From: Erythrobacter sp. BLCC-B19
Lineage (GTDB): Bacteria > Pseudomonadota > Alphaproteobacteria > Sphingomonadales > Sphingomonadaceae
Assembly (NCBI RefSeq): GCF_028621955.1
Contig: NZ_CP117516.1
Coordinates: 496,001-560,000 of the forward strand
Length of the DNA: 64,000 nucleotides
Reading direction: 5' to 3'
Positions within the stretch are counted from its first letter, which is position 1. Each line of letters starts with the position of its first letter. Both the position numbers and the translations under genes were made by a program. The notes below the pieces were generated by a model that did not search any database, was not told the DNA's origin, and was given only the letters and a program-made list of their open reading frames with translations. Positions 1 through 64,000 of the stretch are shown here, piece after piece.

Positions 1-9
1 GGCCATAGC

Positions 10-963
10 ATGGCCGACAGCGAAATCATCACCGGCACCATCGAAGCCCCCGCCCGTCTCGACAAGGCGCTGGCCGAAGCCACCGGCCTGTCGCGCGCGC
101 GTGTTCAGAATCTGATCGACGAGGGCCGCGTCGATGTCGCGGGCAAGACTGCCACCTCCGCCTCGATGAAGGTTGCGGGCGGTACCGCGTTCCGCATCAT
201 CCTGGCCGCCGCCATGCCCGCCGCAGCCCAGCCAGAGGACATCGCGCTCACCATCGCCTACGAGGACGCGCATCTGATCGTGGTCGACAAGCCTGCGGGC
301 ATGGTCGTCCACCCGGCGGTGGGCAACATCACCGGCACGCTGGTCAACGCCCTGCTGCACCACTGCCGGGGCAACCTGTCGGGTATCAACGGGGTCGCGC
401 GGCCCGGGATCGTCCACCGGATCGACAAGGACACCTCGGGCCTGCTCGTCGTCGCCAAGTCCGATGCCGCGCATGAGGGGCTGGCGGTGCAGTTCGCCGC
501 GCACACCGTCCACCGCCGCTACATCGCGGTCACCGCCGGACACCCCAGCCCGCCCGAGGGCACCATCGACGCGCGCGTCGGCCGGTCGGACGCGGACCGA
601 AAGAAAATGACGGTGCTGCCCAACAATTCCTCGCGCGGCAAAACGGCGATCACCCATTACAAGACCCTCGAACGGCTGGACGATGCCGCCGTGATCGAGT
701 GCCGGCTGGAAACCGGTCGCACCCACCAGGTGCGCGTTCACTGTGCGTCAATCGGCCATCCTTTATTGGGAGACCCTGCCTATGGCCGCACACCCAAATC
801 CCTGCGCCCCCTGCTCGAACGACTCGGCTTTTCGCGGCAGGCGCTCCATGCGGCCGAGCTGGGCTTCCAGCACCCCATCACCGGGGAAACCGTGCAATTT
901 CGGAGCGATCTCCCATCTGACATGATGGAACTGATCGACCAACTGAGATGTTCTGATCGATGA
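10..963 (+). CDS. rluD: RluA/RluD-family 23S rRNA pseudouridine synthase
   Basis: 317 residues. It would isomerise uridines in 23S rRNA to pseudouridine, probably the helix 69 sites handled by RluD. An S4-like RNA-binding segment occupies about residues 14-65, followed by the pseudouridine synthase domain. The family signature HRIDKDTSG runs from residue 136, so the expected catalytic Asp is D139. The motif RTHQVRVH near residue 240 is also typical. Length is close to the usual 310-325. Translation starts at the first ATG, at base 10; the upstream region lies outside the window. The next gene, rpoH, follows on the same strand after 116 bases. RluD rather than RluC is inferred from the S4 domain and neighbourhood; the exact uridines modified cannot be read from sequence. 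Confidence 0.93.
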   Translation: MADSEIITGTIEAPARLDKALAEATGLSRARVQNLIDEGRVDVAGKTATSASMKVAGGTAFRIILAAAMPAAAQPEDIALTIAYEDAHLIVVDKPAGMVVHPAVGNITGTLVNALLHHCRGNLSGINGVARPGIVHRIDKDTSGLLVVAKSDAAHEGLAVQFAAHTVHRRYIAVTAGHPSPPEGTIDARVGRSDADRKKMTVLPNNSSRGKTAITHYKTLERLDDAAVIECRLETGRTHQVRVHCASIGHPLLGDPAYGRTPKSLRPLLERLGFSRQALHAAELGFQHPITGETVQFRSDLPSDMMELIDQLRCSDR

Positions 964-1079
964 AACGCGCATACATCTGAGCGATTTTCGCGTATATCCG
1001 TAACCCGTGGCCCAAGCGCGACGGATGCCCATCAGGGGTCTTCGCCAAGCGGTCGACGCTAGAAAGGTTAGGTAATCCA

Positions 1080-1985
1080 GTGACCAAGTCAAAAGCCTCG
1101 TCGATGCCGGCGTTGAGCGGTGAGCAGAGCCTCAACCGCTATCTCGCCGAAATCCGCAAGTTCCCGGTGCTGACCGCCGAGCAGGAATATATGCTCGCCA
1201 AGCGCTATCAGGAACACGAAGACCCTGAGGCCGCCGCCCAGCTCGTCTCCAGCCACCTGCGGCTCGTCGCGAAGATCGCGATGGGGTACCGCGGCTATGG
1301 CCTGCCCGTCGCCGACCTCATTTCGGAAGGCAACGTGGGCCTGATGCAGGGCGTCAAGAAGTTCGAACCCGATCGCGGCTTCCGCCTCGCGACCTACGCG
1401 ATGTGGTGGATCAAGGCCTCGATCCAGGAGTATATCCTGCGTTCGTGGAGCCTCGTGAAGATGGGCACCACCGCCGCGCAGAAGAAGCTGTTCTTCAACC
1501 TGCGCCGGATGAAGAAGAACCTCGATGCCTATGAAGACACCGATCTTCACCCCGACGATGTGACCAAGATCGCGACCGACCTCGGCGTGCCCGAGCAGGA
1601 AGTGGTCAACATGAACCGCCGGATGATGATGGGCGGCGACGGCTCGCTCAACACCCCGATGCGCGGGGGCGAGGAAGGCTCGGGCGAATGGCAGGACTGG
1701 CTGACGGATGACCGTCCGCTGCAGGACGAAACCGTCGCCGAGGCGGAGGAATCGCAGCTGCGCATGGAAATGCTCGGCGAGGCGATGAACAGCCTCAACG
1801 AGCGTGAGCGTCACATCCTCACCGAACGCCGGTTGACCGACAAGCCCCAGACGCTGGAAGAACTCAGCCAGGAATACGACGTCAGCCGCGAACGCATCCG
1901 CCAGATCGAGGTGCGCGCTTTCGAAAAGCTGCAAAAGGCAATGCAGCGGATCGCGGGCGAACGGCTGCTGCCGGGGATCGCCTGA
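1080..1985 (+). CDS. rpoH: RNA polymerase sigma-32 factor (heat shock)
   Basis: 301 residues, usual length for alphaproteobacterial RpoH. Sigma region 2 is clear (RLATYAMWWIKASIQEYILR, about residues 105-125), followed by the RpoH-box stretch around QKKLFFNLRR that distinguishes this family from RpoD. Region 4 has the helix-turn-helix VSRERIRQIEVRAFEKLQ from about residue 268. The start is a GTG with AGAAAGG about 13 bases upstream; no ATG start fits better. RpoH directs RNA polymerase to heat-shock promoters such as those of chaperones and ClpXP, and clpX, clpP and tig lie 7-13 kb away. Alphaproteobacteria often carry two rpoH paralogues, so this could be rpoH1 or rpoH2. A strong hairpin follows the stop. 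Confidence 0.95.
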   Translation: MTKSKASSMPALSGEQSLNRYLAEIRKFPVLTAEQEYMLAKRYQEHEDPEAAAQLVSSHLRLVAKIAMGYRGYGLPVADLISEGNVGLMQGVKKFEPDRGFRLATYAMWWIKASIQEYILRSWSLVKMGTTAAQKKLFFNLRRMKKNLDAYEDTDLHPDDVTKIATDLGVPEQEVVNMNRRMMMGGDGSLNTPMRGGEEGSGEWQDWLTDDRPLQDETVAEAEESQLRMEMLGEAMNSLNERERHILTERRLTDKPQTLEELSQEYDVSRERIRQIEVRAFEKLQKAMQRIAGERLLPGIA

Positions 1986-2026
1986 CGGATCGCGTAAGCG
2001 CTCCGGCTCACGCAATATTGGGAACG

Positions 2027-2056
2027 GGTCAAGCGCCGGGGTAACGGCGCTTGACC
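2027..2056 (+). terminator. Rho-independent-type terminator after rpoH
   Basis: A perfect 11-bp stem (GGTCAAGCGCC paired with GGCGCTTGACC) encloses an 8-base loop and is followed by GGTTTTG. It lies 42 bases past the rpoH stop, so it most likely ends that transcript. The T tract is short, as is usual in GC-rich alphaproteobacteria. Confidence 0.75.
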
Positions 2057-2281
2057 GGTTTTGCGCAGCTTGTGACCGTGCGTGGCGCGCTGCGCATGGT
2101 GGTGACGCGGGTTGGCCGCTGTTGGACGCGGCGCATCACGCCCTTTCGCCCCAAGCCGGTTGCAGGGCCGTGGCCGATTGTGCAGGCATCACCTAAGCTA
2201 TTGCAAAATAGACGCTAAAAGTCAGGGCTAGGGCTAGGTCGTCGCGCCATCCCGCCCAGCCGCTTCCAACACAAATCCAAC

Positions 2282-2320
2282 AAAAAGGGGCGCTGCGATG
2301 GTTCGCAGCGCCCCTTTTTT
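2282..2320. terminator. Bidirectional hairpin terminator
   Basis: A 16-bp perfect stem: A5-GGGGCGCTGCG on the left pairs with CGCAGCGCCCC-T5 on the right around the loop ATGGTT. The A tract on one side and the T tract on the other make it usable on both strands. It sits downstream of the leftward M20 hydrolase gene and is the last barrier between it and rpoH. The rest of the gap between 1986 and 2370 contains no convincing gene; the only other feature I see is the parS palindrome. Confidence 0.85.
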
Positions 2321-2334
2321 CACATCGCGGGACT

Positions 2335-2360
2335 GTCAATGTTTCACGTGGAACATTGAC
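2335..2360. promoter_or_regulatory. parS: parS-type centromere site (ParB binding)
   Basis: The 16-mer at 2340-2355 reads TGTTTCACGTGGAACA, whose reverse complement TGTTCCACGTGAAACA is the canonical chromosomal parS bound by ParB/Spo0J. Symmetry extends to 26 bases with a single mismatched pair (12 of 13 half-site positions agree). It lies 11 bases beyond the stop of the leftward M20 hydrolase gene and 15 bases from the hairpin terminator, so it is intergenic. Chromosomal parS sites generally cluster near the replication origin, which suggests, as an inference, that this window is origin-proximal. No parB gene is in the window. I read the other CACGTG occurrences and none has the parS flanks. 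Confidence 0.88.
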
Positions 2361-2370
2361 CGAACATGGC

Positions 2371-3708
2371 TCAGCGCTTCTTCTTCGTCCCCGCCAGATC
2401 GAGCACGGCTGCCACCATCGCGCGGGTGCCGGTGATGACGCTTTCGCGCGGGGCGATCTGGAACAGCGGGGAGTGGTGCCCGGCAATCGGCGGCCCGCCG
2501 GCCTTGGCCGCTGCCATCCGCTCCGGCGTGGTGCCGCCGACCGCGAAGTAATAGCCCGGCACGCCCAGCCCTTCGGTGACGAAATAGGTGAAGTCCTCCG
2601 CGCCCATGTTCTGCTGGACGAAGGGCACGAAAGCATCGCCGCCCAATTCGCGCGCCATCACCGCGTTGAGCCGCCGGGCGAGCGCGGGGTCGTTATTGGT
2701 GACGGGGGTGCCTTCGAGCACCTTGACCACCACCGGGCGATTGTCGGGCAACCCGTTGGCCTTGCCGATATTGACCGCAATCCGCTCGATCGCAGCGATC
2801 ACCTGCGCGCGGGTTTCCTCGTCATTGGCGCGCACCGTGACTTGCAGCTTGGCCTCGTCAGAGATGATATTGTGCTTGGAGCCGGCGTGGAAGCTGCCGA
2901 CGGTCACCACCACCGGCTTCAGCGGTGAAATCTCCCGCGAATCAATGGATTGCAGCGCAGTCACGATCTGCGAGGCGATGTAGACCGGGTCCTTGCCGAG
3001 ATGCGGCGCCGCCCCGTGGGTGCCGACGCCGGGCACGATGATGTCGATCGAATCCGAGCTGGAATACTGGATCCCTTCCGAGGCCGAGACCTTGCCCGTC
3101 TCAAGATCAGCCGCAACGTGAAAGGCGAGCGCATAGTCGGGCTTGCCGAAGCGTTCATAAAGCCCGTCCGCCATCATCGCCTTGGCCCCGCCGACGCGTT
3201 CCTCGGCGGGCTGGACGATGAACATCAGCGTGCCCTTCCACTGGCCCTTCATCGCCGCCAGCCGCCGCGCGGTGGCGACCATCGCGGTGATGTGCACATC
3301 ATGCCCGCAGGCGTGCATCACCGGATATTCCTTGCCGTCCTGCCCGGTCTGCACCGCCTTGGAGGCATAGGCGAGGCCGGTCTTCTCCTCGACCGGCAGC
3401 CCGTCCATGTCGGCGCGCAGCAGGATCAGCGGGCCATCGCCGTTCTTGAGGATGCCGACCACCCCGGTGCCGCCCACGCCTTCGGTGACGGTCAGGCCCG
3501 CCGCGCGCAGCTCGGTCGCCATTTTCGCGGCGGTGCGGTTTTCGAGGTAGGAAAGTTCCGGGTTCTGGTGGAAATCGAGGAACAGCGGGGCGAGGTAATT
3601 GTCATATTCGGCCTCGATCGCGGCCTTGGTCGCCGGGTCTTCGGCCAGGGCAGGCTGGGCAGCGGCGACAAGCGCGATGGCGCTGGCGGCGAGGTGGAAC
3701 AGGCGCAT
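2371..3708 (-). CDS. Secreted M20-family amidohydrolase / peptidase
   Basis: 445 residues. The start at 3708 is chosen over an upstream in-frame codon because it begins a good signal peptide (MRLFHLAASAIALVAAAQPALA) and has GGGGAGA about 7 bases upstream. The mature part has the M20D layout: HACGHDVH near residue 131, the PAEERVGGA glutamate motif, and a late GAEDFTYF plus HHSPLF, giving the expected two-metal ligands. Relatives hydrolyse N-acyl amino acids, hippurate or indole-3-acetyl conjugates; the substrate cannot be told here. Periplasmic location is inferred from the signal peptide. It is monocistronic, reads toward rpoH and ends at the parS site and a strong terminator. Confidence 0.88.
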   Translation of the reverse strand: MRLFHLAASAIALVAAAQPALAEDPATKAAIEAEYDNYLAPLFLDFHQNPELSYLENRTAAKMATELRAAGLTVTEGVGGTGVVGILKNGDGPLILLRADMDGLPVEEKTGLAYASKAVQTGQDGKEYPVMHACGHDVHITAMVATARRLAAMKGQWKGTLMFIVQPAEERVGGAKAMMADGLYERFGKPDYALAFHVAADLETGKVSASEGIQYSSSDSIDIIVPGVGTHGAAPHLGKDPVYIASQIVTALQSIDSREISPLKPVVVTVGSFHAGSKHNIISDEAKLQVTVRANDEETRAQVIAAIERIAVNIGKANGLPDNRPVVVKVLEGTPVTNNDPALARRLNAVMARELGGDAFVPFVQQNMGAEDFTYFVTEGLGVPGYYFAVGGTTPERMAAAKAGGPPIAGHHSPLFQIAPRESVITGTRAMVAAVLDLAGTKKKR

Positions 3709-3811
3709 TTGTGGTCTCCCCTGATAGTATGACACCACGCTAACCGCGCATGGCCCTGCCCCGCAAGCGCCGATGCTTCACGCCAAGGATTTGCTGCGCT
3801 AGAGCCGTGCC

Positions 3812-4483
3812 ATGGTCTTCACCATCCTCCGCTATCTCGCCAAGGGATTTGCCGCGTTTTTCGGGCTGACACTGGTGCTGGTGTTCGCCTTCAAATGGCT
3901 CCCCGTCCCCGTCACCGCAACCATGCTGCTCGACGGCAACGGCATCACCAAGGACTGGGAGAGCCTCGACAATATCGACCGCAATCTCGTCTCGGCGGTG
4001 ATCGCATCGGAAGACCAGCGCTTCTGCCAGCATTCGGGTTTCGACACCGAGGCGATCGAGCAGGCGATGCGCGCCAACATGGAAGGCGGCAAGATTCGCG
4101 GCGGCTCCAGCATCAGCCAGCAGACCGCCAAGAACGTGTTCCTGTGGCAGGGCGGGGGCTATTTTCGCAAGGGGCTGGAAGCCTGGTTCACCTTCTGGAT
4201 CGAGACCGTGTGGGGCAAGCGGCGGATCATGGAAGTCTATCTGAACGTGGCCGAAACCGGGATCGGCACCTATGGCGCGGAGGCTGGGTCGCAGCGCTAT
4301 TTCGGCCACTCCGCCGCACGGATGAGCCGGGACGAGGCAAGCCGCATGGCCGCCGCCCTCCCCAGCCCCAAGAAGCGCGCGGTCAAAGGCCCGGGCGGCT
4401 GGCTCGCGCGCCACGGCAACCGGATCGAGCGGCGCATCGGCATTGTCCGGCGCGATGGACTGGACGCCTGCGTCTACAACTGA
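3812..4483 (+). CDS. mtgA: Monofunctional peptidoglycan glycosyltransferase
   Basis: 223 residues. MtgA polymerises lipid II into glycan strands at the inner membrane without a transpeptidase domain. One N-terminal membrane segment (about residues 8-28) anchors a GT51 domain. The motif EDQRFCQHSGFD contains the expected catalytic Glu (E67), and GGSSISQQTAKN, GKRRIMEVYLN and ETGIGTYGAEAGSQRYFG are the other GT51 signatures. Length matches the family (about 220-240). The gene starts about 100 bases from the divergent M20 hydrolase, and a secreted protein of unknown function follows 77 bases after its stop. Confidence 0.94.
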   Translation: MVFTILRYLAKGFAAFFGLTLVLVFAFKWLPVPVTATMLLDGNGITKDWESLDNIDRNLVSAVIASEDQRFCQHSGFDTEAIEQAMRANMEGGKIRGGSSISQQTAKNVFLWQGGGYFRKGLEAWFTFWIETVWGKRRIMEVYLNVAETGIGTYGAEAGSQRYFGHSAARMSRDEASRMAAALPSPKKRAVKGPGGWLARHGNRIERRIGIVRRDGLDACVYN

Positions 4484-4560
4484 CCCCTCCCGAACAGGGC
4501 GTTGCTCTTGGTGCGCGGGGGATTTACGCGACTTCCCGGGGCGCGCGAACGGGGGCAGAC

Positions 4561-5337
4561 ATGAAACGAGGGATCACCACGCTGCTGGCGGCAACGGCCG
4601 TGGCAGCATCGGTCGGCGCGGCGACCGCGCAGGACAGCGGCGGCGGGGCGCGGCATTTCGAGCGGTTCACCGAGCATGAATTGCGGATGTGCCAGGGCGC
4701 GGCCGGGTTGATGCAGGATCTCAACACGGGCGACGTCAAGGCGCATTACCTTGCCAGCTACTACGCCTTTGGCGAGGGGATCGAATTCGAGGCGATCGAG
4801 GTCTTCACCGACCGGGTCTATCTGATGTTCCACAACCTGTCGCGTGACGAGATCAAGGCGCTGGCCGATGCCTGCGATGACGCTCTGCGCAGCGATGCGG
4901 GCGCGTCCCGCTTTGCCCTGTTGCGGCCCGACATCATCGGCCAGGGGCCCTTCGCCACCTTCACCGCCACCCGCGCCGAAGACCGCGCGGCGGCCGAGCG
5001 CGGGCGGCTCGCCTACGAACAGGAAGAGCGCGAGCGCCAGCGCGCCGAGGCGGAGCGGCTCGATGGCGAATGCAGCGCGATTGTCGATGCAGGGGTCGAG
5101 AAGGCGACGCGCAGTTTCAAGCAGGCCCAGGGCGAAATCCAGGTCTGGATCCGCGCCGGGGCGTTCGGATCGGCGCCGGGGCAGTATGACATCCAGAACG
5201 GCTGCAGCGCCATCGACAGCGCCGGGAGCCAGCTCAACGCGCGCGGGTGTCCGGCAGATTATGCCAACGCGCTGATGAACTTCCGCAGCGGCTATTACAT
5301 CAATTTCAATGGCGGCAGCGGATACGGGTGCAACTGA
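4561..5337 (+). CDS. Secreted protein of unknown function
   Basis: 258 residues; no family recognised. The ATG at 4561 is preceded by GGGGG about 7 bases upstream and opens a clear signal peptide ending near ATAQDS (about residue 24). The mature protein has an N-terminal half with an isolated Cys, a central charged, probably coiled-coil helix rich in Glu/Arg (about residues 140-175, with QEERERQRAEAERL), and a C-terminal Gly/Asn/Tyr-rich part carrying three more Cys, including a terminal GYGCN. The Cys distribution would allow disulphides in the periplasm. The open frame runs further upstream into mtgA, but codon phase and the signal peptide argue for the start given. Confidence 0.7.
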   Translation: MKRGITTLLAATAVAASVGAATAQDSGGGARHFERFTEHELRMCQGAAGLMQDLNTGDVKAHYLASYYAFGEGIEFEAIEVFTDRVYLMFHNLSRDEIKALADACDDALRSDAGASRFALLRPDIIGQGPFATFTATRAEDRAAAERGRLAYEQEERERQRAEAERLDGECSAIVDAGVEKATRSFKQAQGEIQVWIRAGAFGSAPGQYDIQNGCSAIDSAGSQLNARGCPADYANALMNFRSGYYINFNGGSGYGCN

Positions 5338-5391
5338 CACGCGCATCGTCGCGCGTGACGTAGCCGATGCTTGCGGCTACAAGCCCCGACA

Positions 5392-6351
5392 ATGGCTCAC
5401 GCGCACGCCCATAACCACCATGATCACGGGCACGTCCATGCGCATGGCCATGGTCACCATCATGGCGGGCACCACCACGCGCCGGCCGATTTCGGCCGCG
5501 CCTTTGCCGTCGGCATAGCGCTCAACCTCGGTTTCGTGCTGGTCGAGGCGGCAGCGGGGGTGATCTACGGATCGATGGCGCTGATCGCGGACGCAGGGCA
5601 CAATCTGTCGGACGTGCTGGCGCTGGCGCTGGCGTGGATCGCGGCGGTGGCGGCCAAACGCCCGGCCTCCGGGCGCTTCACCTATGGCTACAAGAGCTCG
5701 ACCATCCTTGCAGCCCTCGCCAATGCGCTGCTGCTGGCAGTCGCGATCGGGGCGATCCTGTTCGAGACCGTGCAGCGCATGATGCAGCCCGCCGAGCCGC
5801 AGGGCGGGGCGATGATGGCGGTTGCCGGGATCGGGATCGCGATCAACGCGTTGACGGCCATGCTGTTTGCGCGGGGGCACTCCGACATCAATATCCGCGG
5901 CGCCTATCTCCACATGGTCGCCGATGCGCTGGTCTCGCTGGGCGTGGTCGTGGCGGGGCTGGCGATCGTGCTGACCGGCCTTGCGTGGATCGACCCGCTG
6001 GTGAGCCTTGTGATCCTCGGCGTGATTGGTGCAAGCACCTGGGGCCTTGCGCGCGATTCCGTGGCGATGGGGCTGCTTGCGGCCCCTGCTGCGATCGACC
6101 TTGGCGAAGTGAAGCGCCACCTTGGCAGCTTTGACGGGGTCGCTGCCGTCCACGATCTCCACGTCTGGCCGATGTCGACCACTGAAGTCGCCCTGACCGC
6201 GCATCTCGTGATGCCCGGACGCCCCGCGCCCGACAGCCTGCTGCGCGAGATCGCCGCCAGCCTCGAGGCCCGTTTCGGGGTGAGCCATGCGACCCTTCAG
6301 GTGGAAAGCGGGGAGAACCCCTGCGCCCAGAGCCTTCAGGGGTGCTGCTGA
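5392..6351 (+). CDS. Cation diffusion facilitator (Zn2+ exporter type) with His-rich N-terminus
   Basis: 319 residues. It is predicted to export Zn2+ or a similar divalent metal from the cytoplasm by proton antiport. The first 30 residues are extremely His-rich (alternating HAH/HGH/HHH), followed by six membrane helices. Transport-site motifs are visible as MALIADAGHNLSD (helix 2, HxxxD) and HMVADALVSLG (helix 5, HxxxD). The cytoplasmic domain carries VHDLHVWPMS, typical of CzcD/ZitB. I use the ATG at 5392 rather than a TTG seven codons upstream. The TGA stop overlaps the ATG of the ECF sigma gene by one base, so the two are probably co-translated. The protein ends in CC. Confidence 0.92.
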   Translation: MAHAHAHNHHDHGHVHAHGHGHHHGGHHHAPADFGRAFAVGIALNLGFVLVEAAAGVIYGSMALIADAGHNLSDVLALALAWIAAVAAKRPASGRFTYGYKSSTILAALANALLLAVAIGAILFETVQRMMQPAEPQGGAMMAVAGIGIAINALTAMLFARGHSDINIRGAYLHMVADALVSLGVVVAGLAIVLTGLAWIDPLVSLVILGVIGASTWGLARDSVAMGLLAAPAAIDLGEVKRHLGSFDGVAAVHDLHVWPMSTTEVALTAHLVMPGRPAPDSLLREIAASLEARFGVSHATLQVESGENPCAQSLQGCC

Positions 6352-6938
6352 TGGCCGCCCGCCCCCGCCCCTCCTCCGACGATGCGCGCGAGGCGCTGCG
6401 CGATGCCATGGCGCGGCTGGCGGCGGGCGATCAGACGGCGCTTGAGGAAATCTATCTCGCCACGCGGGTGAAACTGTTCGGGATTACCTTGCGTATCTTG
6501 GGTGACCGAAAGGAAGCCGAGGACGCCTTGCAGGACGTCTATGTCAATCTCTGGCAGCGGGCCGACCGCTATGACCCGACCCGCGCGAGCCCGATCGCGT
6601 GGCTGGCGGCGTTCGCGCGCAACCGCGCGATTGACCGGCTGCGCACGGGCAAGGTGCGCGGCGGGGCGGTGCCGGTGGAGGAAGCGGCTCCCCTCCCCGA
6701 TGAAAGCCCGCTGGCCGATGCGCTGCTGATCGATGCCGAACAGACCGCGCAGATCCACAAGTGCCTGGGCGGCCTCGACGCGCGCACGCAGGGCCACATC
6801 CGCGCGGCCTTCTTCGAGGGCAAGACCTATGCCCAGCTCGCCGAGGCGGCGGATGTTCCGCTCGGCACGATGAAGAGCTGGATCCGCCGCGGGCTGCAAC
6901 GCCTGCGCGCCTGTCTCGAAGCGAGCGAGGCGGCATGA
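6351..6938 (+). CDS. ECF-type sigma factor (SigK/RskA-linked type)
   Basis: 195 residues from the ATG at 6351, whose A is the last base of the preceding CDF stop codon. Region 2 (DRKEAEDALQDVYVNLWQRA) and region 4 (YAQLAEAADVPLGTMKSWIRRGLQRLR) are both present, and there is no region 3, as in extracytoplasmic-function sigma factors. The downstream gene overlaps by ATGA and encodes an RskA-domain anti-sigma factor, so this is a sigma/anti-sigma pair. Candidate targets are its own operon and the fasciclin gene that follows. The inducing signal is unknown; linkage to a metal exporter raises metal or envelope stress as a possibility, which is inference. Confidence 0.93.
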   Translation: MAARPRPSSDDAREALRDAMARLAAGDQTALEEIYLATRVKLFGITLRILGDRKEAEDALQDVYVNLWQRADRYDPTRASPIAWLAAFARNRAIDRLRTGKVRGGAVPVEEAAPLPDESPLADALLIDAEQTAQIHKCLGGLDARTQGHIRAAFFEGKTYAQLAEAADVPLGTMKSWIRRGLQRLRACLEASEAA

Positions 6939-7714
6939 GCGGCCCCGAACAGACCCCCGAGGATGGCGTGACCCGCGACGATCCGATGATCGCCGCCGAA
7001 TGGGCGCTGGGCCTGCTCGAAGGCGAGGAACTGCTCGCCGCGCGCGGCAAGTATGCGACCGATCCCGCTTTCGCCTGGCGCAAGGAATGGTGGGACGACT
7101 GGTTCGCCCCGCTCTCCGACGCGATCCCCGGCGCTGAGCCGGGCGATCATGTATGGGACGGCATCGCCGCGCGCGTCTCGGCGGCGCAGGCGGCTGTTTC
7201 GACAGAGCCTTCCGCGCCTGCCGCGAATGTGGTCGAACTTCAGGCGAAGGTGCGGCGCTGGCAGTGGGTGGCGGGGATTTCCTCGATGGCGGCGGCCGTG
7301 GCGCTGGCATTTCTGGCGATCGTGCCAATGCGGATCGAACAAACCCCTGCTGCTCCCATCCAGGTCGCCGCCGCCGCGCCGATGGTCGCCACGGTGCCGG
7401 TGGGGGATAGCGGGCTGCGCCTCGACGTCACCTATATCCCCGAAAGCAAACGCATGGTGGTCGGCGCGATCGGCCTCACGCCCGATGGCGTCCACGATCA
7501 CGAGTTGTGGCTCGTCCCCGCCGATGGCACCCCGCTGCAATCGCTGGGCGTGGTCAAGCCCGGCGAAGTGCGCAGCATGGAACTGCCGCAGGCGGTCACC
7601 GCCAAGCTGGGCGACGGGGCGAGCCTCGTGCTGACCCGTGAGCCGATTGGCGGCAAGCCCGAGGGCAAGGACGCCGGCCCCGTGGTCGCCAAGGGCGCCT
7701 TTACCCGCGTCTGA
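6935..7714 (+). CDS. RskA-type membrane anti-sigma factor
   Basis: 259 residues. The start at 6935 gives an ATGA overlap with the sigma gene, the classic arrangement for stoichiometric translation. The N-terminal 90 residues form the cytoplasmic sigma-binding part (MIAAEWALGLLEGEE is typical of the RskA anti-sigma domain). A single membrane helix follows around residues 110-132 (WVAGISSMAAAVALAFLAIV). The periplasmic part ends in the RskA C-terminal domain (HELWLVPADGTPLQSLGVV). By family logic it holds the sigma factor inactive until proteolysis. No zinc-binding HxxxCxxC motif is seen, so it is not a ZAS-type anti-sigma factor. Confidence 0.92.
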   Translation: MSGPEQTPEDGVTRDDPMIAAEWALGLLEGEELLAARGKYATDPAFAWRKEWWDDWFAPLSDAIPGAEPGDHVWDGIAARVSAAQAAVSTEPSAPAANVVELQAKVRRWQWVAGISSMAAAVALAFLAIVPMRIEQTPAAPIQVAAAAPMVATVPVGDSGLRLDVTYIPESKRMVVGAIGLTPDGVHDHELWLVPADGTPLQSLGVVKPGEVRSMELPQAVTAKLGDGASLVLTREPIGGKPEGKDAGPVVAKGAFTRV

Positions 7715-7869
7715 TCGGGCCTGCGGGCCGGTTTCGGTTCGTCGCGCAAAACCAGCAATTCATCCGCAATAGCATTTTTTTCGCATCCCGCAGCACCGGG
7801 CCTGCGTAACCTCTCATGCAAGCGGGAGGGGCTTGCAGACGTGACAATCCTGAAACGGAGATCCCCACT

Positions 7870-8427
7870 GTGACCCTCAAGAACACCCTGACCGCCGCCG
7901 TCGCCGCCGCTCTGGCCACTGCCACCGGCTTTGCCGCGCTCCCCGCCGTCGCGCACCAGCATGGCGATCACGGCAAGGCCGCCCCGACCATCGTCGACGT
8001 CGCTGTCAGCACCGGCGTCCACAACACGCTGGTCGCCGCCGTGAAGGCCGCTGGCCTCGTCGACACCCTGTCGAGCCCCGGCCCCTTCACCGTCTTCGCC
8101 CCGACTGACACCGCCTTCGCCAAGCTCCCCGCGGGCACCGTCGCCACGCTGGTGAAGCCTGAAAACAAGGCCACGCTGACCAAGATCCTCACCTACCACG
8201 CGGTTTCGGGCAAGGTGACCAGCGCCGATCTCGTCGCGCTGATCAAGAAGCACAACGGCACCGCCACGATCACCACGATCGCGGGCGAAAAGCTGACCGC
8301 GCGCCTTTCGGGCGACAAGATCGTGATCACCGATGCCAAGGGCGGCGCGACCGCCGTGACGCAGGCCGACGTCATGACCTCGAATGGCGTGGTTCACGTG
8401 ACCGACGGCGTGTTCCTGCCCGCCTAA
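7870..8427 (+). CDS. Secreted fasciclin-domain protein
   Basis: 185 residues. A GTG at 7870 with ACGGAGAT about 9 bases upstream opens a signal peptide (VTLKNTLTAAVAAALATATGFAALPAVA). One fasciclin domain fills the rest: TIVDVAVSTGVHNTLVAAVKAAGLVD at the start, the FTVFAPTDTAFAKLP motif, LTYHAVSGKV, and the closing SNGVVHVTDGVFLP. FAS1 proteins mediate adhesion or surface interactions. It follows the ECF sigma/RskA pair by 155 bases. In mycobacteria SigK/RskA controls the fasciclin proteins MPT70 and MPT83, so co-regulation here is plausible. The 155-base gap leaves room for its own promoter. A strong terminator follows. Confidence 0.93.
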   Translation: MTLKNTLTAAVAAALATATGFAALPAVAHQHGDHGKAAPTIVDVAVSTGVHNTLVAAVKAAGLVDTLSSPGPFTVFAPTDTAFAKLPAGTVATLVKPENKATLTKILTYHAVSGKVTSADLVALIKKHNGTATITTIAGEKLTARLSGDKIVITDAKGGATAVTQADVMTSNGVVHVTDGVFLPA

Positions 8428-8495
8428 GCCTTTCCCGGCTGGCGCTGCCTCTCTTCCCCCATCCCCTCCAACCCGAGGGGCAGCGCTTCTCCCGA

Positions 8496-8534
8496 CCCCG
8501 TCCGGCCCTTCCCCTTGGGCCGGGCGGGGTTTTG
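8496..8534 (+). terminator. Terminator after the fasciclin gene
   Basis: A 13-bp stem with one G-T wobble (CCCCGTCCGGCCC / GGGCCGGGCGGGG) around the loop TTCCCCTT, followed by TTTTG. It lies 69 bases past the fasciclin stop and just before the end of the convergent phosphatase gene at 8551, separating the two transcripts. Confidence 0.85.
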
Positions 8535-8550
8535 TCGCTTTGCCGGGGAG

Positions 8551-8880
8551 CTATTGCGCCGGGAGCCAGCGCAGCATCTTTATGCGCAGCAGCCGCACCA
8601 GCGCCGGATCCATGAACTCGTATTCGTCGGGGATGTCGAGCACTACCACGCGCTTGTCCTTCAAGGCAGCGCGGTGCTTTTTCTGGAGCTTGTTGCGGTG
8701 CTGGCGCTCCATCACGAAGATGAAGTCGGCCCATTCGACCAGCTCGTCGGTCAGCGGATTTTCGGCATCATTGTTGGTGCCCGCAGATTGCGTCGCAATG
8801 CCGGGCACATCGGCGAAGATGTGCTCGGCAGTCGGGCTGCGCAGCTTGTTCTGGCTACAGACGAAAAGGTAGTGACGCAT
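8551..8880 (-). CDS. Low-molecular-weight protein tyrosine phosphatase-like protein
   Basis: 109 residues. The N-terminus [19 protein letters not shown] contains the CX5R phosphate-binding loop (C8, R14) of LMW-PTPs. A late [11 protein letters not shown] supplies candidate general-acid aspartates. At 109 residues it is shorter than the 140-160 of classical Wzb/Ptp enzymes but agrees with the compact subfamily that lacks the usual C-terminal helix. Candidate substrates are phosphotyrosine proteins; activity is not certain because the general acid is shifted. The gene lies between the convergent fasciclin gene and clpX, which starts upstream on the same strand, 57 bases away. Co-transcription with clpX is possible. 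Confidence 0.85.
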
Positions 8881-8937
8881 CCTGTCCTCCCAACCCCGGC
8901 CCTTGGCACCGGGATCGGGCGGAGCGGGGCGCGGCGC

Positions 8938-10206
8938 TTACGCCGCTTCTTCCTTTTTAGCCGCTTCGCCGCCGTGGACGCGGATCGGTTCCTTCTTGCC
9001 CGCGACCACATCGGCGTCGATCACGATTTCGGTGACGCCTTCCATGTCGGGCAGGTCGAACATCGTGTCGAGCAGCAGGCCTTCGACGATCGAACGAAGC
9101 CCGCGTGCGCCGGTCTTGCGCTTGATCGCACGCTCGGCAATCGCCTGGAGCGCATCGTCGGTGAAGGTCAGCTCCACATCCTCAAGCTCGAACAGCTTGC
9201 GGTACTGCTTCACCAGCGCGTTCTTGGGCTCCTTGAGGATCGTCACCAGCGCGGGCACATCGAGGTCGTGCAGCGTGGCGATCACCGGCAGGCGACCGAC
9301 GAATTCGGGGATCAGGCCGAACTTGAGGAGATCCTCCGGCTCGGACTTTTCGAGCAGCTCGCCCACCCGGCGCTTGTCAGGGTCAGCCACGTGCGCGCCG
9401 AAGCCGATCGAACGCTTCTGCAAGCGGTCGGCGATGATCTTGTCGAGACCCGCAAAGGCGCCGCCGCAGATGAACAGGATGTTGGTCGTGTCGACCTGCA
9501 GGAATTCCTGCTGCGGATGCTTGCGCCCGCCCTGCGGCGGCACGGAGGCGGTGGTGCCTTCCATCAGCTTCAAGAGCGCCTGCTGCACGCCTTCGCCCGA
9601 AACGTCGCGGGTGATCGAGGGGTTTTCGGCCTTGCGGGTGATCTTGTCGATCTCGTCGATATAGACGATCCCGTGCTGGGCCTTTTCGACATTGTAGTCG
9701 GAGGCCTGAAGCAGCTTGAGGATGATGTTCTCGACATCCTCGCCCACGTAACCCGCCTCGGTCAGCGTGGTCGCGTCGGCCATGGTGAAGGGCACGTCGA
9801 AGGTGCGCGCCAGCGTCTGCGCCAGCAGCGTCTTGCCCGAACCCGTCGGGCCGACCAGCAGGATGTTCGACTTCGCCAGTTCGACGTCGCCCGCCTTGCC
9901 GGAGTGCTTCAGCCGCTTGTAGTGGTTGTGCACCGCGACCGAGAGCACGCGCTTGGCGCGGTCCTGCCCGATCACGTAGTCATTGAGCTGGGTGAAGATG
10001 TCCAGCGGCGTGGGGATTTCGCCGTCCTTCTTGCCGGCGATCCCGGCCTTGGTTTCCTCGCGGATGATGTCGTTGCACAGCTCGACACATTCATCGCAGA
10101 TGAACACCGTGGGGCCAGCGATGAGCTTGCGCACTTCGTGCTGCGACTTCCCGCAGAAGCTGCAGTAGAGAGTGCTCTTGCTGTCGGATCCGCTCAATTT
10201 GGTCAT
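8938..10206 (-). CDS. clpX: ClpX ATPase subunit of the ClpXP protease
   Basis: 422 residues. ClpX is the hexameric AAA+ unfoldase that feeds substrates to ClpP. The N-terminal zinc-binding domain has C15, C18, C37 and C40. Walker A is GPTGSGKT, Walker [10 protein letters not shown], and the pore-2 and sensor motifs ([19 protein letters not shown], [17 protein letters not shown]) are in place. The start at 10206 is chosen because the conserved N-terminus [10 protein letters not shown] begins there; an in-frame ATG nine codons upstream is not conserved in the family. clpP lies 198 bases upstream on the same strand, the usual clpP-clpX order, and the gap is large enough to hold a separate clpX promoter. 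Confidence 0.98.
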
Positions 10207-10403
10207 TCCTGTGTCCTCGAATCCGCATGACAAAGCATGGACGCGCTGTGGGCGGATTCGTCAAATGTATCGCTCACGCCAGATGAATCAACACATGGCG
10301 GGCGATTTCGTGGTGTTACCATGGTGCGAGGCGACCGGTAGTGGCGGAAAAGTCAGGCCCAAGGCCCGCCTGTCCCGCCCCGGCGCAGATCGAGGCGCAA
10401 GCC

Positions 10404-11108
10404 TTACTCAGGCGCGCCGCCCGAGCCGAGGTCAGCCCCGCCCTCTTCGGTATCGGGCCGGCTCTCGAACACCTTGTCGACCAGACCGAAGGCCTTGGCT
10501 TCCTCGGCTTCGAGGAAGGTGTCGCGGTCCATCGCCTTTTCGATTTCCTCAAGGCTGCGGCCGGTGAACTTGACGTAGAGATCGTTCATGCGGGCGCGGA
10601 TGCGCAGGATCTCGCGCGCCTGGATCTCGATGTCCGATGCCATCCCGCGCGCCCCGCCCGAAGGCTGGTGGATCATGATTCGCGCATTGGGGAGCGCGAT
10701 GCGCATTCCCGGCTCGCCCGCGGCCAGCAGGAAGCTGCCCATCGAGGCAGCCTGCCCGATGCACACGGTCGACACGCGCGGCTTGATATATTGCATGGTG
10801 TCGAAGATCGCGAGACCGGCCGTCACCACCCCGCCGGGCGAGTTGATATACATCGAGATCGGCTTCGAGGGGTTCTCGCTTTCGAGGAACAACAGCTGGG
10901 CAACGATCAGGCTGGCCATCGTGTCTTCGACCTGCCCGGTGACGAACACGATGCGTTCGCGCAGCAGGCGGCTGAAGATGTCGAAAGCGCGTTCGCCCCG
11001 GCTCGACTGCTCGACCACGGTGGGCACCAGCGCGCCGGTCACGGGATCGCGGGTGAATTGCCCCTGCGTGCCAAAAGTTTCGCCAGCGTTGCCGAACAGA
11101 TCGATCAT
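10404..11108 (-). CDS. clpP: ClpP proteolytic subunit
   Basis: 234 residues, about 25 longer than E. coli ClpP because of extra N-terminal residues and an acidic/Gly-rich tail ([11 protein letters not shown]). The catalytic triad is visible by motif and spacing: S122 in GQAASMGS, H147 in IMIHQPSGG and D196 in [12 protein letters not shown]. The Ser-to-His and His-to-Asp spacing (25 and 49) equals that of the E. coli enzyme. It forms the tetradecameric peptidase with ClpX. An N-terminal propeptide is likely processed. The amidase gene starts 154 bases away on the other strand. Confidence 0.98.
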
Positions 11109-11262
11109 GGGATTGCGGTGTCCTTCGTAGGTGTCGGAATGGCTATGTCGTCAGGCGCGGGGCAATTTCAAGGGCGTTTACCTTGTGTCTGTGAATTGCC
11201 TTAGCCGCAGGTGGTGCGTTTTGCCCCTTGAGCCGCGACGCTGGCGGGCGCAAACCAGCGCC

Positions 11263-12801
11263 ATGACGTCTCACCACAGCGCCCGCGCGGCCCTCGCCCT
11301 GCTGCTTGCCAGCACCGCCATTCCCGGATTCGCGCAAAGCGCCGCCCCGCCCGCCGAAGCCACGGCCGAAACCCGCGCGGCCATGAACGAGCTGCTGGCG
11401 GCGGACGAATATATCCTGCGCATTCAGGCGCTCGATGATAATGGCCCGCGCATCAATGCCGTGATCGACTATGATCCCACCGCCCCTGTCAAGGCGCGCC
11501 AGCTGCTCGGCACGGGCGTGCTGCGCGGGCGCACCGTGCTGGTGAAGGACAATGTCGAGACGGCCGAATGGCCCACCACCGCAGGCTCCCTCGCGCTGAA
11601 GGACAATGCCACGGGCCGCGATGCGCCGCTGATCGCGCTGATGCGCGCCAATGGCGGGGTGGTGCTGGGCAAGACCAATCTTTCCGAATGGGCCAACATC
11701 CGTTCCGACAGCTCCACCAGCGGGTGGAGCGCGGTGGGCGGCCTGTCGCGCAACCCCCACGCGATTGATCGCAACACCTGCGGTTCCTCGAGCGGCAGCG
11801 GTGCGGCGGTGGCGGCGGGGTTCGCCTGGGCGGCCATCGGAACCGAGACCAACGGATCGATCACCTGCCCCGCCAGCATCAACGGCATCGTCGGCTTCAA
11901 GCCCAGCGTCGGGATCGTCAGCCGCACCCATGTGGTGCCGATCTCGAGCACCCAGGACACGGCCGGGCCGATGGCACGCACCGTCTACGACGCTGCCCTG
12001 CTGCTGACCGCCATCGCGGGCGAGGACAAGGCCGATCCGGTCACTTTGCAGGCCAAGCGGGTCAAGGACTACACCGCCGGGCTCGACACCGCCTCGCTCG
12101 ACGGCGTGCGGATCGGCGTGCTGCGCGGCGCGGTGGGCAGCCGCCCCGATGTGAGCGCGCTGTTCGAGGATGCGCTCGCCGATCTGACCAAGGCGGGCGC
12201 GGTGCTGGTCGATGTCGAATATTCGCCCCCCGGCGAGCTGTGGCAGGCCTCGCTCCCGGTGCTGCTCTATGAACTGCGGGCGGAGTTGGACAAATACCTC
12301 GCGGGTCGCCCCGGCAGCGATGGGCCGCGCAGCCTCGCCGATGTGGTCAGCTTCAACATCGCCAACGAGCGCGAGGAACTGCGCTGGTTCGGGCAGGAGC
12401 TGTTCCTGCAAGCGCTCGATACCGACGATGCCGAGGCTTATGCGAAGAACCTTGCGACCCTGCGCCGCCTGTCGCGGGCGGAAGGGATCGACAAGCTGCT
12501 CAAGGACAATGACGTCACCTTCCTGATCGCGCCGACCGCCGGCCCGGCGTGGAGCACCGATCTGGTCAATGGCGACAACTTCGCCGGACGAATCGGGGCG
12601 GGCTATCTCGCGGCGATTGCGGGCTATCCGCATCTGACCGTGCCGATGGGGGCGGTCGAGCGGCTGCCGGTCGGTCTCAGCATCATGGGCGGGCAGTGGC
12701 AGGATCATGCCGTGCTGAAAGCGGGCGCGGCCTATGAAAAGGCACGCAGCGCCAAACTGCCCGCGCCGACCTTCCGCCCGTGGCGACCGGCAGGGGAGTG
12801 A
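11263..12801 (+). CDS. Secreted amidase-signature hydrolase
   Basis: 512 residues. The ATG at 11263 opens a signal peptide (about residues 1-24, ending AIPGFAQSA); an in-frame open stretch extends upstream but carries no such feature. The amidase-signature triad is readable: K95 in VLVKDN, the cis-Ser region in GSSSGSGAA from residue 174, and nucleophile S199 in GTETNGSITCPAS. Family members hydrolyse amides from aryl amides to peptide amides; a secreted form would act in the periplasm. It is not GatA: that protein is cytoplasmic and lacks a signal peptide. It lies on the opposite strand between clpP and tig, interrupting an arrangement that is contiguous in many bacteria. Confidence 0.9.
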   Translation: MTSHHSARAALALLLASTAIPGFAQSAAPPAEATAETRAAMNELLAADEYILRIQALDDNGPRINAVIDYDPTAPVKARQLLGTGVLRGRTVLVKDNVETAEWPTTAGSLALKDNATGRDAPLIALMRANGGVVLGKTNLSEWANIRSDSSTSGWSAVGGLSRNPHAIDRNTCGSSSGSGAAVAAGFAWAAIGTETNGSITCPASINGIVGFKPSVGIVSRTHVVPISSTQDTAGPMARTVYDAALLLTAIAGEDKADPVTLQAKRVKDYTAGLDTASLDGVRIGVLRGAVGSRPDVSALFEDALADLTKAGAVLVDVEYSPPGELWQASLPVLLYELRAELDKYLAGRPGSDGPRSLADVVSFNIANEREELRWFGQELFLQALDTDDAEAYAKNLATLRRLSRAEGIDKLLKDNDVTFLIAPTAGPAWSTDLVNGDNFAGRIGAGYLAAIAGYPHLTVPMGAVERLPVGLSIMGGQWQDHAVLKAGAAYEKARSAKLPAPTFRPWRPAGE

Positions 12802-12838
12802 CCCCGGCCTAGCGCCTCCCCCTTCCCCAAACGAACAA

Positions 12839-12864
12839 CCCCCGGCCACTTGCGCGGCCGGGGG
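12839..12864 (-). terminator. Hairpin terminator between amidase and tig
   Basis: A perfect 9-bp stem (CCCCCGGCC / GGCCGGGGG) with an 8-base loop. Read on the minus strand it is followed by TTGTTCGTTT, which suits termination of tig; on the plus strand the tail is weak. It probably also blocks read-through from the amidase gene. Confidence 0.7.
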
Positions 12865-12909
12865 TCATAAAGCAGGCTTTGCGCCTGTCGGTGTCAGCAG
12901 GCCGAAGCC

Positions 12910-14460
12910 TTACTTCTTGGCAGCCGCCTTCTTGGCCGGAGCCTTCTTGGCAGCGGGCTTTTCTTCAGCCGCAGCCGCTTCCTTCTTGGGAGCAGCCTTC
13001 TTGGCGGGAGCCTTCTTCGCCGCGGGCTTTTCCTCGGCCGCCGGAGCCTCGTCAGCCTTGGCCTCGGCCTTCTTCTTGGCGGGAGCCTTCTTGGCCGCAG
13101 CCTTCTTCGGCGCCGGAGCCGCTTCCGCGCCCTCTTCGGCTTCGATCGCGGCCTGGAGTTCTTCCACAGTCACTTCGCGCTCGGTGACTTCGGCCTTGTC
13201 GAACAGGAAGTCGACGACCTTGTCCTCATAGAGCGGCGCGCGCAGCTGGGCGGCGGCCATCGGGTCGGACTGGATGTACTGCACGAAACGCTCACGATCC
13301 TCGGTGCGATATTGCATCGCGGCCTGCTGGATCAGCATCGACATTTCCTGCTGGGTCACTTCCACGCCATTGGCCTGGCCGATTTCCGAAAGCAGCAGGC
13401 CCAGACGCACGCGGCGTTCGGCGATGGACTTGTACTCGTCCTTCTCGTCCTCGATCTGCTTCAGCGCGTCAGCCGGGTTTTCGTCGCGCGCGGCTTCCTG
13501 CTGGAGCTGGGCCCAGATCTGCTGGAATTCCGCCTCGACCATGGTGCCGGGGACTTCGAAGCTGTGCCCTGCGGCGAGCTGATCGAGCAGCTGGCGCTTC
13601 ATCTGGGTGCGGGTGAGGCCAGCGGTCTGCTGTTCGAGCTGCGCCTTCATGATCTCGCGCAGCTTGTCGAGGCTGTCGAGGCCGAGGCTCTTGGCGAAAT
13701 CCTCGTCGATGGTGGTTTCGGTTTCGACCTTCACCGCCTTCACGGTGACATCGAAGGTCGCTTCCTTGCCCGCGAGGTGCGCGGCCTGATACTCTTCAGG
13801 GAAGGTGACGGTGATGGTCTTTTCCTGACCGGTCTTCACGCCCACCAGGCTGGATTCGAAGCCGGGGATGAAGGTGTTCGAACCCAGCACCAGCGCCGCG
13901 TCTTCAGCCTTGCCGCCGTCGAATTCGACGCCGTCGAGCTTGCCGACGAAGTCGATGATCAGCTGGTCGCCGTCCGCCGCCTTCTTGGTCTTGGGCGCGT
14001 CCTTGTAGCTCTTGTTCTGGCCTGCGATGTTGGCCAGCGCTTCGTCGATCTGCGCGTCGGTGACGGGCACGACCAGACGCTCAAGCTTCAGACCTTCGAT
14101 GCTCGGCGCTTCGATGGTCGGCAGCACTTCGAGGCTGACGGTGATCGCCGCGTCCTTGCCCTGCTCGTAATCCTCGTTGAGGCCGATCTCAGGCTGCATC
14201 GCGGGGCGCAGCGCTTCGTTGCGCAGCAGCGTGTCGACCGATTCGCGGATGGTGTCGTTCACCACCTGACCGTGCAGGGCTTCGCCGTGCATCTTCTTGA
14301 CGAGGTTGGCGGGCACCTTGCCGGGACGGAAGCCGGGCATCCGCACCTGCGGAGCGACCTTCTTGATCTCGGCATCGATCTTCGCCGAAAGCTCGGCGGC
14401 CGGGATCGTGATCAGGTAGGCGCGCTTGAGCCCTTCGTTGACAGTCTGCTTGGTCTGCAT
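12910..14460 (-). CDS. tig: Trigger factor chaperone with Lys/Ala-rich C-terminal tail
   Basis: 516 residues against about 430-450 for typical trigger factors. The ribosome-docking signature appears as MPGFRPGKVP (about residues 40-50), the FKBP-type PPIase domain in the middle (QLIIDFVGKLDGVEFDGGKAED, with GSNTFIPGFE), and the helical C-terminal substrate cradle after that. The last 70 residues or so are extra: a low-complexity tail made only of Ala, Lys, Pro, Glu and Asp with EEKPAAKKAPAKKA repeated. The start at 14460 matches the conserved MQTKQTVNEGLKR opening. It acts on nascent chains at the ribosome exit tunnel. tRNA-Leu lies just upstream on the same strand. Confidence 0.96.
   Translation of the reverse strand: MQTKQTVNEGLKRAYLITIPAAELSAKIDAEIKKVAPQVRMPGFRPGKVPANLVKKMHGEALHGQVVNDTIRESVDTLLRNEALRPAMQPEIGLNEDYEQGKDAAITVSLEVLPTIEAPSIEGLKLERLVVPVTDAQIDEALANIAGQNKSYKDAPKTKKAADGDQLIIDFVGKLDGVEFDGGKAEDAALVLGSNTFIPGFESSLVGVKTGQEKTITVTFPEEYQAAHLAGKEATFDVTVKAVKVETETTIDEDFAKSLGLDSLDKLREIMKAQLEQQTAGLTRTQMKRQLLDQLAAGHSFEVPGTMVEAEFQQIWAQLQQEAARDENPADALKQIEDEKDEYKSIAERRVRLGLLLSEIGQANGVEVTQQEMSMLIQQAAMQYRTEDRERFVQYIQSDPMAAAQLRAPLYEDKVVDFLFDKAEVTEREVTVEELQAAIEAEEGAEAAPAPKKAAAKKAPAKKKAEAKADEAPAAEEKPAAKKAPAKKAAPKKEAAAAEEKPAAKKAPAKKAAAKK
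12913..13125 (-). repeat. Repeat-encoded Lys/Ala tail of trigger factor
   Basis: This part of tig encodes a degenerate tandem repeat built on KKAPAKKA and EEKPAAKKAPAKKA units, the latter present twice nearly unchanged. The composition resembles histone-H1-like bacterial proteins. The DNA shows matching repeats of GCCTTCTTGGC-type blocks on the plus strand, so the region is prone to expansion or contraction by slippage. The family core ends before it. Confidence 0.85.
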
Positions 14461-14524
14461 GGGAACTGGTCTGAAGCCTTCTAGATGAGAAATCCGTGAG
14501 CGCGAGCGCGCGCCGGGACGAAGT

Positions 14525-14609
14525 TGGTGCGGGCGAAGGGACTCGAACCCCCACATCTTGCGATGCCAGAACCTAAATCTGGTGCGTCTACCAATTTCGC
14601 CACGCCCGC
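14525..14609 (-). tRNA. tRNA-Leu (anticodon TAG)
   Basis: 85 nucleotides including an encoded CCA. The acceptor arm GCGGGCG pairs with CGCCCGC and the anticodon stem CCAGA with TCTGG around the loop TTTAGGT, giving anticodon TAG for codon CUA. A long variable arm (ATCGCAAGATG region) is typical of class II tRNA-Leu, and the T arm GGGGTTCGAGTCCCT is normal. It lies 64 bases upstream of tig on the same strand. Confidence 0.96.
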
Positions 14610-14740
14610 TTGCCCGAACGAAGCCGCGCGGGAAGCATGGCCCCCCGCGCGTATCAGCCGGTGCCCTTATCCCCCCTCAGCCAAAAGGGCAAGCGCAACA
14701 CGCTTGAAGCCTTGCGGATTGGCGGATAAGGGCGCGCACC

Positions 14741-15049
14741 ATGACCGAAGAAACCCCCGACACCGCCCCGACCACTGCTGGCGCAGACGTTCCGCCCGAT
14801 CACCTGTCGGTCAATCCGCGCAGCCCCTTCTTCGATGCCGAAAAGCTCCAGCGCGGGGTCGGCATCCGTTTCAAGGACCGGGTGCGCACCGATATCGAGG
14901 AATATTCGATCTCCGAAGGCTGGGTGCGGGTGCAGGCGGGCAAGGCGGTGGATCGCAAGGGCCAGCCGCTGACGATCAAGCTGACCGGCCCGGTCGAGGC
15001 ATGGTACGAAGACCTCGGCGAGAACCCGCCGGTCGCCAAAAAGGGCTGA
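14741..15049 (+). CDS. DUF3297 family protein
   Basis: 102 residues. The core DHLSVNPRSPFFDAEKLQ, GVGIRFKDRV, YSISEGWVRVQAGKAVDRKGQPL and KLTGPVEAWYED match my memory of DUF3297, a small cytoplasmic family common in proteobacteria with no assigned function. The first 20 residues are acidic and Thr/Ala-rich, probably disordered. The ATG at 14741 follows a GGCGGATAAGGG stretch. der starts 52 bases after the stop on the same strand, so the pair may be co-transcribed; the link to ribosome assembly is only positional. Confidence 0.85.
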   Translation: MTEETPDTAPTTAGADVPPDHLSVNPRSPFFDAEKLQRGVGIRFKDRVRTDIEEYSISEGWVRVQAGKAVDRKGQPLTIKLTGPVEAWYEDLGENPPVAKKG

Positions 15050-15101
15050 AACCCCCGCGCGGGTTGCCATTTGGGCCGTTTGCGCCCACTTGGGCCGGGT
15101 T

Positions 15102-16514
15102 ATGTCCCTCCCCAAGAAGCCTGAAGTCGTCATCATCGGCCGCCCCAACGTGGGCAAGTCCACGCTGTTCAACCGGCTGGTGGGCAAGAAACTCGCCCTC
15201 GTGGACGATCAGCCTGGGGTGACGCGCGACCGCCGGATGGGCGACGCGGTGATCGCGGGGCTGCATTTCACCGTGGTCGACACCGCCGGGTGGGAGGACG
15301 AGGACGAACTCTCGCTCCCCGGCCGGATGCGCAAGCAGACCGAAGCTTCGCTGGCCGGTGCCGATGCGGCGCTGTTCGTGGTCGATGCGCGCGCAGGGCT
15401 GACCCCGCTCGACGAGGAAATCGCCCGCTACCTGCGCGAGCAGGAAGTGCCGGTGGTCGTCGTTGCCAACAAGGCCGAGGGCAACGCCGCCGAAGCGGGC
15501 ATCATGGAAGCCTATGCACTGGGCCTTGGCGAACCGCTCGGCGTTTCGGCCGAGCACGGCGAGGGCGTCGCCGATCTGTTCGGCGGGCTGTGGCCGATCA
15601 TCGGCGCCAAGGCCGAGGAATGGGAAGAGGCTGACGAGGCCCACCGCGCCGAATTGCGCGCGATGGAGGAGGAAGACCGCCCCTCCGGCCCGCTGAAGCT
15701 CGCCATCGTCGGGCGGCCCAATGCGGGCAAGTCCACGCTCATCAACCGCCTGCTCGGCGAAGACCGGCTGCTGACCGGCCCCGAGGCCGGGATCACCCGC
15801 GATTCGATTGCGATCGACTGGGAATGGACCGACCCCAAGAGCGGCGAGACCCGCGAAATCCGCCTGATCGACACCGCAGGGATGCGCAAGAAGAAGAACG
15901 TCACCGAGAAGCTCGAAAAGCTCTCGGTCGCCGACGCGCGCAGGGCGGTGGATTTTGCCGAGGTGGTGGTGCTGCTGCTCGATGCGACGCAGGGGCTGGA
16001 GCACCAAGACCTCAAGATCGCCAGCCTCGTCCTCGAAGAAGGCCGCGCGCTGATGATCGCGATCAACAAGTGGGACGTGGCCGAGGACGCGAGCAAGCTC
16101 TTCAACGGCATCCGCGCGGCGCTCGATGACGGGCTGGCGCAGGTGCGCGGCCTGCCGCTGTTTGCCGTCAGCGCCAAGACCGGCAAGGGGCTCGACCAGA
16201 TGCTCGCCGGTGCCTTCGAGCTGCGCGAGGCATGGTCGAAGCGCGTCAGCACCTCGGCCCTCAACCGCTGGTTCGACGATGCGATGGAAGCCAACCCGCC
16301 CCCCGCTCCCGGCGGCAAGCGGATCAAGCTGCGCTACATCACCCAGGCCGGCACCCGCCCCCCACGCTTCGTGATCTTCGGCACCCGGCTCGACCTGCTC
16401 CCCAAGAGCTACGAGCGCTACCTCGTCAACGGCATCCGCGCCAAGCTGGGCTTTGATGCGGTGCCGGTGCGCGTGACGCTCAAGGCCAACAAGAACCCCT
16501 ACGCCAAGGAGTAG
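15102..16514 (+). CDS. der: Ribosome-assembly GTPase Der (EngA)
   Basis: 470 residues. Two tandem GTPase domains and a KH-like C-terminal domain, the unique Der architecture. Domain 1 has GRPNVGKST (from about residue 11), DTAGWE and NKAEG; domain 2 has GRPNAGKST, DTAGMRKK and NKWD. The C-terminus closes with the usual LRYITQAGTRPPRFVIFGT and GFDAVPVRVTLKANKNPY. Der acts in 50S subunit maturation. The ATG at 15102 gives the conserved N-terminus; a TTG four codons upstream is an unlikely alternative. The DUF2721 gene starts five bases after the stop, so the two form an operon. Confidence 0.97.
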   Translation: MSLPKKPEVVIIGRPNVGKSTLFNRLVGKKLALVDDQPGVTRDRRMGDAVIAGLHFTVVDTAGWEDEDELSLPGRMRKQTEASLAGADAALFVVDARAGLTPLDEEIARYLREQEVPVVVVANKAEGNAAEAGIMEAYALGLGEPLGVSAEHGEGVADLFGGLWPIIGAKAEEWEEADEAHRAELRAMEEEDRPSGPLKLAIVGRPNAGKSTLINRLLGEDRLLTGPEAGITRDSIAIDWEWTDPKSGETREIRLIDTAGMRKKKNVTEKLEKLSVADARRAVDFAEVVVLLLDATQGLEHQDLKIASLVLEEGRALMIAINKWDVAEDASKLFNGIRAALDDGLAQVRGLPLFAVSAKTGKGLDQMLAGAFELREAWSKRVSTSALNRWFDDAMEANPPPAPGGKRIKLRYITQAGTRPPRFVIFGTRLDLLPKSYERYLVNGIRAKLGFDAVPVRVTLKANKNPYAKE

Positions 16515-16519
16515 CCCCG

Positions 16520-17008
16520 ATGCTGCTCGACTACCTCGCCGATGCCGCCACCCGCACGCCGCTGGCGCTCGAGATCATCGAGCGCACCGCCTCGACCCCG
16601 CGCGTGCAGCAGGTTGTGCAACTCTCGCTCGCCCCCGCCTTCCTGCTCAGCGGGATCGGGGCGATCATGAATGTCATCATGAGCCGGATGATCTGGATCT
16701 CGCAGCGGATCGAGAACATCGAGGAAAAGATGGAAGACGCGCGCACCGCCAAACAGGCGCGCGAATATGGCTGGCTGATGCGGCGGCGGCGGCTGATGCA
16801 GGGCGCTATCATGTTCTCGACCGCAGCCGCCGTGATGATCAGCGCGGTGATCATGCTGCTGTTCATCTCGGCCTATATCACATCGCAGATCGGCACGCTG
16901 ATCGCCGCGATGTGGGTGCTGACGATGGTGCTGCTGGTGACAGGCCTCGGCTTCTTCCTGTTCGAGACAAGGCTGGCGGCGCTGGGGGCGCAGGCGACCA
17001 AGGAGTAA
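16520..17008 (+). CDS. DUF2721 membrane protein
   Basis: 162 residues. Three hydrophobic segments are visible: about residues 35-58 (LSLAPAFLLSGIGAIMNVIMSRM), 92-118 and 125-150. A charged helix between the first two (RIENIEEKMEDARTAKQAREYGWLMRRRR) is characteristic of DUF2721, whose function is unknown. The gene follows der by only five bases and is probably translated from the same mRNA. No catalytic motif is evident. Confidence 0.85.
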   Translation: MLLDYLADAATRTPLALEIIERTASTPRVQQVVQLSLAPAFLLSGIGAIMNVIMSRMIWISQRIENIEEKMEDARTAKQAREYGWLMRRRRLMQGAIMFSTAAAVMISAVIMLLFISAYITSQIGTLIAAMWVLTMVLLVTGLGFFLFETRLAALGAQATKE

Positions 17009-17083
17009 CCGCTACCAGGCTCGGTCGAACGGCCCGCCAAAGGACGGGCCGCAAGGGCGACTGCCCGCCCGCAGACGCCCGGA

Positions 17084-17102
17084 CCCCGGGCTTGACCCGG
17101 GG
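17084..17102. repeat. Short palindromic intergenic repeat
   Basis: CCCCGGG-CTTGA-CCCGGGG, a 7-bp stem with a 5-base loop. I recognise this palindrome as one that is widely scattered in intergenic regions of alphaproteobacteria. Here it lies between the convergent DUF2721 gene and bfr and could act as a weak terminator. Confidence 0.65.
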
Positions 17103-17121
17103 TGAGGAACAGCGTCGAGGA

Positions 17122-17143
17122 CTGCACGCCGGATGGCGTGCAG
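17122..17143. terminator. Hairpin between DUF2721 gene and bfr
   Basis: A perfect 9-bp stem (CTGCACGCC / GGCGTGCAG) around GGAT. It stands 19 bases from the CCCCGGG palindrome and about 60 bases past the convergent bfr stop. There is no direct T run, though CCCCCTTTTTG follows at 17161-17171. It is best read as a structural end for one or both transcripts. Confidence 0.55.
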
Positions 17144-17204
17144 CACACAAGAACGCCCTGCCCCCTTTTTGTGCAGCCCTGCGGCCAGCCCCTAGCCCTG
17201 GCGC

Positions 17205-17687
17205 TCAGCTTTCGCCGGCAGCCTGGCTTTGCAGCTGGCAGTAATTGTGCAGACCCATGCGCTCGATCATCTCGAACTGGGTTTCGAGGAAATCGACGTG
17301 CTCTTCCTCGTTCTTAAGGATTTCCTCGAACAGCCCGGCCGAGGTGTGATCCTTGACGCTGCGGGCATATTCGGCCGCATCCTTGAGCAGCGGAATCGCC
17401 TCGTGTTCCAATGCGAGATCGGCCTTGAGGATTTCCTCGACCGTCTCGCCGACCTTCAGTTTGTGGATTGCCTGGAAGTTGGGCAGCGCTTCCAAAAACA
17501 GGATGCGTTCGGCCAGCTTGTCGGCGTGCTCCATTTCCTCGATCGATTCGTGGCGTTCATAGGCCGCCAGCTTCTTCATGCCCCAATTGTCGAGCACGCG
17601 GTAATGCAGCCAGTACTGGTTGATCGCCGTCAGCTCGTTGGTGAGGCACTGGTTGAGATAGTCGATGACCTTGGGGTCGCCCTTCAT
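17205..17687 (-). CDS. bfr: Bacterioferritin
   Basis: 160 residues, the standard length. Ferroxidase-centre ligands are all in place: E18, E51, H54, and a second set in the later helices (ALEHEAIPLL, EEEHVDFLE). The haem-binding M52 is present, so this is a true haem-containing bacterioferritin and not an FtnA-type ferritin. It stores iron as a 24-mer in the cytoplasm. The ATG at 17687 has AAGGA about 7 bases upstream. The bacterioferritin-associated ferredoxin gene lies upstream on the same strand. The 138-base gap between them carries several TTGCGAA/TTCGCAA half-sites, suggesting iron-responsive control. Confidence 0.97.
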   Translation of the reverse strand: MKGDPKVIDYLNQCLTNELTAINQYWLHYRVLDNWGMKKLAAYERHESIEEMEHADKLAERILFLEALPNFQAIHKLKVGETVEEILKADLALEHEAIPLLKDAAEYARSVKDHTSAGLFEEILKNEEEHVDFLETQFEMIERMGLHNYCQLQSQAAGES

Positions 17688-17698
17688 GGGAAAGTCCT

Positions 17699-17818
17699 TT
17701 GCGAAATATCAAAGCCGGGTGGCCGGCATTGCCGCCATTCTAGACGGTGCCGAGGGCTGTTCGCAAGGGTCGGGCGAGAAAAATCTTTGCGAATCAGTCG
17801 CTTGCGATCCGTTCGCAA
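17699..17818. promoter_or_regulatory. Cluster of TTGCGAA/TTCGCAA half-sites upstream of bfr
   Basis: Half-sites occur at 17699-17705 (overlapping the bfr ribosome-binding region), 17760-17766, 17787-17793, 17802-17808 (TTGCGAT) and 17812-17818. The last two form a 7-3-7 inverted repeat. The same word makes up the box upstream of bfd. An iron-responsive regulator such as Fur is the natural candidate; this is inferred from gene context and from similarity to Fur-like TGCGAAT-type boxes. Confidence 0.55.
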
Positions 17819-17825
17819 GAGCGGG

Positions 17826-18026
17826 TCAGGCCGCCTCTACTGCGAGGAAGTCGCAGCGCGCCGCCGCGCGCTCCGCGTCGATGATTTCCTGCGCCTCTTC
17901 AAGGCACTGGCCGCAATTGGGGCGCTTGCCGAGGCAGGCATAGGTCGCTTCTGCATCCCCGTCGCAGGTCAGCGCAGCCTTGCGCAAATCATTCTCACGG
18001 ATGGCATTGCAGATGCAGATGTACAT
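17826..18026 (-). CDS. bfd: Bacterioferritin-associated ferredoxin
   Basis: 66 residues. Bfd is a small 2Fe-2S protein that donates electrons to bacterioferritin so stored ferric iron can be released. The BFD fold cysteines are present in the pattern CxC near the N-terminus (C4, C6) and CxxC later (C38, C41). The short extra tail AARCDFLAVEAA contains one more Cys. It sits upstream of bfr on the same strand and a Fur-like inverted repeat lies 46 bases upstream of its ATG, consistent with derepression in iron starvation. Confidence 0.93.
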   Translation of the reverse strand: MYICICNAIRENDLRKAALTCDGDAEATYACLGKRPNCGQCLEEAQEIIDAERAAARCDFLAVEAA

Positions 18027-18071
18027 GGAGCCGCGAATCTTTCCTGCGAAGCGTTTGCAGGAGCGAATGTA

Positions 18072-18086
18072 TGCGAGTTATTCGCA
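18072..18086 (-). promoter_or_regulatory. Fur-like operator upstream of bfd
   Basis: On the bfd strand the site reads TGCGAATAACTCGCA, a 7-1-7 inverted repeat with a single mismatch. It is 46-60 bases upstream of the bfd ATG, a position suited to repression. TTATTGCGAATAAC also resembles the AT-rich core of Fur boxes. Which regulator binds (Fur, Irr or RirA) cannot be decided here; the word does not look like an Irr box. Confidence 0.6.
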
Positions 18087-18109
18087 ATAACAAGGGGGAT
18101 TTTGTGTCC

Positions 18110-18202
18110 GCACGCCCTCCGGCGTGCGAAATCCTCGCTCACGCGGCCTGAAGGCCGCATCGCTGCGGGCGCGCGGTCGCGCTTGCGGTCGCTGCGCGAC
18201 CG
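18110..18202 (+). repeat. Structured three-hairpin intergenic repeat, copy A
   Basis: Three hairpins in order: 18110-18127 (GCACGCC-CTCC-GGCGTGC), then GAAATCCTCGC, 18143-18158 (GCGGCC-TGAA-GGCCGC), a TGCGG word at 18164, and 18186-18202 (CGGTCGC-TGC-GCGACCG). The same order, loops and spacer words recur in copy C at 60.5 kb, and an inverted copy B follows immediately. It lies in the 321-base gap between bfd and the DUF418 gene, which holds no gene that I can support. Confidence 0.75.
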
Positions 18203-18246
18203 ATCCAGCGCCAAGCGGCTTGGATTGCTTGTGGCGATGATCGGCG

Positions 18247-18323
18247 GGCGAAGCCTCGCCGCAAGGCCGACCGGCCGCCCGCAGCGCCGAAGGCGCGAGG
18301 ATTTCGCAGCGCGGAGGCGCTGC
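18247..18323 (-). repeat. Structured three-hairpin intergenic repeat, copy B (inverted)
   Basis: Read on the minus strand: hairpin 1 at 18306-18323 (GCAGCGC-CTCC-GCGCTGC), then GAAATCCTCGC, hairpin 2 at 18284-18296 (GCGCC-TTC-GGCGC), a TGCGGGC word, and hairpin 3 at 18247-18260 (GGCGA-GGCT-TCGCC). It faces copy A head-to-tail across about 40 bases, so the whole region could also fold as one long imperfect cruciform, with TTGT-GTCCGC at both outer ends. Confidence 0.7.
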
Positions 18324-18347
18324 GGACAACAAAAACCTCTCTTTCCC

Positions 18348-19646
18348 CTACTTCTTCAGCGGGAACACCGTTCGATAGGTCAGGCACCGCCACAGCCACT
18401 CCAGCGGGCCATAGCGGTAGCGGTCGAGCCAGGGCTTGCTCCACGCCAGCATCAGTATCCACGCCAGCACTGTCACCACATACAAGCCCGGACGGTTCAG
18501 CTGGCCGAACAGGCCCAGCGCCCAGCCGTGGAAGACGAACATCATCACCACCGAGGTGCCGAGGTAATTGGTGAAAGCCGCCCTTCCCGCCGCGCGCACC
18601 CGTTCGGCCAGCCAGCCGGTTGCGCCGGGCGAATAGGCGACCAGCAGCGCGGCCAGCCCCAGCACCATCCACAGCCGCGGCAGCGGGCTCCAGCCCATGA
18701 AGGCGGCAAGCGTCCCGTAGAAGGTGAAGCCGCCCGCCTTGACCACCAGCCCGATGGCAAGGTGGCCAAGCCCCCCCGCGATCAGCCCGATCCAGCCCCA
18801 GCGGATCATCTTGTCCCGATCGAACCCGCCCGAGAAGAACCCCATGCGGTAGAGCGCAATCCCGATCAGCATCAGCGGGATCGTCTCGAACCCGAAGAAC
18901 AGGAGGTTGGAGAACGGCTCGCTCCACTGCTCGGTCAGGCGGTGCATCACCAAGGCGCCATAATCGCCCGAGGCGATGGTCGCATTGGGCACCGCGCCAT
19001 GGGCCAGCGCCTCATCGATCCCGGCGATCATGTCGGCGCGCATTGGCTGCTTATCGGGCGTGCTGCCGAAAGGAGTATCGACCACCGCCCAGGGAAAACT
19101 CATCGCGCCGGCATAGAACACCACGCCGACCATGTAGCCGGCCAGCCCCACACCCAGCTGGGTTCTCGTCTGCCACGGCAGGCAGGCCAGCACGACAAGC
19201 CCGAACAGCGCGTAGTAGAACAGGATGTCGCCCGGCCAGATGAACAGGAAGTGGATCATCCCGAACACGGCCAGGATCACGAGCCGCCACGCCTGCAGCT
19301 TGCGCGTGCTCCCGCGCGCCCAGGCCTTCTCCATGAAGAGATACATCCCTGCCCCGAACAGCAGGGTGAACAGCCCGCGCATCTTGCCGTCGACCAGCAC
19401 GAATTGCGCGATCCATTGCCACCCGCCTGGATCGCCGGGATCGGTCAGGAAGGCGGGCGGATACATATAGGCTTCGAAAGGCTGGCCGAAGGCGACGATG
19501 TTCGCCGCCAGAATCCCCATCACCGCAATGCCGCGGATGAAATCGAGCGTCGCGATCCGGTTCGCGGCAGCGACCGGGGCGACAGCGGCAGGTGAGGGGT
19601 CGCCGAACACATCCTCGGCAGCTTGCGGCGAAAGCGTATCCTGCAT
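18348..19646 (-). CDS. DUF418 family polytopic membrane protein
   Basis: 432 residues. The opening IATLDFIRGIAVMGILAANIVAF is the N-terminal signature of the YeiB/DUF418 family, followed by about ten membrane helices and the DUF418 C-terminal domain (WLAERVRAAGRAAFTNYLGTS). Function is unresolved; related proteins resemble acyltransferase-3-like membrane enzymes. The start at 19646 has GGGGGA 9 bases upstream; an in-frame ATG 11 codons earlier lacks a ribosome site. The gene is transcribed toward the structured repeat and appears monocistronic. Confidence 0.88.
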   Translation of the reverse strand: MQDTLSPQAAEDVFGDPSPAAVAPVAAANRIATLDFIRGIAVMGILAANIVAFGQPFEAYMYPPAFLTDPGDPGGWQWIAQFVLVDGKMRGLFTLLFGAGMYLFMEKAWARGSTRKLQAWRLVILAVFGMIHFLFIWPGDILFYYALFGLVVLACLPWQTRTQLGVGLAGYMVGVVFYAGAMSFPWAVVDTPFGSTPDKQPMRADMIAGIDEALAHGAVPNATIASGDYGALVMHRLTEQWSEPFSNLLFFGFETIPLMLIGIALYRMGFFSGGFDRDKMIRWGWIGLIAGGLGHLAIGLVVKAGGFTFYGTLAAFMGWSPLPRLWMVLGLAALLVAYSPGATGWLAERVRAAGRAAFTNYLGTSVVMMFVFHGWALGLFGQLNRPGLYVVTVLAWILMLAWSKPWLDRYRYGPLEWLWRCLTYRTVFPLKK

Positions 19647-19731
19647 GGCTGATCCCCCGAGCCGTGTGATGGCTCGCAAGATTAGCGATTCGCGGCGGCT
19701 TGGGAAGGGCTGTCGGCCAACCCCGGGCGGA

Positions 19732-20787
19732 TCAGCCCTGCCCGGCGACCACGCAGGCCTTGCCCTCGCGCTTCAGCGTGGCGCAGGCGCGCGCCGCGTC
19801 GGCCTCGCTGGCAAAGCCGGAGGCGAGCAGGCGGGTGAGCGTGCCGTTGGGCACCAGCGTCTTGCGCGTGCCCGAAAGCGCGGCATGGCCGCTGATCTGG
19901 TTCCACAGCTTGTCGGCATTGGCGGCCACGCCAAACGCGCCGAGCTGAACGCGCCACTTGCCCTTGGCGGGTGCGAGCGCGGGAGCGGGAGCCGGGGCGG
20001 CGGCGAGCGTCGCGGCCGGGGTCACGGGCTTGGGCGCAGGCGGAAGGCCGGGCTTGGCAGCGGGCGGCGCGGCGGCGGCAACGACCGGTGGTTTGGGGGA
20101 CGGCTTGGCCACCGGCGCAGTGATGACCGCAGGCGTCGGGGCGGGCTGCGTCGGCGTGCCGGTGCCCAGTTCAGCGGCAGCGACCTCGCTGGAGCGCTGC
20201 GCCGTCGCCGCGGCCTCGATCTGGCGCGCCAGTGATTGCGCCTGCACGCGCTGCGCCTGGGGCACATACTTGTCCATCTGCACCAGCGCATCGCGCGCCT
20301 GCGGCAGGCCCGATCCGCTCGCGAGCGTCATCAGCGCATAGGCGCGCGTCCAGTCGCGCTCGGCATAATCGGCGTTGAAGTGCGACAGGCCCAGCACATA
20401 TTGCGCGCGCGGATCGCCGCGGTCGGCCGCCGCGCGGATCATCGGCATGGCGCGCACCTGCTCGCCTTCCTGAAACAGCATCAGCCCGTAATTGTCGGCG
20501 GCCTTCACATGGCCGAGGCTGGCCGCCTGTTCATAGAGCTTGCGCGCGCGGATATTGTCGATCTCGACCCCGCGCCCCAGACGATAGGCCTGCGCAAGGT
20601 TGAACAGCGCGTCGGGATCGCCCGCAGCCGCCGGCCCCTGCCATTCGACCACGGCGCGCGCATAATCGCCCGCGCCCCAGGCATCGACCCCGGCCTTGAC
20701 GTCCGCCGCAGCGGGTGCCGCCAGCAGCGCAAGCGCCGCCGCAGCTGCCATGCCGTGCTTCATCTTCGTCACCATCAACCGTGCCAT
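19732..20787 (-). CDS. Sel1/TPR-repeat protein with C-terminal SPOR domain
   Basis: 351 residues. A signal peptide follows the start (hydrophobic MAAAAALALLAAPAAADV). Sel1-type repeats span about residues 50-160 (DALFNLAQAYRLGRGVEID, AADNYGLMLFQEGE, PRAQYVLGLSHFNADY). A Pro/Ala-rich linker of about 80 residues leads to a SPOR domain opening with WRVQLGAFG. SPOR domains bind denuded glycan strands at the division septum. Two Cys in the last helix/strand (ACATLKREGKAC) may form a disulphide. The start is uncertain: 20763 is an alternative. It is divergent from the ParA operon, whose last gene also encodes a repeat/SPOR protein. Confidence 0.88.
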   Translation of the reverse strand: MARLMVTKMKHGMAAAAALALLAAPAAADVKAGVDAWGAGDYARAVVEWQGPAAAGDPDALFNLAQAYRLGRGVEIDNIRARKLYEQAASLGHVKAADNYGLMLFQEGEQVRAMPMIRAAADRGDPRAQYVLGLSHFNADYAERDWTRAYALMTLASGSGLPQARDALVQMDKYVPQAQRVQAQSLARQIEAAATAQRSSEVAAAELGTGTPTQPAPTPAVITAPVAKPSPKPPVVAAAAPPAAKPGLPPAPKPVTPAATLAAAPAPAPALAPAKGKWRVQLGAFGVAANADKLWNQISGHAALSGTRKTLVPNGTLTRLLASGFASEADAARACATLKREGKACVVAGQG

Positions 20788-20936
20788 CGCCTGTGCCTCG
20801 TCGCGCGTGGGGGAGAGAGGCACGGGTCTTAGTCCAAACACGGTTAGCAAATGGTTGCGCCCCGCTCAGTCGCAGCGCGGTGTCGCCCAAGTATCTGACA
20901 AGGGACCGATACCGTCCTGCATCAAGCTGCGCTCCG

Positions 20937-20951
20937 TTAACTCTAAATTAG
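20937..20951. promoter_or_regulatory. Candidate CtrA-type box upstream of the parA-like operon
   Basis: TTAA-CTCTAAA-TTAG matches the CtrA consensus TTAA-N7-TTAA at 7 of 8 positions. It lies 92 bases upstream of the TTG start of the ParA-like gene, in the divergent intergenic region shared with the Sel1/SPOR gene. A single mismatch and the lack of any other evidence keep this tentative. Confidence 0.35.
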
Positions 20952-21042
20952 GGGTATCCTGCGATCCCGTGGTCATCCAGCCGTTGTCAGGGGTCGCAAT
21001 AGGGCCACCCTCCGACGGTCTAATCCATGGGGGACCCAGGCG

Positions 21043-21765
21043 TTGCGTGTACTCGCTTTGGCATCGCAGAAAGGTGGATCGGGCAAGACCACCCTGTCCG
21101 GACATCTCGCCGTCCAGGCCCAGCGCGCAGGCGCCGGGCCGGTCGTGCTGATCGACATCGACCCGCAAGGCTCCCTCGCCGACTGGTGGAACGAGCGCGA
21201 GGCGGAATATCCTGCCTTTGCCCAGACCACCGTGGCGCGCCTTGCCAACGACCTTGCCGTCCTGCGCCAGCAGGGCTTCAAGCTCGCGGTGATCGACACC
21301 CCGCCCGCCATCACCATGGCGATCCAGTCGGTGATCTCGGTCGCCGAGCTGATCGTCGTGCCGACTCGCCCCTCCCCGCACGATCTGCGCGCCGTGGGCG
21401 CCACGGTTGACCTGTGCGAGCGGGCGGGCAAGCCGCTGGTGTTCGTCGTCAATGCGGCCACCCCCAAGGCCAAGATCACCTCGGAAGCCGCCGTTGCCCT
21501 GTCGCAGCACGGCACCGTCGCCCCGATCACGCTCCACCACCGCACCGATTTCGCCGCCTCGATGATCGACGGCCGCACCGTGATGGAAGTCGATCCCGAA
21601 AGCCGCTCGGCTGCCGAGATCGCCGCGCTGTGGCGCTATATTGCCGACCGGCTTGAAAAGAACTTCCGCCGCACCGTGTTCGCCGCTGCCCCCAATGGCG
21701 TCGGCCAGCAGATGGGCGGCGTGCCGCGTCCCGCTGGTGGCTTCGGCCGCCGGGTGGCGCAGTAA
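21043..21765 (+). CDS. ParA/MinD-family ATPase
   Basis: 240 residues. The deviant Walker A KGGSGKTT (residues 10-17) with the signature lysine K10, the DIDPQGS switch and the VIDTPP Walker B place it in the ParA family. A TTG start is used: GGGGGA lies about 10 bases upstream and MRVLALASQKGG is the natural N-terminus; no in-frame ATG precedes it. The C-terminal 25 residues are Gly/Pro-rich. It is smaller than MipZ or chromosomal ParA and is not followed by parB. Instead the next gene, 21 bases on, encodes an acidic protein with a ribbon-helix-helix-like end, then a SPOR protein. An orphan positioning ATPase for an envelope or division cargo is my inference. Confidence 0.88.
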   Translation: MRVLALASQKGGSGKTTLSGHLAVQAQRAGAGPVVLIDIDPQGSLADWWNEREAEYPAFAQTTVARLANDLAVLRQQGFKLAVIDTPPAITMAIQSVISVAELIVVPTRPSPHDLRAVGATVDLCERAGKPLVFVVNAATPKAKITSEAAVALSQHGTVAPITLHHRTDFAASMIDGRTVMEVDPESRSAAEIAALWRYIADRLEKNFRRTVFAAAPNGVGQQMGGVPRPAGGFGRRVAQ

Positions 21766-21786
21766 GCGATAGAGGCGAGACGCGCC

Positions 21787-22530
21787 ATGTCCGATCCCGG
21801 CTTTGCCTCCCTCGGCCCCTCGCTGCTCGCTCGCAAGGGCGGCGCGAAGCCCGCGATGCGCCCGCAGGTTGCGCCGCTGGTGACCGACCAGGCGGCCGTG
21901 CCGGAAGAGGCGCTCGAAGATCTCGGCTGGAACGATATGGGCGATGGTGCTGCCGAGGGTAGCCTCGGGGCCGACATCGTGCCGATCAACGCCGATGTCA
22001 CCGCCGATGGCTTTGTCCCCGGCCCGAGCCCGGTGGTGCGCCGCCAGCAGCGCCGTCTCGAAGAGCGCGTGCTCGCCGATGCCGCCATGACCGGCCCGGA
22101 CGACCTCGAGCCGGACTATGACGAGGACGAGGACTTCGAAGCCGCCGCGTTCTACGACGATGGCGCCTACACCGAAGACGACTTTGCCGACGAGAATGAG
22201 GGCGAAGACGAAGCTGAAGAAGAGGACGCGGGCGATTACGCCGACAGCGCCATCTATTCGCCGCTCGCCGCGCGTCAGCCCGCCGCTCCGGCTCCGGCGC
22301 CGGTGCCGGCTCCGGCACCCGCCCCGCGTGCGGCCCGTGTGCCGGCCGTGCAGGGCGGACGGCGTGCGGCCTTCACGCTCCGGCTCGATGCCGACCGCCA
22401 TCTGAAACTGCGCCTTGCCGCCACCATGCAAGGCGTGAGCGCGCAGGCGCTCGTCACCGAGGCGCTTGATCGGCTGCTGGCCGAATATGACGACCTCGAC
22501 ATCATCGCCAACCATCTGAAACGCCACTGA
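21787..22530 (+). CDS. Acidic protein with C-terminal ribbon-helix-helix-like domain
   Basis: 247 residues; I recognise no named family. Residues 1-95 are mixed, about 100-155 form a strongly acidic stretch (EDEDFE, ENEGEDEAEEED), followed by a Pro/Ala linker (PAPAPVPAPAPAPR). The last 50 residues look like a ribbon-helix-helix: strand AFTLRLD, helix DRHLKLRLAATMQG, turn VSAQ, helix ALVTEALDRLLAEYD. Small RHH proteins are the usual DNA-binding partners of ParA ATPases on plasmids, so a ParA-partner role is plausible. It starts 21 bases after the ParA gene and ends 22 bases before the SPOR gene. Confidence 0.72.
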   Translation: MSDPGFASLGPSLLARKGGAKPAMRPQVAPLVTDQAAVPEEALEDLGWNDMGDGAAEGSLGADIVPINADVTADGFVPGPSPVVRRQQRRLEERVLADAAMTGPDDLEPDYDEDEDFEAAAFYDDGAYTEDDFADENEGEDEAEEEDAGDYADSAIYSPLAARQPAAPAPAPVPAPAPAPRAARVPAVQGGRRAAFTLRLDADRHLKLRLAATMQGVSAQALVTEALDRLLAEYDDLDIIANHLKRH

Positions 22531-22552
22531 ACCGCCAGATTTTACGGGGGAA

Positions 22553-23956
22553 ATGACCATGGACCGCAGCTTCAAGACCGGCAGCCGTTTCGCGCCGCGC
22601 CTCACGCTTGCCGTGACCACCGCCATTGCCGGGCTGGCGCTGGCCAGCATCAGCGCCGAGGCCGCGCCGCCGCGCCCCGACCAGTCCTTCGCCAGCGCGC
22701 AGACCGCGCTCGCCAAGGGTCAGGTCGCCAAGGCGATTGCCCATGCCGAGGCCGCCGTCGCAGGCGATCCGCGCAATTCGGCCTACCGCGCTCTGCTGGG
22801 CGCTGCCTATCTCGAGGCCGGACGGTTCGAATCGGCCGCCACCAGCTTCGGCGATGCGCTTGACCTTGGCGACACCAACCCGCGCACCGTGCTGAGCTTC
22901 GCGCTCGCCAAGATCGCGCTGGGCGATCAGCGCGCGGCGCTCGATGTGCTCGATGCCAATTCGCAGAATATCGACGCTGCCGATTTCGGCCTCGCCGTGG
23001 CGCTGGCCGGACAGCCGGAACGCGGCGTGCACGTGCTGGTCAATGCCGTGCGCAGCGCCGATGTGGTCAGCCCCAAGCTGCGCCAGAACCTTGCCTATAC
23101 CTATGCGCTCGCGGGCAACTGGCGCGCGGCGCGGGTGATGGCGGCAGAAGATGTGCCCGCCGATCAGCTCGACGCCCGCCTGTCGGGCTGGGCCGCGATG
23201 GCCGCGCCCGAGCTGTTCCAGCAGCGCATCGCCAGCCTGCTCGATGTCACCCCGCGCGCCGACAACGGCCAGCCCGCGCAGCTCGCGCTCGCCAATTTCC
23301 CCGCTGCCGATGTGATGGTGGCTGACGCTGCGGCGGACGAAGCGCCGGTTGCGCTGGCCGCTGCCGAGCCTGCCCCGGCCCCGGTGCTCGCCCCGACCAC
23401 CGCGCCCGTGACCACCTTTGCGCAGGCCTTTGCCAGCCCCGAGCCGTCGGTCGAAACCGTCGAGCCGGCGATGGCCTCTGGCGCGATCCGCTATGTCTCG
23501 AACCCGGTGGTGCAGGAACTGCCGACCACCCCGGGCCGCGCTCCGGTGCGTGTCGCTGCCGCCCCCAGCCAGCGCCGCATGGTCGCCTCGGCGGATGTGG
23601 CCGCGGCCCCCAAGCCCAAGGCGCCGGTCAAGGCGGCTGTCGCCAGCGACAAGGGCGCTGCCACCCATCTCGTGCAGCTCGGCTCCTATGACAGCAAGGT
23701 CGAAGCCGAGCGCGGCTGGAATGTGCTCAAGGCGAAGTTCCCGCAGCTCAAGGATCACAAGCCGGTCATCACCCAGGCGGTGGTGAACGGGCGCACCTTC
23801 TGGCGCGTGGCCGCTGATGGCTTTGGCCCCAAGAGCGCGCAGTCGATGTGCAGCACGGTCAAGTCGTCGGGTCGCGGCTGCTTTGCCTATGCCGCCTCCA
23901 CCCCGCCGGCTGGCGCGGTGAAGCGCGACGTGCAGGTCGCCACGCGCAGCCGCTGA
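22553..23956 (+). CDS. TPR-repeat protein with C-terminal SPOR domain
   Basis: 467 residues. ACGGGGGA lies about 6 bases before the ATG. A signal peptide or membrane anchor is at about residues 15-38. TPR-like units follow (AQTALAKGQVAKAIAHAEAAVAGDP, YRALLGAAYLEAGRFESAATSFGDAL, LRQNLAYTYALAGNWRAARVM). A long Ala/Pro/Val linker (about 245-375) leads to a SPOR domain (THLVQLGSYDSKVEAERGWNVL to GRGCFAYA). As in the divergent gene, the last part holds a CxxxxxxxxGxGC pair. It would sit in the periplasm and bind septal peptidoglycan. It is the last gene of the ParA operon. Confidence 0.88.
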   Translation: MTMDRSFKTGSRFAPRLTLAVTTAIAGLALASISAEAAPPRPDQSFASAQTALAKGQVAKAIAHAEAAVAGDPRNSAYRALLGAAYLEAGRFESAATSFGDALDLGDTNPRTVLSFALAKIALGDQRAALDVLDANSQNIDAADFGLAVALAGQPERGVHVLVNAVRSADVVSPKLRQNLAYTYALAGNWRAARVMAAEDVPADQLDARLSGWAAMAAPELFQQRIASLLDVTPRADNGQPAQLALANFPAADVMVADAAADEAPVALAAAEPAPAPVLAPTTAPVTTFAQAFASPEPSVETVEPAMASGAIRYVSNPVVQELPTTPGRAPVRVAAAPSQRRMVASADVAAAPKPKAPVKAAVASDKGAATHLVQLGSYDSKVEAERGWNVLKAKFPQLKDHKPVITQAVVNGRTFWRVAADGFGPKSAQSMCSTVKSSGRGCFAYAASTPPAGAVKRDVQVATRSR

Positions 23957-24004
23957 GCTGTCTTGCGGGCTGCGACGCCCGCCCCACAGATATGAGCGAG
24001 CCTT

Positions 24005-24037
24005 GCTCCCGGATGGCGCCTGTCGCTGTCCGGGAGC
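24005..24037 (+). terminator. Terminator after the ParA/SPOR operon
   Basis: A 9-bp perfect stem (GCTCCCGGA / TCCGGGAGC) with a 15-base loop, followed by TTCCTTTTG. It lies 48 bases past the SPOR gene stop and fits a rho-independent terminator. Confidence 0.7.
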
Positions 24038-24330
24038 TTCCTTTTGTGCTCCGGGCGCGCAGGGGCTTTCCTACAGCCAGCAAGGCACCTTAGGGTGCCG
24101 GAACAGGTCTGGCACCAGCCTCCACCCGATGCTGGCGTGAAGCATTACCGCGAGGGCAAAAACCCCCGCAAATCCGGGGAAAATCGCGCTTCACCTTGTT
24201 TTCAAACGACAGTTTTTAGACGCGTCTTGACGCGGCTTGCGCAGGTCTTGGCGGGTTTTGCGCAGGCGCAGGGCCGGTTATGGCGGTGCGCTCCGCCACG
24301 CGCTTGCGGCACAGGTGTAGGATCGCCCCG
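24038..24330. other. Intergenic stretch without a supported gene
   Basis: About 290 bases between convergent genes. It contains a C5/G4 hairpin-like stretch (ACCCCCGCAAATCCGGGGA), an AT-richer patch around 24195-24220 (TTGTTTTCAAACGACAGTTTTTAG) and a loose direct repeat of TTG-CGCAGG words at 24230-24270. An open frame exists at 24044-24334 but has no ribosome site, unusual composition and no recognisable domain. A small RNA cannot be excluded. Confidence 0.4.
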
Positions 24331-25560
24331 CTAGAGCCTGACCCCGCCCTTCCACAGCCCCAGCACCCGGCCCTGGGTGCCCTGCCGATCGAAGGGGGTG
24401 TTGTCCGCGGTCGCTTCCATCTTGCGGCGGTCGATGATCCACGGGGCGTCCGGGTCGATGAGGGCAAGGTCGGCCTCCAACCCTTCGGCCAGCACCCCTG
24501 CGGGCACCCCGAGGAGCTTTGCGGGATTGGTCGCCAACAGTTCGAAGACGCGGTGCGTGTCGATCACCCCGTCGCGCACCAGCCCCAATGTGGTGGCGAG
24601 CAGCGTCTCGGCCCCCGCCATGCCGGGGAGCGCATCGGCAAAGGGCAGGCGCTTGTCTTCTGGCCCGCGCGGATCGTGGCCGCTGGCGATCACGTCCACC
24701 GTGCCGTCGGCGATGGCGGCAAGCGCCGCCTGCCGGTCAGCCTCGCACCGCAGCGGCGGCGACAGGCGCGCGAAGGTGCGGAAGTCGACGGTCGCCAGGT
24801 CGGACAGGAGGAAATGCGCAGGGGTGATCCCGCAGGTCACCGCCAGCCCCCGCGCCTTCGCTTCGCGCACCAGCGCAAAGCCCCGCGCGGTCGTCACCTG
24901 CCGGATATGCAGCCGCGCGCCCGCCAGCTCGGCGAGCGCGATGTCGCGCGCAATCGCGAGCGCCTCGGCCTCGGCGGGTGCCGAGGGAAGGCCAAGCCGG
25001 GTGGCGATCTCACCCGCCGTCGCGGCAGCCTCGCCAACCAGGCCGCCATCCTCGGCATGGGTGACGACCACCAGCCCCAGCATCGCGGCATATTGCAGCA
25101 GCCGCAGCATCACGCCGCTATCGGCGATCCAGCGCCGCCCGGTGGCGACCGCCTTGGCCCCGGCATCCTGCATCAGCGCCAGTTCGGCCAGCTCCCGCCC
25201 CTCCAGCCCGCGCGTGGCAGCAGCAAGCGGGTGAACCCACAGATCGGGCTTGCCGCTCTTGGCGATGAAGCCGACCCGGCTCGGCAGATCGAGCGGGGGC
25301 GATTGATCCGGCATCAATGCGGCGCGGGTGATCCCGCCGAAATGGAACGCGGGCTTGTCGACCGCGAAGACCCCGAAATCGACGAGGCCGGGGGCGAGCA
25401 GCTTGCCCTTCGCATCGACGATGGTGTCGCCTTCCTGCGGCGTCACACCAGCACCCACGGCAAGGATCACCCCCTCGGCGCAGCGCAAGGCGCCCCGGGC
25501 CATGCCATCGGGCATCACCACCTCGGCGCCCGTGATGGTGAGCGGTGCTGCCTGTTTCAT
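24331..25560 (-). CDS. pyrC: Dihydroorotase-like protein lacking metal ligands (PyrC')
   Basis: 409 residues of the class I dihydroorotase fold. The start at 25560 is fixed by an ATGA overlap with the pyrB stop. The metal site is degenerate: where active enzymes have DxHxH after APG, this protein has [11 protein letters not shown], with no histidine; the late SDHAPH-type motif reads SGHDPRG. VTHAED keeps one His. In Pseudomonas an inactive PyrC' of this kind forms a complex with PyrB and is needed for its assembly. By analogy this is a structural partner of aspartate carbamoyltransferase. An active dihydroorotase should exist elsewhere in the genome. Confidence 0.88.
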
Positions 25561-26576
25561 GCCGCCCACCCCTCCACGCCCCGCGCCTCGCGGGTGAGGA
25601 TATCGAGGCACGCCATGCGGATCGCCACGCCCATCTCGACCTGTCGGGTGATCAGCGAGCGGCCCGCCATGTCGGCGACCTCGCTGTCGATCTCGACCCC
25701 GCGGTTCATCGGGCCGGGGTGCATCACCAGCGCATCGGGCCGCGCGAGCGCAAGGCGCTTGGTCGTCAGGCCATAGAGGTGGCGATATTCGCGCGGGGAG
25801 GGGATGAACTGCCCGCTCATCCGTTCCGATTGCAGGCGCAGCATCATCACCACTTCCGCGCCCTCCAGCGCAGCGTCGAAATTGTGGAACACCTCAACCC
25901 CCATCGCCTCGACCCCCGCCGGCATCAGCGCAGGCGGAGCGCAGACGCGCACCTTGGCGCCCATCGCGGTGAGGCACAGGATATTGGAGCGCGCCACCCG
26001 GCTATGGAGGATATCGCCGCAGATCACGACATTGAGCCCGGTGAAGTCCTCGGCCCCCTCGCCCCGCTCGGCGAGCGCATGGCGCAGGGTCAGCGCATCG
26101 AGCAGGGCTTGGGTGGGGTGTTCGTGCTGCCCGTCGCCCGCGTTGAGGACGGGGCAATCGACCTTGTCGGCAATCAGCCCGGTCGCCCCTGACGATCCAT
26201 GCCGGATCACGATCGCATCGGCGCGCATTGCGTTGAGCGTGATCGCGGTGTCGATCAGCGTCTCGCCCTTCTTCACGCTGCTGGTGGCCGCGTGCATGTT
26301 GACCACATCCGCCCCCAGCCGCTTGCCCGCGATCTCGAAGGACAGCAGCGTGCGGGTCGAATTCTCGAAGAAGGCGTTGATGATGGTCAGGCCCGCCAAG
26401 AGATCGGTGTGCTTGGCGCTCTGCCGGTTGAGCGCGACCCACTGCTGCGCCTGATCGAGCACATAGAGGATCTCGTGCCGCGCCAGCTTGCCGATACCGG
26501 TGAGATCGCGGTGCGGGAACGCCAGCCGTCCGGCCGGAAAGCGGCCCGCGGGGGCGGAAAGATCGGTGGCACTCAT
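25557..26576 (-). CDS. pyrB: Aspartate carbamoyltransferase catalytic chain
   Basis: 339 residues. PyrB joins carbamoyl phosphate and aspartate in pyrimidine synthesis. The carbamoyl-phosphate motif FENSTRT, the [12 protein letters not shown] loop, HPTQALLD and the C-terminal [11 protein letters not shown] are all intact. The N-terminus carries about 20 extra residues ([16 protein letters not shown]), as in class A/B enzymes that associate with PyrC or PyrC'. It is followed by the pyrC-like gene with a four-base overlap, an operon-level coupling expected for a complex. The regulatory chain PyrI is absent, as usual outside enterics. It diverges from sppA. Confidence 0.97.
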
Positions 26577-26695
26577 TAAAGCGATGCCCTTAAGGCAGCC
26601 TCATCCGCCACTCAACCCATGGCGTAAAGCTTTCCGATAGAACTGCGCGGCCAAAGACCCTAGAGCAAGGGCCGCAATCGCAAGGGAAATGCTGC

Positions 26696-28597
26696 ATGGG
26701 TTTCGTCGGCAAGGTCTGGAAGATCCTGGTGGGGATCAAGGACGGTCTGGTTCTGCTGGCCATGCTGCTGTTCTTCATCGCGCTGTTCGCGGTGCTCTCG
26801 GCCCGCCCCAACCCCGGCGAAGTGCGCGAAGGCGCGCTGCTGATCGACCTGGCTGGCGTGGTGGTCGAGGAAAAGTCGGTGCTCGATCCGATCGAGACAT
26901 TCCTCTCGGGCACGGCCCCCGTCAGCGAATATCGTGCGCGCGACATCACCCGGGCGCTCGATGCCGCGGCCCGCGATGACCGGATCAAGGTGGTGGTGAT
27001 CGACCTTTCGACCTTCATCGGCGGTGGGCAGGTGCACCTTACCGCCATCGGCGAGGCGATGGACCGGGTGCGCAAGGCGAAGAAGCCGGTGCTGACCTAT
27101 GCGCTGGGCTATGCCGACGATCACATGGCGATCGCCGCCCATGCGAGCGAAGTCTGGCTCGATCCGCGCGGGTTGGCGGTGATCGCCGGGCCGGGGGGCA
27201 CCAACCTCTATTACGGCGATCTTCTCGCGCGGCTGAACGTCAATGCGCGGGTGTACCGGGTGGGCACCTTCAAGTCGGCGGTCGAGCCCTATGTCCGCAG
27301 CGGGATGTCGGACGAGGCACGCACCGCGGCAGGGGCGCTCTACGGTTCGCTGTGGGAGGAGTACAAGGCCAACCTCACCAAGGCCCGGCCCAAGCTGCAA
27401 CTGGCCAAGGTGACGGGCGATCCTGTCGCCTGGATCAAGAGTTCGGGCGGCGATCTGGCCAAGGCGGCGCTCGCTGCCGGGATGGTCGACAAGCTCGGCG
27501 ACCGCGCGCAGTTCGGCGCAAGGGTGGCCGAAATGGCAGGCGAGGATCCCTGGAGCGACAAGCCCGGCAATTTTGCCGCGAGCGATCTTGACGCCTTCCT
27601 CGCCGATGTCGGCCCCGACACGGCAGGCCGCAAGATCGGCGTCGTCACCATCGCCGGCGAAATCGTCGATGGCGAGGCCGGCCCCGGTATCGCCGGGGGC
27701 ACCCGCATCGCCGATCTGCTCGACGAGGCCCTGGACGATGATCTCGCCGCGCTGGTGGTGCGGGTCGATTCGCCCGGCGGATCGGCCAACGCTGCCGAGG
27801 AAATCCGCCGCGCGATCCAGCGCTTCCGCGACCGCAAGATCCCGGTCGCCGTCTCCTTCGCCAATGTCGCGGCCAGCGGCGGCTATTGGGTGGCGACCTC
27901 CAGCGACCGCATCTTCGCCGAACCGGCCACGATCACCGGCTCGATCGGGGTGTTCGCGGTGGTGCCGACCTTCGAGAAGGCGGCGGCGCAATATGGCGTG
28001 AAGGCCGACGGCTATCGCACCACCGAGCTGTCGGGCCAGCCCGACATCATCGGCGGCTTTACACCGGCGATCGATTCGCTGCTCCAGACCTCGATCGAGG
28101 GCACCTATGCCGAATTCATCGGCCTGGTGGGCAAGGCGCGGGGGATGCCGACCGAAAAGGTCGACGGCATTGCGCAGGGGCGCGTGTGGGACGGCGGCAC
28201 GGCGCGCCAGCTGGGGCTGGTGGACGAGTTCGGCGATCTCGACGCGGCGCTCGCCTGGGCAGCGGCCAAGGCCGGGTTGAAGGACGGCGGCTGGCACCCG
28301 GTCTTCCTCGGCGAGGAAGCGCCGAATTACGATTCGCTGATCCGCCAGCTGGTGACCGGCGGCAGCAGCGCGTCTGTCATGCCCGCAGCGCACAGCGGGG
28401 ACATCTTCGCGATGGTCGCAGGCCGCCGCGACGTGGTTGCCGCACAACTGGCGCGCGATGCCGAGCGGCTGCTGGGCACGCGCGGGGTGCAGGCCTATTG
28501 CGCCGATTGCCCCGCCCGCCCCGCCGCCGCGCCCGCCCCACGCGCCAAGTCACCCGATGCGCTGCTGACCTTCCTCAACTGGCTGAGCCAATCCTGA
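26696..28597 (+). CDS. sppA: Signal peptide peptidase SppA (67K type)
   Basis: 633 residues, the double-domain form as in E. coli. An N-terminal membrane anchor (about residues 15-38) leads to two ClpP-like domains. The Ser/Lys dyad is readable: K193 in GTFKSAVEPY and S394 in NVAASGGYWVA, nearly the spacing of the E. coli enzyme. DSPGGS and ATITGSIGVF flank the nucleophile. It degrades cleaved signal peptides in the inner membrane, facing the periplasm. The C-terminus adds about 35 Pro/Ala/Cys-containing residues. The promoter lies in a 119-base gap shared with pyrB. tRNA-Val follows 102 bases downstream. Confidence 0.96.
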   Translation: MGFVGKVWKILVGIKDGLVLLAMLLFFIALFAVLSARPNPGEVREGALLIDLAGVVVEEKSVLDPIETFLSGTAPVSEYRARDITRALDAAARDDRIKVVVIDLSTFIGGGQVHLTAIGEAMDRVRKAKKPVLTYALGYADDHMAIAAHASEVWLDPRGLAVIAGPGGTNLYYGDLLARLNVNARVYRVGTFKSAVEPYVRSGMSDEARTAAGALYGSLWEEYKANLTKARPKLQLAKVTGDPVAWIKSSGGDLAKAALAAGMVDKLGDRAQFGARVAEMAGEDPWSDKPGNFAASDLDAFLADVGPDTAGRKIGVVTIAGEIVDGEAGPGIAGGTRIADLLDEALDDDLAALVVRVDSPGGSANAAEEIRRAIQRFRDRKIPVAVSFANVAASGGYWVATSSDRIFAEPATITGSIGVFAVVPTFEKAAAQYGVKADGYRTTELSGQPDIIGGFTPAIDSLLQTSIEGTYAEFIGLVGKARGMPTEKVDGIAQGRVWDGGTARQLGLVDEFGDLDAALAWAAAKAGLKDGGWHPVFLGEEAPNYDSLIRQLVTGGSSASVMPAAHSGDIFAMVAGRRDVVAAQLARDAERLLGTRGVQAYCADCPARPAAAPAPRAKSPDALLTFLNWLSQS

Positions 28598-28699
28598 CCC
28601 CGCCTGCGAAATCGCACACGCGGCACCCGCAACCGCTTGCCAAGCGCGCAAGGCCGCTTTAAAGGCGCGCCCCTGTCCGGGCCACACGGCCCTTCGGAC

Positions 28700-28774
28700 G
28701 GGCGCGTAGCTCAGCGGTAGAGCACACCCTTCACACGGGTGGGGTCACAGGTTCAATCCCTGTCGCGCCCACCA
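28700..28774 (+). tRNA. tRNA-Val (anticodon CAC)
   Basis: 75 nucleotides with encoded CCA. Acceptor GGGCGCG pairs with CGCGCCC; D arm GCTC-AGCGGTA-GAGC; anticodon stem CACCC/GGGTG with loop TTCACAC gives anticodon CAC, reading codon GUG; T arm ACAGG-TTCAATC-CCTGT. The position between sppA and a peptidase gene is unremarkable. No duplicate or att-like direct repeat is seen next to it. Confidence 0.96.
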
Positions 28775-28929
28775 TTTCCCCCCTTTCTATTCCGGCGGAA
28801 ATGGCTCTTCGACGATGGGTGGTTGGCAGAACCGCTTGCGTCATTCACCCCTCCCCGCTTGACCGCCCCGGCCCTGTCGCGGCATGGCTTTGCGCCATTT
28901 GCTGCGTCCTGCAGGCGAGAGAGGTTTTC

Positions 28930-31566
28930 ATGCGCAAAGTGTTCGGGGGCCGGAGCCTCATTGTCTGGGCAGCCCTGGCGGCAGCAGCGACGGCGACGGC
29001 TGTGCCCGCGCAGGCGCAGTCCTTTATCGAAGGGCCGGTCGATGCCGCCATCCCGACGTTGACCGCCACGGTCGGCCATGCGCCGGGCGCGCGGATTACC
29101 TCGCCCGATCAGACCTATGCCTATCTCAAGGCGCTCGCCGAGGCCGCGCCTGATCGCGCGCGGCTGGTGCAATATGCGGTAAGCTGGGAGGGACGCCCGC
29201 TCTATTACCTCGTCCTGACGGCCCCGGCCAACATGGCCCGGATCGACGCGATCAAGGCCGACATGGCCAGCATCGCCGCCGGGCGCACGGGCAATGGCAG
29301 CGCGCTGCCTGTCACCTGGCTGACCTATGGCGTCCACGGCAACGAGATCTCCTCGACCGATGCCGCGCTGATGACCGCCTACCACCTGCTCGCCGCCAAG
29401 GACGATGCCCGCGCGGCCAAGATCATGGCCAACACCATTGTCGTGATCGACCCGATGCAGAACCCCGACGGGCGGGCGCGATTCCTCAACAATTTCCTCG
29501 CCTCGACCGGGATCGTCCCCGATGCCGACCGGCAGGCCGCCGAGCATGACGAGCCCTGGCCGAGCGGGCGCGTCAACCACTACCTGTTCGATCTCAACCG
29601 CGACTGGTTCACGCTCTCGCAGCCCGAAACCCGCGGCAAGGTCGCCGCGATCCGGCAGTGGAACCCGGTGGTCGTCGTCGACCTGCACGAAATGGGCGGG
29701 GACGAGACCTATTTCTTCTCGCCCGCCGCCCAGCCCTTCAGCCCCAATCTCACGCCCGCGCAGATCCGCGCCTATGAACTGATCGGGCGCTACAACGCCG
29801 CAGCCTTCGATGCGCGCGGCGAGCCCTATTTCACCCGCGAAGTGTTCGACCTGTTCTACCCCGGCTACGGCGACACCTGGAACGCCCATCAGGGCGCGAT
29901 CGGCAGCACCTACGAACAGGGGTCATCGCGCGGGCTGGTATGGGCGCGGCGCGATGGAACCGAGCTGACCTATGCCGACGGGGTAGCGAATCACTTCACC
30001 GCCAGCCTCGCCACAGCCGCAGCCGTGGCCGACAATCCGCAAAGGTTCCTCGCCGATTTTGCCGCCTACCGCGCGGGCAATGCCAGCGGCGCGGCAGGCA
30101 AGGGCACCTATGTGATCGACCTTGGCAAGCGGCGCTGGAACGCCGAGCGCCTCGGTCGCCGCCTTGCCGAACAGGGCATTACCGTGCTGCGCCGCGATGG
30201 CGCAGCCACGCTTTGCGGCAAGTCCTATCCCGCCGGCTACCTCGCTGTGCCCCAAGCCCAGCCTGCCGCGCGGCTGATCAAGAGCCTGCTCGACCGCGAC
30301 ACGCCCCTGCCCCCCGATTTCCTCGCCGAACAGGAACGCCGCCGGTCGGTCGATCTGCCGCATGAGCTCTATGATGTCACCGCCTGGTCGGTCGGGCCAA
30401 TGGCGGGCGTCGATGTGGCGCTGTGCGCGGCACCGGCGAGCGGCGATCCGCTGCGTTTTGATGCGCCCATCACCCCGCGCGCCGAAGGCCAGGGCAGCTT
30501 CGCCATCGCCGTGCCGTGGACGGACAGCGGGCAGGCCCGGCTCGTCACGCTCGCGCTGCGCGAAGGCATCGATGGCCGCGCCACCGACCGTGCCTTCACC
30601 ACCGCCGGGCGCGAATTCCCGCGCGGCACGGTGGTCTTCCCTGCCGGGTCGAACAGCCCCGAGAAGATGGCCCGCCTCGCCGAGATCGCCCGCGATGTGG
30701 GCGCGCAGACCATCGCGCTCGAAAGCGGCTGGGTCGATGACGGGCCGAACCTCGGCAGCGAGCATTTCGTGCGCCTCACGCTCCCGCGCGTCGCGGTGGC
30801 GTGGGATGACGGGGTGTCGCAGCTGAGTGCAGGCTCCTTGCGCTATGTGCTCGAACAGCGGATCGGCCTGCCGGTTACGCCGATCCGCACCAGCCGCCTC
30901 GGCCGCGCCGATCTCAGCGACTATGACGTGGTGCTGGTGCCCGAGGGCGATCCGTCCTCGGTGCTGGGCGACAGCGGGCAGCGCGCCCTGCGCAGCTTCG
31001 TGCAGCGCGGCGGGGTGCTGGTGGCGATCGGCGACAGCCTCGAGACCTTCAGCGGCGGCGACAATCCGCTGCTGGCGGTGAAGCGCGAGGCCGCACTGGG
31101 CCGCGACCCTGCCGACAAGAAGGACGACAAGGCGAGCCTTGCCGAAGCGCTCACCATCACCAACGATGCCGAGTATCGCGAGGCGATCAAAGATCAGCAG
31201 GCGCTGCCCGACACCTTGCCGGGCGCACTGCTGAACGTGGTCGGAGAGCCTGACCACTTCCTCTCCGCCGGTTACGACGATGGCGCCGTGGTGCTGGCGA
31301 CGGGAACGCAGATCTTCACCCCGCTCGACCGCGCGACCGGGATCAACGTGCTGCGCTTCGCGGCGCCCGCGGGACTGATCGCGAGCGGTTACGTGTGGGA
31401 AGAAAACCGGCGGCAGATGGCCTATAAGCCCTACATGATGGCCCAGCCGACCGGGCGCGGACTGGTGATCGGCTTTGCCCACGATCCCTCGACCCGCGCC
31501 TTTCTCGAAGGGCTCGACCTGATGCTCGCCAATGCCGTGCTGATCGCGCCCTCGCGGGTGCGGTAA
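28930..31566 (+). CDS. Secreted M14-family zinc carboxypeptidase-like protein
   Basis: 878 residues. The ATG at 28930 has GAGAGAGG 7 bases upstream and opens a signal peptide (about 30 residues, ending VPAQAQSF). The M14 domain shows the zinc ligands H136 and E139 in VHGNEISS and H253 in VDLHEMGGDE. The remaining 550 residues contain a glutamine-amidotransferase-like region (YDVVLVPEGDPSSVLGDSGQRALRSFVQRGGVLVAIGDSLETF), an arrangement I associate with long bacterial M14 proteins of unknown substrate. It would act in the periplasm or outside. The gene is monocistronic and its downstream neighbour has its own control region. Confidence 0.9.
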   Translation: MRKVFGGRSLIVWAALAAAATATAVPAQAQSFIEGPVDAAIPTLTATVGHAPGARITSPDQTYAYLKALAEAAPDRARLVQYAVSWEGRPLYYLVLTAPANMARIDAIKADMASIAAGRTGNGSALPVTWLTYGVHGNEISSTDAALMTAYHLLAAKDDARAAKIMANTIVVIDPMQNPDGRARFLNNFLASTGIVPDADRQAAEHDEPWPSGRVNHYLFDLNRDWFTLSQPETRGKVAAIRQWNPVVVVDLHEMGGDETYFFSPAAQPFSPNLTPAQIRAYELIGRYNAAAFDARGEPYFTREVFDLFYPGYGDTWNAHQGAIGSTYEQGSSRGLVWARRDGTELTYADGVANHFTASLATAAAVADNPQRFLADFAAYRAGNASGAAGKGTYVIDLGKRRWNAERLGRRLAEQGITVLRRDGAATLCGKSYPAGYLAVPQAQPAARLIKSLLDRDTPLPPDFLAEQERRRSVDLPHELYDVTAWSVGPMAGVDVALCAAPASGDPLRFDAPITPRAEGQGSFAIAVPWTDSGQARLVTLALREGIDGRATDRAFTTAGREFPRGTVVFPAGSNSPEKMARLAEIARDVGAQTIALESGWVDDGPNLGSEHFVRLTLPRVAVAWDDGVSQLSAGSLRYVLEQRIGLPVTPIRTSRLGRADLSDYDVVLVPEGDPSSVLGDSGQRALRSFVQRGGVLVAIGDSLETFSGGDNPLLAVKREAALGRDPADKKDDKASLAEALTITNDAEYREAIKDQQALPDTLPGALLNVVGEPDHFLSAGYDDGAVVLATGTQIFTPLDRATGINVLRFAAPAGLIASGYVWEENRRQMAYKPYMMAQPTGRGLVIGFAHDPSTRAFLEGLDLMLANAVLIAPSRVR

Positions 31567-31590
31567 GCGTCGCCGGGTGACCTAGGAAGT

Positions 31591-31607
31591 TGACACTTTT
31601 TGTGTCA
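31591..31607. promoter_or_regulatory. Operator-like palindrome at the start of the membrane protein gene
   Basis: TGACAC-TTTTT-GTGTCA, a perfect 6-bp inverted repeat with a 5-base centre; preceded by T it also contains TTGACA, a consensus -35 hexamer. The last base is the A of the first possible ATG of the downstream gene. Position and symmetry suggest a repressor site overlapping the promoter or start. Confidence 0.5.
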
Positions 31608-32353
31608 TGCTTGCGGGCATGACGCTGTTCCACGCGCTCGTCGTGCTCCATGTCGCCACCGGGGTGGTGGGGCTGACGGCATTCTGGGGGCCGATCGTCA
31701 CCAGAAAGGGCGCCCAGCCGCACCGCCGCTGGGGCCGCGCGGCGTGTTACGGCTTTCTCGGCGCAGGCGCGCTGGCGATCTGCATGGCGCTCTTGTCGCT
31801 CTACGGGCCGGAACATCGCCACCCCGAAATCACCGACCGGACGCTTTATGAGGGGCTGTTCGGGTGGATGATGCTCTATCTTGGCACGCTCACCATCGGC
31901 TTTGTCGACTATGGCCTTGCCGTGGTGAAGCACAGCCGGAACCGGCACGCCTTGCGTTCCCTGCGCTATCAGGCGGTGATCGCGGCGGTGATCGCAAGCG
32001 GCGCGTGGTGCGGCTATTTCGGCTGGCAGGTCGGCCATCCGCTGATGGTGCTGGTGGCGGTTATCGGCATTGTCTCGATGGTGATCCAGCAGCGCTTTAT
32101 CTGGCAGTCCAGTGAGCCGCCGCGCCAGACCTATGTGGGCGAACACTTCCGCGCGCTGATCGGGATGGGGATTTCAGCCTATACCGCCTTCCTCTCGGTC
32201 GGGCTGATCCGGCTGGTGCCCGAACACGTCTTCAATCCCGCCATCTGGGCCGGGCCGAGCGTGATCGGGGTGAGCCTGATTATCTACTTCACCCTCAAGG
32301 GGAAAAAGGCGGCCACGCCCCGCCCGTCAGGGGTGCGTCCACATCCGCAATAG
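31607..32353 (+). CDS. Polytopic membrane protein of unknown function
   Basis: 248 residues with about seven hydrophobic segments (for example LFHALVVLHVATGVVGLTAFWG, YGFLGAGALAICMALLSLY, YQAVIAAVIASGAWCGYF). His residues near helix ends (LHVATG, HRRWGR) recall DUF2306-like haem-type membrane proteins, but I cannot assign the family firmly. Two start codons are possible, 31607 and 31619; neither has a good ribosome site, and an operator-like palindrome abuts the first. The 3' end overlaps by 27 bases with that of the convergent PKHD dioxygenase gene. Confidence 0.72.
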   Translation: MLAGMTLFHALVVLHVATGVVGLTAFWGPIVTRKGAQPHRRWGRAACYGFLGAGALAICMALLSLYGPEHRHPEITDRTLYEGLFGWMMLYLGTLTIGFVDYGLAVVKHSRNRHALRSLRYQAVIAAVIASGAWCGYFGWQVGHPLMVLVAVIGIVSMVIQQRFIWQSSEPPRQTYVGEHFRALIGMGISAYTAFLSVGLIRLVPEHVFNPAIWAGPSVIGVSLIIYFTLKGKKAATPRPSGVRPHPQ

Positions 32354-33004
32354 GTTGGCGATGGTCTTGTCGAGCGTCAGCAGTTCGGCCGACTGGCTGG
32401 GGAGTTGCTGGCGCAGCGACTGGCGCAGGTTTTCGAGATCGAACAGCATCTCGCGCTGCGCCTGATCGGCCAGCAGGCTCTCGATCCAGCCGACACACAC
32501 GATGCGTTGCCCGCGCGTCACCGGCTTGACTTCATGGATGCTGCCCGAGGGATAGAGCACCAGATAGCCCGCCTCGCCCTTGACCTCCTGGGTCATGCCT
32601 GCGGTGTGGATCACCAGCTCGCCGCCGTCATATTCGTGCGGGGGCGTGAGGAACAAGGTGAAGGACAGATCGGTGCGCAGCCGCTGCGGCCCGTTGCCCA
32701 TCAGCGCATTGTCGACATGGGCGCCGTATCGCCCGTCCACCCCGGTGCGGCTGATGATCAGCGGCGAAAACCGACGCGGGCGCGCGGCGGCCTTGATCAC
32801 TGCGTGGTCGTCGATCAACCGCGCCAGATCCTCGCGCAGGCCCCGGCCCGCCGGGCCTTCGAGCACGGCCTGTTCGTTGCGCTTGACCTCACGCGCGACG
32901 GCGCCCGCCGTCTCGCGCCCGTCGCGCCATTCAAGCAGGGCAATGCGCTCGGCGATCGCGGCGCGGTGTTCGGCATCGGGAATGGCGTTGATGACAAGGA
33001 TCAT
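32327..33004 (-). CDS. PKHD-type Fe(II)/2-oxoglutarate dioxygenase (PiuC-like)
   Basis: 225 residues, the usual size. Iron ligands H96 and D98 (YGAHVDNAL) and H157 (GSIHEV) and the 2-oxoglutarate-binding Arg near residue 167 (RGQRIV) are present. Family members such as PiuC/YbiX are commonly next to TonB-dependent siderophore receptors and are iron-regulated; here a TetR gene separates it from such a receptor, which lies 760 bases away. The substrate is unknown. The start at 33004 gives MILVINAI, the conserved N-terminus. The stop lies inside the convergent membrane protein gene. Confidence 0.92.
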   Translation of the reverse strand: MILVINAIPDAEHRAAIAERIALLEWRDGRETAGAVAREVKRNEQAVLEGPAGRGLREDLARLIDDHAVIKAAARPRRFSPLIISRTGVDGRYGAHVDNALMGNGPQRLRTDLSFTLFLTPPHEYDGGELVIHTAGMTQEVKGEAGYLVLYPSGSIHEVKPVTRGQRIVCVGWIESLLADQAQREMLFDLENLRQSLRQQLPSQSAELLTLDKTIANLLRMWTHP

Positions 33005-33015
33005 GGTGCGCCGGT

Positions 33016-33645
33016 CTAGCGCCTGAGGACGCCCTCGGCCAGCAGGCGATTGACCCCGGCCGCAACCGCATCGGGGCCAAGCTCTTCGCCGCCTCCCCAC
33101 ACGACATAGCGCAGGCCGACAAACACGTTCATCCCCATCAGCGCCCAGGCCTCAAGCTCGCCCAGATCGCCGCGCATTTCGCCGCTCGCAGCCCCGGCGC
33201 GCAAACGGTCGGCGATGCGCGCGGCGATGGTTTCGTAGTGTTCGCGGTAGCTCGCCGGATCGACGAATTCCGCCTCGTCGATGATGCGGTAGATTTCCTT
33301 GTGTTCGGCGGCAAAGCGCAGGAAGGCCGCCAGCGCCGCGCGTTCGATTTCCAGCGCGCCCATGCCGTCATGCAGCGCCGATCGCGCGCTGGTGCGCACC
33401 TTTTCGCTCATGTCGGCAACCAGCGCGCGGAACAGTGCGTCCTTGCTGTCGAAATAGGTGTAGAAGCTGCCCAGCGCCATGCCGGCCCGGCGGGTGATCG
33501 AGCTGACCGAGGCTTCGTGGAAGCCCTTCTCGCCAAACTCCTCCGCCGCCGCATCGAGCAGCTTGCGCAAGGTGCGGCGCCCGCGCTCGGTACGCGGCGT
33601 CTTGGCGTCTTCGACTATGGTCGCGGTGCCCGGACTGTTGCCCAT
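33016..33645 (-). CDS. TetR/AcrR-family transcriptional regulator
   Basis: 209 residues. The N-terminal HTH is standard: LLDAAAEEFGEKGFHEASVSSITRRAGMALGSFYTYFDSKDALF (about residues 30-72). The C-terminal ligand domain is helical, and its ligand is unknown. It is divergent from the TonB-dependent receptor gene across 121 bases that contain a candidate TetR operator, and lies 11 bases upstream of the dioxygenase gene on the same strand, so it may control both. The ATG at 33645 is preceded on its strand by GGAGGGAGTAGCTG, a strong ribosome-binding site. Confidence 0.93.
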   Translation of the reverse strand: MGNSPGTATIVEDAKTPRTERGRRTLRKLLDAAAEEFGEKGFHEASVSSITRRAGMALGSFYTYFDSKDALFRALVADMSEKVRTSARSALHDGMGALEIERAALAAFLRFAAEHKEIYRIIDEAEFVDPASYREHYETIAARIADRLRAGAASGEMRGDLGELEAWALMGMNVFVGLRYVVWGGGEELGPDAVAAGVNRLLAEGVLRR

Positions 33646-33700
33646 CAGCTACTCCCTCCACGCTTTCGGTAGGCCGCGCAAGCCCGGCGCACAAGTCTAA

Positions 33701-33720
33701 ACTTGAAAGGTGGTTCAACT
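33701..33720. promoter_or_regulatory. Candidate TetR operator
   Basis: ACTTGAA and TTCAACT form an inverted repeat, mismatched at one position, separated by six bases. It is 56 bases from the TetR start and 47 from the receptor start. Half-site symmetry and placement between divergent genes are typical for an autoregulating TetR protein. A third TTTCAA word follows at 33720. Confidence 0.5.
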
Positions 33721-33766
33721 TTCAATATTGGTGTCCACACAAGAGGGCCAGGAGAGGAAACACCCC

Positions 33767-36106
33767 ATGACCAAGATGCTTTACGTCCGCGCCGCGCTGA
33801 TGGCCGGAACCGCCGGACTTGCCGCCTTTGCCGCGCCCGCCATGGCGCAGGACAGCGCCGCCGATATTGCCGCAGCTGCCGAAGACGTCGCCGATGCCGC
33901 CGCTGAAGAAGAAGGCGTGATCTACGTCACCGCCCGCCGCCGCGAGGAACGCCTGATCGATGTGCCGCTGTCGGTCACTGCCCTGTCGGGCGATGAGCTG
34001 ATCAAGCAGGGCGTGCAGGATATTGTCGCGGTTGCCCAGCAGGTGCCGAACATCACGCTCGAAGTCAGCCGCGGCACCAACACCACCCTCACCGCCTTCA
34101 TCCGCGGCGTCGGCCAGCAGGATCCGGTCGCCGGTTTCGAGGCAGGCGTCGGGCTCTATGTCGATGACGTCTACCTCAACCGCCCGCAGGCCGCCGTGCT
34201 TGATGTCTATGATGTCGAGCGCATCGAAGTGCTGCGCGGCCCGCAGGGCACGCTCTACGGGCGCAACACCATCGGCGGCGCGATCAAGTATGTCACCGCC
34301 CCCCTGCCTGATGAAACCGCGGTCAAGATCCGCGGCACCTATGGCTCCTACGATCAGGCCGATCTGATCGTCACCGCCTCGACCCCGGTCACCGACAATC
34401 TGAAGATCGGCGCGAGCGGCGCGCGGCTTTCGCGCGGGGGCTTCGGCGACAACCTGACGCTGGGCACCGAGAACTACAACAAGGACGTCTGGGCCGCGCG
34501 CGGCACGATCGAATTCGACAACGGGCCGCTGATGGTGCGCCTGTCGGGCGATTATGTGAAGGACAACAGCGAGGCGCGTCAGGGTCACCGCTTCATCCGT
34601 AGCCTCGTCAGCGGCGCGCCGGTGCTCGATGATGTGTTCGACACCCGCGCTGGTCTCAACATCGTCGATCAGGAAGTCGAGGCCTGGGGCGGCGCGCTCA
34701 ACATCGCGCTGGAACTCAGCGACACCGTGACGATCAAGTCGATCACCGGCTACCGCGAGGACAAGTCGACCACCCCGATCGACTTCGACAGCCTCCCCGC
34801 CGTCGACCTCGATGTGCCCGCGATCTACAACAACGACCAGATCAGCCAGGAACTCCAGCTGCTCTATGAAGGCGACAGCCTGTCGGGCGTGCTGGGCTTC
34901 TACTACCTCGATGCCAATGCCTTCACCGCCTTCGACGTGGCGCTGTTCACCACCGTGAACGGCCTCACCGCGCAGACGCTGGGCGACGTCAACACCAAGA
35001 CCTGGTCGGTGTTCGGCGACTTCACCTACGACCTTTCCGACACCATCAGCGTCTCGGTCGGCGGGCGTTACACCAATGACAAGCGCAACAGCCGGGTGCT
35101 GCGCACGACCTTCCTGGGCGGGTTCTCCAACCTGTTCGGCGGCACCGGCGTGGCAGCGGCGGTCACCAGCAACTTCAACGGCAGCGCGACCTTCAAGGAC
35201 TTCAACCCGCGCGCCTCGATCAGCTGGCAGCCGGACGCGAACAACAACGTCTATTTCACCTATTCGCAAGGCTTCAAGGGCGGCGGGTTCGACCCGCGCG
35301 GTCAGACCACCGCCTGCCGCAATCCGCGCGGCGGTGCCTGCACCCCGCAAGAGGTGTTCGACTTCATGGCCTTCGACCCCGAAACGGTCGACAGCTACGA
35401 AGTGGGCTACAAGGCCTCGCTGCTCGACAACCGGTTGAACATCTCGATCGCGGGCTTCCTCGGGCAGTACAAGAACGTCCAGATCCCCGGCTCGGTCGGC
35501 TTTGATGCCAACGGCGACGGGGTGAACGAAAGCTTCATCGGTATCACCAGCAACGCAGCCTCGGCTGACGTCAACGGGATCGAGTTCGAAGGCAACGCGC
35601 TGGTCGGCCGCGACTTTGCGGGCGAAGGCAGCCGCTTCAGCGTCAACTGGTCGCTCGGCGTGCTCGATGCCAAGTTCAACACCTTCATCGACAATTTCGG
35701 CCGCGACGTCGCTGACCAGCGCGTGTTCCAGAACACGCCGGACATCACCGCGCACATGGGCTTCAACATGGGCCTGCCGGTGGGCGGGGGCATGATGGAT
35801 TTCATCGGCCTCGCCTCGCTCCGGTCGGATGCGAGCCAGTTCGAAGTGCCCAACCCCTTCCTCGATCAGGACGGCTTCGTGCTGGTCGATGCGAGCGTCG
35901 TCTACACCGCCGACAGCGGGCTGTTCTCGATCGGGCTGCACGGCAAGAACCTGTTCAACAAGGAATATATCGTCGCGGGCTACAACTTCGTCGCTGGCGG
36001 CGTGGGCGGTGCGCCGTTCATTCCGACGCTGGGCCGCGAAGGCACGCTGACCGGGTTCTACGGCGATCCGCGCCGCGTGTTCGTGACCGCGCAGATCAAC
36101 TTCTGA
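33767..36106 (+). CDS. TonB-dependent outer membrane receptor
   Basis: 779 residues. The ATG at 33767 has GGAGAGG 8 bases upstream and opens a signal peptide ending near APAMAQDS. A TonB-box-like segment (GVIYVTARRREE) precedes the plug domain (VPLSVTALSGDEL, FIRGVGQQDP, VERIEVLRGPQGTLYGRNTIGGAI). The rest is the beta-barrel, ending in the outer-membrane terminal Phe (VTAQINF). Sequence style is that of the large sphingomonad receptor group whose ligands range from siderophores to plant compounds; the ligand here is not evident. A divergent TetR regulator suggests induction by a small molecule more than simple iron control. A terminator follows. Confidence 0.95.
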   Translation: MTKMLYVRAALMAGTAGLAAFAAPAMAQDSAADIAAAAEDVADAAAEEEGVIYVTARRREERLIDVPLSVTALSGDELIKQGVQDIVAVAQQVPNITLEVSRGTNTTLTAFIRGVGQQDPVAGFEAGVGLYVDDVYLNRPQAAVLDVYDVERIEVLRGPQGTLYGRNTIGGAIKYVTAPLPDETAVKIRGTYGSYDQADLIVTASTPVTDNLKIGASGARLSRGGFGDNLTLGTENYNKDVWAARGTIEFDNGPLMVRLSGDYVKDNSEARQGHRFIRSLVSGAPVLDDVFDTRAGLNIVDQEVEAWGGALNIALELSDTVTIKSITGYREDKSTTPIDFDSLPAVDLDVPAIYNNDQISQELQLLYEGDSLSGVLGFYYLDANAFTAFDVALFTTVNGLTAQTLGDVNTKTWSVFGDFTYDLSDTISVSVGGRYTNDKRNSRVLRTTFLGGFSNLFGGTGVAAAVTSNFNGSATFKDFNPRASISWQPDANNNVYFTYSQGFKGGGFDPRGQTTACRNPRGGACTPQEVFDFMAFDPETVDSYEVGYKASLLDNRLNISIAGFLGQYKNVQIPGSVGFDANGDGVNESFIGITSNAASADVNGIEFEGNALVGRDFAGEGSRFSVNWSLGVLDAKFNTFIDNFGRDVADQRVFQNTPDITAHMGFNMGLPVGGGMMDFIGLASLRSDASQFEVPNPFLDQDGFVLVDASVVYTADSGLFSIGLHGKNLFNKEYIVAGYNFVAGGVGGAPFIPTLGREGTLTGFYGDPRRVFVTAQINF

Positions 36107-36122
36107 TCCTCACCTCCCCTGA

Positions 36123-36156
36123 GGGGCGGCGGCCTCTGATACACCACCGCCGCCCC
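36123..36156 (+). terminator. Terminator after the TonB-dependent receptor gene
   Basis: A 10-bp perfect stem (GGGGCGGCGG / CCGCCGCCCC) with a 14-base loop, followed by TTGTTTCCCTTT. It begins 17 bases past the stop codon and separates the receptor from serS. Confidence 0.8.
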
Positions 36157-36215
36157 TTGTTTCCCTTTCCTTTGGCCCTTCCCTTGGATTGTCGGAGCGG
36201 GCATAGGCGCTGCCC

Positions 36216-37496
36216 ATGCACGACATTCGCTTCATCCGAGAAAATCCCGAGGCCTTTGACGCAGGGTTGGCGCGGCGCGGGCTTGATCCGCTCGCCAAGG
36301 CGCTGATCGTATTGGACGAGGAACGCCGCGCGGCGACAACCGCCGTGCAGGTCGCGCAATCGCGCCGCAACGAGGCGTCGAAGCTGATCGGCGCGGCGAT
36401 GGCCAAGGGCGACAAGGACGGGGCCGAGGCGATCAAGGCCGAAGTCGCCGCCTTGAAAGACCATATGCCCGCGCTGGAAGCCCGCGCGGATGAACTGGCG
36501 GGCAAGCTGAAAGAACTGCTGGAAGTCATCCCGAACCTGCCGGGCGCGGACGTGCCCGATGGCGCGGGCGAGGAAGAGAACGTCGAAGTCTCCCGCTGGG
36601 GAACGCCGCGCGAATTCGACTTCACCCCCAAGGAACACGCCGACATCGCCCCGGCGCTGGGCATGGATTTCGAAACCGGCGCAAAGCTCTCGGGCGCGCG
36701 CTTCACCTTCCTGCGCGGCGGCATGGCAAGGCTCCACCGCGCGCTCGGCCAGTTCATGCTCGACGTGCAGACCGGCGAGCATGGCTATGCGGAGTGCAAC
36801 CCGCCGGTGCTGGTGGGCGACGATGCCATGTATGGCACCGACAAGCTGCCGAAATTTGCCGAGGACAGCTTCAACACCACAAATGGCCGCTGGCTCATCC
36901 CCACCAGCGAAGTCTCCCTCACCGCCAGCGTCTTGGGCGAATTGCTCGACGAGGCCGCCCTCCCCATGCGCCTCACCGCGCTCACCTTGTGCTTCCGCTC
37001 CGAGGCGGGCGCGGCGGGGAAGGATACGCGCGGGTTCATCCGCCAGCACCAGTTCGAAAAGTGCGAGCTCGTCAGCATCGTGCGGCCGGAGGACTCCGAG
37101 GCCGAGCACCAGCGCATGGTCCGCGCCGCCGAGACCATCCTTGAACGCCTCGCCCTGCCCTATCGCAAGCTGCTGCTGTGCACCGGCGACATGGGCTTCG
37201 GCGCGCGCAAGACCTATGACCTTGAGGTCTGGCTGCCGGGTCAGGGCGCCTTCCGCGAGATCAGCTCGTGCTCGAACACCGGCGACTTCCAGGCCCGCCG
37301 CATGAACACCCGCTACCGTGTCGCGGGCGAGAAGAAGACCGAGTTCGTCCACACCCTCAACGGCTCCGGTCTCGCGGTCGGGCGCACGCTGGTGGCGGTG
37401 ATCGAGAACTACCAGAACGCCGATGGCTCCGTCACCGTGCCCGACGTCTTGCTGCCCTACATGGGCGGCCTGACCAGATTGGAACCCGCCTCGTAA
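36216..37496 (+). CDS. serS: Seryl-tRNA synthetase
   Basis: 426 residues. An N-terminal coiled-coil arm (about residues 30-105) grips the long variable arm of tRNA-Ser. The class II catalytic core follows, with motif 2 around [28 protein letters not shown] and motif 3 as [19 protein letters not shown]. Length matches the family. The stop TAA overlaps the ATG of surE by one base, so serS, surE and the channel gene form a translationally coupled operon. The ATG at 36216 gives [15 protein letters not shown], the conserved start. Confidence 0.98.
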
Positions 37497-38260
37497 TGCG
37501 CATCCTCCTCACCAATGACGACGGCATCAACGCCCCCGGCCTCAAGGTGCTGGAGGAAATTGCGCGCCAGTTCTCCGACGATATCTGGATCTGCGCCCCT
37601 TCCGAGGAGCAATCGGGCGCGGGCCACTCGTTGACGCTGACCCGCCCCGTCCGCCTGCACAAGCATGGCGAGCGGCGTTTCGCGGTCAGCGGCACGCCGA
37701 CCGACAGCGTGATGATGGCCCTGCGCGAAGTCATGCCCGATGCGCCCGACATCATCCTCTCAGGGGTAAACCGCGGCGCGAACCTTGCCGACGACATCAC
37801 CTATTCGGGCACGGTCTCGGCCGCGATCGAGGGCGCGCTGGCGGGGATCCGCGCGATTGCCTTCAGCCAGGTCTATGCCCGCGAAGGCATGGGCGACGAG
37901 GTACCCTTCGGCGCGGCGCGCGAATGGGGGCCGAAAGTGCTCGCCCCCCTGATCGACGCGCCGATGGCCGAGCGCACGCTCATCAACGTCAACTTCCCCG
38001 CGCGTCCCGCCGAGGAGGTGAAGGGCATCCGTGTCGTGCGGCAGGGCTTCCACGACTATTCGCGCGGCACCATCGTCGAAGGCCGCGATCCGCGCGGCTA
38101 TCGCTATTTCTGGTTCGGGCTCGACCAGATCGAGCACACGCTGGATCACGGCACCGACCTCGAAGCGATCGAGGAAGGCTTCGTCGCGGTCACGCCCTTG
38201 CAGCTCGATCTCACCCACTATTCGACCATCGGCATCCTCGCCGAACGCTTCGCCGACTGA
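37496..38260 (+). CDS. surE: 5'/3'-nucleotidase SurE
   Basis: 254 residues. SurE is a survival-protein nucleotidase that dephosphorylates nucleoside monophosphates. The N-terminal metal motif LLTNDDGINAPG, the SGAGHSLTL loop, SGTPTDSV and SGVNRGANLADDITYSGTVSAA are all intact. The start is the ATG overlapping the serS stop (TAATG). In many proteobacteria pcm and nlpD follow serS-surE; here a potassium channel gene does, again with a one-base overlap. Confidence 0.97.
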   Translation: MRILLTNDDGINAPGLKVLEEIARQFSDDIWICAPSEEQSGAGHSLTLTRPVRLHKHGERRFAVSGTPTDSVMMALREVMPDAPDIILSGVNRGANLADDITYSGTVSAAIEGALAGIRAIAFSQVYAREGMGDEVPFGAAREWGPKVLAPLIDAPMAERTLINVNFPARPAEEVKGIRVVRQGFHDYSRGTIVEGRDPRGYRYFWFGLDQIEHTLDHGTDLEAIEEGFVAVTPLQLDLTHYSTIGILAERFAD

Positions 38261-39339
38261 TGGCAGACGAGCCAAGCCGCAACCCGTTCAAGCGCAAGGC
38301 GCTGCTCGCCGATCAGTTCCGCCCGCTGCGGCGGCAGGTGAAAATCCCGGTCTGGGGCGATCTCAGCCTGCGCATGGGCGCGGCTTTCGTGCTGATCGCC
38401 TTCGTCATCGCAGTCCACTGGCTCGACCGCGACGGGCTGAAGGACGGGCATGACGGCGTCATCAGCTTCCTCGACGTCGTCTATTTCACCATGATCAGCA
38501 TCACCACCACGGGCTTTGGCGACATTGCCCCGATCTCAGACCGCGCGCGGCTGATCGAAGCGGTGATCGTGACCCCGGTGCGGATCGCGGTCTTGTTCAT
38601 CTTCGTGGGCGCGGCCTACGATTTCGTCATCAAGCGCAGCTGGGAGAAATGGCGCATGGCTCGCATCCAGGAACAGCTGACCGATCATGTCGTGGTGCTC
38701 GGCTATGGCACCTCCAACAGCGAGAGTGTCGGCGAGTTGATCGAACGCGGGGTCGACCCGCGCACCATCGTGGTGATCGACCCCTCGGAAGACCGTCTTG
38801 CCGCAGCCGAAAAGCTCGGGGTCAACGTGATGGCCGCCGATGCGACCCGCGACGAGACCTTGAAGGCCGTCCGGATCAGCCAGGCATCGAGCGTGCTAGT
38901 GAGCGCGGGCCGCGACGATACTTCGATCCTGATCGTGCTGACCGTGCGCCACCTCGCCCCCAAGGTGCCGATCAGTGTGGTCGTGCGCGCCGACGACAAT
39001 GAACTGCTCGCGCGGCAGGCAGGGGCGAACAACGTCATCAACCCGGTGCGTTTCACCGGCCTCCTGCTGGCTGGCAGCGTCAAGGGGGCACACATCGCCG
39101 ACTACCTCGCCGACCTCGCCAGCGTCGGCGGCCGGGTGCAGCTCGTCGAGCGCACCGTGACCGAGGCGGAATGCGGCAAATCGCTGGCCGAACTCACCAG
39201 CGGGGGCAAGGGGCTGCGTGTCTATCGCAACGGCCGCGCCATCGGTTTCTGGGAGGATGCATGCCAGTCGCTCGAACCCGGCGACGTGGTGGTCGAGATC
39301 GTGCCGACCGCGACGCGTGAGAGCGGCGTCAGCTCCTGA
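38260..39339 (+). CDS. Potassium channel with RCK (TrkA-N) domain
   Basis: 359 residues. Two membrane helices (about residues 42-60 and 105-125) flank a pore loop with the selectivity sequence TTTGFGD, a Phe variant of TVGYGD. The cytoplasmic RCK domain begins VVVLGYGTSNSES with the Rossmann-type glycine motif and continues through a TrkA-C-like region to about residue 345. It would be a homotetrameric K+ channel gated by a nucleotide or ion at the RCK domain. The TGATG overlap with surE fixes the start at 38260. The last ten bases overlap the convergent DUF1761 gene. Confidence 0.93.
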   Translation: MADEPSRNPFKRKALLADQFRPLRRQVKIPVWGDLSLRMGAAFVLIAFVIAVHWLDRDGLKDGHDGVISFLDVVYFTMISITTTGFGDIAPISDRARLIEAVIVTPVRIAVLFIFVGAAYDFVIKRSWEKWRMARIQEQLTDHVVVLGYGTSNSESVGELIERGVDPRTIVVIDPSEDRLAAAEKLGVNVMAADATRDETLKAVRISQASSVLVSAGRDDTSILIVLTVRHLAPKVPISVVVRADDNELLARQAGANNVINPVRFTGLLLAGSVKGAHIADYLADLASVGGRVQLVERTVTEAECGKSLAELTSGGKGLRVYRNGRAIGFWEDACQSLEPGDVVVEIVPTATRESGVSS

Positions 39340-39730
39340 ACCACACGAACACCCCGCCCATCGCCGCCATGCCGATCAGGAAATGTCCGGCATCGATCAG
39401 GAACAGCGCCAGCGGCTTCCTCTGGTGGAGGTAGTTGATCCCGACCGCTGGAATCATCACCCCGCCCGCGAAGCCGACCGACATCATCATCACCACGTGC
39501 TGCGGCGGATCGGTGCGGGCCAGCAGGTGCCACAGCACCATCGCGATCAGCATCTCGAAGGCGAAGGTCAGCGCAAAGATCAGCGCCATATTGCCTTCGC
39601 GCAGCTGGGTGTTCGAAAGCCCCGCCGCACGCTGCCACGGCTTGGCAAAGATCACCCCGTACCACAGCGCTCCCACCGCAAAGAAGGCGAGCGCCCCCGA
39701 CAGCACTGGCCACAGGGCGAAATCACTCAT
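39329..39730 (-). CDS. DUF1761 membrane protein
   Basis: 133 residues with four hydrophobic segments. The N-terminal WPVLSGALAFFAVGALWYGVIFAKPWQRAAGLS and the following helices fit DUF1761, a small inner-membrane family of unknown function. It follows the DUF6356 gene by 16 bases on the same strand, so they are probably co-transcribed. Its 3' end overlaps the potassium channel gene tail-to-tail by 11 bases. Confidence 0.85.
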   Translation of the reverse strand: MSDFALWPVLSGALAFFAVGALWYGVIFAKPWQRAAGLSNTQLREGNMALIFALTFAFEMLIAMVLWHLLARTDPPQHVVMMMSVGFAGGVMIPAVGINYLHQRKPLALFLIDAGHFLIGMAAMGGVFVWFRS

Positions 39731-39746
39731 GCGCGGGTCTCCCAGA

Positions 39747-39986
39747 TCAGATCACGTAGGCGAATTCTTCCTCGGCCGGTGTCGCCTTGCGTCCGCGCAT
39801 CTCGGCGTCGAGCTGCACCACGGTGCGGCTCGCGGTCTTGACGAAAACGCCGGGCACCACCGCATGAACCATGCAGGCCAGCCCGCCTGCCACCATCCGC
39901 GCCCCGAAGCTCAGGGCGGTGCGGGCGTGCTGGCCGTAGGTCTCGCCGATGGCGCGCGGGTGGTCGGTGAAGAGCTTTGCGATCAT
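39747..39986 (-). CDS. DUF6356 family small protein
   Basis: 79 residues. The pattern LFTDHPRAIGETYGQHARTALSFGARMVAGGLACMVHAVVPGVFVKTASRTV is that of a small protein widely conserved in sphingomonads and listed, as I recall, under DUF6356. One hydrophobic segment (about residues 27-48) suggests membrane association. Function unknown. It is divergent from rimO across 79 bases and precedes the DUF1761 gene. Confidence 0.78.
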   Translation of the reverse strand: MIAKLFTDHPRAIGETYGQHARTALSFGARMVAGGLACMVHAVVPGVFVKTASRTVVQLDAEMRGRKATPAEEEFAYVI

Positions 39987-40065
39987 GGCGCGCCTTTTGC
40001 CCGTCCGGCGCGGCTGCGGTCAAGCCTAGCGCTAAGGCCGCACACAGTGTAGGGGCCGCGCCGCA

Positions 40066-41448
40066 ATGAACACCCCCACCATCCTCCCCGATCAGAAGAA
40101 GATTGGCATGGTCAGCCTCGGCTGCCCCAAGGCGCTGGTCGATTCCGAGCGCATCCTGACCCGCCTGCGCGCCGATGGCTATGCCTTTGCCGAGGACTAC
40201 GCGGGCGCCGATGTGGTGCTGGTCAACACCTGCGGCTTCCTCGATTCCGCCAAGGAAGAAAGCCTCGCCGCGATCGGCGAGGCGATTGCCGAGAATGGCC
40301 GCGTGATCGTTACCGGCTGCATGGGCGAGGAAGCCGACGCGATCCGCGCCGCGCATCCCAGCGTGCTGGCGGTGACGGGCGCGCATCAATACGAGCAGGT
40401 TGTCGAGGCGGTGCACACCCACGCGCCGCCCAGCCAAGGCCCGTTCGTCGACCTGATCCCCCAACCGTCCGACACCGACATCAAGCTGACCCCGCGCCAT
40501 TACAGCTACCTCAAGATTTCCGAGGGCTGCAACCACTCCTGCGCCTTCTGCATCATCCCGTCGCTGCGGGGCAAACTCGCCAGCCGCCGGATCGATGCCG
40601 TGCTGCGCGAAGCGGAAAAGCTGGTCGCGGCGGGGACGAAGGAACTCCTGATCATCTCGCAGGACACCAGTGCCTACGGGGTCGATATCCGGCACGAGAG
40701 CCGGACATGGCAGGGCCGCGAAGTCCGCGCCCACATGACCGACATGGCGCGCGAACTGGGCCAGCTGCGCACGGCTGAAGGCCATGCGCCGTGGGTGCGG
40801 CTGCACTATGTCTATCCCTACCCGCACGTCGATCAGGTCATCCCGCTGATGGCCGAGGGGCTGCTGACCCCCTATCTCGACATCCCGTTCCAGCACGCCA
40901 GCCCCAAGGTCTTGAAGCTGATGCGCCGCCCGGCAAACGAGGCCAAGGTGCTCGAACGGCTCAAGTCGTGGCGCGAAATCTGCCCTGATATCGCGATCCG
41001 CAGCTCCTTCGTGGTCGGTTTCCCGGGTGAGACGGAGGAGGACTTCCAGTATCTGCTCGATTGGCTGGAAGAAGCCCAGCTCGACCGCGTCGGTGCCTTC
41101 CGCTTCGAGCCGGTCGAGGGCGCGGCGGCCAATGCCCTGCCCGATCACGTGCCTGAAGCCATCAAGGAAGAACGCTACGCCCGGATCATGGAAGTGACCG
41201 AGCGCATCAGCGCCGCCAAGCTTGCCGCCAAGGTCGGCCGCACGCTCCCCGTCATCATCGACGAGGTGGGTGAGCCCGACGAGGACGGCGACATTGGCGC
41301 AACGGGGCGCTCTCAGGCCGACGCGCCCGAGATCGACGGGGCGGTGTACCTGCGCAGCGTCCCCGAAACGCTGCGGCCCGGCGACATCGTCAACGTGGCA
41401 ATCGAGGATGCCGACGCCCACGACCTGTTCGGCGTGATCGCGCGTTAA
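40066..41448 (+). CDS. rimO: Ribosomal protein S12 methylthiotransferase RimO
   Basis: 460 residues. RimO is a radical-SAM enzyme that methylthiolates the conserved Asp of ribosomal protein S12. The UPF0004 cluster cysteines are C20 ([11 protein letters not shown]), C56 (NTCGF) and C85 (TGCMGEEA); the radical-SAM cluster is C155, C159 and C162 (GCNHSCAFC). A C-terminal TRAM domain ends the protein. [13 protein letters not shown] and the S12-type motifs favour RimO over MiaB. The gene stands alone between a divergent DUF6356 gene and an L,D-transpeptidase gene. Confidence 0.97.
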
Positions 41449-41532
41449 CGCCTCACCCCTGCCCGTCCCCCACAGGGACGCAACGCGGTTAGCCTCTGGC
41501 AAGGCGGCGGTTAACGCGGCATAACCTTGCGC

Positions 41533-42396
41533 ATGATCCGGAACCTTGCTGTCTCGCTCGCCCTGCTCGCTGCGCCTTATGGCGTGGCAGCGCAGTCCAA
41601 TGCCGATCAGGCCGCCAATGCCGCAGAAGCGGTCGCGGCCCGGGCGACGGGCACCTTCGAGCGGATCGATCCCGATAGCGGGATGCCCGCCGCCGATGAT
41701 GCCGCGGCCGTTTATGCTGGTCTCCCCCCCTTGACCGAGGCGCCGGCCGCGCTGCCCGAGGTCGAGCTGCCGCCCGCGCCAATGATCGAGCCTGCCATCG
41801 AAGAGGCACCGCGCGGCCCGGCTGCGCGGATGATTGCCGCGCCGGAAGAACCCGCACCCGCGCCGGTCGTCGTCGCCGAGGCCGCGCCCGTGCTCGCCGC
41901 GCCTGCCCCTGCACTGACACCGGTCAGCAGTGATCCCTTCGTCATCAAGTCGATCCTGCCGATCGAGGGCAGCATCCGCTATGGCGACTGGTTCTGGGAC
42001 GAAAGCGCCGCCCCGCGCACCGGCAAGCTGGTCATCACTGTCGACCTCCATGCCCGCGTCATCAGCGCCTTTCGTGACGGGCACGAGATCGGCACAGCCG
42101 TCGTGTTGCTCGGCACGCAGGAACACCCCACCCCGCTCGGCACCTTTCCGATCCTCACCAAAGAGCGCGACAACGTCTCCGAGAAATACAACAATGCGCC
42201 GATGCCCTTCACGCTGCGGCTGACCTGGGATGGTATCGCGATCCACGGCTCGCCGGTGATGAACGGCTATGCCAGCCACGGCTGCATCGGCGTGCCCGAC
42301 GAATTCGCCGCCAAGCTGTTCGCCGCCGCCAGCCGCGGCGACAAGGTGATCATCACGCGGGGCAAGATGGTGGGCGTGGGGGACAAGATTCTCTAG
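41533..42396 (+). CDS. L,D-transpeptidase (YkuD domain)
   Basis: 287 residues. A signal peptide (about residues 1-20) is followed by a Pro/Ala/Glu-rich linker of about 110 residues, likely spanning the periplasm. The YkuD domain occupies the C-terminal half: KLVITVDLHARVISAFRDG, ATPLG-type TPLGTFPI, and the catalytic stretch with H249 and C251 in SHGCIGVP. It would form 3-3 cross-links or attach proteins to peptidoglycan. The ATG at 41533 is preferred over a TTG two codons upstream. TTAAC words occur twice in the 84-base gap after rimO but not with CtrA-box spacing. Confidence 0.92.
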   Translation: MIRNLAVSLALLAAPYGVAAQSNADQAANAAEAVAARATGTFERIDPDSGMPAADDAAAVYAGLPPLTEAPAALPEVELPPAPMIEPAIEEAPRGPAARMIAAPEEPAPAPVVVAEAAPVLAAPAPALTPVSSDPFVIKSILPIEGSIRYGDWFWDESAAPRTGKLVITVDLHARVISAFRDGHEIGTAVVLLGTQEHPTPLGTFPILTKERDNVSEKYNNAPMPFTLRLTWDGIAIHGSPVMNGYASHGCIGVPDEFAAKLFAAASRGDKVIITRGKMVGVGDKIL

Positions 42397-42435
42397 CTTC
42401 CGGCCACCTTCCCCGGCCTGGTCAGACAACCCCGG

Positions 42436-43428
42436 TCAATTCACGCTGCCGCGCACCGGCTCGGGCCGGAAACGCCAGACGCGCATGGGGACGCCGACCT
42501 TTTCGACCCGCTCGACCCCCGGCACGGCCAGCACCCCGCCGAGGGACGCGTTCTCGCCCGCCCACAGGCGCTCCCATGCGCGGGCCGCCTCGGCGCGGGT
42601 GGCGTGGCCGCCCAGTTCGCGGATGATCCTGAGGATCGTTTCAATGGCGATGATGCGCGGGACATTGGCGCAATAGCTGAAGCCGGGGGTGCCGATATCG
42701 CTCACCTCGCGCATCACCATCTCGTGCCAGTCAAGCTCGGCATACCATGCGAGCGCTTGCCACGCCTCGCCCAGATGCGCGGCGCTCGCGGCGATCTGGA
42801 GCGGATCGAGCCATTCAGCCCCGGCGAGGGCTGCGCGCATCCGGGCGCGGTCAAAGGCGAGGTTGGTGTTGCTGGGGTCGTCGGCAGGCGTGATCCCCGC
42901 CGTTGCAACCACCGCCGCCAGATCGGCCTTGCGCCAGCCGAGCACGGGGCGGATGAGCGGAATGTCGCAGCCGGGCAGCGTGCCCTGCGCCCGCACCCCG
43001 GCAAGGCCCGCGATCCCGCTCCCCCGATTGAGGCGCATCAGCAGAGTTTCGGCCTGATCATCGGCATGGTGCGCCGTCGCGACAGCGCCAAGCCCCGTGT
43101 CCTCCGCCCAGCGCGCCAGCGCGGCGTAACGGGCGGCGCGGGCTTCCGCCATGAGGTTGCCGGGCGCGAGCGCCACGGTGAGGGCGGTAAAGGGAATGCC
43201 CTGCTCGCGCGCGATCCGTCCGACCAGCGCGACCTCGGCGGCGGCTTCAGGGCGCAGGCCGTGATCGATACTGGCAACCGCTACCTGCCCGGGCAGCGCC
43301 TCGGCGGCGAGCAGCAGCAGGGCCAGACTGTCCGGCCCGCCCGACACGGCCAGGCCGAGCGGCCCCGCGCGGTCTTCCTCGGGCCAGAGCGCCGCCAGAT
43401 CGGCGGCAAAGCGCGCGGTTACTTGCAC
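42436..43428 (-). CDS. tilS: tRNA(Ile)-lysidine synthase
   Basis: 330 residues. TilS attaches lysine to C34 of tRNA-Ile(CAU) so that it reads AUA. The PP-loop SGGPDS is at residues 29-34, with SIDHGLRPEA and ATAHHADDQAETLLMRLNRGSG following. The C-terminal domain is short, as in many alphaproteobacteria. The start is a GTG at 43428 that lies inside the last codons of cpoB (10-base overlap), so translation is coupled. The gene is the third in the order rodZ, cpoB, tilS on this strand. Confidence 0.95.
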   Translation of the reverse strand: MQVTARFAADLAALWPEEDRAGPLGLAVSGGPDSLALLLLAAEALPGQVAVASIDHGLRPEAAAEVALVGRIAREQGIPFTALTVALAPGNLMAEARAARYAALARWAEDTGLGAVATAHHADDQAETLLMRLNRGSGIAGLAGVRAQGTLPGCDIPLIRPVLGWRKADLAAVVATAGITPADDPSNTNLAFDRARMRAALAGAEWLDPLQIAASAAHLGEAWQALAWYAELDWHEMVMREVSDIGTPGFSYCANVPRIIAIETILRIIRELGGHATRAEAARAWERLWAGENASLGGVLAVPGVERVEKVGVPMRVWRFRPEPVRGSVN

Positions 43429-44480
43429 TTCACCTTGGCGACGCTGGCCTTGTATTCATCGGCCAGACGGCCGGTGGCGAGCAGCGGATAGGTCTCGCCG
43501 AATTCGGCGAGCGCGATGCAGGCCTTGGCGTTGTCGCCCAGCGCGATCATCGACTTGCCGAGATAGAGAAGGCTATCCGGCGCGCGCTCGCCCGCCTTGT
43601 TGGCCTGGTAGTTCTGGTAGAACCACTGCGCCGCTTCCTTGGGCATATTGTCGTCGAGATAGGCGCGGCCCAGCAGGTTGCGGCCAAAGCTGATGCGCGG
43701 GTGATTGGGGTAGGCCTTGACGAACTTGTCGAGCTGCTGGCGCGCTTCGGGATAGAAGCCGGCGTTCCACAGACGGAAGCCGTAGGAATATTCGTCATCC
43801 CCTGCGTCGGCGGTTTGCGGCTTGGCAATCGCCTGCACGGCAGCAAGCCTTGCGGCGCTGGGCGCGGCGACGGGGGGCGTGGTGGTCGGGGCGGCGGGCT
43901 TGGGCGCCGGCGTCGGCGTGGTCGTCACGGCAGGCTTGGGCGCCGGCGTGACTGTTGCGGGAACCGTCGTGGCAGCGGTGGTCGAGACCGCAGGCTGGCT
44001 CGCCGGGAGCACCGGAGCAGGCGTGATCGGCGCATTGGCCGCGGTCTCCAGAGCGGCAACCCGCGCCTCCATCTGCGCGAGCGCATTCGCCTGTTCTTCC
44101 GACCGCGCGGTAAGGCGCTGCAATTGCCCTTCGAGCGCATCGAGCCGCACGAGAATATCGGTCACCGCTGTCGCTGCGGGAACGCCGCTGGCGATGGTGG
44201 GGGGCGTTGCGGTCGGGGTCGTTGTCTCGCCGCCCGGGCCGATCTGGGGCTCGAAGAAGCGTCCGTCGCCGCCGGGGAAGACCTTGCGCTGCAGCGCGCG
44301 CACCTCGGCCTCGACCTTGCGCAGCCGGGCTTCGGCCGAGGCGGCGGTGTCCTGCGCATTGGCGGCCATCGGAGCGAGGCTCGCGAGCGTAGCAGCGGCC
44401 AGCGCGGCACCGGCAAGGCGGCGTGCCCCTGTCCGGCTGAGGGTGATCCGGTGGGCGGCGGTTCGCAGCGGCGAAGTCAT
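43419..44480 (-). CDS. cpoB: Tol-Pal system protein CpoB (YbgF)
   Basis: 353 residues. CpoB coordinates outer-membrane constriction with peptidoglycan synthesis through Tol-Pal. An N-terminal signal peptide (cleavage near MAANAQD) is followed by a coiled coil (RLRKVEAEVRALQRKV; LVRLDALEGQLQRLTARSEEQANALAQMEARVAALE), a long Pro/Thr/Ala linker, and C-terminal TPR repeats (YSYGFRLWNAGFYPEARQQLDKFVKAYPNH). tolB and pal, usual upstream neighbours, are not here; rodZ is upstream instead. Its last codons contain the GTG start of tilS. Confidence 0.92.
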   Translation of the reverse strand: MTSPLRTAAHRITLSRTGARRLAGAALAAATLASLAPMAANAQDTAASAEARLRKVEAEVRALQRKVFPGGDGRFFEPQIGPGGETTTPTATPPTIASGVPAATAVTDILVRLDALEGQLQRLTARSEEQANALAQMEARVAALETAANAPITPAPVLPASQPAVSTTAATTVPATVTPAPKPAVTTTPTPAPKPAAPTTTPPVAAPSAARLAAVQAIAKPQTADAGDDEYSYGFRLWNAGFYPEARQQLDKFVKAYPNHPRISFGRNLLGRAYLDDNMPKEAAQWFYQNYQANKAGERAPDSLLYLGKSMIALGDNAKACIALAEFGETYPLLATGRLADEYKASVAKVKCK

Positions 44481-44608
44481 GGCGCGTCAGGCTCCCTGGC
44501 AGTGGCCGCACATCCGTGGCGCGGCGCGTATGAATATTTCCGGTATCCCTGCCCCGCACAGCGATTGAAGTCGAGTGCGGCAGGCTCCCTAATCAACGGG
44601 AAAAGGGA

Positions 44609-45595
44609 TCAGCCCTGCGGTGCAGGCGCCGCTTCGGCGGCCGGGGCAGGCTCGCTGGCGGGTGCAGCCTCGGGGACGGTGATGGTGGTCGGCGCAGGCC
44701 GAGGCACGGTGCTGCGGCGGCGCGCTGGGGCCGGAGCCGGCGCGCTGAGCGGCACCACGCCGCCGGGCATCGGCACACCGCTGGCCATCGCCGCCGGGGT
44801 GGTGCCGCGCGCCAGCAGCGCCGCAGCCGATACCGGCACGCCCGAAATCGTCTCCGGCTTGTCCGACAGCTTGGCGACCGCCTGCCCGCCAATCGTGACC
44901 GACAGGGCATCGGGCCGCCCGGTGTTGATGCGCGGATCGGCTGCCGTGGCAGGCACCGTTACCGCCTCACCCAGCTTGAGCGCGCGTTCGAACAGGCGTT
45001 CGCCGCCCTCCTCGTAAAGCCGCAGCCACACCCCTTCTTCCAGCGCAGTCAGCACCACCGGGCCGCTCGCTGCCGGCGTGGTTGCAGCCGCAGGCTTGGC
45101 GGCGACAGCGGCAGGCGTGGCGCTTGCCGCCGGTTCAAGCAGCGAGCCCGGCTCGGTCCCGGCACCGAAATAGGCACGGTAGAAGGCGAAAACGCCAAGC
45201 GCGAGAACCAGCACCGCCCCGCCCATCGCCCAGGCAAGGCCCGAGGAAGGCAGGCGCGCCGGATCGCCCGGCTCAATCCCCGGCGAAGGCAGCGCGCGCC
45301 GCAGCGAGCCATCGGCGAGTTCGGCGCGCACCATGTCGGTAATCTCGGCCGGATCGAGCCCCACCGCCTTGGCGAAGGTGCGCGAAAAGCCGATCGCATA
45401 GGCGCGGCTCGGCAGTGCCTCGTAGTTGTCGCCCTCGATCGCTTCGAGATGGCGCAGCGGAATCCGGGTCTCGGCGGCGACGTGCGCCAGATCGAGCCGC
45501 AAGGCCTGCCGCGCGGCGCGCAGGCGGGCGCCGGGGCCGTCAGCCAAAGACGTATCGTGCGCGGTATCGCCGCTGGTGGTGTTTTCGCTGTCCAT
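44609..45595 (-). CDS. rodZ: RodZ-like cytoskeletal/helix-turn-helix membrane protein
   Basis: 328 residues. An N-terminal HTH_25 domain (GARLRAARQALRLDLAHVAAETRIPLRHLEAIEGDNYEALP, about residues 20-60) is followed by one membrane helix (about 118-140) and a periplasmic DUF4115-like domain with EGVWLRLYEEGGERLFERALKLGE. RodZ links MreB filaments to the cell-wall machinery. The tail is Pro/Ala-rich. The start at 45595 (MDSENTTSG) is chosen over longer frames that lack composition support. It precedes cpoB by 128 bases on the same strand, joining two envelope-shape genes. Confidence 0.88.
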   Translation of the reverse strand: MDSENTTSGDTAHDTSLADGPGARLRAARQALRLDLAHVAAETRIPLRHLEAIEGDNYEALPSRAYAIGFSRTFAKAVGLDPAEITDMVRAELADGSLRRALPSPGIEPGDPARLPSSGLAWAMGGAVLVLALGVFAFYRAYFGAGTEPGSLLEPAASATPAAVAAKPAAATTPAASGPVVLTALEEGVWLRLYEEGGERLFERALKLGEAVTVPATAADPRINTGRPDALSVTIGGQAVAKLSDKPETISGVPVSAAALLARGTTPAAMASGVPMPGGVVPLSAPAPAPARRRSTVPRPAPTTITVPEAAPASEPAPAAEAAPAPQG

Positions 45596-45752
45596 GACCC
45601 GGATCCGCGCCGTCTTTGCGAGGCTTGCTGTATGTTGTGAGAGAGGCGTTGTGAATCGTCCTTGAACGGGACTCACCCTGCGCGGAGCGTCCTGTCAAGC
45701 GTGACGATAGCACACTGCCGCACGCCTCGCACGTGTCTCGGCCAACCGTGCC

Positions 45753-48023
45753 TCAATCATACTCGATGTCCCGCGCGTCGGCCCAGGCCGACAATTCCTT
45801 GCGCAGATTGAGCGACGGGTCGGCCAGCCAGCCGGTCATCGCTGCGGTCAGTTCGGCCAGATCGACCTTGCGCACCAGTTCCTTGATCGGGCCGACGGCG
45901 GCAGGCGTGATCGAGAGGCGGCGATAGCCGATCCCCATGAGCGCCAGCGCCTCCAGCCTGCGCCCGCCCATCTCGCCGCAAACGCCGATATCGACCCCAC
46001 TGCCGACCGAATTCTGCATCACCCGGCGCAGGAACCGCAGGATCGATGGGCTGAGCCAGTCATAGCGCTCGGCCAGCTTGGGGTTGGCACGGTCGGCGGC
46101 GAACAGGAATTGCGTAAGATCATTCGTCCCGATCGACAGGAACGACAGCCGCGGCAGCAGCAGATCGAGCACTTCGGCGAGCGCCGGCACTTCCAGCATC
46201 GCGCCGAAATGAATGCGCTCTGGCAGCAGCTTCTTCTGCGCGCGCAGGAAGGCGAGCTGTTCGTCGAAGACGGCCTTGGCGGCATCGAATTCCCACGGCT
46301 CGGACACCATCGGGAACATGACATAGAGCGAACGCCCCGCCGCTGCCTCCAGCAGCGAGCGCGCCTGCACCTTCATCAGCCCTTCGCGTTCCAGCGCAAG
46401 CCGCAGCGCGCGCCAGCCCATCGCCGGGTTCTCGTCCTGCGCGGCGATTTCGCTGGCGAGATAGGGCACCGACTTGTCGCCGCCGATGTCGACCGTGCGG
46501 AAGATCACCGGCTTGTCGCCCGCGGCATCCAGAACATCGCGATAGAGCCGCGTCTGGCGCTCGCGCTGCGGCAGCGTCGCTGAAACGAGGAACTGGAACT
46601 CGGTGCGGAACAGGCCGACGCCGTCCGCGCCGGTCATGGCGAGCGCGCTCATGTCGTCGCGCAGGCCGGCATTCATCATCACCTGAATGCGGGTGCCGCA
46701 GCGGGTGAAAGGCTCGACGTCCTTGAGCGCGGCATAGGCGGCCTGCTTTTCGCGGCTCTTGGCAAAGCGCGCCTGAAAGGCGTCAGCCACCTGCGGCAGG
46801 GGGCGGATGATCGCGGTTCCGGCGCTGGCATCGAGCAGCACTTCGTCGCCTTCGCGGATGGTGGTGCGCACGCCCTTGGTGCGGCCGATCACCGGCACAT
46901 TCATCGCCCGCGCCACGATCACCACGTGGGCGGTGAGCGAGCCTTCCTCAAGGATCACGCCCTTCAGACGGCGCTTGTCATACTCAAGCAGTTCGGCAGG
47001 GCCGAGATTGCGCGCGATCAGGATCGTGTCCTTGCGCAAGCCTTGCGATGCTGCCGTGCCCACTTGCCCGGCGACGATGCGGATCAGGCGGTTGGCGAGA
47101 TCCTCCAGATCATGCATCCGGTCAGCGAGCAGCGGATCGTCGATCTCGCGCATCCGCATCCGGGTGTGCTGTTGCACGCGCTCGATCGCGGCTTCGGCGG
47201 TGAGGCCAGAGTCGATCGCCTCGTTGATGCGCCGCGACCAGCCTTCGTCATAGGCGAACATCTTGTAGGTTTCGAGCACCTCTTCGTGCTCGCCCCCCAC
47301 GCCGAATTCGGCCTGACTGGCAAGGTTGTCGATCTGCTCGCGCATCCGGTCGAAGGCGCGGTAAACGCGGTCGCGCTCGGCCTCGATATCCTGCGCCATG
47401 ACCTGCGTGATCTCGACCCGCGGCTGGTGATAGACCGCCTGGCCCGCCCCCAGCCCCTTGACCAGCGTGAGGCCGGTCAGCGTCTGCGGCCCGGTCATCT
47501 CGGCGGTCAGGCCAAGCGCCTGTTCCTCGTCGATCAGTTCGGCATTGGCGATCAGTTCGGAGAGCACCATCGCGGTGGTCTGCAACGCCTCGATCTCGAC
47601 CTCTTCATAGCGGCGCGGCTCGACATGCTGGACGCACAGCACCCCCACCGCACGCTCGCGATAGACGATCGGGACACCGGCAAAGGAATGGAACTTTTCC
47701 TCGCCGGTTTCGGGGCGATACTGGAAATCGGGATGGGCCTTGGCCTCGGCGAGGTTGAGCGTCTCCACCTTCTTGGCAATGGCGCCGGTCAGGCCCTCGC
47801 CAATCGCCATGCGGGTGACGTGAACCGCGCTCTGGTTGAGGCCGCGGGTGGCGAAGAGTTCGAGCATCCCTTCGCGCAGCAGGTAGATCGAGCAGACTTC
47901 GCTCGACAGGCATTCACCGATGATCTCGACCACCTGATCGAGCTTGCCCTGCGCGTGCATACGCGAGGCCATCACCTCGGTCAGGCGGGTCAGGATCTGG
48001 CGGGCGGCAGCTGCGGCGGTCAT
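45753..48023 (-). CDS. ptsP: Phosphoenolpyruvate-protein phosphotransferase PtsP (EI-Ntr)
   Basis: 756 residues. An N-terminal GAF domain (about residues 10-160) is followed by the EI fold. The phosphorylated His is H366 in GSLTAHVVIVARA; the C-terminal PEP-binding domain includes FRTEFQFL and the active-site C682 in VCGEMGG. GAF plus EI is the diagnostic architecture of the nitrogen PTS branch, which in alphaproteobacteria signals through NPr and EIIA-Ntr to nitrogen, potassium and carbon regulation. It is transcribed alone, downstream of the minus-strand DUF465 gene by 105 bases. Confidence 0.97.
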   Translation of the reverse strand: MTAAAAARQILTRLTEVMASRMHAQGKLDQVVEIIGECLSSEVCSIYLLREGMLELFATRGLNQSAVHVTRMAIGEGLTGAIAKKVETLNLAEAKAHPDFQYRPETGEEKFHSFAGVPIVYRERAVGVLCVQHVEPRRYEEVEIEALQTTAMVLSELIANAELIDEEQALGLTAEMTGPQTLTGLTLVKGLGAGQAVYHQPRVEITQVMAQDIEAERDRVYRAFDRMREQIDNLASQAEFGVGGEHEEVLETYKMFAYDEGWSRRINEAIDSGLTAEAAIERVQQHTRMRMREIDDPLLADRMHDLEDLANRLIRIVAGQVGTAASQGLRKDTILIARNLGPAELLEYDKRRLKGVILEEGSLTAHVVIVARAMNVPVIGRTKGVRTTIREGDEVLLDASAGTAIIRPLPQVADAFQARFAKSREKQAAYAALKDVEPFTRCGTRIQVMMNAGLRDDMSALAMTGADGVGLFRTEFQFLVSATLPQRERQTRLYRDVLDAAGDKPVIFRTVDIGGDKSVPYLASEIAAQDENPAMGWRALRLALEREGLMKVQARSLLEAAAGRSLYVMFPMVSEPWEFDAAKAVFDEQLAFLRAQKKLLPERIHFGAMLEVPALAEVLDLLLPRLSFLSIGTNDLTQFLFAADRANPKLAERYDWLSPSILRFLRRVMQNSVGSGVDIGVCGEMGGRRLEALALMGIGYRRLSITPAAVGPIKELVRKVDLAELTAAMTGWLADPSLNLRKELSAWADARDIEYD

Positions 48024-48128
48024 CGCCTCACGGTGTATTCAAACCGCGCGGCAAATGCAAAAGCCCTGTACGAGCGCCGCGCGCCACACGCCGCCCGCCC
48101 ACGATCGGTCAGAAGCGTGGCCCCGCCG

Positions 48129-48296
48129 TCAGACGGCGGACATTTCCTCCTTCAGTCGCAGCTTCTGTTTCTTGAGAGACTGGATCGTTGCGGTGTCGGG
48201 CACAGGCCGGGCCATTTCTTCGCGCAGGCGGGCTTCAAGGCCGGCGTGCTTGCTCTGAAGGGCGTGGAGGTGAGACAACACTGCGGTCGATGCCAT
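48129..48296 (-). CDS. DUF465 small protein
   Basis: 55 residues. The ATG at 48296 has AGGAGA about 8 bases upstream, a strong site; longer frames on the same phase have no such site. The sequence is one helical hairpin ending in SLKKQKLRLKEEM, the DUF465 (YdcH) signature. Function is unknown. A second DUF465 gene lies 291 bases away pointing the other way. The shared intergenic region has no obvious symmetric element. Confidence 0.85.
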   Translation of the reverse strand: MASTAVLSHLHALQSKHAGLEARLREEMARPVPDTATIQSLKKQKLRLKEEMSAV

Positions 48297-48587
48297 AAGG
48301 CGTTCTCCTGTAGAAGCGGGGGAATGCCCCCGGACAGGCGACTCGGCATAGGGTGCGGCCGAGCCGCAGGTTCGAAAGAACCACACCAAGGCTAGGTTGC
48401 AAAGCCCTGATGAACCCTTAAGCGGCGTATCCGTAGCCGTCTGCGACGAATGGCTACCGGGGATGACCGCCGCCGACCGGCGCGAAATCTGCGCAAGGCA
48501 TCTACCCAAGCCCTGCGGGAACGCGTAGCGGGCGTGTCAGTTGGGGCCGCAAATGGCGATGACAGCGCGAAAGGGATCAGGGGCGAC

Positions 48588-48797
48588 ATGACCGAGCAGG
48601 AGCTCAGGAAAACGCTCGAATTGCTCAAGACCGAGCACCGCGACCTCGATGCCGCGATCACGGCACTGACCGATGCCGCGCGCGCCAACGCCAGCGCCGA
48701 TATGCTCCAGATCGCGCGCCTCAAGAAGCGCAAGCTGCGCCTCAAGGATCAGATCGCGATTATCGAGGATACGCTGCTGCCGGATATTATCGCCTAG
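48588..48797 (+). CDS. DUF465 small protein (second copy)
   Basis: 69 residues. The ATG at 48588 follows AGGGGC; the open frame extends upstream, but that part has no conserved character. The ending RLKKRKLRLKDQIAIIED aligns with the other DUF465 protein's SLKKQKLRLKEE, so the two are paralogues. The mid-region is longer by about ten residues. It precedes the DUF1465 gene by 142 bases on the same strand. Confidence 0.85.
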   Translation: MTEQELRKTLELLKTEHRDLDAAITALTDAARANASADMLQIARLKKRKLRLKDQIAIIEDTLLPDIIA

Positions 48798-48831
48798 GTT
48801 TCGCGCCATCGAACGCGCCGCGCGAACATAC

Positions 48832-48846
48832 TTAACGCGCCGCTAA
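48832..48846. promoter_or_regulatory. Candidate CtrA-type box upstream of the RcdA-like gene
   Basis: TTAA-CGCGCCG-CTAA matches TTAA-N7-TTAA at 7 of 8 positions and lies 94 bases upstream of the DUF1465 start. In Caulobacter the rcdA gene is a CtrA target, which makes the position interesting, but the mismatch keeps confidence low. Confidence 0.33.
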
Positions 48847-48939
48847 TTCTGTTCCCTGAAGGGACGGATGTGAAAATTGTTTGGAAAGTAACCATAGCAA
48901 TATGGCGGGCAGACGCAGGGCAGCGTAATCTCCCGCTCC

Positions 48940-49401
48940 ATGGCTCGCACCAGCAATCTTTCGCGCCCGATCATTGAGGCGCTCTACACCGAAGCGCTCG
49001 TTCTGGCGGACGAGGTGCGCGCCGTGTTTGCTGCGGGTGTGCGCGAACCGATGGTCGGGGAAGACGCCTTCGTGCGCCTCGCGCTTTCGACCGAAGGCCT
49101 CAAGACCACCACGCGGATGATGCACGTGCTGGCCTGGCTGCTCAACCAGCGCGCGCTGTTTTCCGGCGAGCTTTCGGAAAATCAGGTGCGTCTGCATGGC
49201 GCGCTGCCGCCTGACCGGGCGTCGGACGAGGCGCAGCTGGCGCTGCTTGAACCGGAAACCCGCGAACTGATCGCCGATACCGAAAAGCTGCACCAGCGCA
49301 TTGCCCGGCTCGACGAGGCATGGCGCGCACATTTCGACATGGCCTCACCCGTGCGCGCGTTTCAGGATCGCATCGGACGGGAATTCGGCCGGTTCGGATA
49401 A
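48940..49401 (+). CDS. DUF1465 family protein (RcdA-like)
   Basis: 153 residues, all helical, with ALYTEALVLADEVR, LSTEGLKTTTRMMHVLAWLLNQRALFSGELS and EAWRAHFDMASPVRAFQDRIGREF. This is the DUF1465 family; I recall that it includes Caulobacter RcdA, the adaptor that helps ClpXP degrade CtrA at the start of S phase. clpX and clpP are also in this window, about 38 kb away. Orthology to RcdA is family-level inference. The ATG follows CCCGCTCC with no strong ribosome site. Confidence 0.78.
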   Translation: MARTSNLSRPIIEALYTEALVLADEVRAVFAAGVREPMVGEDAFVRLALSTEGLKTTTRMMHVLAWLLNQRALFSGELSENQVRLHGALPPDRASDEAQLALLEPETRELIADTEKLHQRIARLDEAWRAHFDMASPVRAFQDRIGREFGRFG

Positions 49402-49452
49402 TAGGCCAGCGCGGGTGGCGCAGGCCCGTCCCGCACCGCCCCGCCTAGACAA

Positions 49453-50925
49453 TCACGCCGCCGCGAGCGCCTTGCGCCAGGCCGCCAGCCGCGTCTCGCG
49501 CACGTCATCAGCCATCGCCGGTTCAAAGGTCGCCAGCCGCCCGCGCATGGCCTGTGCGGCGCTCGCCAGATCGGGATAGAGCCCCGCCCCCGCGGCCGCC
49601 AGCATCGCCGCGCCGAGCGCCGTGGTCTCGACAAAACCGGGGCGCTCGACCCTCACCCCCAGCACGTCGGCCAAGTCCTGCGCCATCCAGTCATTGGCTG
49701 CCATGCCGCCGTCGATGCGGAGCGTCTGCCACGGCGCGCCGTCGGCGGTGAAGGCGGCGCACAGGTCGTGGGTCTGGTGCGCCATCGCCTCCAGCGCGGC
49801 GCGGGCGAGATGGGCCTTGCCGCTCGCAAAGCTCAATCCTGCGATCACCCCGCGCGCCTCCGCCTGCCAGTGCGGCGCACCGAGGCCCGACAGGGCGGGA
49901 ACGATCACCACCCCGCCGCTATCGGGGATCGAGCGGGCGAGCGCTTCGGTCTCCGAGGCGACCTCGACGATCCCGAGCGAATCGCGCAGCCACTGAACGA
50001 GGCTCCCGGCGACGAAAACCGAACCTTCGATGGCATAGGTGCGCTGGCCCTCGATCTGGGTCAGCACCGTGCCGAGCAGGCGGTTCTGCGAACGCGGGAT
50101 GCGGCTGCCCTGACAGGTCAGCACGAAGGCGCCGGTGCCATAGGTCGCCTTGGTCTGCCCCGGCGCAAGACACGCCTGCCCGATGGTCGCCGCCTGCTGG
50201 TCGCCCGCAAGGCCGGTGATCGGAATGGCGCGGCCGAACAGATCGGGCGCGGTCATCGCGAGCGGACCGGAGCAATCGACCACCCCCGGCAGCGCGGCCA
50301 GCGGCACGCCGAGCAAGTCGCACAGCCCCTCGTCGAACTGCGCGTCTTCCAGCCCCATCAGGAGCGTGCGGCTGGCGTTGCTGGCATCGGTGATATGCGC
50401 CGCCCCGCCGGTCAGCTTGAAGGTCAGCCAGCTTTCCACCGTCCCGAAGGCGAGCGTGCCCTTGTCCGCCGCCGCGCGCACATCGGGCACATTGTCGAGC
50501 ATCCAGCGCATCTTGGTGCCCGAGAAATAGGGATCGAGCAGCAACCCGGTGCGCGCCTGGACGCCGGCTTCGTGGTGCGCGGCGCGCAGCTCGGCGCAGA
50601 AGGGCTCGGTGCGGCGATCCTGCCAGACGATCGCGTTGGTCAGCGGCTCGCCGGTCGAGCGATCCCACGCCACCACGGTTTCGCGCTGGTTGGTTATGCC
50701 GATGCAGGCAATGCTCGCCGCCCCTCCCGCCTTGGGGATCACCTCCAGCGCGCAGGCGAGGGTCTTGTCCCAGATCTCGCGCGGATCATGCTCGACCCAG
50801 CCGCTTTGGGGATAGTGCTGCGTCAGCGGCGCCTGCGCGCTGGCGACCAGCACGCCGTCGGAGGCGAACAGCATCGCGCGGGTGGACGTCGTGCCTTCGT
50901 CGAGCACCAGAATATAGTCAGACAT
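49453..50925 (-). CDS. glpK: Glycerol kinase
   Basis: 490 residues, the family length. It phosphorylates glycerol to glycerol-3-phosphate. FGGY-kinase motifs are present: LVLDEGTTSTRAMLF at the N-terminus, NQRETVVAWDRSTGEPL, and GLAGDQQAATIGQACLAPGQTKATYGTGAF in the middle. The start at 50925 has GAGAGGGAT 6 bases upstream. No glycerol facilitator or glpD is adjacent, so it stands alone. It is divergent from the MBL hydrolase gene, with only 56 bases between starts. Confidence 0.97.
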   Translation of the reverse strand: MSDYILVLDEGTTSTRAMLFASDGVLVASAQAPLTQHYPQSGWVEHDPREIWDKTLACALEVIPKAGGAASIACIGITNQRETVVAWDRSTGEPLTNAIVWQDRRTEPFCAELRAAHHEAGVQARTGLLLDPYFSGTKMRWMLDNVPDVRAAADKGTLAFGTVESWLTFKLTGGAAHITDASNASRTLLMGLEDAQFDEGLCDLLGVPLAALPGVVDCSGPLAMTAPDLFGRAIPITGLAGDQQAATIGQACLAPGQTKATYGTGAFVLTCQGSRIPRSQNRLLGTVLTQIEGQRTYAIEGSVFVAGSLVQWLRDSLGIVEVASETEALARSIPDSGGVVIVPALSGLGAPHWQAEARGVIAGLSFASGKAHLARAALEAMAHQTHDLCAAFTADGAPWQTLRIDGGMAANDWMAQDLADVLGVRVERPGFVETTALGAAMLAAAGAGLYPDLASAAQAMRGRLATFEPAMADDVRETRLAAWRKALAAA

Positions 50926-50981
50926 CGCGTATCCCTCTCTCCGGCGTGACATCTGCCATGGTGCCCGCCATATGCAAGGCC

Positions 50982-51863
50982 ATGGTCACCATCCCTCCCC
51001 AACCCTGGCCCACCGGGCTTGCCGAAGATGTCGAGCCGCTCGTCAAGCGCGTGCTGGCGCCCAACCCCTCGCCCTATACCTTCACCGGCACCCAGACCTA
51101 TGTGGTGGGGATGGCGGACGGCCCCGACTGCGCGGTGATCGACCCCGGCCCGGAGGAGGCCGATCACATCGCCGCGATCCGCGCTGCGGTGGGGAGCCGG
51201 AAAATCCTCGCGATCATGTGCACCCACACCCACCGCGACCATTCCCCCGCCGCAGCGCCGCTGGCGGCGCAGACGGGCGCGCCCATCGTCGGCTGCGCGC
51301 CCTTGATGCTGCAAGTCGCCGGGCCGCGTTCCGATGAGGCTTTCGATCCGACCTATGCGCCTGACCGCGTGCTCGCCGATGGCGAAGGGATGCGCGGTAC
51401 CGGCTGGACATTGACCGCCGTCGCCACGCCCGGCCACACCTCGAACCACCTGTGCTTCGCGCTGGAGGAGAGCGGCGCGCTGTTCACAGGCGACCATGTG
51501 ATGGGCTGGTCGACCAGCGTCGTCATCCCGCCCGATGGCGACATGGGCGATTACATGGCGAGCCTCGAAAAGCTGATGGCGCGCGATGACCTGCGCTATC
51601 ACTCCGCCCACGGCGCGGCGATCGAGAAGCCCAAGCAGCTCGTGCGCGGCATGATCGGCCACCGCCGCCAGCGCGAAAACCAGATCCTGCGCCTGCTGGG
51701 CGAGGGGGATCACACAGTTGATACGCTCGTGGCCAAGATGTATGTCGGGCTCGATCCGCGGCTGACCGGCGCGGCAGGAATGTCGGTCACTGCGCATTTG
51801 CTGGATCTCGAGAAACGAGGCCGGGTCGCAACCTTCGAGGATGTTTGGAGATTGCGACAATGA
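50982..51863 (+). CDS. Metallo-beta-lactamase-fold hydrolase (LACTB2-like)
   Basis: 293 residues. The metal motif THTHRDH supplies H82, H84, D86 and H87; TPGHTSNH and GDHVMGW give the further ligands. The C-terminal winged-helix-like segment (HRRQRENQILRLLGEGDHTVDTLVAKMY) is typical of the LACTB2 subgroup, some of which are RNases or thioester hydrolases. The ATG at 50982 is preferred; codons at 50946 and 50958 are alternatives that would overlap the glpK control region. Its stop overlaps by ATGA the next gene, a secreted protein. Confidence 0.9.
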   Translation: MVTIPPQPWPTGLAEDVEPLVKRVLAPNPSPYTFTGTQTYVVGMADGPDCAVIDPGPEEADHIAAIRAAVGSRKILAIMCTHTHRDHSPAAAPLAAQTGAPIVGCAPLMLQVAGPRSDEAFDPTYAPDRVLADGEGMRGTGWTLTAVATPGHTSNHLCFALEESGALFTGDHVMGWSTSVVIPPDGDMGDYMASLEKLMARDDLRYHSAHGAAIEKPKQLVRGMIGHRRQRENQILRLLGEGDHTVDTLVAKMYVGLDPRLTGAAGMSVTAHLLDLEKRGRVATFEDVWRLRQ

Positions 51864-52861
51864 CAATTCTCGGGCGCGCGTCGGCCTTTCGGCGGGTTCT
51901 TGGTCTGGCAGCCGGACTGGCATTTGCCGCAAGCACATCGCCGCTGGCAGCACAGAGCCCCGCACAGTTGCTGGCACAGCTGAGCGAACAGACCGCGCTC
52001 GATGACCAGTGCAAGGTGCTCGATGCCGACCAGCGCCGCGCAATCGATCTATTTGCTGACGAACTGCGCACCACCCTCTCCGATGCCGACAAGGCCGCGA
52101 TTGACGGCTGGCTGCCGGGGATGCGCAGCAATCTGGCCGCCATCGCCTGCACCGACCCCCGTGTCGTCGCGGCGGCAGGACAGGCCAAGGCCATCGGCAC
52201 GGACCGGCAGATGGTGTGGGCCGCGCGCGTGCAGGCCGTTGCCGCCCTGCGCGGTGAAACGCTGTGGGCGAGCATGGGCGATGTCTCGGGCCTCAAGCGC
52301 ACGGCGGCCGACGCCGTTCTGGCCGACCTTGCTGCGCGCAATCCGGCAGCAGCGCAGCAGTTTCGCACAGTCGCCAAGGCAGAAGCGACCCGCGCCCTTA
52401 GCGTGCTGTGCCCCTCGATGAGCATCAATGCTGGCAAATGCCCCGCGCTGGCTCCCGCAGCCACCCCGCCCGAAGTCCAGTTTGCGCGGGCGTGGCTGGA
52501 ACGGGTCGAGCAATATGCCGCGCAGATGCCCGGCGCCAATGCTGATGGAAAACCGGTGCTGCCGGCGGGCGTTGCGAATTGGGAACAGCTTTATGCCGTC
52601 ATCCCGCTCGATCTGGCGCTGGGCCTGTTCGGGATGCCGATGACCTGCGATGCAACCAACCATGTCGTGCGCCTCGACGGGCCGGTGCCGACCGACATGA
52701 TGGCCAACACGCCTGCCACCATCTTCCGCGCGCGCGACGGCATCGAGCAAGGGCGCGGCGAGGTCAGCCCCAGAGGCATGACGCTGATACTCAAGGGCAA
52801 GTGGGTCGAAACGCTCGGCAGTTCGTCAATGGGTCTTGCGCGCTGTCAGGTCGCACCCTGA
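51860..52861 (+). CDS. Secreted protein of unknown function
   Basis: 333 residues; no family recognised. The start is the ATG overlapping the MBL gene stop (ATGA). A signal peptide runs to about residue 32 (GLAAGLAFAASTSPLAAQSP). The mature part is mostly alpha-helical with about five Cys: DDQCKV, AIACTDP, VLCPSMSINAGKCP, MTCDATN and a final LARCQVAP, likely disulphide-bonded. Coupling to a cytoplasmic MBL hydrolase gives no clear hint of role. The gene ends 93 bases before a membrane-protein gene. Confidence 0.75.
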   Translation: MTILGRASAFRRVLGLAAGLAFAASTSPLAAQSPAQLLAQLSEQTALDDQCKVLDADQRRAIDLFADELRTTLSDADKAAIDGWLPGMRSNLAAIACTDPRVVAAAGQAKAIGTDRQMVWAARVQAVAALRGETLWASMGDVSGLKRTAADAVLADLAARNPAAAQQFRTVAKAEATRALSVLCPSMSINAGKCPALAPAATPPEVQFARAWLERVEQYAAQMPGANADGKPVLPAGVANWEQLYAVIPLDLALGLFGMPMTCDATNHVVRLDGPVPTDMMANTPATIFRARDGIEQGRGEVSPRGMTLILKGKWVETLGSSSMGLARCQVAP

Positions 52862-52954
52862 TCGGCGCGGCTTAAGGCAGGCCGGATCATTCTTGCACTT
52901 GAGGCAGGATCGTGTTGAACCCTGCACCGGGGCGCGCATCGGGGGATCGGGGTA

Positions 52955-53725
52955 ATGGCCACATTGGCAAATCGCGGCGCAGGCTCGCAAGGGACGCGCT
53001 TCTTCACCATCATGGCCTTCGTGATGGCCGGCGTTATCATCGCCGGGTTCAGCCTCAATCTGGCGATGGGCCGGTCGAGCTTTGCCCTGCCGCTGGCGTT
53101 CCATGTCCACGGGCTGATCTTCATGGGCTGGCTGGCGCTGTATCTGGCGCAGGTGGTGACCATCGCCGCCGGGCAGAAGGCGCTCCACCGCCAGCTGGGC
53201 CGGATCGCCTATGTCTGGATCCCGGCGATGGTCGCGGCCGGGGTTATGATCATTCTCGTCTCGGTGCGCGGCACCGGCGGGCCGTTCTTCTTTGCGCAAA
53301 ACGAGTTCCTGATCAGCAATCTCGCCGGGCTGCTGGTGTTCGGCGGGCTGGCGCTGTGGGCTCTGAGAGTGCGGCGCTACACCGGCTGGCACCGGCGGCT
53401 GATGCTGGTGGCCATGAGCGCGCTGACGGGCCCGGGCCTCGGCCGCCTGCTGCCGATGCCGCTGCTGATCCCCTACGCCTGGCCGATCGCGGTCGGCGCA
53501 AGCTTTACCTTCGGCGCCATCGCGATGCTGGTCGATTGGCGCAAGCATGGTCAGGTGCACCCGGCCTATTGGTGGGGCATGGGGATCAATGTCGGCGCGT
53601 TCCTTGCGTCGATGGCGCTGGCCTATTCGCCGCTGGGCTACAGCATCACCGAGGCGGTGATCGCGGGCACGCCGGGTGCCGCTCGCCCGATGCAGGCCTT
53701 CCTGCCGCCGGGCTTCGTGATGTAG
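52955..53725 (+). CDS. Polytopic membrane protein of unknown function
   Basis: 256 residues with seven probable membrane helices. Conserved-looking His residues near the membrane (AFHVHGLIFMGWLALYLAQ, KALHRQLGR, GWHRRLMLV) are reminiscent of haem-binding membrane families such as DUF2306, but assignment is not firm. The start ATG at 52955 has GGGGTA upstream. It is on the same strand as nadA, 67 bases before it, and might be read through. The other membrane protein at 31607 shares the general layout. Confidence 0.72.
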   Translation: MATLANRGAGSQGTRFFTIMAFVMAGVIIAGFSLNLAMGRSSFALPLAFHVHGLIFMGWLALYLAQVVTIAAGQKALHRQLGRIAYVWIPAMVAAGVMIILVSVRGTGGPFFFAQNEFLISNLAGLLVFGGLALWALRVRRYTGWHRRLMLVAMSALTGPGLGRLLPMPLLIPYAWPIAVGASFTFGAIAMLVDWRKHGQVHPAYWWGMGINVGAFLASMALAYSPLGYSITEAVIAGTPGAARPMQAFLPPGFVM

Positions 53726-53792
53726 GATTTCGCTCGATAATCGCAGGCCAGCGCCTATATCAGCGGCTCTTGAGTTTACGGGGAACCCGACC

Positions 53793-54794
53793 ATGAGCCT
53801 GCTGACCCAGAGCCCCACCGGCGCCGACCTGCTCGCCGAGATCGACCGCCTGCGGAAGGAACGCAACGCGGTGATCCTCGCGCATTACTACCAGACGCCG
53901 GACATCCAGGACATTGCCGACTTCGTGGGGGATTCGCTGGAGCTCTCGCGCAAGGCGGCAGCGACGGACGCGGACGTGATCGCCTTCTGCGGGGTCAAGT
54001 TCATGGCCGACACGGCGAAGATCCTGTCGCCCCAGAAGACCGTGATCCTGCCCGACATGGACGCCGGATGCAGCCTTGAGGACTCCTGCCCGCCCGAGAA
54101 ATTCCGCGCCTTCCGCGAAGCCCATCCCGATCACATCGCGCTGACCTACATTAACTGTTCGACCGAGGTGAAAGCGCTCTCGGACGTGATTGTCACCAGC
54201 TCCAGCGCCGAGACGATCCTCGCCCAGATCCCGCCCGAGCAGAAGATCATCTTTGGCCCCGACCGGCACCTCGGCGGCTATCTCGCGCGCAAGTTCAACC
54301 GCGAGATGCTGCTGTGGCCCGGCGTGTGCATCGTCCACGAGGCGTTCTCGGAAACCGAGCTGCTCAAGCTGAAAGAGCAATACCCCGGCGCGCCCATCGC
54401 CGCGCACCCGGAATGCCCGCCGACGATCATCGACCACGCCGATTACGTCGGTTCGACCAGCGGCATCCTGAGCTTCGCCAAGACCTTCCCCGGCGACACG
54501 CTGATCGTGGCGACCGAGCCGCACATCATCCACCAGATGCAGAAGGCGCTGCCGGAGAAAGCCTTCATCGGCGCGCCGGGTGCGGACGGGAACTGCTCGT
54601 GCAACATCTGCCCCTACATGGCGCTCAACACGATGGAGAAGCTCTACGTGGCGCTGCGCGACCTGACGCCGCAGGTGGAGATCGAGGAAGGCATCCGCCT
54701 GAAGGCGAAGCGCAGCCTCGACCGGATGCTGGAGATGGCGAGCGGGACCGTGGGCATGGGGGACTTGGGGAAGGTGCGGTTCAGCGGGGATTGA
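53793..54794 (+). CDS. nadA: Quinolinate synthase A
   Basis: 333 residues. NadA condenses iminoaspartate with dihydroxyacetone phosphate to quinolinate in NAD synthesis, using a 4Fe-4S cluster. YYQTPDIQDIADFVGDSLELSRKA and FCGVKFMADTAKIL are hallmarks, and cluster cysteines are expected in the FCGVKF, CPPTIIDHADYVGS and CNICPYMALNTMEKL regions. nadB and nadC are not next to it. A small secreted or membrane protein gene begins four bases after the stop. Confidence 0.97.
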   Translation: MSLLTQSPTGADLLAEIDRLRKERNAVILAHYYQTPDIQDIADFVGDSLELSRKAAATDADVIAFCGVKFMADTAKILSPQKTVILPDMDAGCSLEDSCPPEKFRAFREAHPDHIALTYINCSTEVKALSDVIVTSSSAETILAQIPPEQKIIFGPDRHLGGYLARKFNREMLLWPGVCIVHEAFSETELLKLKEQYPGAPIAAHPECPPTIIDHADYVGSTSGILSFAKTFPGDTLIVATEPHIIHQMQKALPEKAFIGAPGADGNCSCNICPYMALNTMEKLYVALRDLTPQVEIEEGIRLKAKRSLDRMLEMASGTVGMGDLGKVRFSGD

Positions 54795-54798
54795 GCGC

Positions 54799-55152
54799 AT
54801 GGCGCGCGTCCTGCGGCTGACCGGATCGGTCGCTGGCTGCCTCGCGCTTGCCGCCTTCTTCTTCGCACTGTGGGCGAGCCTGCGGGTGCGTGAGGCGGTC
54901 GACGAGGGCGCTCTGGCGCGGCCGGTCTGGTCGTGCCTGTCCGGCCCCGATGCAAAGCGGCTGGATCGTGTCGCGGACCGTGCCTTCATCCGCGCGGTTC
55001 AGGCCCATATCGCGGGCTACCCCGACAATGTCCGCTTCTGGCATTGGCACGGCCTTGTCGCCACGATCGGCGCGCGGGTCAGCTTCTCCGAAGCGGAGCG
55101 CATGACAGCGATGCGACCAAAGGTCGCAAGCCTGCCGCCCTGTGTGCGCTAA
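54799..55152 (+). CDS. Small membrane-anchored protein of unknown function
   Basis: 117 residues. One N-terminal hydrophobic segment (about residues 8-28, VAGCLALAAFFFALWASL) anchors a short soluble domain with two Cys (VWSCLSG, LPPCVR) and a WHWHG motif around residue 82. No family recognised. It starts four bases after nadA, so it is co-translated. Its stop overlaps that of the convergent transporter by four bases. Confidence 0.72.
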   Translation: MARVLRLTGSVAGCLALAAFFFALWASLRVREAVDEGALARPVWSCLSGPDAKRLDRVADRAFIRAVQAHIAGYPDNVRFWHWHGLVATIGARVSFSEAERMTAMRPKVASLPPCVR

Positions 55153-56060
55153 GCCCTAGCCCGCGCCACCGCCAGCGCCGCGCCCACCAGCACCATTCCG
55201 GCAATATCCATCCCCGACAGCACCTCGCCAAACGCGGCCCAGCCATAGATCGAGGCCACGGCTGGCTGCGTCAGCAGCGCGAGACCCACCACCAGCGGCG
55301 GGAAGTATCGCAGCGCGAACACCATCAGCCCCTGCCCCACCAGCTGGCTGAGCACGAACAGCCCGACAATCGGCCCCCACGCCTGCGGCCACACTGGCTC
55401 GCCCAGCGCGAGGGCAATCACCAGCAGCACCGGTGCGCCGAAGATGCTGACCCAGACCAGCAGGCTCCACGATCCGAAGCTCCCCCGCGCGCCCTGCAGG
55501 GTCAGCAGATAGACCGCATAGAGCAGCCCCGCCGCGACCGAGAACAGGTCGCCGATCAGCGTTGCGTCGGAAATCTCCAGCGAGCGCCCCATCAGGATCG
55601 CCGCGCCCGCCAGCGCGAAGATAATCGCCAGCCACTCCAGCCGCCCCGGCAGCGTCCGGTGGACGATAAAGCCCCAGAACAGCAGCACGATCGACCCGGC
55701 ATTGCCGAACAGCGTCGCATTGCCCAGCCGGGTCATGCCGATGCCGATGTGCCAGCTTGCCAGATCGAGCGCGAAAGTCACCGCCCCCAGCGCCACCAGT
55801 GCCAGCGTCGTCGCCGGCATTCCCGTCAGCGGTTGGCGGTTCGCCCGCGCCAGCAGCACCATGAAGGGCAGCGCGAGGAACAGCCGCCAGAACCCCGCCG
55901 CGACCGGGCCGGTATCGGCGAGCCGGACGAACCACGGGCCGATCGCCAGCGCCACGTTCCCCCCGAACAGCGCGAGGAACAGCAGCCATGCCGCCGGGCG
56001 CGGCGCTTCAGGCGCACCGGGCACGACAACTTCTTCTTGGGGCGCACCCTCATTTTCCAT
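55149..56060 (-). CDS. DMT-superfamily (EamA) transporter
   Basis: 303 residues, ten membrane helices arranged as two EamA repeats (about residues 27-150 and 165-300). The FVRLADTGPVAAGFWRLFLALP motif is typical of the first repeat. Family members export amino acids, nucleosides or other metabolites; the substrate is not predictable here. A negatively charged N-terminus of about 20 residues precedes helix 1. It is divergent from the old yellow enzyme gene across 70 bases. Confidence 0.92.
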   Translation of the reverse strand: MENEGAPQEEVVVPGAPEAPRPAAWLLFLALFGGNVALAIGPWFVRLADTGPVAAGFWRLFLALPFMVLLARANRQPLTGMPATTLALVALGAVTFALDLASWHIGIGMTRLGNATLFGNAGSIVLLFWGFIVHRTLPGRLEWLAIIFALAGAAILMGRSLEISDATLIGDLFSVAAGLLYAVYLLTLQGARGSFGSWSLLVWVSIFGAPVLLVIALALGEPVWPQAWGPIVGLFVLSQLVGQGLMVFALRYFPPLVVGLALLTQPAVASIYGWAAFGEVLSGMDIAGMVLVGAALAVARARA

Positions 56061-56130
56061 GCTTGCGCCCTAGCCTCGCGCCCCCCAATTGGATAGCCAA
56101 TCGCAACTGGCCCACGAGGATTACCCACAT

Positions 56131-57243
56131 ATGCACGACGCTCTGTTCCAGCCGCTCCAGATGGGCGCGCTCCATGCCAAGAACCGCATCCACATGGCCC
56201 CGCTCACCCGTGGCCGCGCCGCCGAACCGATGTTCGTGCCGAACGAACTGATGGCGACCTATTACCGCCAGCGTGCAGGCGCAGGGATGATCCTCACCGA
56301 AGCGACCGGCATCAGCACCGAAGGTCTCGGCTGGCCGAGCGCGCCGGGCATCTGGAGCGACGAGCAGACCGAAGCATGGAAGGCCACCACCAAGGCGGTG
56401 CACGAAGAGGGCGGCCTCATCGTCATGCAGCTGTGGCACATGGGGCGGATCGTCCACCCCTATTTCCTCGGCGGCGAGCCGCCCTTCTCCGCCAGCGCCA
56501 CCACCGCACCGGGCGAAGCCCACACGCCGACCGGCAAGTCGCCCTATGCCCAGGCCCGCGAAATGACCCACGAGGACATCAAGCGCACCATCGGCGATTA
56601 CCGCCGCGCGGCCGAGAACGCCAAGAAGGCGGGTTTTGATGGCGTCCAGCTCCACGGCGCGAACGGCTACCTCATCGACCAGTTCCTGCGCGACAAGACC
56701 AACCTGCGCACCGACGAATACGGCGGCTCGCCGGAAAACCGCACCCGCTTCATGCGCGAGGTTCTGGAAGCCCTGATCGACGTGTGGGGCGCGGACCGCG
56801 TCGGTATCCGCCTCTCGCCCAACGGCGATTCGCAAGGGACCGATGACAGCAACCCGCCCGCAACCTTCGGCGCTGCCGCCAAGGTGTGCGAAGAACTGGG
56901 CCTTGCCTTCGTCGAACTGCGCGAGCCCGGCCCGAACGGCACCTTCGGCCAGACCGACGTGCCCAAGCAGAGCCCGCTGATCCGCCAGATCTACACCGGC
57001 AAGCTGATCCTCAACAGCGACTACACCGCCGAGGAAGCGGAAGCCGATGTGACCAGCGGCAAGTGCGATGCGGTGAGCTTTGGCCGTCCGTACATTTCCA
57101 ACCCCGATCTCGACAAGCGGATCGCGGCGGGCGCGCACTGGAACCCCAACAAGGACGTGCCCAAGAGCTGGTACTTCCCGATCCCGCAGGGTTACACCGA
57201 CTACCCGACCCTCGAAGAGGAACAGGGTCAGGCGGCTGAGTGA
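56131..57243 (+). CDS. Old yellow enzyme-family NADH:flavin oxidoreductase (alkene reductase)
   Basis: 370 residues. It is an FMN-dependent ene-reductase of the NemA/OYE type, reducing activated C=C bonds or nitro compounds. MAPLTRGRA near the N-terminus binds FMN, the HGAN pair H175/N178 in LHGANGYLIDQFL binds the substrate carbonyl, and YGGSPENRTRF and SFGRPYISNPDL are further signatures. The ATG at 56131 has GAGGA about 11 bases upstream. Single gene, divergent from a DMT exporter, which might export a detoxified product (speculative). Confidence 0.95.
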   Translation: MHDALFQPLQMGALHAKNRIHMAPLTRGRAAEPMFVPNELMATYYRQRAGAGMILTEATGISTEGLGWPSAPGIWSDEQTEAWKATTKAVHEEGGLIVMQLWHMGRIVHPYFLGGEPPFSASATTAPGEAHTPTGKSPYAQAREMTHEDIKRTIGDYRRAAENAKKAGFDGVQLHGANGYLIDQFLRDKTNLRTDEYGGSPENRTRFMREVLEALIDVWGADRVGIRLSPNGDSQGTDDSNPPATFGAAAKVCEELGLAFVELREPGPNGTFGQTDVPKQSPLIRQIYTGKLILNSDYTAEEAEADVTSGKCDAVSFGRPYISNPDLDKRIAAGAHWNPNKDVPKSWYFPIPQGYTDYPTLEEEQGQAAE

Positions 57244-57543
57244 TTACTCGCTGGGGGCCGGAGCGGCAGGCGCTGCTTCGCCCCCCACGCTTGCCGGTGC
57301 ATCATTGATCCCCGGCATCGGCTCGACATCGGGCTGTTCCGCGTCGACATCCCCCACCGGCGGCGCCTGACGCGGGGCGAGCGGAGCCTGCGAGGACAGT
57401 TGGTCGAGCGGGATCATCGCATCCGAAACCGATCCGGCCAGCACCTCGCCCGAGGCCGCGCCGCCCTGCTTGGCAGGGGCAGCGGCCTGCTGCTCGCACG
57501 CGGCGAGCGCCAAAGGCAGGACGAGGAGAAGAGCGCGTTTCAT
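57244..57543 (-). CDS. Small lipoprotein of unknown function
   Basis: 99 residues. The N-terminus [19 protein letters not shown] has a lipobox (LAAC) for signal peptidase II, so it should be lipid-anchored. The rest is Pro/Ala/Glu/Ser-rich and probably disordered, ending APAAPAPSE. The start at 57543 overlaps the stop of lipB by ATGA, so it is translated after lipB. The function is unknown. Confidence 0.75.
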
Positions 57544-58229
57544 TGGCACGCTCTTTTGGCGGCGGCATCCAATGCGTCAAGGAAATCGTCGCTCGCGGCG
57601 ATCAGCGCTGCGTCCCATTGTTCGGGCGAAACCTGCAATCCCAAACGCGCAAGGCTGGTGACGCCATATTCGGCAATCCCGCAAGGCACGATCCCGCCAA
57701 AGTGGCTGAGATCAGGGTCGAGGTTGACCGAGAAGCCGTGCATCGTCACCCAGCGCCGCACCCGCACGCCGATCGCGCCGATCTTGGCCTCGGCGCCGTC
57801 GATGTCGCGTGTCCAGATGCCCACCCGGCCCTCGGCGCGCCAGCTTTCGACGCCGAATGTCTTGAGCGTGGCGATCACCCAGCCCTCGATCGCGTGGACG
57901 AAGCAGCGCACGTCCTTCCCCCGTGTCGCAAGGTTCAGCACCAGATAGCCCACCCGCTGACCCGGCCCGTGATAGGTGTAGCGCCCACCGCGCCCCGCCT
58001 CGACCACCTCGAAGCGCGGGTCGACCAGTTCGGCCGGGTCAGCGCTGGTGCCGGCGGTATAGACCGGCGGGTGTTCGAGCAGCCACACCAGCTCTGCCGC
58101 CTCGCCCGCGTAAACGGCCGCGTTGCGCGCCTCCATTTCCGCCAGAGCCGCAGCATAGGGCACCTGCGCCGTCTCGCGCCGCCATTCGATCGGAAATGCG
58201 CCGCCAGCGGCGGGAGCAATGCTTGCCAT
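57540..58229 (-). CDS. lipB: Octanoyltransferase LipB
   Basis: 229 residues. LipB moves octanoyl from acyl carrier protein to lipoyl domains. The catalytic pair is C183 (VPCGIAEYG) and K149 (EAKIGAIGV), and [12 protein letters not shown] and [21 protein letters not shown] complete the signature. The start at 58229 is preferred: residues upstream in the same frame do not resemble the family. The small lipoprotein gene overlaps its end. A membrane-protein gene diverges on the other side, 92 bases away. Confidence 0.96.
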
Positions 58230-58321
58230 GCCGCACCGGTGGGGGCATTGAGCGGCGAGATCAAGAGGCGATTGCGAGAGCGCGCGTCTCATCACCCCCA
58301 TGGTACGGCGGATCAGCACGG

Positions 58322-59146
58322 ATGACACAGCACAAGCTCGACATGGGGAAGGCCTGGACCGACGCGATGGCCCGGTTGCGCGCGAACCGCGAACTGGTGG
58401 GGGTGCTGGCGGGGCTGTTCCTGTTCCTGCCGATGTTCGTGCTGAGCTCGACCGTGCTGGCGAGCGACCTCGACATGGGCCCGCCCGGCACGCAGCCCGA
58501 TCCCGAGAAGGTGATGGCGCAGGTGCAGGCGGTGCTGGCGAGCAACTGGTGGGCATTTGTGATCGGCATCATCGGGCCGATCTGCGGCGAGATCGCAATC
58601 CTTGCGCTGCTGGGTGATCGCACCCGGCCGACGGTGGGCGAAGTGCTCGCACAGATCCCGCGCCTGTTCGCATCGATGTTTGCCGCGCAGTTTCTGGTCG
58701 GAATGGTCAAGCAGGCGCCGCTGTTCCTTGGCGCGCCGCTGGTGGCGATGCTGCCCTTCGGCGGTCTGGTGCTGCTGATTGGCATCGGATTTTTCCTCAG
58801 CGTCCGGCTGACGCTGACAAGCGCGGTGATCGTGATCGACAAGCGCCTCAATCCGCTGGCCGCCATGCTCCGGTCCTGGCGGCTGACAGCGGGCAATAGC
58901 GGCGTGCTGATGGTGTTCTTCGCCGCTCTCCTCAGTCTCGCGGTGGTGATCGCGCTGCTGGTGATCGTGAGCACCGGGCTGATCTTCGCCGCTTTCGGCG
59001 AGCGTGCGGCGCTGTTCGGCAATGCGGCGATGCTGGGGGTCATGCTGGCGACCTATTACGCGGTAAGCCACGCGCTTTCCGCCGCGATCCACCGCCAGCT
59101 CTCGCAGCCGGCTGGGCCGGAGGTCGAAGCCTCCCTGTTCGATTAG
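58322..59146 (+). CDS. Polytopic membrane protein of unknown function
   Basis: 274 residues with about six hydrophobic segments (for example [83 protein letters not shown]). The layout resembles the YciC/UPF0259-like inner-membrane group, but I am not certain. The ATG at 58322 has GGCGGATCA upstream. The MFS transporter gene starts seven bases after the stop, so the two are an operon. Confidence 0.75.
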
Positions 59147-59153
59147 GCACGCC

Positions 59154-60497
59154 ATGTCCGACCCCACTCCTGCCGCCAAGTCTGCCACCGGCGCGATCCC
59201 GCCGGCCCGGATGGCGTTGCTGTTCATGGTCATGCTGGTGACAGCGGCAGGCAACACCGCGATGCAATCGGTGATGCCCTCGATCGGCACGGCGCTGCAG
59301 GTCGAGGATGTATGGATCAGCCTGGCCTATAGCTGGTCGGCGCTCTTGTGGGTGGTGTGCGCGCCGTTCTGGGCGCGGCGCTCCGACAAGCGCGGGCGCA
59401 AGGCGATGATGGCGCTGGGGTTGACCGGTTTCATCGTGTCTTTCGTGCTGTGCGGAGCGGCCTTGTGGGCGGGGCTGGCAGGCTGGATGTCGGCACTCTG
59501 GACGCTGGTCGCCTTTGCTGCGGCGCGCAGCCTCTATGGCGGGTTCGGCAGCGCCGCGCCCCCGGCGGTGCAGGCCTATGTCGCATCGCGCACCCCGCGC
59601 GCCGAACGCACGCAGGCGCTCTCGCTGATCGCGTCGAGCTTCGGCCTCGGCACCGTGATCGGCCCGGCGCTGGCGCCGCTGATGGTGGTGCCGTTCCTCG
59701 GGCTGGGCCTGACAGGGCCGTTCCTGTGCTTTGCCGCGATCGGCGTGGTGGCGCTGGTGCTGCTGCGCCTGCGCCTGCCCGATGACGAGCCGCAATATGC
59801 CGCGCGCGGGCAGGCGGTGGCCTATTCCTCAAGCGGTTCGGGCGCGCCGGTCGATCCGCAGGAGAACGCCGAGAGCGAAGAATTGGCCGGCGAGCCGCCC
59901 CGCCTCAGCTGGCGCGATCCGCGGCTCAGGCCGTGGGTGTTTGCCGGGCTGATCGGCGGCCATGCACAGGCGATGGTGCTGGGAATTGCGGGCTTTCTGG
60001 TGCTCGACCGGCTCGGCCTGCGCGACACGCCTGCCGAGGGCGCGGGGCCGGTGGGGCTGGTGCTGATGAGCGGCGCGATTGCCACGCTGCTGGCGCAGTG
60101 GGGGCTGATCCCGCGTTTCGACCTTGGCCCGCGTGCGGCGACCCTGTGGGGCATTACCGCTGCCGCCATCGGGACGATGATCCTCGCCGTCGCGGGTGAT
60201 CTGCACCTGATCGCCTTGGGCTATGCCATTGCCTCGCTGGGCTTTGGCCTGTTCCGCCCTGGCACCACGGCAGGCACATCGCTCGCCGTCACCCGCGCCG
60301 AACAGGGGCAGGCGAGCGGCATCGTCGCCAGCCTTGCCGGGGCCAGCTACATCTATGCGCCGGCGCTGGGCGTGTGGCTCTACGCCCATTCGGACTGGCT
60401 GGGTTTCGGGCTGATCGTGGCGCTGTGCCTGATCGTGCTGGTGCACGGGTGGTTCAAGCTGCAGGCTGATACCGAGCTTACGAAAGATCGGAGCTAG
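59154..60497 (+). CDS. MFS transporter
   Basis: 447 residues, 12 predicted membrane helices. The motif-A loop between helices 2 and 3 reads RRSDKRGRKAMM, normal for the drug-exporter and sugar-transporter clades. A hydrophilic central loop of about 35 residues (SSSGSGAPVDPQENAESEELAGEPPRLSWRD) joins the halves. Substrate unknown; antiporter-style multidrug efflux is the commonest role of close relatives. It follows the unknown membrane protein gene by seven bases. The structured repeat copy C begins shortly after its stop. Confidence 0.92.
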   Translation: MSDPTPAAKSATGAIPPARMALLFMVMLVTAAGNTAMQSVMPSIGTALQVEDVWISLAYSWSALLWVVCAPFWARRSDKRGRKAMMALGLTGFIVSFVLCGAALWAGLAGWMSALWTLVAFAAARSLYGGFGSAAPPAVQAYVASRTPRAERTQALSLIASSFGLGTVIGPALAPLMVVPFLGLGLTGPFLCFAAIGVVALVLLRLRLPDDEPQYAARGQAVAYSSSGSGAPVDPQENAESEELAGEPPRLSWRDPRLRPWVFAGLIGGHAQAMVLGIAGFLVLDRLGLRDTPAEGAGPVGLVLMSGAIATLLAQWGLIPRFDLGPRAATLWGITAAAIGTMILAVAGDLHLIALGYAIASLGFGLFRPGTTAGTSLAVTRAEQGQASGIVASLAGASYIYAPALGVWLYAHSDWLGFGLIVALCLIVLVHGWFKLQADTELTKDRS

Positions 60498-60510
60498 AGA
60501 GTCCTTGCTG

Positions 60511-60642
60511 GCGCACCCGCCTGCGCGGGAAGTCTTGGCTGGCGCACCCGCCTCCGCGGGTGCGTCCTCGGTGCTGTTTCAAGCCCTGCGGGCTTGAGCA
60601 CCTGCGGCTCGCGCGCGTGCGCTCGCGGCTGCTGCGCAGCCG
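60511..60642 (+). repeat. Structured three-hairpin intergenic repeat, copy C
   Basis: Hairpin 1 at 60543-60564 (CGCACCCGC-CTCC-GCGGGTGCG), then TCCTCG, hairpin 2 at 60580-60596 (CAAGCCC-TGC-GGGCTTG, extended by GTGCT/AGCAC outside), a TGCGG word at 60603, and hairpin 3 at 60626-60642 (CGGCTGC-TGC-GCAGCCG). Relative to copy A the stems differ but keep pairing, with the same CTCC and TGC loops. Just upstream, a partial tandem duplicate of about 30 bases (CTTGCTGGCGCACCCGCC then CTTGG-type) repeats hairpin 1. It fills the gap between the MFS and arsC genes. Confidence 0.75.
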
Positions 60643-60656
60643 GTCAGTGGCATTCG

Positions 60657-61001
60657 CTACAATATCTCCAAGACCCTGTCCTGTGGGCGGCAGAGCCTGA
60701 CTCCCTTCTCGGTCTCCACCAAGGGGCGCTCGATCAGTTTGGGATCGGCCACCATCGCGGCGAGCACGGTCGCATCGTCCGCTTCGGGCAGCCCCCGTTC
60801 TGCCGCATCGGTGCCGCGCAGCCGCAGGCCTGCTTGCGGCGTGATCCCGGCATCGCGGTAAAGCTGCGCGAGCTTCTCCGCGCTCGGCGGGGTCTTGAGA
60901 TACTCCACCACCGTCAGCTCGACCCCGCTCAGATTGTCGAGGATCGCCAGCGTCTTGCGCGAGGTGCCGCAGCCGGGGTTGTGCCAGATTGTCGCCTTCA
61001 T
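60657..61001 (-). CDS. arsC: Glutaredoxin-type arsenate reductase
   Basis: 114 residues. The catalytic C11 is in NPGCGTSRKT, and the C-terminal KLIERPLVETEKGVRLCRP provides the arginines that bind arsenate in the ArsC (R773/Spx-like) family. No arsB, arsH or arsR is near, so it may serve another thiol-reductase role. It is the last gene of a three-gene operon with a class II aldolase and an unusual 2Fe-2S protein; only one base separates it from the 2Fe-2S gene. Confidence 0.9.
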   Translation of the reverse strand: MKATIWHNPGCGTSRKTLAILDNLSGVELTVVEYLKTPPSAEKLAQLYRDAGITPQAGLRLRGTDAAERGLPEADDATVLAAMVADPKLIERPLVETEKGVRLCRPQDRVLEIL

Positions 61002-61002
61002 C

Positions 61003-61554
61003 TCATTCCCCCTCGGGCACTATGCGCAAGGCGGGCACGGCCTTGGCCGCATCCTCGGGGCTGATCCCCGGCGCGGGCGCGGCGCTGACCTGTTCCTGCC
61101 GCTGCGCTACGCGGCCTGCCTGCTCCACCGCCTTCACGAGCCGCGGATAGACCCCGCAGCGGCAGATATTGGGGATGCCCGCGTCAATATCCTCGCGGCT
61201 GGGCGCGGGGTTGCGCATCAGCAGCGCGGCGGCAGACATGACGATCCCGGGCGTGCAATAGCCGCACTGGATCGCCCCTTGCGCCACCAAGGCCTGCTGC
61301 ACGGGATGCGAACGATCGCGCGACAGCCCTTCGATGGTGGTGATCAACCGCCCTTCTGCCTCGGCCAGCGTGATCGCGCATGACCGCAAGGCCACGCCAT
61401 CGACCAGCACCATGCACGCGCCCGAACAATCCGGCCCGCCGCCGCAGGCCTTGGTGCCGGTGAGGTTCATCGCCTCGCGCAGCGCATAGAGCAGCGGCAT
61501 ACGCGGATCGAGGTCGAACTGCACCGGCCGTTCGTTGACGGTCATGCGCGACAT
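61003..61554 (-). CDS. 2Fe-2S protein of the CoxS/IorA small-subunit family, variant cysteine spacing
   Basis: 183 residues with the two 2Fe-2S domains of molybdenum-hydroxylase small subunits. The plant-ferredoxin-like cluster reads C37-x5-C43-x3-C47-x11-C59, where the family normally has C-x4-C-x2-C; I confirmed this from the DNA, so it is not a misread. The second cluster is normal (CGYC and CRC). A 30-residue tail after that is unusual. The large molybdopterin subunit is absent; neighbours are a class II aldolase and arsC, which suggests either a partner encoded elsewhere or a new use of the subunit. Confidence 0.85.
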   Translation of the reverse strand: MSRMTVNERPVQFDLDPRMPLLYALREAMNLTGTKACGGGPDCSGACMVLVDGVALRSCAITLAEAEGRLITTIEGLSRDRSHPVQQALVAQGAIQCGYCTPGIVMSAAALLMRNPAPSREDIDAGIPNICRCGVYPRLVKAVEQAGRVAQRQEQVSAAPAPGISPEDAAKAVPALRIVPEGE

Positions 61555-61573
61555 GATGTGGCCCCTTGGTGGC

Positions 61574-62338
61574 TTACTGGCGCCAGCTGTCGTCGATTCG
61601 GTCGATCTTGCGCTTCCATGCTTCGAAATCGAACAGCCCTGCGCCGCCCTGTCCGCTCATCACGGCAAGGTCGCGCTGGTGGACGTCGATCACGTCCTGC
61701 GAAATGAAGATCGGATCACCCATGCCGAGCGTCGCCACCTGAATCTCGCAGGCGCGCTGCAAGGCCCACATCTTGACGAACATCCCCTGGATCGTGCGGT
61801 CCATCACGACAGGGCCGTGGTTGCGCAGCATCAGGATGGTGTGGTTGCCGAGGTTCTTGACCAGCCGCTCACCCTCTTCCGCGCGGACGGTGACGCCCTC
61901 GAAATCGTGGTAGCCGATCTGGCCCTGGAAATTGCAGGCGTAGAAATTGGTCGGCAGCAAGCCGTCCTTGTGGCTCGCCACGGCCATGGTCGCTGTGGTG
62001 TGGACATGGCAGATCGCATCGGCGCGGCCGCCCAGGTGCTTGTGGAAATAGGCGTGCTGGGTGAAGCCCGCCTTGTTCACCATATAGGGCGAGCCGCCGA
62101 CATTATTGCCCTCGACATCGATCTTGACGAGGTTGCTCGCCGTCACTTCCGAATAGAGCAGCCCGAAGGGGTTGATCAGGAAGGTGTCCTTCTCGCCGGG
62201 CACCTTCACCGAGATGTGGTTGTAGATCGATTCCGACCAACCGAGGTGATCGAAGATGCGGTAGCACGCCGCAAGATCAAGCCGCGCCTGCCACTCTTCC
62301 GGGCTGCACTCGATGCTGGGTTTGAGCTGGGTTGCCAT
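61574..62338 (-). CDS. Class II aldolase/adducin-family protein
   Basis: 254 residues. The Zn-site histidines appear in CHVHTTATM and RNHGPVVM, with E/Y residues typical of the L-fuculose-phosphate aldolase fold elsewhere. ARLDLAACYRIFDHLGWSESIYNHISVKVPG is the family opening. Many such proteins act on sugar phosphates, but the subgroup is broad. The start at 62338 gives MATQLKPSIECSPEEW. It is the first gene of the operon with the 2Fe-2S protein (19-base gap) and arsC. Confidence 0.88.
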   Translation of the reverse strand: MATQLKPSIECSPEEWQARLDLAACYRIFDHLGWSESIYNHISVKVPGEKDTFLINPFGLLYSEVTASNLVKIDVEGNNVGGSPYMVNKAGFTQHAYFHKHLGGRADAICHVHTTATMAVASHKDGLLPTNFYACNFQGQIGYHDFEGVTVRAEEGERLVKNLGNHTILMLRNHGPVVMDRTIQGMFVKMWALQRACEIQVATLGMGDPIFISQDVIDVHQRDLAVMSGQGGAGLFDFEAWKRKIDRIDDSWRQ

Positions 62339-62430
62339 GGGGAAATCCTCTCCGTCAGTCTTTCCTCCGCTATCGCACGCACAGGGAATGCTTTGCAAGC
62401 TGCGAGCCGCCCCGCTACGCCGGTTGCAGC

Positions 62431-63798
62431 ATGACAGCCTCATCTCCGTCCACTGCCCGCTTGGTCACCGGCAGCATCCCCGGACATCTCGTCAGCCAGA
62501 CACTGCCCGCCGTGATCGGCGTGGCCGCGATCATGTCGATCGGGATTGTCGATGCCTACTTCATCGGCCAGCTCGGCAGCGAACCGCTGGCGGCGATCAG
62601 TTTCATCTTCCCGGTCGCCGTCGCCAGCACCTCGCTCGGTGTCGGGGTGATGGTCGGGATCAATTCGGTGGTCGCCCGCGCGCTGGGCGAAGGTGACCAC
62701 GAACGCGCCGCGCGCCGCGCCAATTTCGGGATAGTATTCGCGGCCTTGTGCGGCGTGGTGATGGGCCTTGCGCTGTGGCTGGCGATCGACCTGATCTTCA
62801 CCGCGATGAACGCGCCCGCGCACCTGATGCCGCTGATCCGCGCCTATATGACCCCTTACGCGATGGGCTTCCCGCTGAGCCTTGCGATCATGGGCTTCAA
62901 CGGGGTGCTGCGCGGACAGGGCGAGGCCAAGCGCACCAGCACGGTCAGCATCGCCTATGCCGCGGCCAACTGGGTGCTCAATCCGGTGCTGATCACTGGC
63001 GCATTTGGCGTCGAGGGCTTCGGCATTGCCGGATCGGCCTATGCCACGGTGATCGGCTGGGGGATCGGCGTGCTGACGGCCTTGTGGCTGCTGCGCGGCA
63101 CATCGCTGCCGCTGAACCTCGCCTTGCTGCGGGATTGCAGCCTGATCGATCCGGCCAAGGCGATCATCAAGGTCGGTCTGCCCGCTGCCTTCTCCAACGC
63201 GATCAACCCGCTGGGCCTCTCGATCCTGACTGCGCTGGTGGCGCTGGAAGGCGAAGCGGCCGTGGCAGGCTTTGGCGCGGCGGGGCGGCTCCAGAGCTTC
63301 GTGATCGTGCCCTTGCTCGGCCTGTCGGGCGCGATCGGGGCGATTGTCGGGCAGAACTGGGGCGCAGGCCGGTTCGACCGTGCGCGCGAGGCGGTGCTCT
63401 ATGCCTTCGGCTTCTGTATCGCGTGGGGGCTGCTGGTTGCCATCGCGATGATGGCTGCGGGCGCAACCTTCGCACGGGTGTTCACTGACGACCCGGCGGT
63501 GGTCGCCGAGTTTGACCTCTACCTCAAGATCGCGGCGTGGGGCTATGCCGGGTTCGGGCTGCTGATCGTCGGCAACGGGATCATGAACGCGGTCGACAAG
63601 GCCGGGTTTGCCCTCGCCCAATCGGTCGCGCGGGTGTTTCTGGTGATGCTGCCGACAGCGCTGCTGCTGCAAGGCACGATGGGGAGCGCGGCGATCTTTA
63701 CCGCGGAACTTGCCGCCAACCTTTTCGGTGCGGCGACCGCGCTGGTGCTGGTGCGCCATATCTTTGCCAGGCCCGCGCCGGCCTGGAGCCCACGCTAG
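62431..63798 (+). CDS. MATE-family efflux transporter
   Basis: 455 residues, twelve membrane helices in two six-helix halves. MATE exporters are cation/drug antiporters. The opening SIPGHLVSQTLPAVIGVAAIMSIGIVDAYFIGQLGS and the mid-protein PAAFSNAINPLGLSILTALVA repeat reflect the duplicated fold. Substrate unknown. The ATG at 62431 is taken; an upstream in-frame extension lacks a ribosome site. It is divergent from the class II aldolase operon across 92 bases. cheA starts after 62 bases on the same strand. Confidence 0.92.
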   Translation: MTASSPSTARLVTGSIPGHLVSQTLPAVIGVAAIMSIGIVDAYFIGQLGSEPLAAISFIFPVAVASTSLGVGVMVGINSVVARALGEGDHERAARRANFGIVFAALCGVVMGLALWLAIDLIFTAMNAPAHLMPLIRAYMTPYAMGFPLSLAIMGFNGVLRGQGEAKRTSTVSIAYAAANWVLNPVLITGAFGVEGFGIAGSAYATVIGWGIGVLTALWLLRGTSLPLNLALLRDCSLIDPAKAIIKVGLPAAFSNAINPLGLSILTALVALEGEAAVAGFGAAGRLQSFVIVPLLGLSGAIGAIVGQNWGAGRFDRAREAVLYAFGFCIAWGLLVAIAMMAAGATFARVFTDDPAVVAEFDLYLKIAAWGYAGFGLLIVGNGIMNAVDKAGFALAQSVARVFLVMLPTALLLQGTMGSAAIFTAELAANLFGAATALVLVRHIFARPAPAWSPR

Positions 63799-63860
63799 GC
63801 GCTTGTTAACCAACCCTGCGCCATAGCCATGCCCGCGAAAGGCAAGAGGGCGCGCAACGC

Positions 63861-64000
63861 ATGGACGATCTGCTGGCGGATTTCATCGCCGAGACCCGCG
63901 AAATGCTGGAAGCCTCAAGCGGCGAACTCGTCGCGTGGGAGGCCGACCCGACCGACCGTGCGCGGCTGGATGCGATCTTCCGCTTTGTTCACACGGTGAA
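63861..64000 (+). CDS. cheA: Chemotaxis histidine kinase CheA, N-terminal fragment
   Basis: Only the first 46 codons are inside the window. They form the HPt domain of CheA: MDDLLADFIAETREMLE and the phosphorylation site FRFVHTV, with H44. The gene continues past base 64000. The ATG at 63861 has AAGAGGGCGCG upstream. The preceding gap holds one TTAAC half-site (63808) but no full CtrA box. CheA starts a chemotaxis or related signalling operon; whether it is the flagellar system cannot be seen. Confidence 0.85.
   Translation, partial: MDDLLADFIAETREMLEASSGELVAWEADPTDRARLDAIFRFVHTV

Follow-up and report, generated by a model that had tools for sequence, protein, structure and literature searches.

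What is an exact copy of the chromosomal parS site doing next to rpoH, in a stretch of DNA that holds no parAB genes? The window, i.e., the whole stretch analysed, has a length of 64 kb and corresponds to positions 496,001-560,000 of the single 3,607,050-bp contig of Erythrobacter sp. BLCC-B19 (G000). The parS-type core lies at 2340..2355, reading TGTTTCACGTGGAACA on the plus strand and TGTTCCACGTGAAACA on the minus strand. The minus strand is identical to the parS consensus TGTTNCACGTGAAACA with zero mismatches, which agrees with the first-pass annotation, where this 16-mer was called canonical parS. It is the sole place in the 64 kb with three or fewer mismatches to the consensus (the two rows obtained are the two strands of one site), while shuffled windows gave a mean of 0.47 matches at this threshold and reached two matches in 12 of 100 cases. 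An exact match is expected about 1e-4 times per 64 kb on two strands, given 15 fixed bases and equal base frequencies.

The core is the centre of a 26-bp inverted repeat (2335..2360, GTCAATGTTTCACGTGGAACATTGAC). The symmetry had been described as running on to 26 bases; its extent was confirmed, but one position pair, core positions 5/12, is unpaired, and with 12 of 13 pairs the repeat is near-perfect and not a perfect palindrome. A GAAC half-site on the plus strand (2362..2365) starts 7 bp outside the core, at 11 bp, or one helical turn, from the inner half-site. The site is intergenic, as previously noted, and is placed between two convergent genes: rpoH, encoding sigma-32 (1080..1985, plus strand, NCBIfam TIGR02392), on the left and an amidohydrolase gene (2371..3738, minus strand, TIGR01891) on the right. 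Between rpoH and the site, a G+C-rich hairpin with a T-run was read directly from the letters (2281..2319, plus strand), and by its appearance it is probably the rpoH terminator. Another convergent intergenic gap of the window (49396..49488) carries a parS in the sister genomes G003 and G022; in the window no parS was found there, the best match within 450 bp having five mismatches.

The search of the whole contig revealed 34 exact TGTTNCACGTGNAACA sites versus 0 for the reversed control pattern, and 40 versus 9 when up to two mismatches were allowed. Among the near-miss sites, one has exactly one mismatch and five have two. Eight of the 34 sites are clustered in the mnmE-mnmG-rsmG-parAB region (1,230,251-1,235,031), one of them just before mnmE and the rest inside or between mnmE, mnmG and rsmG, while 26 are dispersed. 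The cluster adjoins a ParA-like ORF and parB; MnmE, MnmG, RsmG and ParB were assigned by NCBIfam. The single ParB-family match of the genome is located at 1,235,906-1,236,865, in accordance with the earlier statement that parAB is absent from the window. The ParA-like ORF just upstream of it (L018:7134-7910) was identified by visual inspection of its translation; no NCBIfam match was obtained for it at 1e-30. The exact consensus, the 34 genomic sites against none for the control and the ParB beside the parS cluster give good support, at the level of sequence, to a genuine parS-type site, whose cognate ParB (family match) and ParA-like ORF are encoded in the same genome.

The first-pass annotation had also taken the site as a mark of an origin-proximal region, and this claim was contradicted. 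The distance between parB and the window's site is 738 kb, i.e., 41% of half the chromosome (replichore), and the site lies outside the origin domain of chromosomal parS, the 20% of the chromosome round oriC (here 10% on each side of parAB, with the origin placed by parAB and sampled skew). Of 39 sampled stretches of the chromosome, 17 lie between 2.98 Mb and 0.95 Mb (passing through zero), and 12 of these had a negative GC skew; 19 of the 22 between 1.10 and 2.90 Mb had a positive one. The sign changes of the sampled skew are therefore found near parAB (about 1.0-1.2 Mb) and at around 2.95 Mb, elsewhere than near the window, which locates the origin close to parAB and the terminus at around 2.95 Mb. 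An origin near the window was rejected on the position of parAB, the parS cluster and the skew. The dnaA gene (G000:C1:658400-659758) lies about 577 kb from parB, away from the skew change, and an origin near it (658 kb) was rejected because there is no lasting skew change there.

Inside the origin domain there are 15 of the 34 sites of G000 (seven of the 26 dispersed) and 21 of the 56 sites of G022; 19 and 35 sites, respectively, lie outside. The distances of dispersed sites from parAB fit a uniform distribution in both genomes (KS p 0.61 for the 26 sites of G000 and 0.55 for the 48 of G022). Regular spacing of the sites was weak (P 0.23 in G000 and 0.03 in G022), and the figure for G003 is unreliable because the length used leaves one of its 35 sites outside. 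A Noc-like avoidance of the terminus was rejected, since the sites are not depleted towards it.

The comparison of 24 genomes with an rpoH match showed that the exact site downstream of rpoH is kept in six (G000, G022, G016, G001, G007 and G011), all of which are rich in parS. The parS-rich genomes G003, G010 and G014 have no exact rpoH-linked site within the stretch seen (209 bp in G010), and G014 carries a one-mismatch copy about 1 kb downstream of rpoH. The absence of the site is uncertain in G013 and G017, whose contigs stop at the end of rpoH or shortly beyond it. In the stretch seen, the parS-poor genomes all lack an rpoH-linked site. A pond MAG (L041) carries the exact site, and Porphyrobacter sp. 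SLTP has a one-mismatch copy at the same place. In all six genomes with the exact site, and in L041, GAAC occurs 7-10 bp outside the core. The same half-site is found at the arms of the dispersed sites, in 7 of 52 arms in G000 (expected 0.20, P 1.5e-9), 4 of 96 in G022 (0.43, P 9e-4) and 2 of 70 in G003 (0.30, P 0.04). At the rpoH locus of G022, G016, G001 and G007, 11-bp repeats are present 79-290 bp upstream of the site, while the rpoH-linked parS of G000 is without such an array and has the phased half-site instead.

The placement of the dispersed sites was analysed in three mapped genomes, with genes called by a simple codon-score script rather than taken from a curated annotation; 43 of the 54 sites of G003 were examined and the other 11 were left out. 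In G000 (n=26), 16 dispersed sites are located between convergent and seven between tandem genes, one is divergent and two are genic. The corresponding numbers are 26, 12, 3 and 6, with one unclear, in G022 (n=48), and 21, 9, 3 and 2 in G003 (n=35). Convergent gaps thus hold 16/24, 26/41 and 21/33 of the intergenic dispersed sites of G000, G022 and G003, compared with a baseline of 14-20% by count; as this baseline was taken from intergenic gaps in the same DNA, some of it sampled in the vicinity of the sites, the test is conservative. A location of parS within terminator stems was rejected: the pairing of arms at convergent sites is better than chance in G000 (P 0.004) but not in G022 (0.08) or G003 (0.33). 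A common function of the neighbouring genes was likewise rejected, as the 18 genes flanking the nine sites shared by all three genomes have no theme. They include polA and genes for a CDC48 ATPase, a guanylate kinase, QueF, an SDR, a P450 and others; three gave no match, two of the 18 having been scanned in both libraries.

Of the 26 dispersed sites of G000, 17 have a neighbouring gene end in common with a site of G022 and 11 with a site of G003. At shared sites, identity is 38-41% in the flanks 5-24 bp from the core and 47-54% over the 4 bp next to it. The 14 fixed positions of the core show no difference (238/238, 154/154 and 322/322), a figure biased by exact-match detection. In 18 site-genome cases, the neighbouring gene end is present in the sister genome and there is no exact site within 450 bp. 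In four of these cases, representing two places (G000 309,536 and one in G003), a copy with one mismatch is present. The other 14 have 4-7 mismatches, like random 450-bp stretches, although some are genic or rearranged and the true counterpart may lie elsewhere.

Most dispersed sites of the sister genomes G022 and G003 are accompanied by arrays of an 11-bp period. Within 160 bp of the dispersed intergenic sites of G022, the word TAGACCCC occurs 84 times towards parS, at 34 of 42 sites (expected 0.11), and in G003 the word CAGACCCC occurs 34 times at 23 of 33 sites (expected 0.1); in the opposite orientation, neither word was found within this distance. At least two AG(A/G)CCC motifs directed towards parS within 100 bp on one side were present at 38/48 dispersed sites of G022, 19/35 of G003 and 0/26 of G000, and arrays on both sides at one site of G022. 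The spacing between consecutive motifs is 11 bp in 82 of 96 steps in G022 and in 20 of 32 in G003. The distance from parS to the start of the last motif is 18 or 29 bp in 26 of 40 arrays of G022, and 18, 29 or 40 bp in 10 of 19 arrays of G003. The arrays of both genomes (e.g., L213, L206 and L205) are polar, C-rich and one-sided and have a species-specific word. A reading of the C-rich word as a Rho site is disfavoured because the arrays in tandem gaps occur in both orientations to transcription.

A test independent of any word, based on 12 of 16 identities at lag 11, detected an array arm at 36/48 sites of G022, 23/35 of G003 and 2/26 of G000, none of them on both sides, and in 4/129, 2/106 and 4/225 control intergenic stretches, respectively. 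Around the dispersed sites of G000, lag 11 was the strongest of lags 5-40 (40 matches; mean 16.4 and maximum 38 in 200 shuffles), lag 22 did not exceed the shuffles (22 matches; maximum 28), and the words enriched towards parS were few (CGGGTTTT at six sites and TTGTCGCG at five). The array signal in the window's own genome is weak. Both tests were negative for arrays at all 24 origin-cluster sites of the three genomes. In intergenic gaps without parS, two motifs on one strand were present in 8/178 cases in G022 and 8/163 in G003, with 11-bp spacing in one and two of them, respectively; the single G022 case adjoins a parS-like sequence that has three mismatches. An array of 11-bp period next to such a three-mismatch sequence at G022 L285:15446-15732 looks like a decaying parS site that still carries its array. 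The arrays set the dispersed sites of G022 and G003 apart from the cluster sites; we conjecture that they may make the dispersed sites harmless or give them another task.

The variable base of the site differs between species. The form TGTTTCACGTGAAACA is found in 25 of 34 sites of G000 and 42 of 43 of G003, while 52 of the 56 sites of G022, including seven of the eight in its cluster, are TGTTCCACGTGGAACA. At the 17 sites shared by G000 and G022, every G022 copy carries C/G. The ParB positions equivalent to Caulobacter 179-180 (by our own alignment) are MM in nine parS-rich genomes and in G047, MH in G022 and (I/L/T)Q in 13 of 13 parS-poor genomes. The recognition helix accordingly reads ...ANMMR... 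in nine of ten rich genomes and G047, ...ANMHR... in G022 and ...AN(I/L/T)QR... in all 13 poor ones. The link suggested between site variant and helix residues is correlative, with a single contrasting species, and these positions follow phylogeny as well. The ParB tree was based on 23 full ParBs from 25 genomes of the genus (the parS-rich G007 and G023 gave none), and its topology showed the ten ParBs of parS-rich genomes on one side of a single branch with 100/100 support. This is compatible with a single origin of the parS-rich state; the other rich genomes are unplaced, save G047, which has the same helix residues.

The ParB of G000 aligns with Caulobacter ParB 6t1f over the N-terminal and DNA-binding parts; it has ordinary motifs, and nothing in it shows a new activity. 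R173 and G201 of Caulobacter ParB contact parS (PMC7383237), and residues of both types are kept in G000 by alignment. The Noc model TIGR04285 scored 197 bits against the G000 ParB, under its cut-off of 315 and about as high as the ParB model. Noc is distinguished by residues of the Q173/K179/K184/R201 type (PMC7383237); the sites described here are parS rather than Noc binding sites (NBS), and in the alignment positions 173 and 201 of the G000 ParB are occupied by R and G, respectively. SMC matches were present in all 22 genomes searched (10 parS-rich and 12 parS-poor), 21 of them over the cut-off; the match in G001 consists of two pieces on different contigs. A loss of SMC as the reason for tolerating extra sites was therefore rejected, and a distributed loading of SMC would be possible.

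At least one exact TGTTYCACGTGRAACA site was present in 39 of 41 genomes (G000 and 40 relatives), and the reversed pattern in none. Across 114 genomes of the genus, 48 have 7-69 exact sites and 66 have 0-5, none has six, and the reversed pattern is absent from all; among the 94 that are at least 90% complete, 40 are parS-rich and 54 parS-poor. A set of 397 genomes of the family (14 of this genus; one match to the reversed pattern in one genome) has 0-4 sites outside the genus in all but eight of the genomes listed: five of the neighbouring genus g104 (13, 9, 13, 6 and 5), G163 (7), G410 (6) and G497 (5). The five g104 genomes searched thus range from 5 to 13 sites, and the sites that were read in one of this genus, G224 (L289, L292, L298 and L301), are all TGTTCCACGTGGAACA; a search of stretch L302 of G224 gave no ParB. 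In 387 genomes of the class, high counts occur in a few unrelated ones (G887 154, G705 79, G691 18, G823 18 and G682 13), with one reversed match each in G705 and G819. Several sites read in G887 (L288, L291, L294, L297 and L300) are embedded in a longer palindrome with similar flanks and are near contig ends, and many of those in G705 (L287, L290, L293, L296 and L299) are in small groups, one with 37-bp spacing; both genomes are possibly independent expansions.

A high number of parS sites is a property of part of the genus, and the close named relatives of RpoH include both Porphyrobacter and Erythrobacter records. Dispersed parS in this group was not found in titles or abstract openings of the literature among the matches listed. 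The first-pass annotation had considered that random scatter of the 16-mer over the genome would speak against the site. The 16-mer is spread over the genome; however, because the dispersed sites are common to sister species, non-randomly placed and confined to part of the genus, the site is not meaningless.

Several explanations of the rpoH-linked site were weighed. A view of the site as an ordinary parS close to the origin, belonging to the classical segregation centromere, agrees with the exact consensus, but the distance from parB, the eight-site cluster with the skew change at about 1.0-1.24 Mb and the 19 of 34 sites outside the origin domain already contradict this reading and leave it hardly any probability. 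A selfish REP- or MITE-like repeat would have the array plus parS as its unit, and ParB binding would be a by-product or a means of persistence. It is favoured by the polarity of array and core, which occur as a unit in either orientation to transcription (6 versus 5 tandem sites in G022), by the lack of near copies at most gene ends without an exact site in a sister genome, and by the similar flanks at several G887 sites, several near contig ends. However, the check for sequence shared beyond the core revealed, by eye in G000, G003 and G022, no long homologous flank, only phased words shared within G022 and within G003. Moreover, 17 of the 26 dispersed sites of G000 have a gene end in common with a G022 site, near-miss copies in G000 are at background (one one-mismatch site against 34 exact), and the switch of the variable base at nearly all G022 sites points to a single reader. 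We therefore consider a selfish origin unlikely.

A bidirectional transcription end signal or insulator, where ParB clamped between convergent genes would be a roadblock for RNA polymerase, accords with the position of about two thirds of the intergenic dispersed sites between convergent genes in three genomes. On the other hand, a third are not convergent, rpoH already has its hairpin and T-run, the arrays are on the strand opposite to the transcript in five of 11 tandem cases in G022, and an avoidance of promoters and coding DNA accounts for the placement equally well; little weight can be given to such a role. The sites could also be read mainly by another DNA-binding protein sharing the parS sequence, a Noc-like ParB paralogue or a regulator, and the arrays, which make the dispersed sites of G022 and G003 more than bare parS, would fit this. 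Nevertheless, G000 has one ParB-family match only, with the R173- and G201-type residues kept, and in G022 the cluster and dispersed sites carry the same changed variant, so that a separate reader also appears very improbable.

The best explanation, to which we assign a probability of about 0.6, is that the rpoH-linked site belongs, with 25 other dispersed ParB loading sites, to a chromosome-wide parS network present in part of the Erythrobacter/Porphyrobacter group. As suggested by sequence, conservation and co-variation, the single ParB of the genome would nucleate at each site. It would close as a CTP clamp and slide into the flanking DNA. The dispersed sites would serve the organisation of the whole chromosome, through distributed ParB/SMC loading or tethering, and the segregation of the origin would be left to the mnmE-parAB cluster. 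The one-sided 11-bp array, or the phased half-site at rpoH, may modify the loading or spreading of ParB in such a way that mid-arm sites are tolerated. Such tolerance must be assumed because mid-arm parS is harmful in Caulobacter (PMC5815017). Counting against the network, the array word differs between species, is weak in G000 and is absent at the window's site, and 15 of the 34 sites of G000 are inside the origin domain. A broader proposal, put forward tentatively and with somewhat less than even confidence, is that this branch of the genus has converted a point centromere to a holocentric-like one, with dozens of ParB loading sites chromosome-wide. Its dispersed sites would form a second class with one-sided, phased, fast-diverging, satellite-like arrays that alter ParB loading or spreading, together with a co-evolved ParB recognition helix.

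Current models of chromosome organisation by ParB and SMC build on the rule of an origin-centred placement of parS and on the harm of mid-arm parS in Caulobacter. A large part of the genus breaks the origin rule and the rest keeps it, which offers a natural comparison of site number, site place and ParB changes. It makes testable why extra parS is tolerated and whether a bacterial centromere can evolve satellite-like accessory repeats with a co-evolving reader.

Plasmid centromeres of the ParR/parC type consist of about 11-bp direct repeats in phase. The phasing is alike here; however, the arrays stand on a single side of an HTH-ParB site and use different words in different species. The Noc sites (NBS) of Bacillus subtilis are scattered round the chromosome (PMC4331003), and Noc is a ParB-family CTPase (PMC8429893). 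The present sites are likewise scattered for a ParB-family protein but, unlike NBS, they have the parS sequence, a ParB with ParB-type residues at two key positions and no depletion towards the terminus. In Pseudomonas aeruginosa, ParB occupancy was described at half-parS away from the origin, at heptamers with narrow peaks (PMC7022226); the GAAC half-site beside the rpoH-linked parS is similar, while the sites here are complete 16-bp ones. The ParABS system of Caulobacter crescentus shares with G000 the 16-bp site and the clustered copies beside parAB. Its cluster consists of seven parS, and a second cluster is tolerated nearby and strongly disfavoured at mid-arm (PMC5815017), whereas in G000 19 of the 34 sites are outside the origin domain. 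Streptomyces coelicolor and Listeria innocua also have many parS copies (20-23), but theirs lie close to the origin (PMC7333895, PMC5815017), and here there are up to 69 in the genus, evenly spread in G000 and G022. As mid-arm parS is disfavoured in Caulobacter (PMC5815017) and the cited high end is 20-23 near-origin sites (PMC7333895), an even spread of tens of sites is unexpected.
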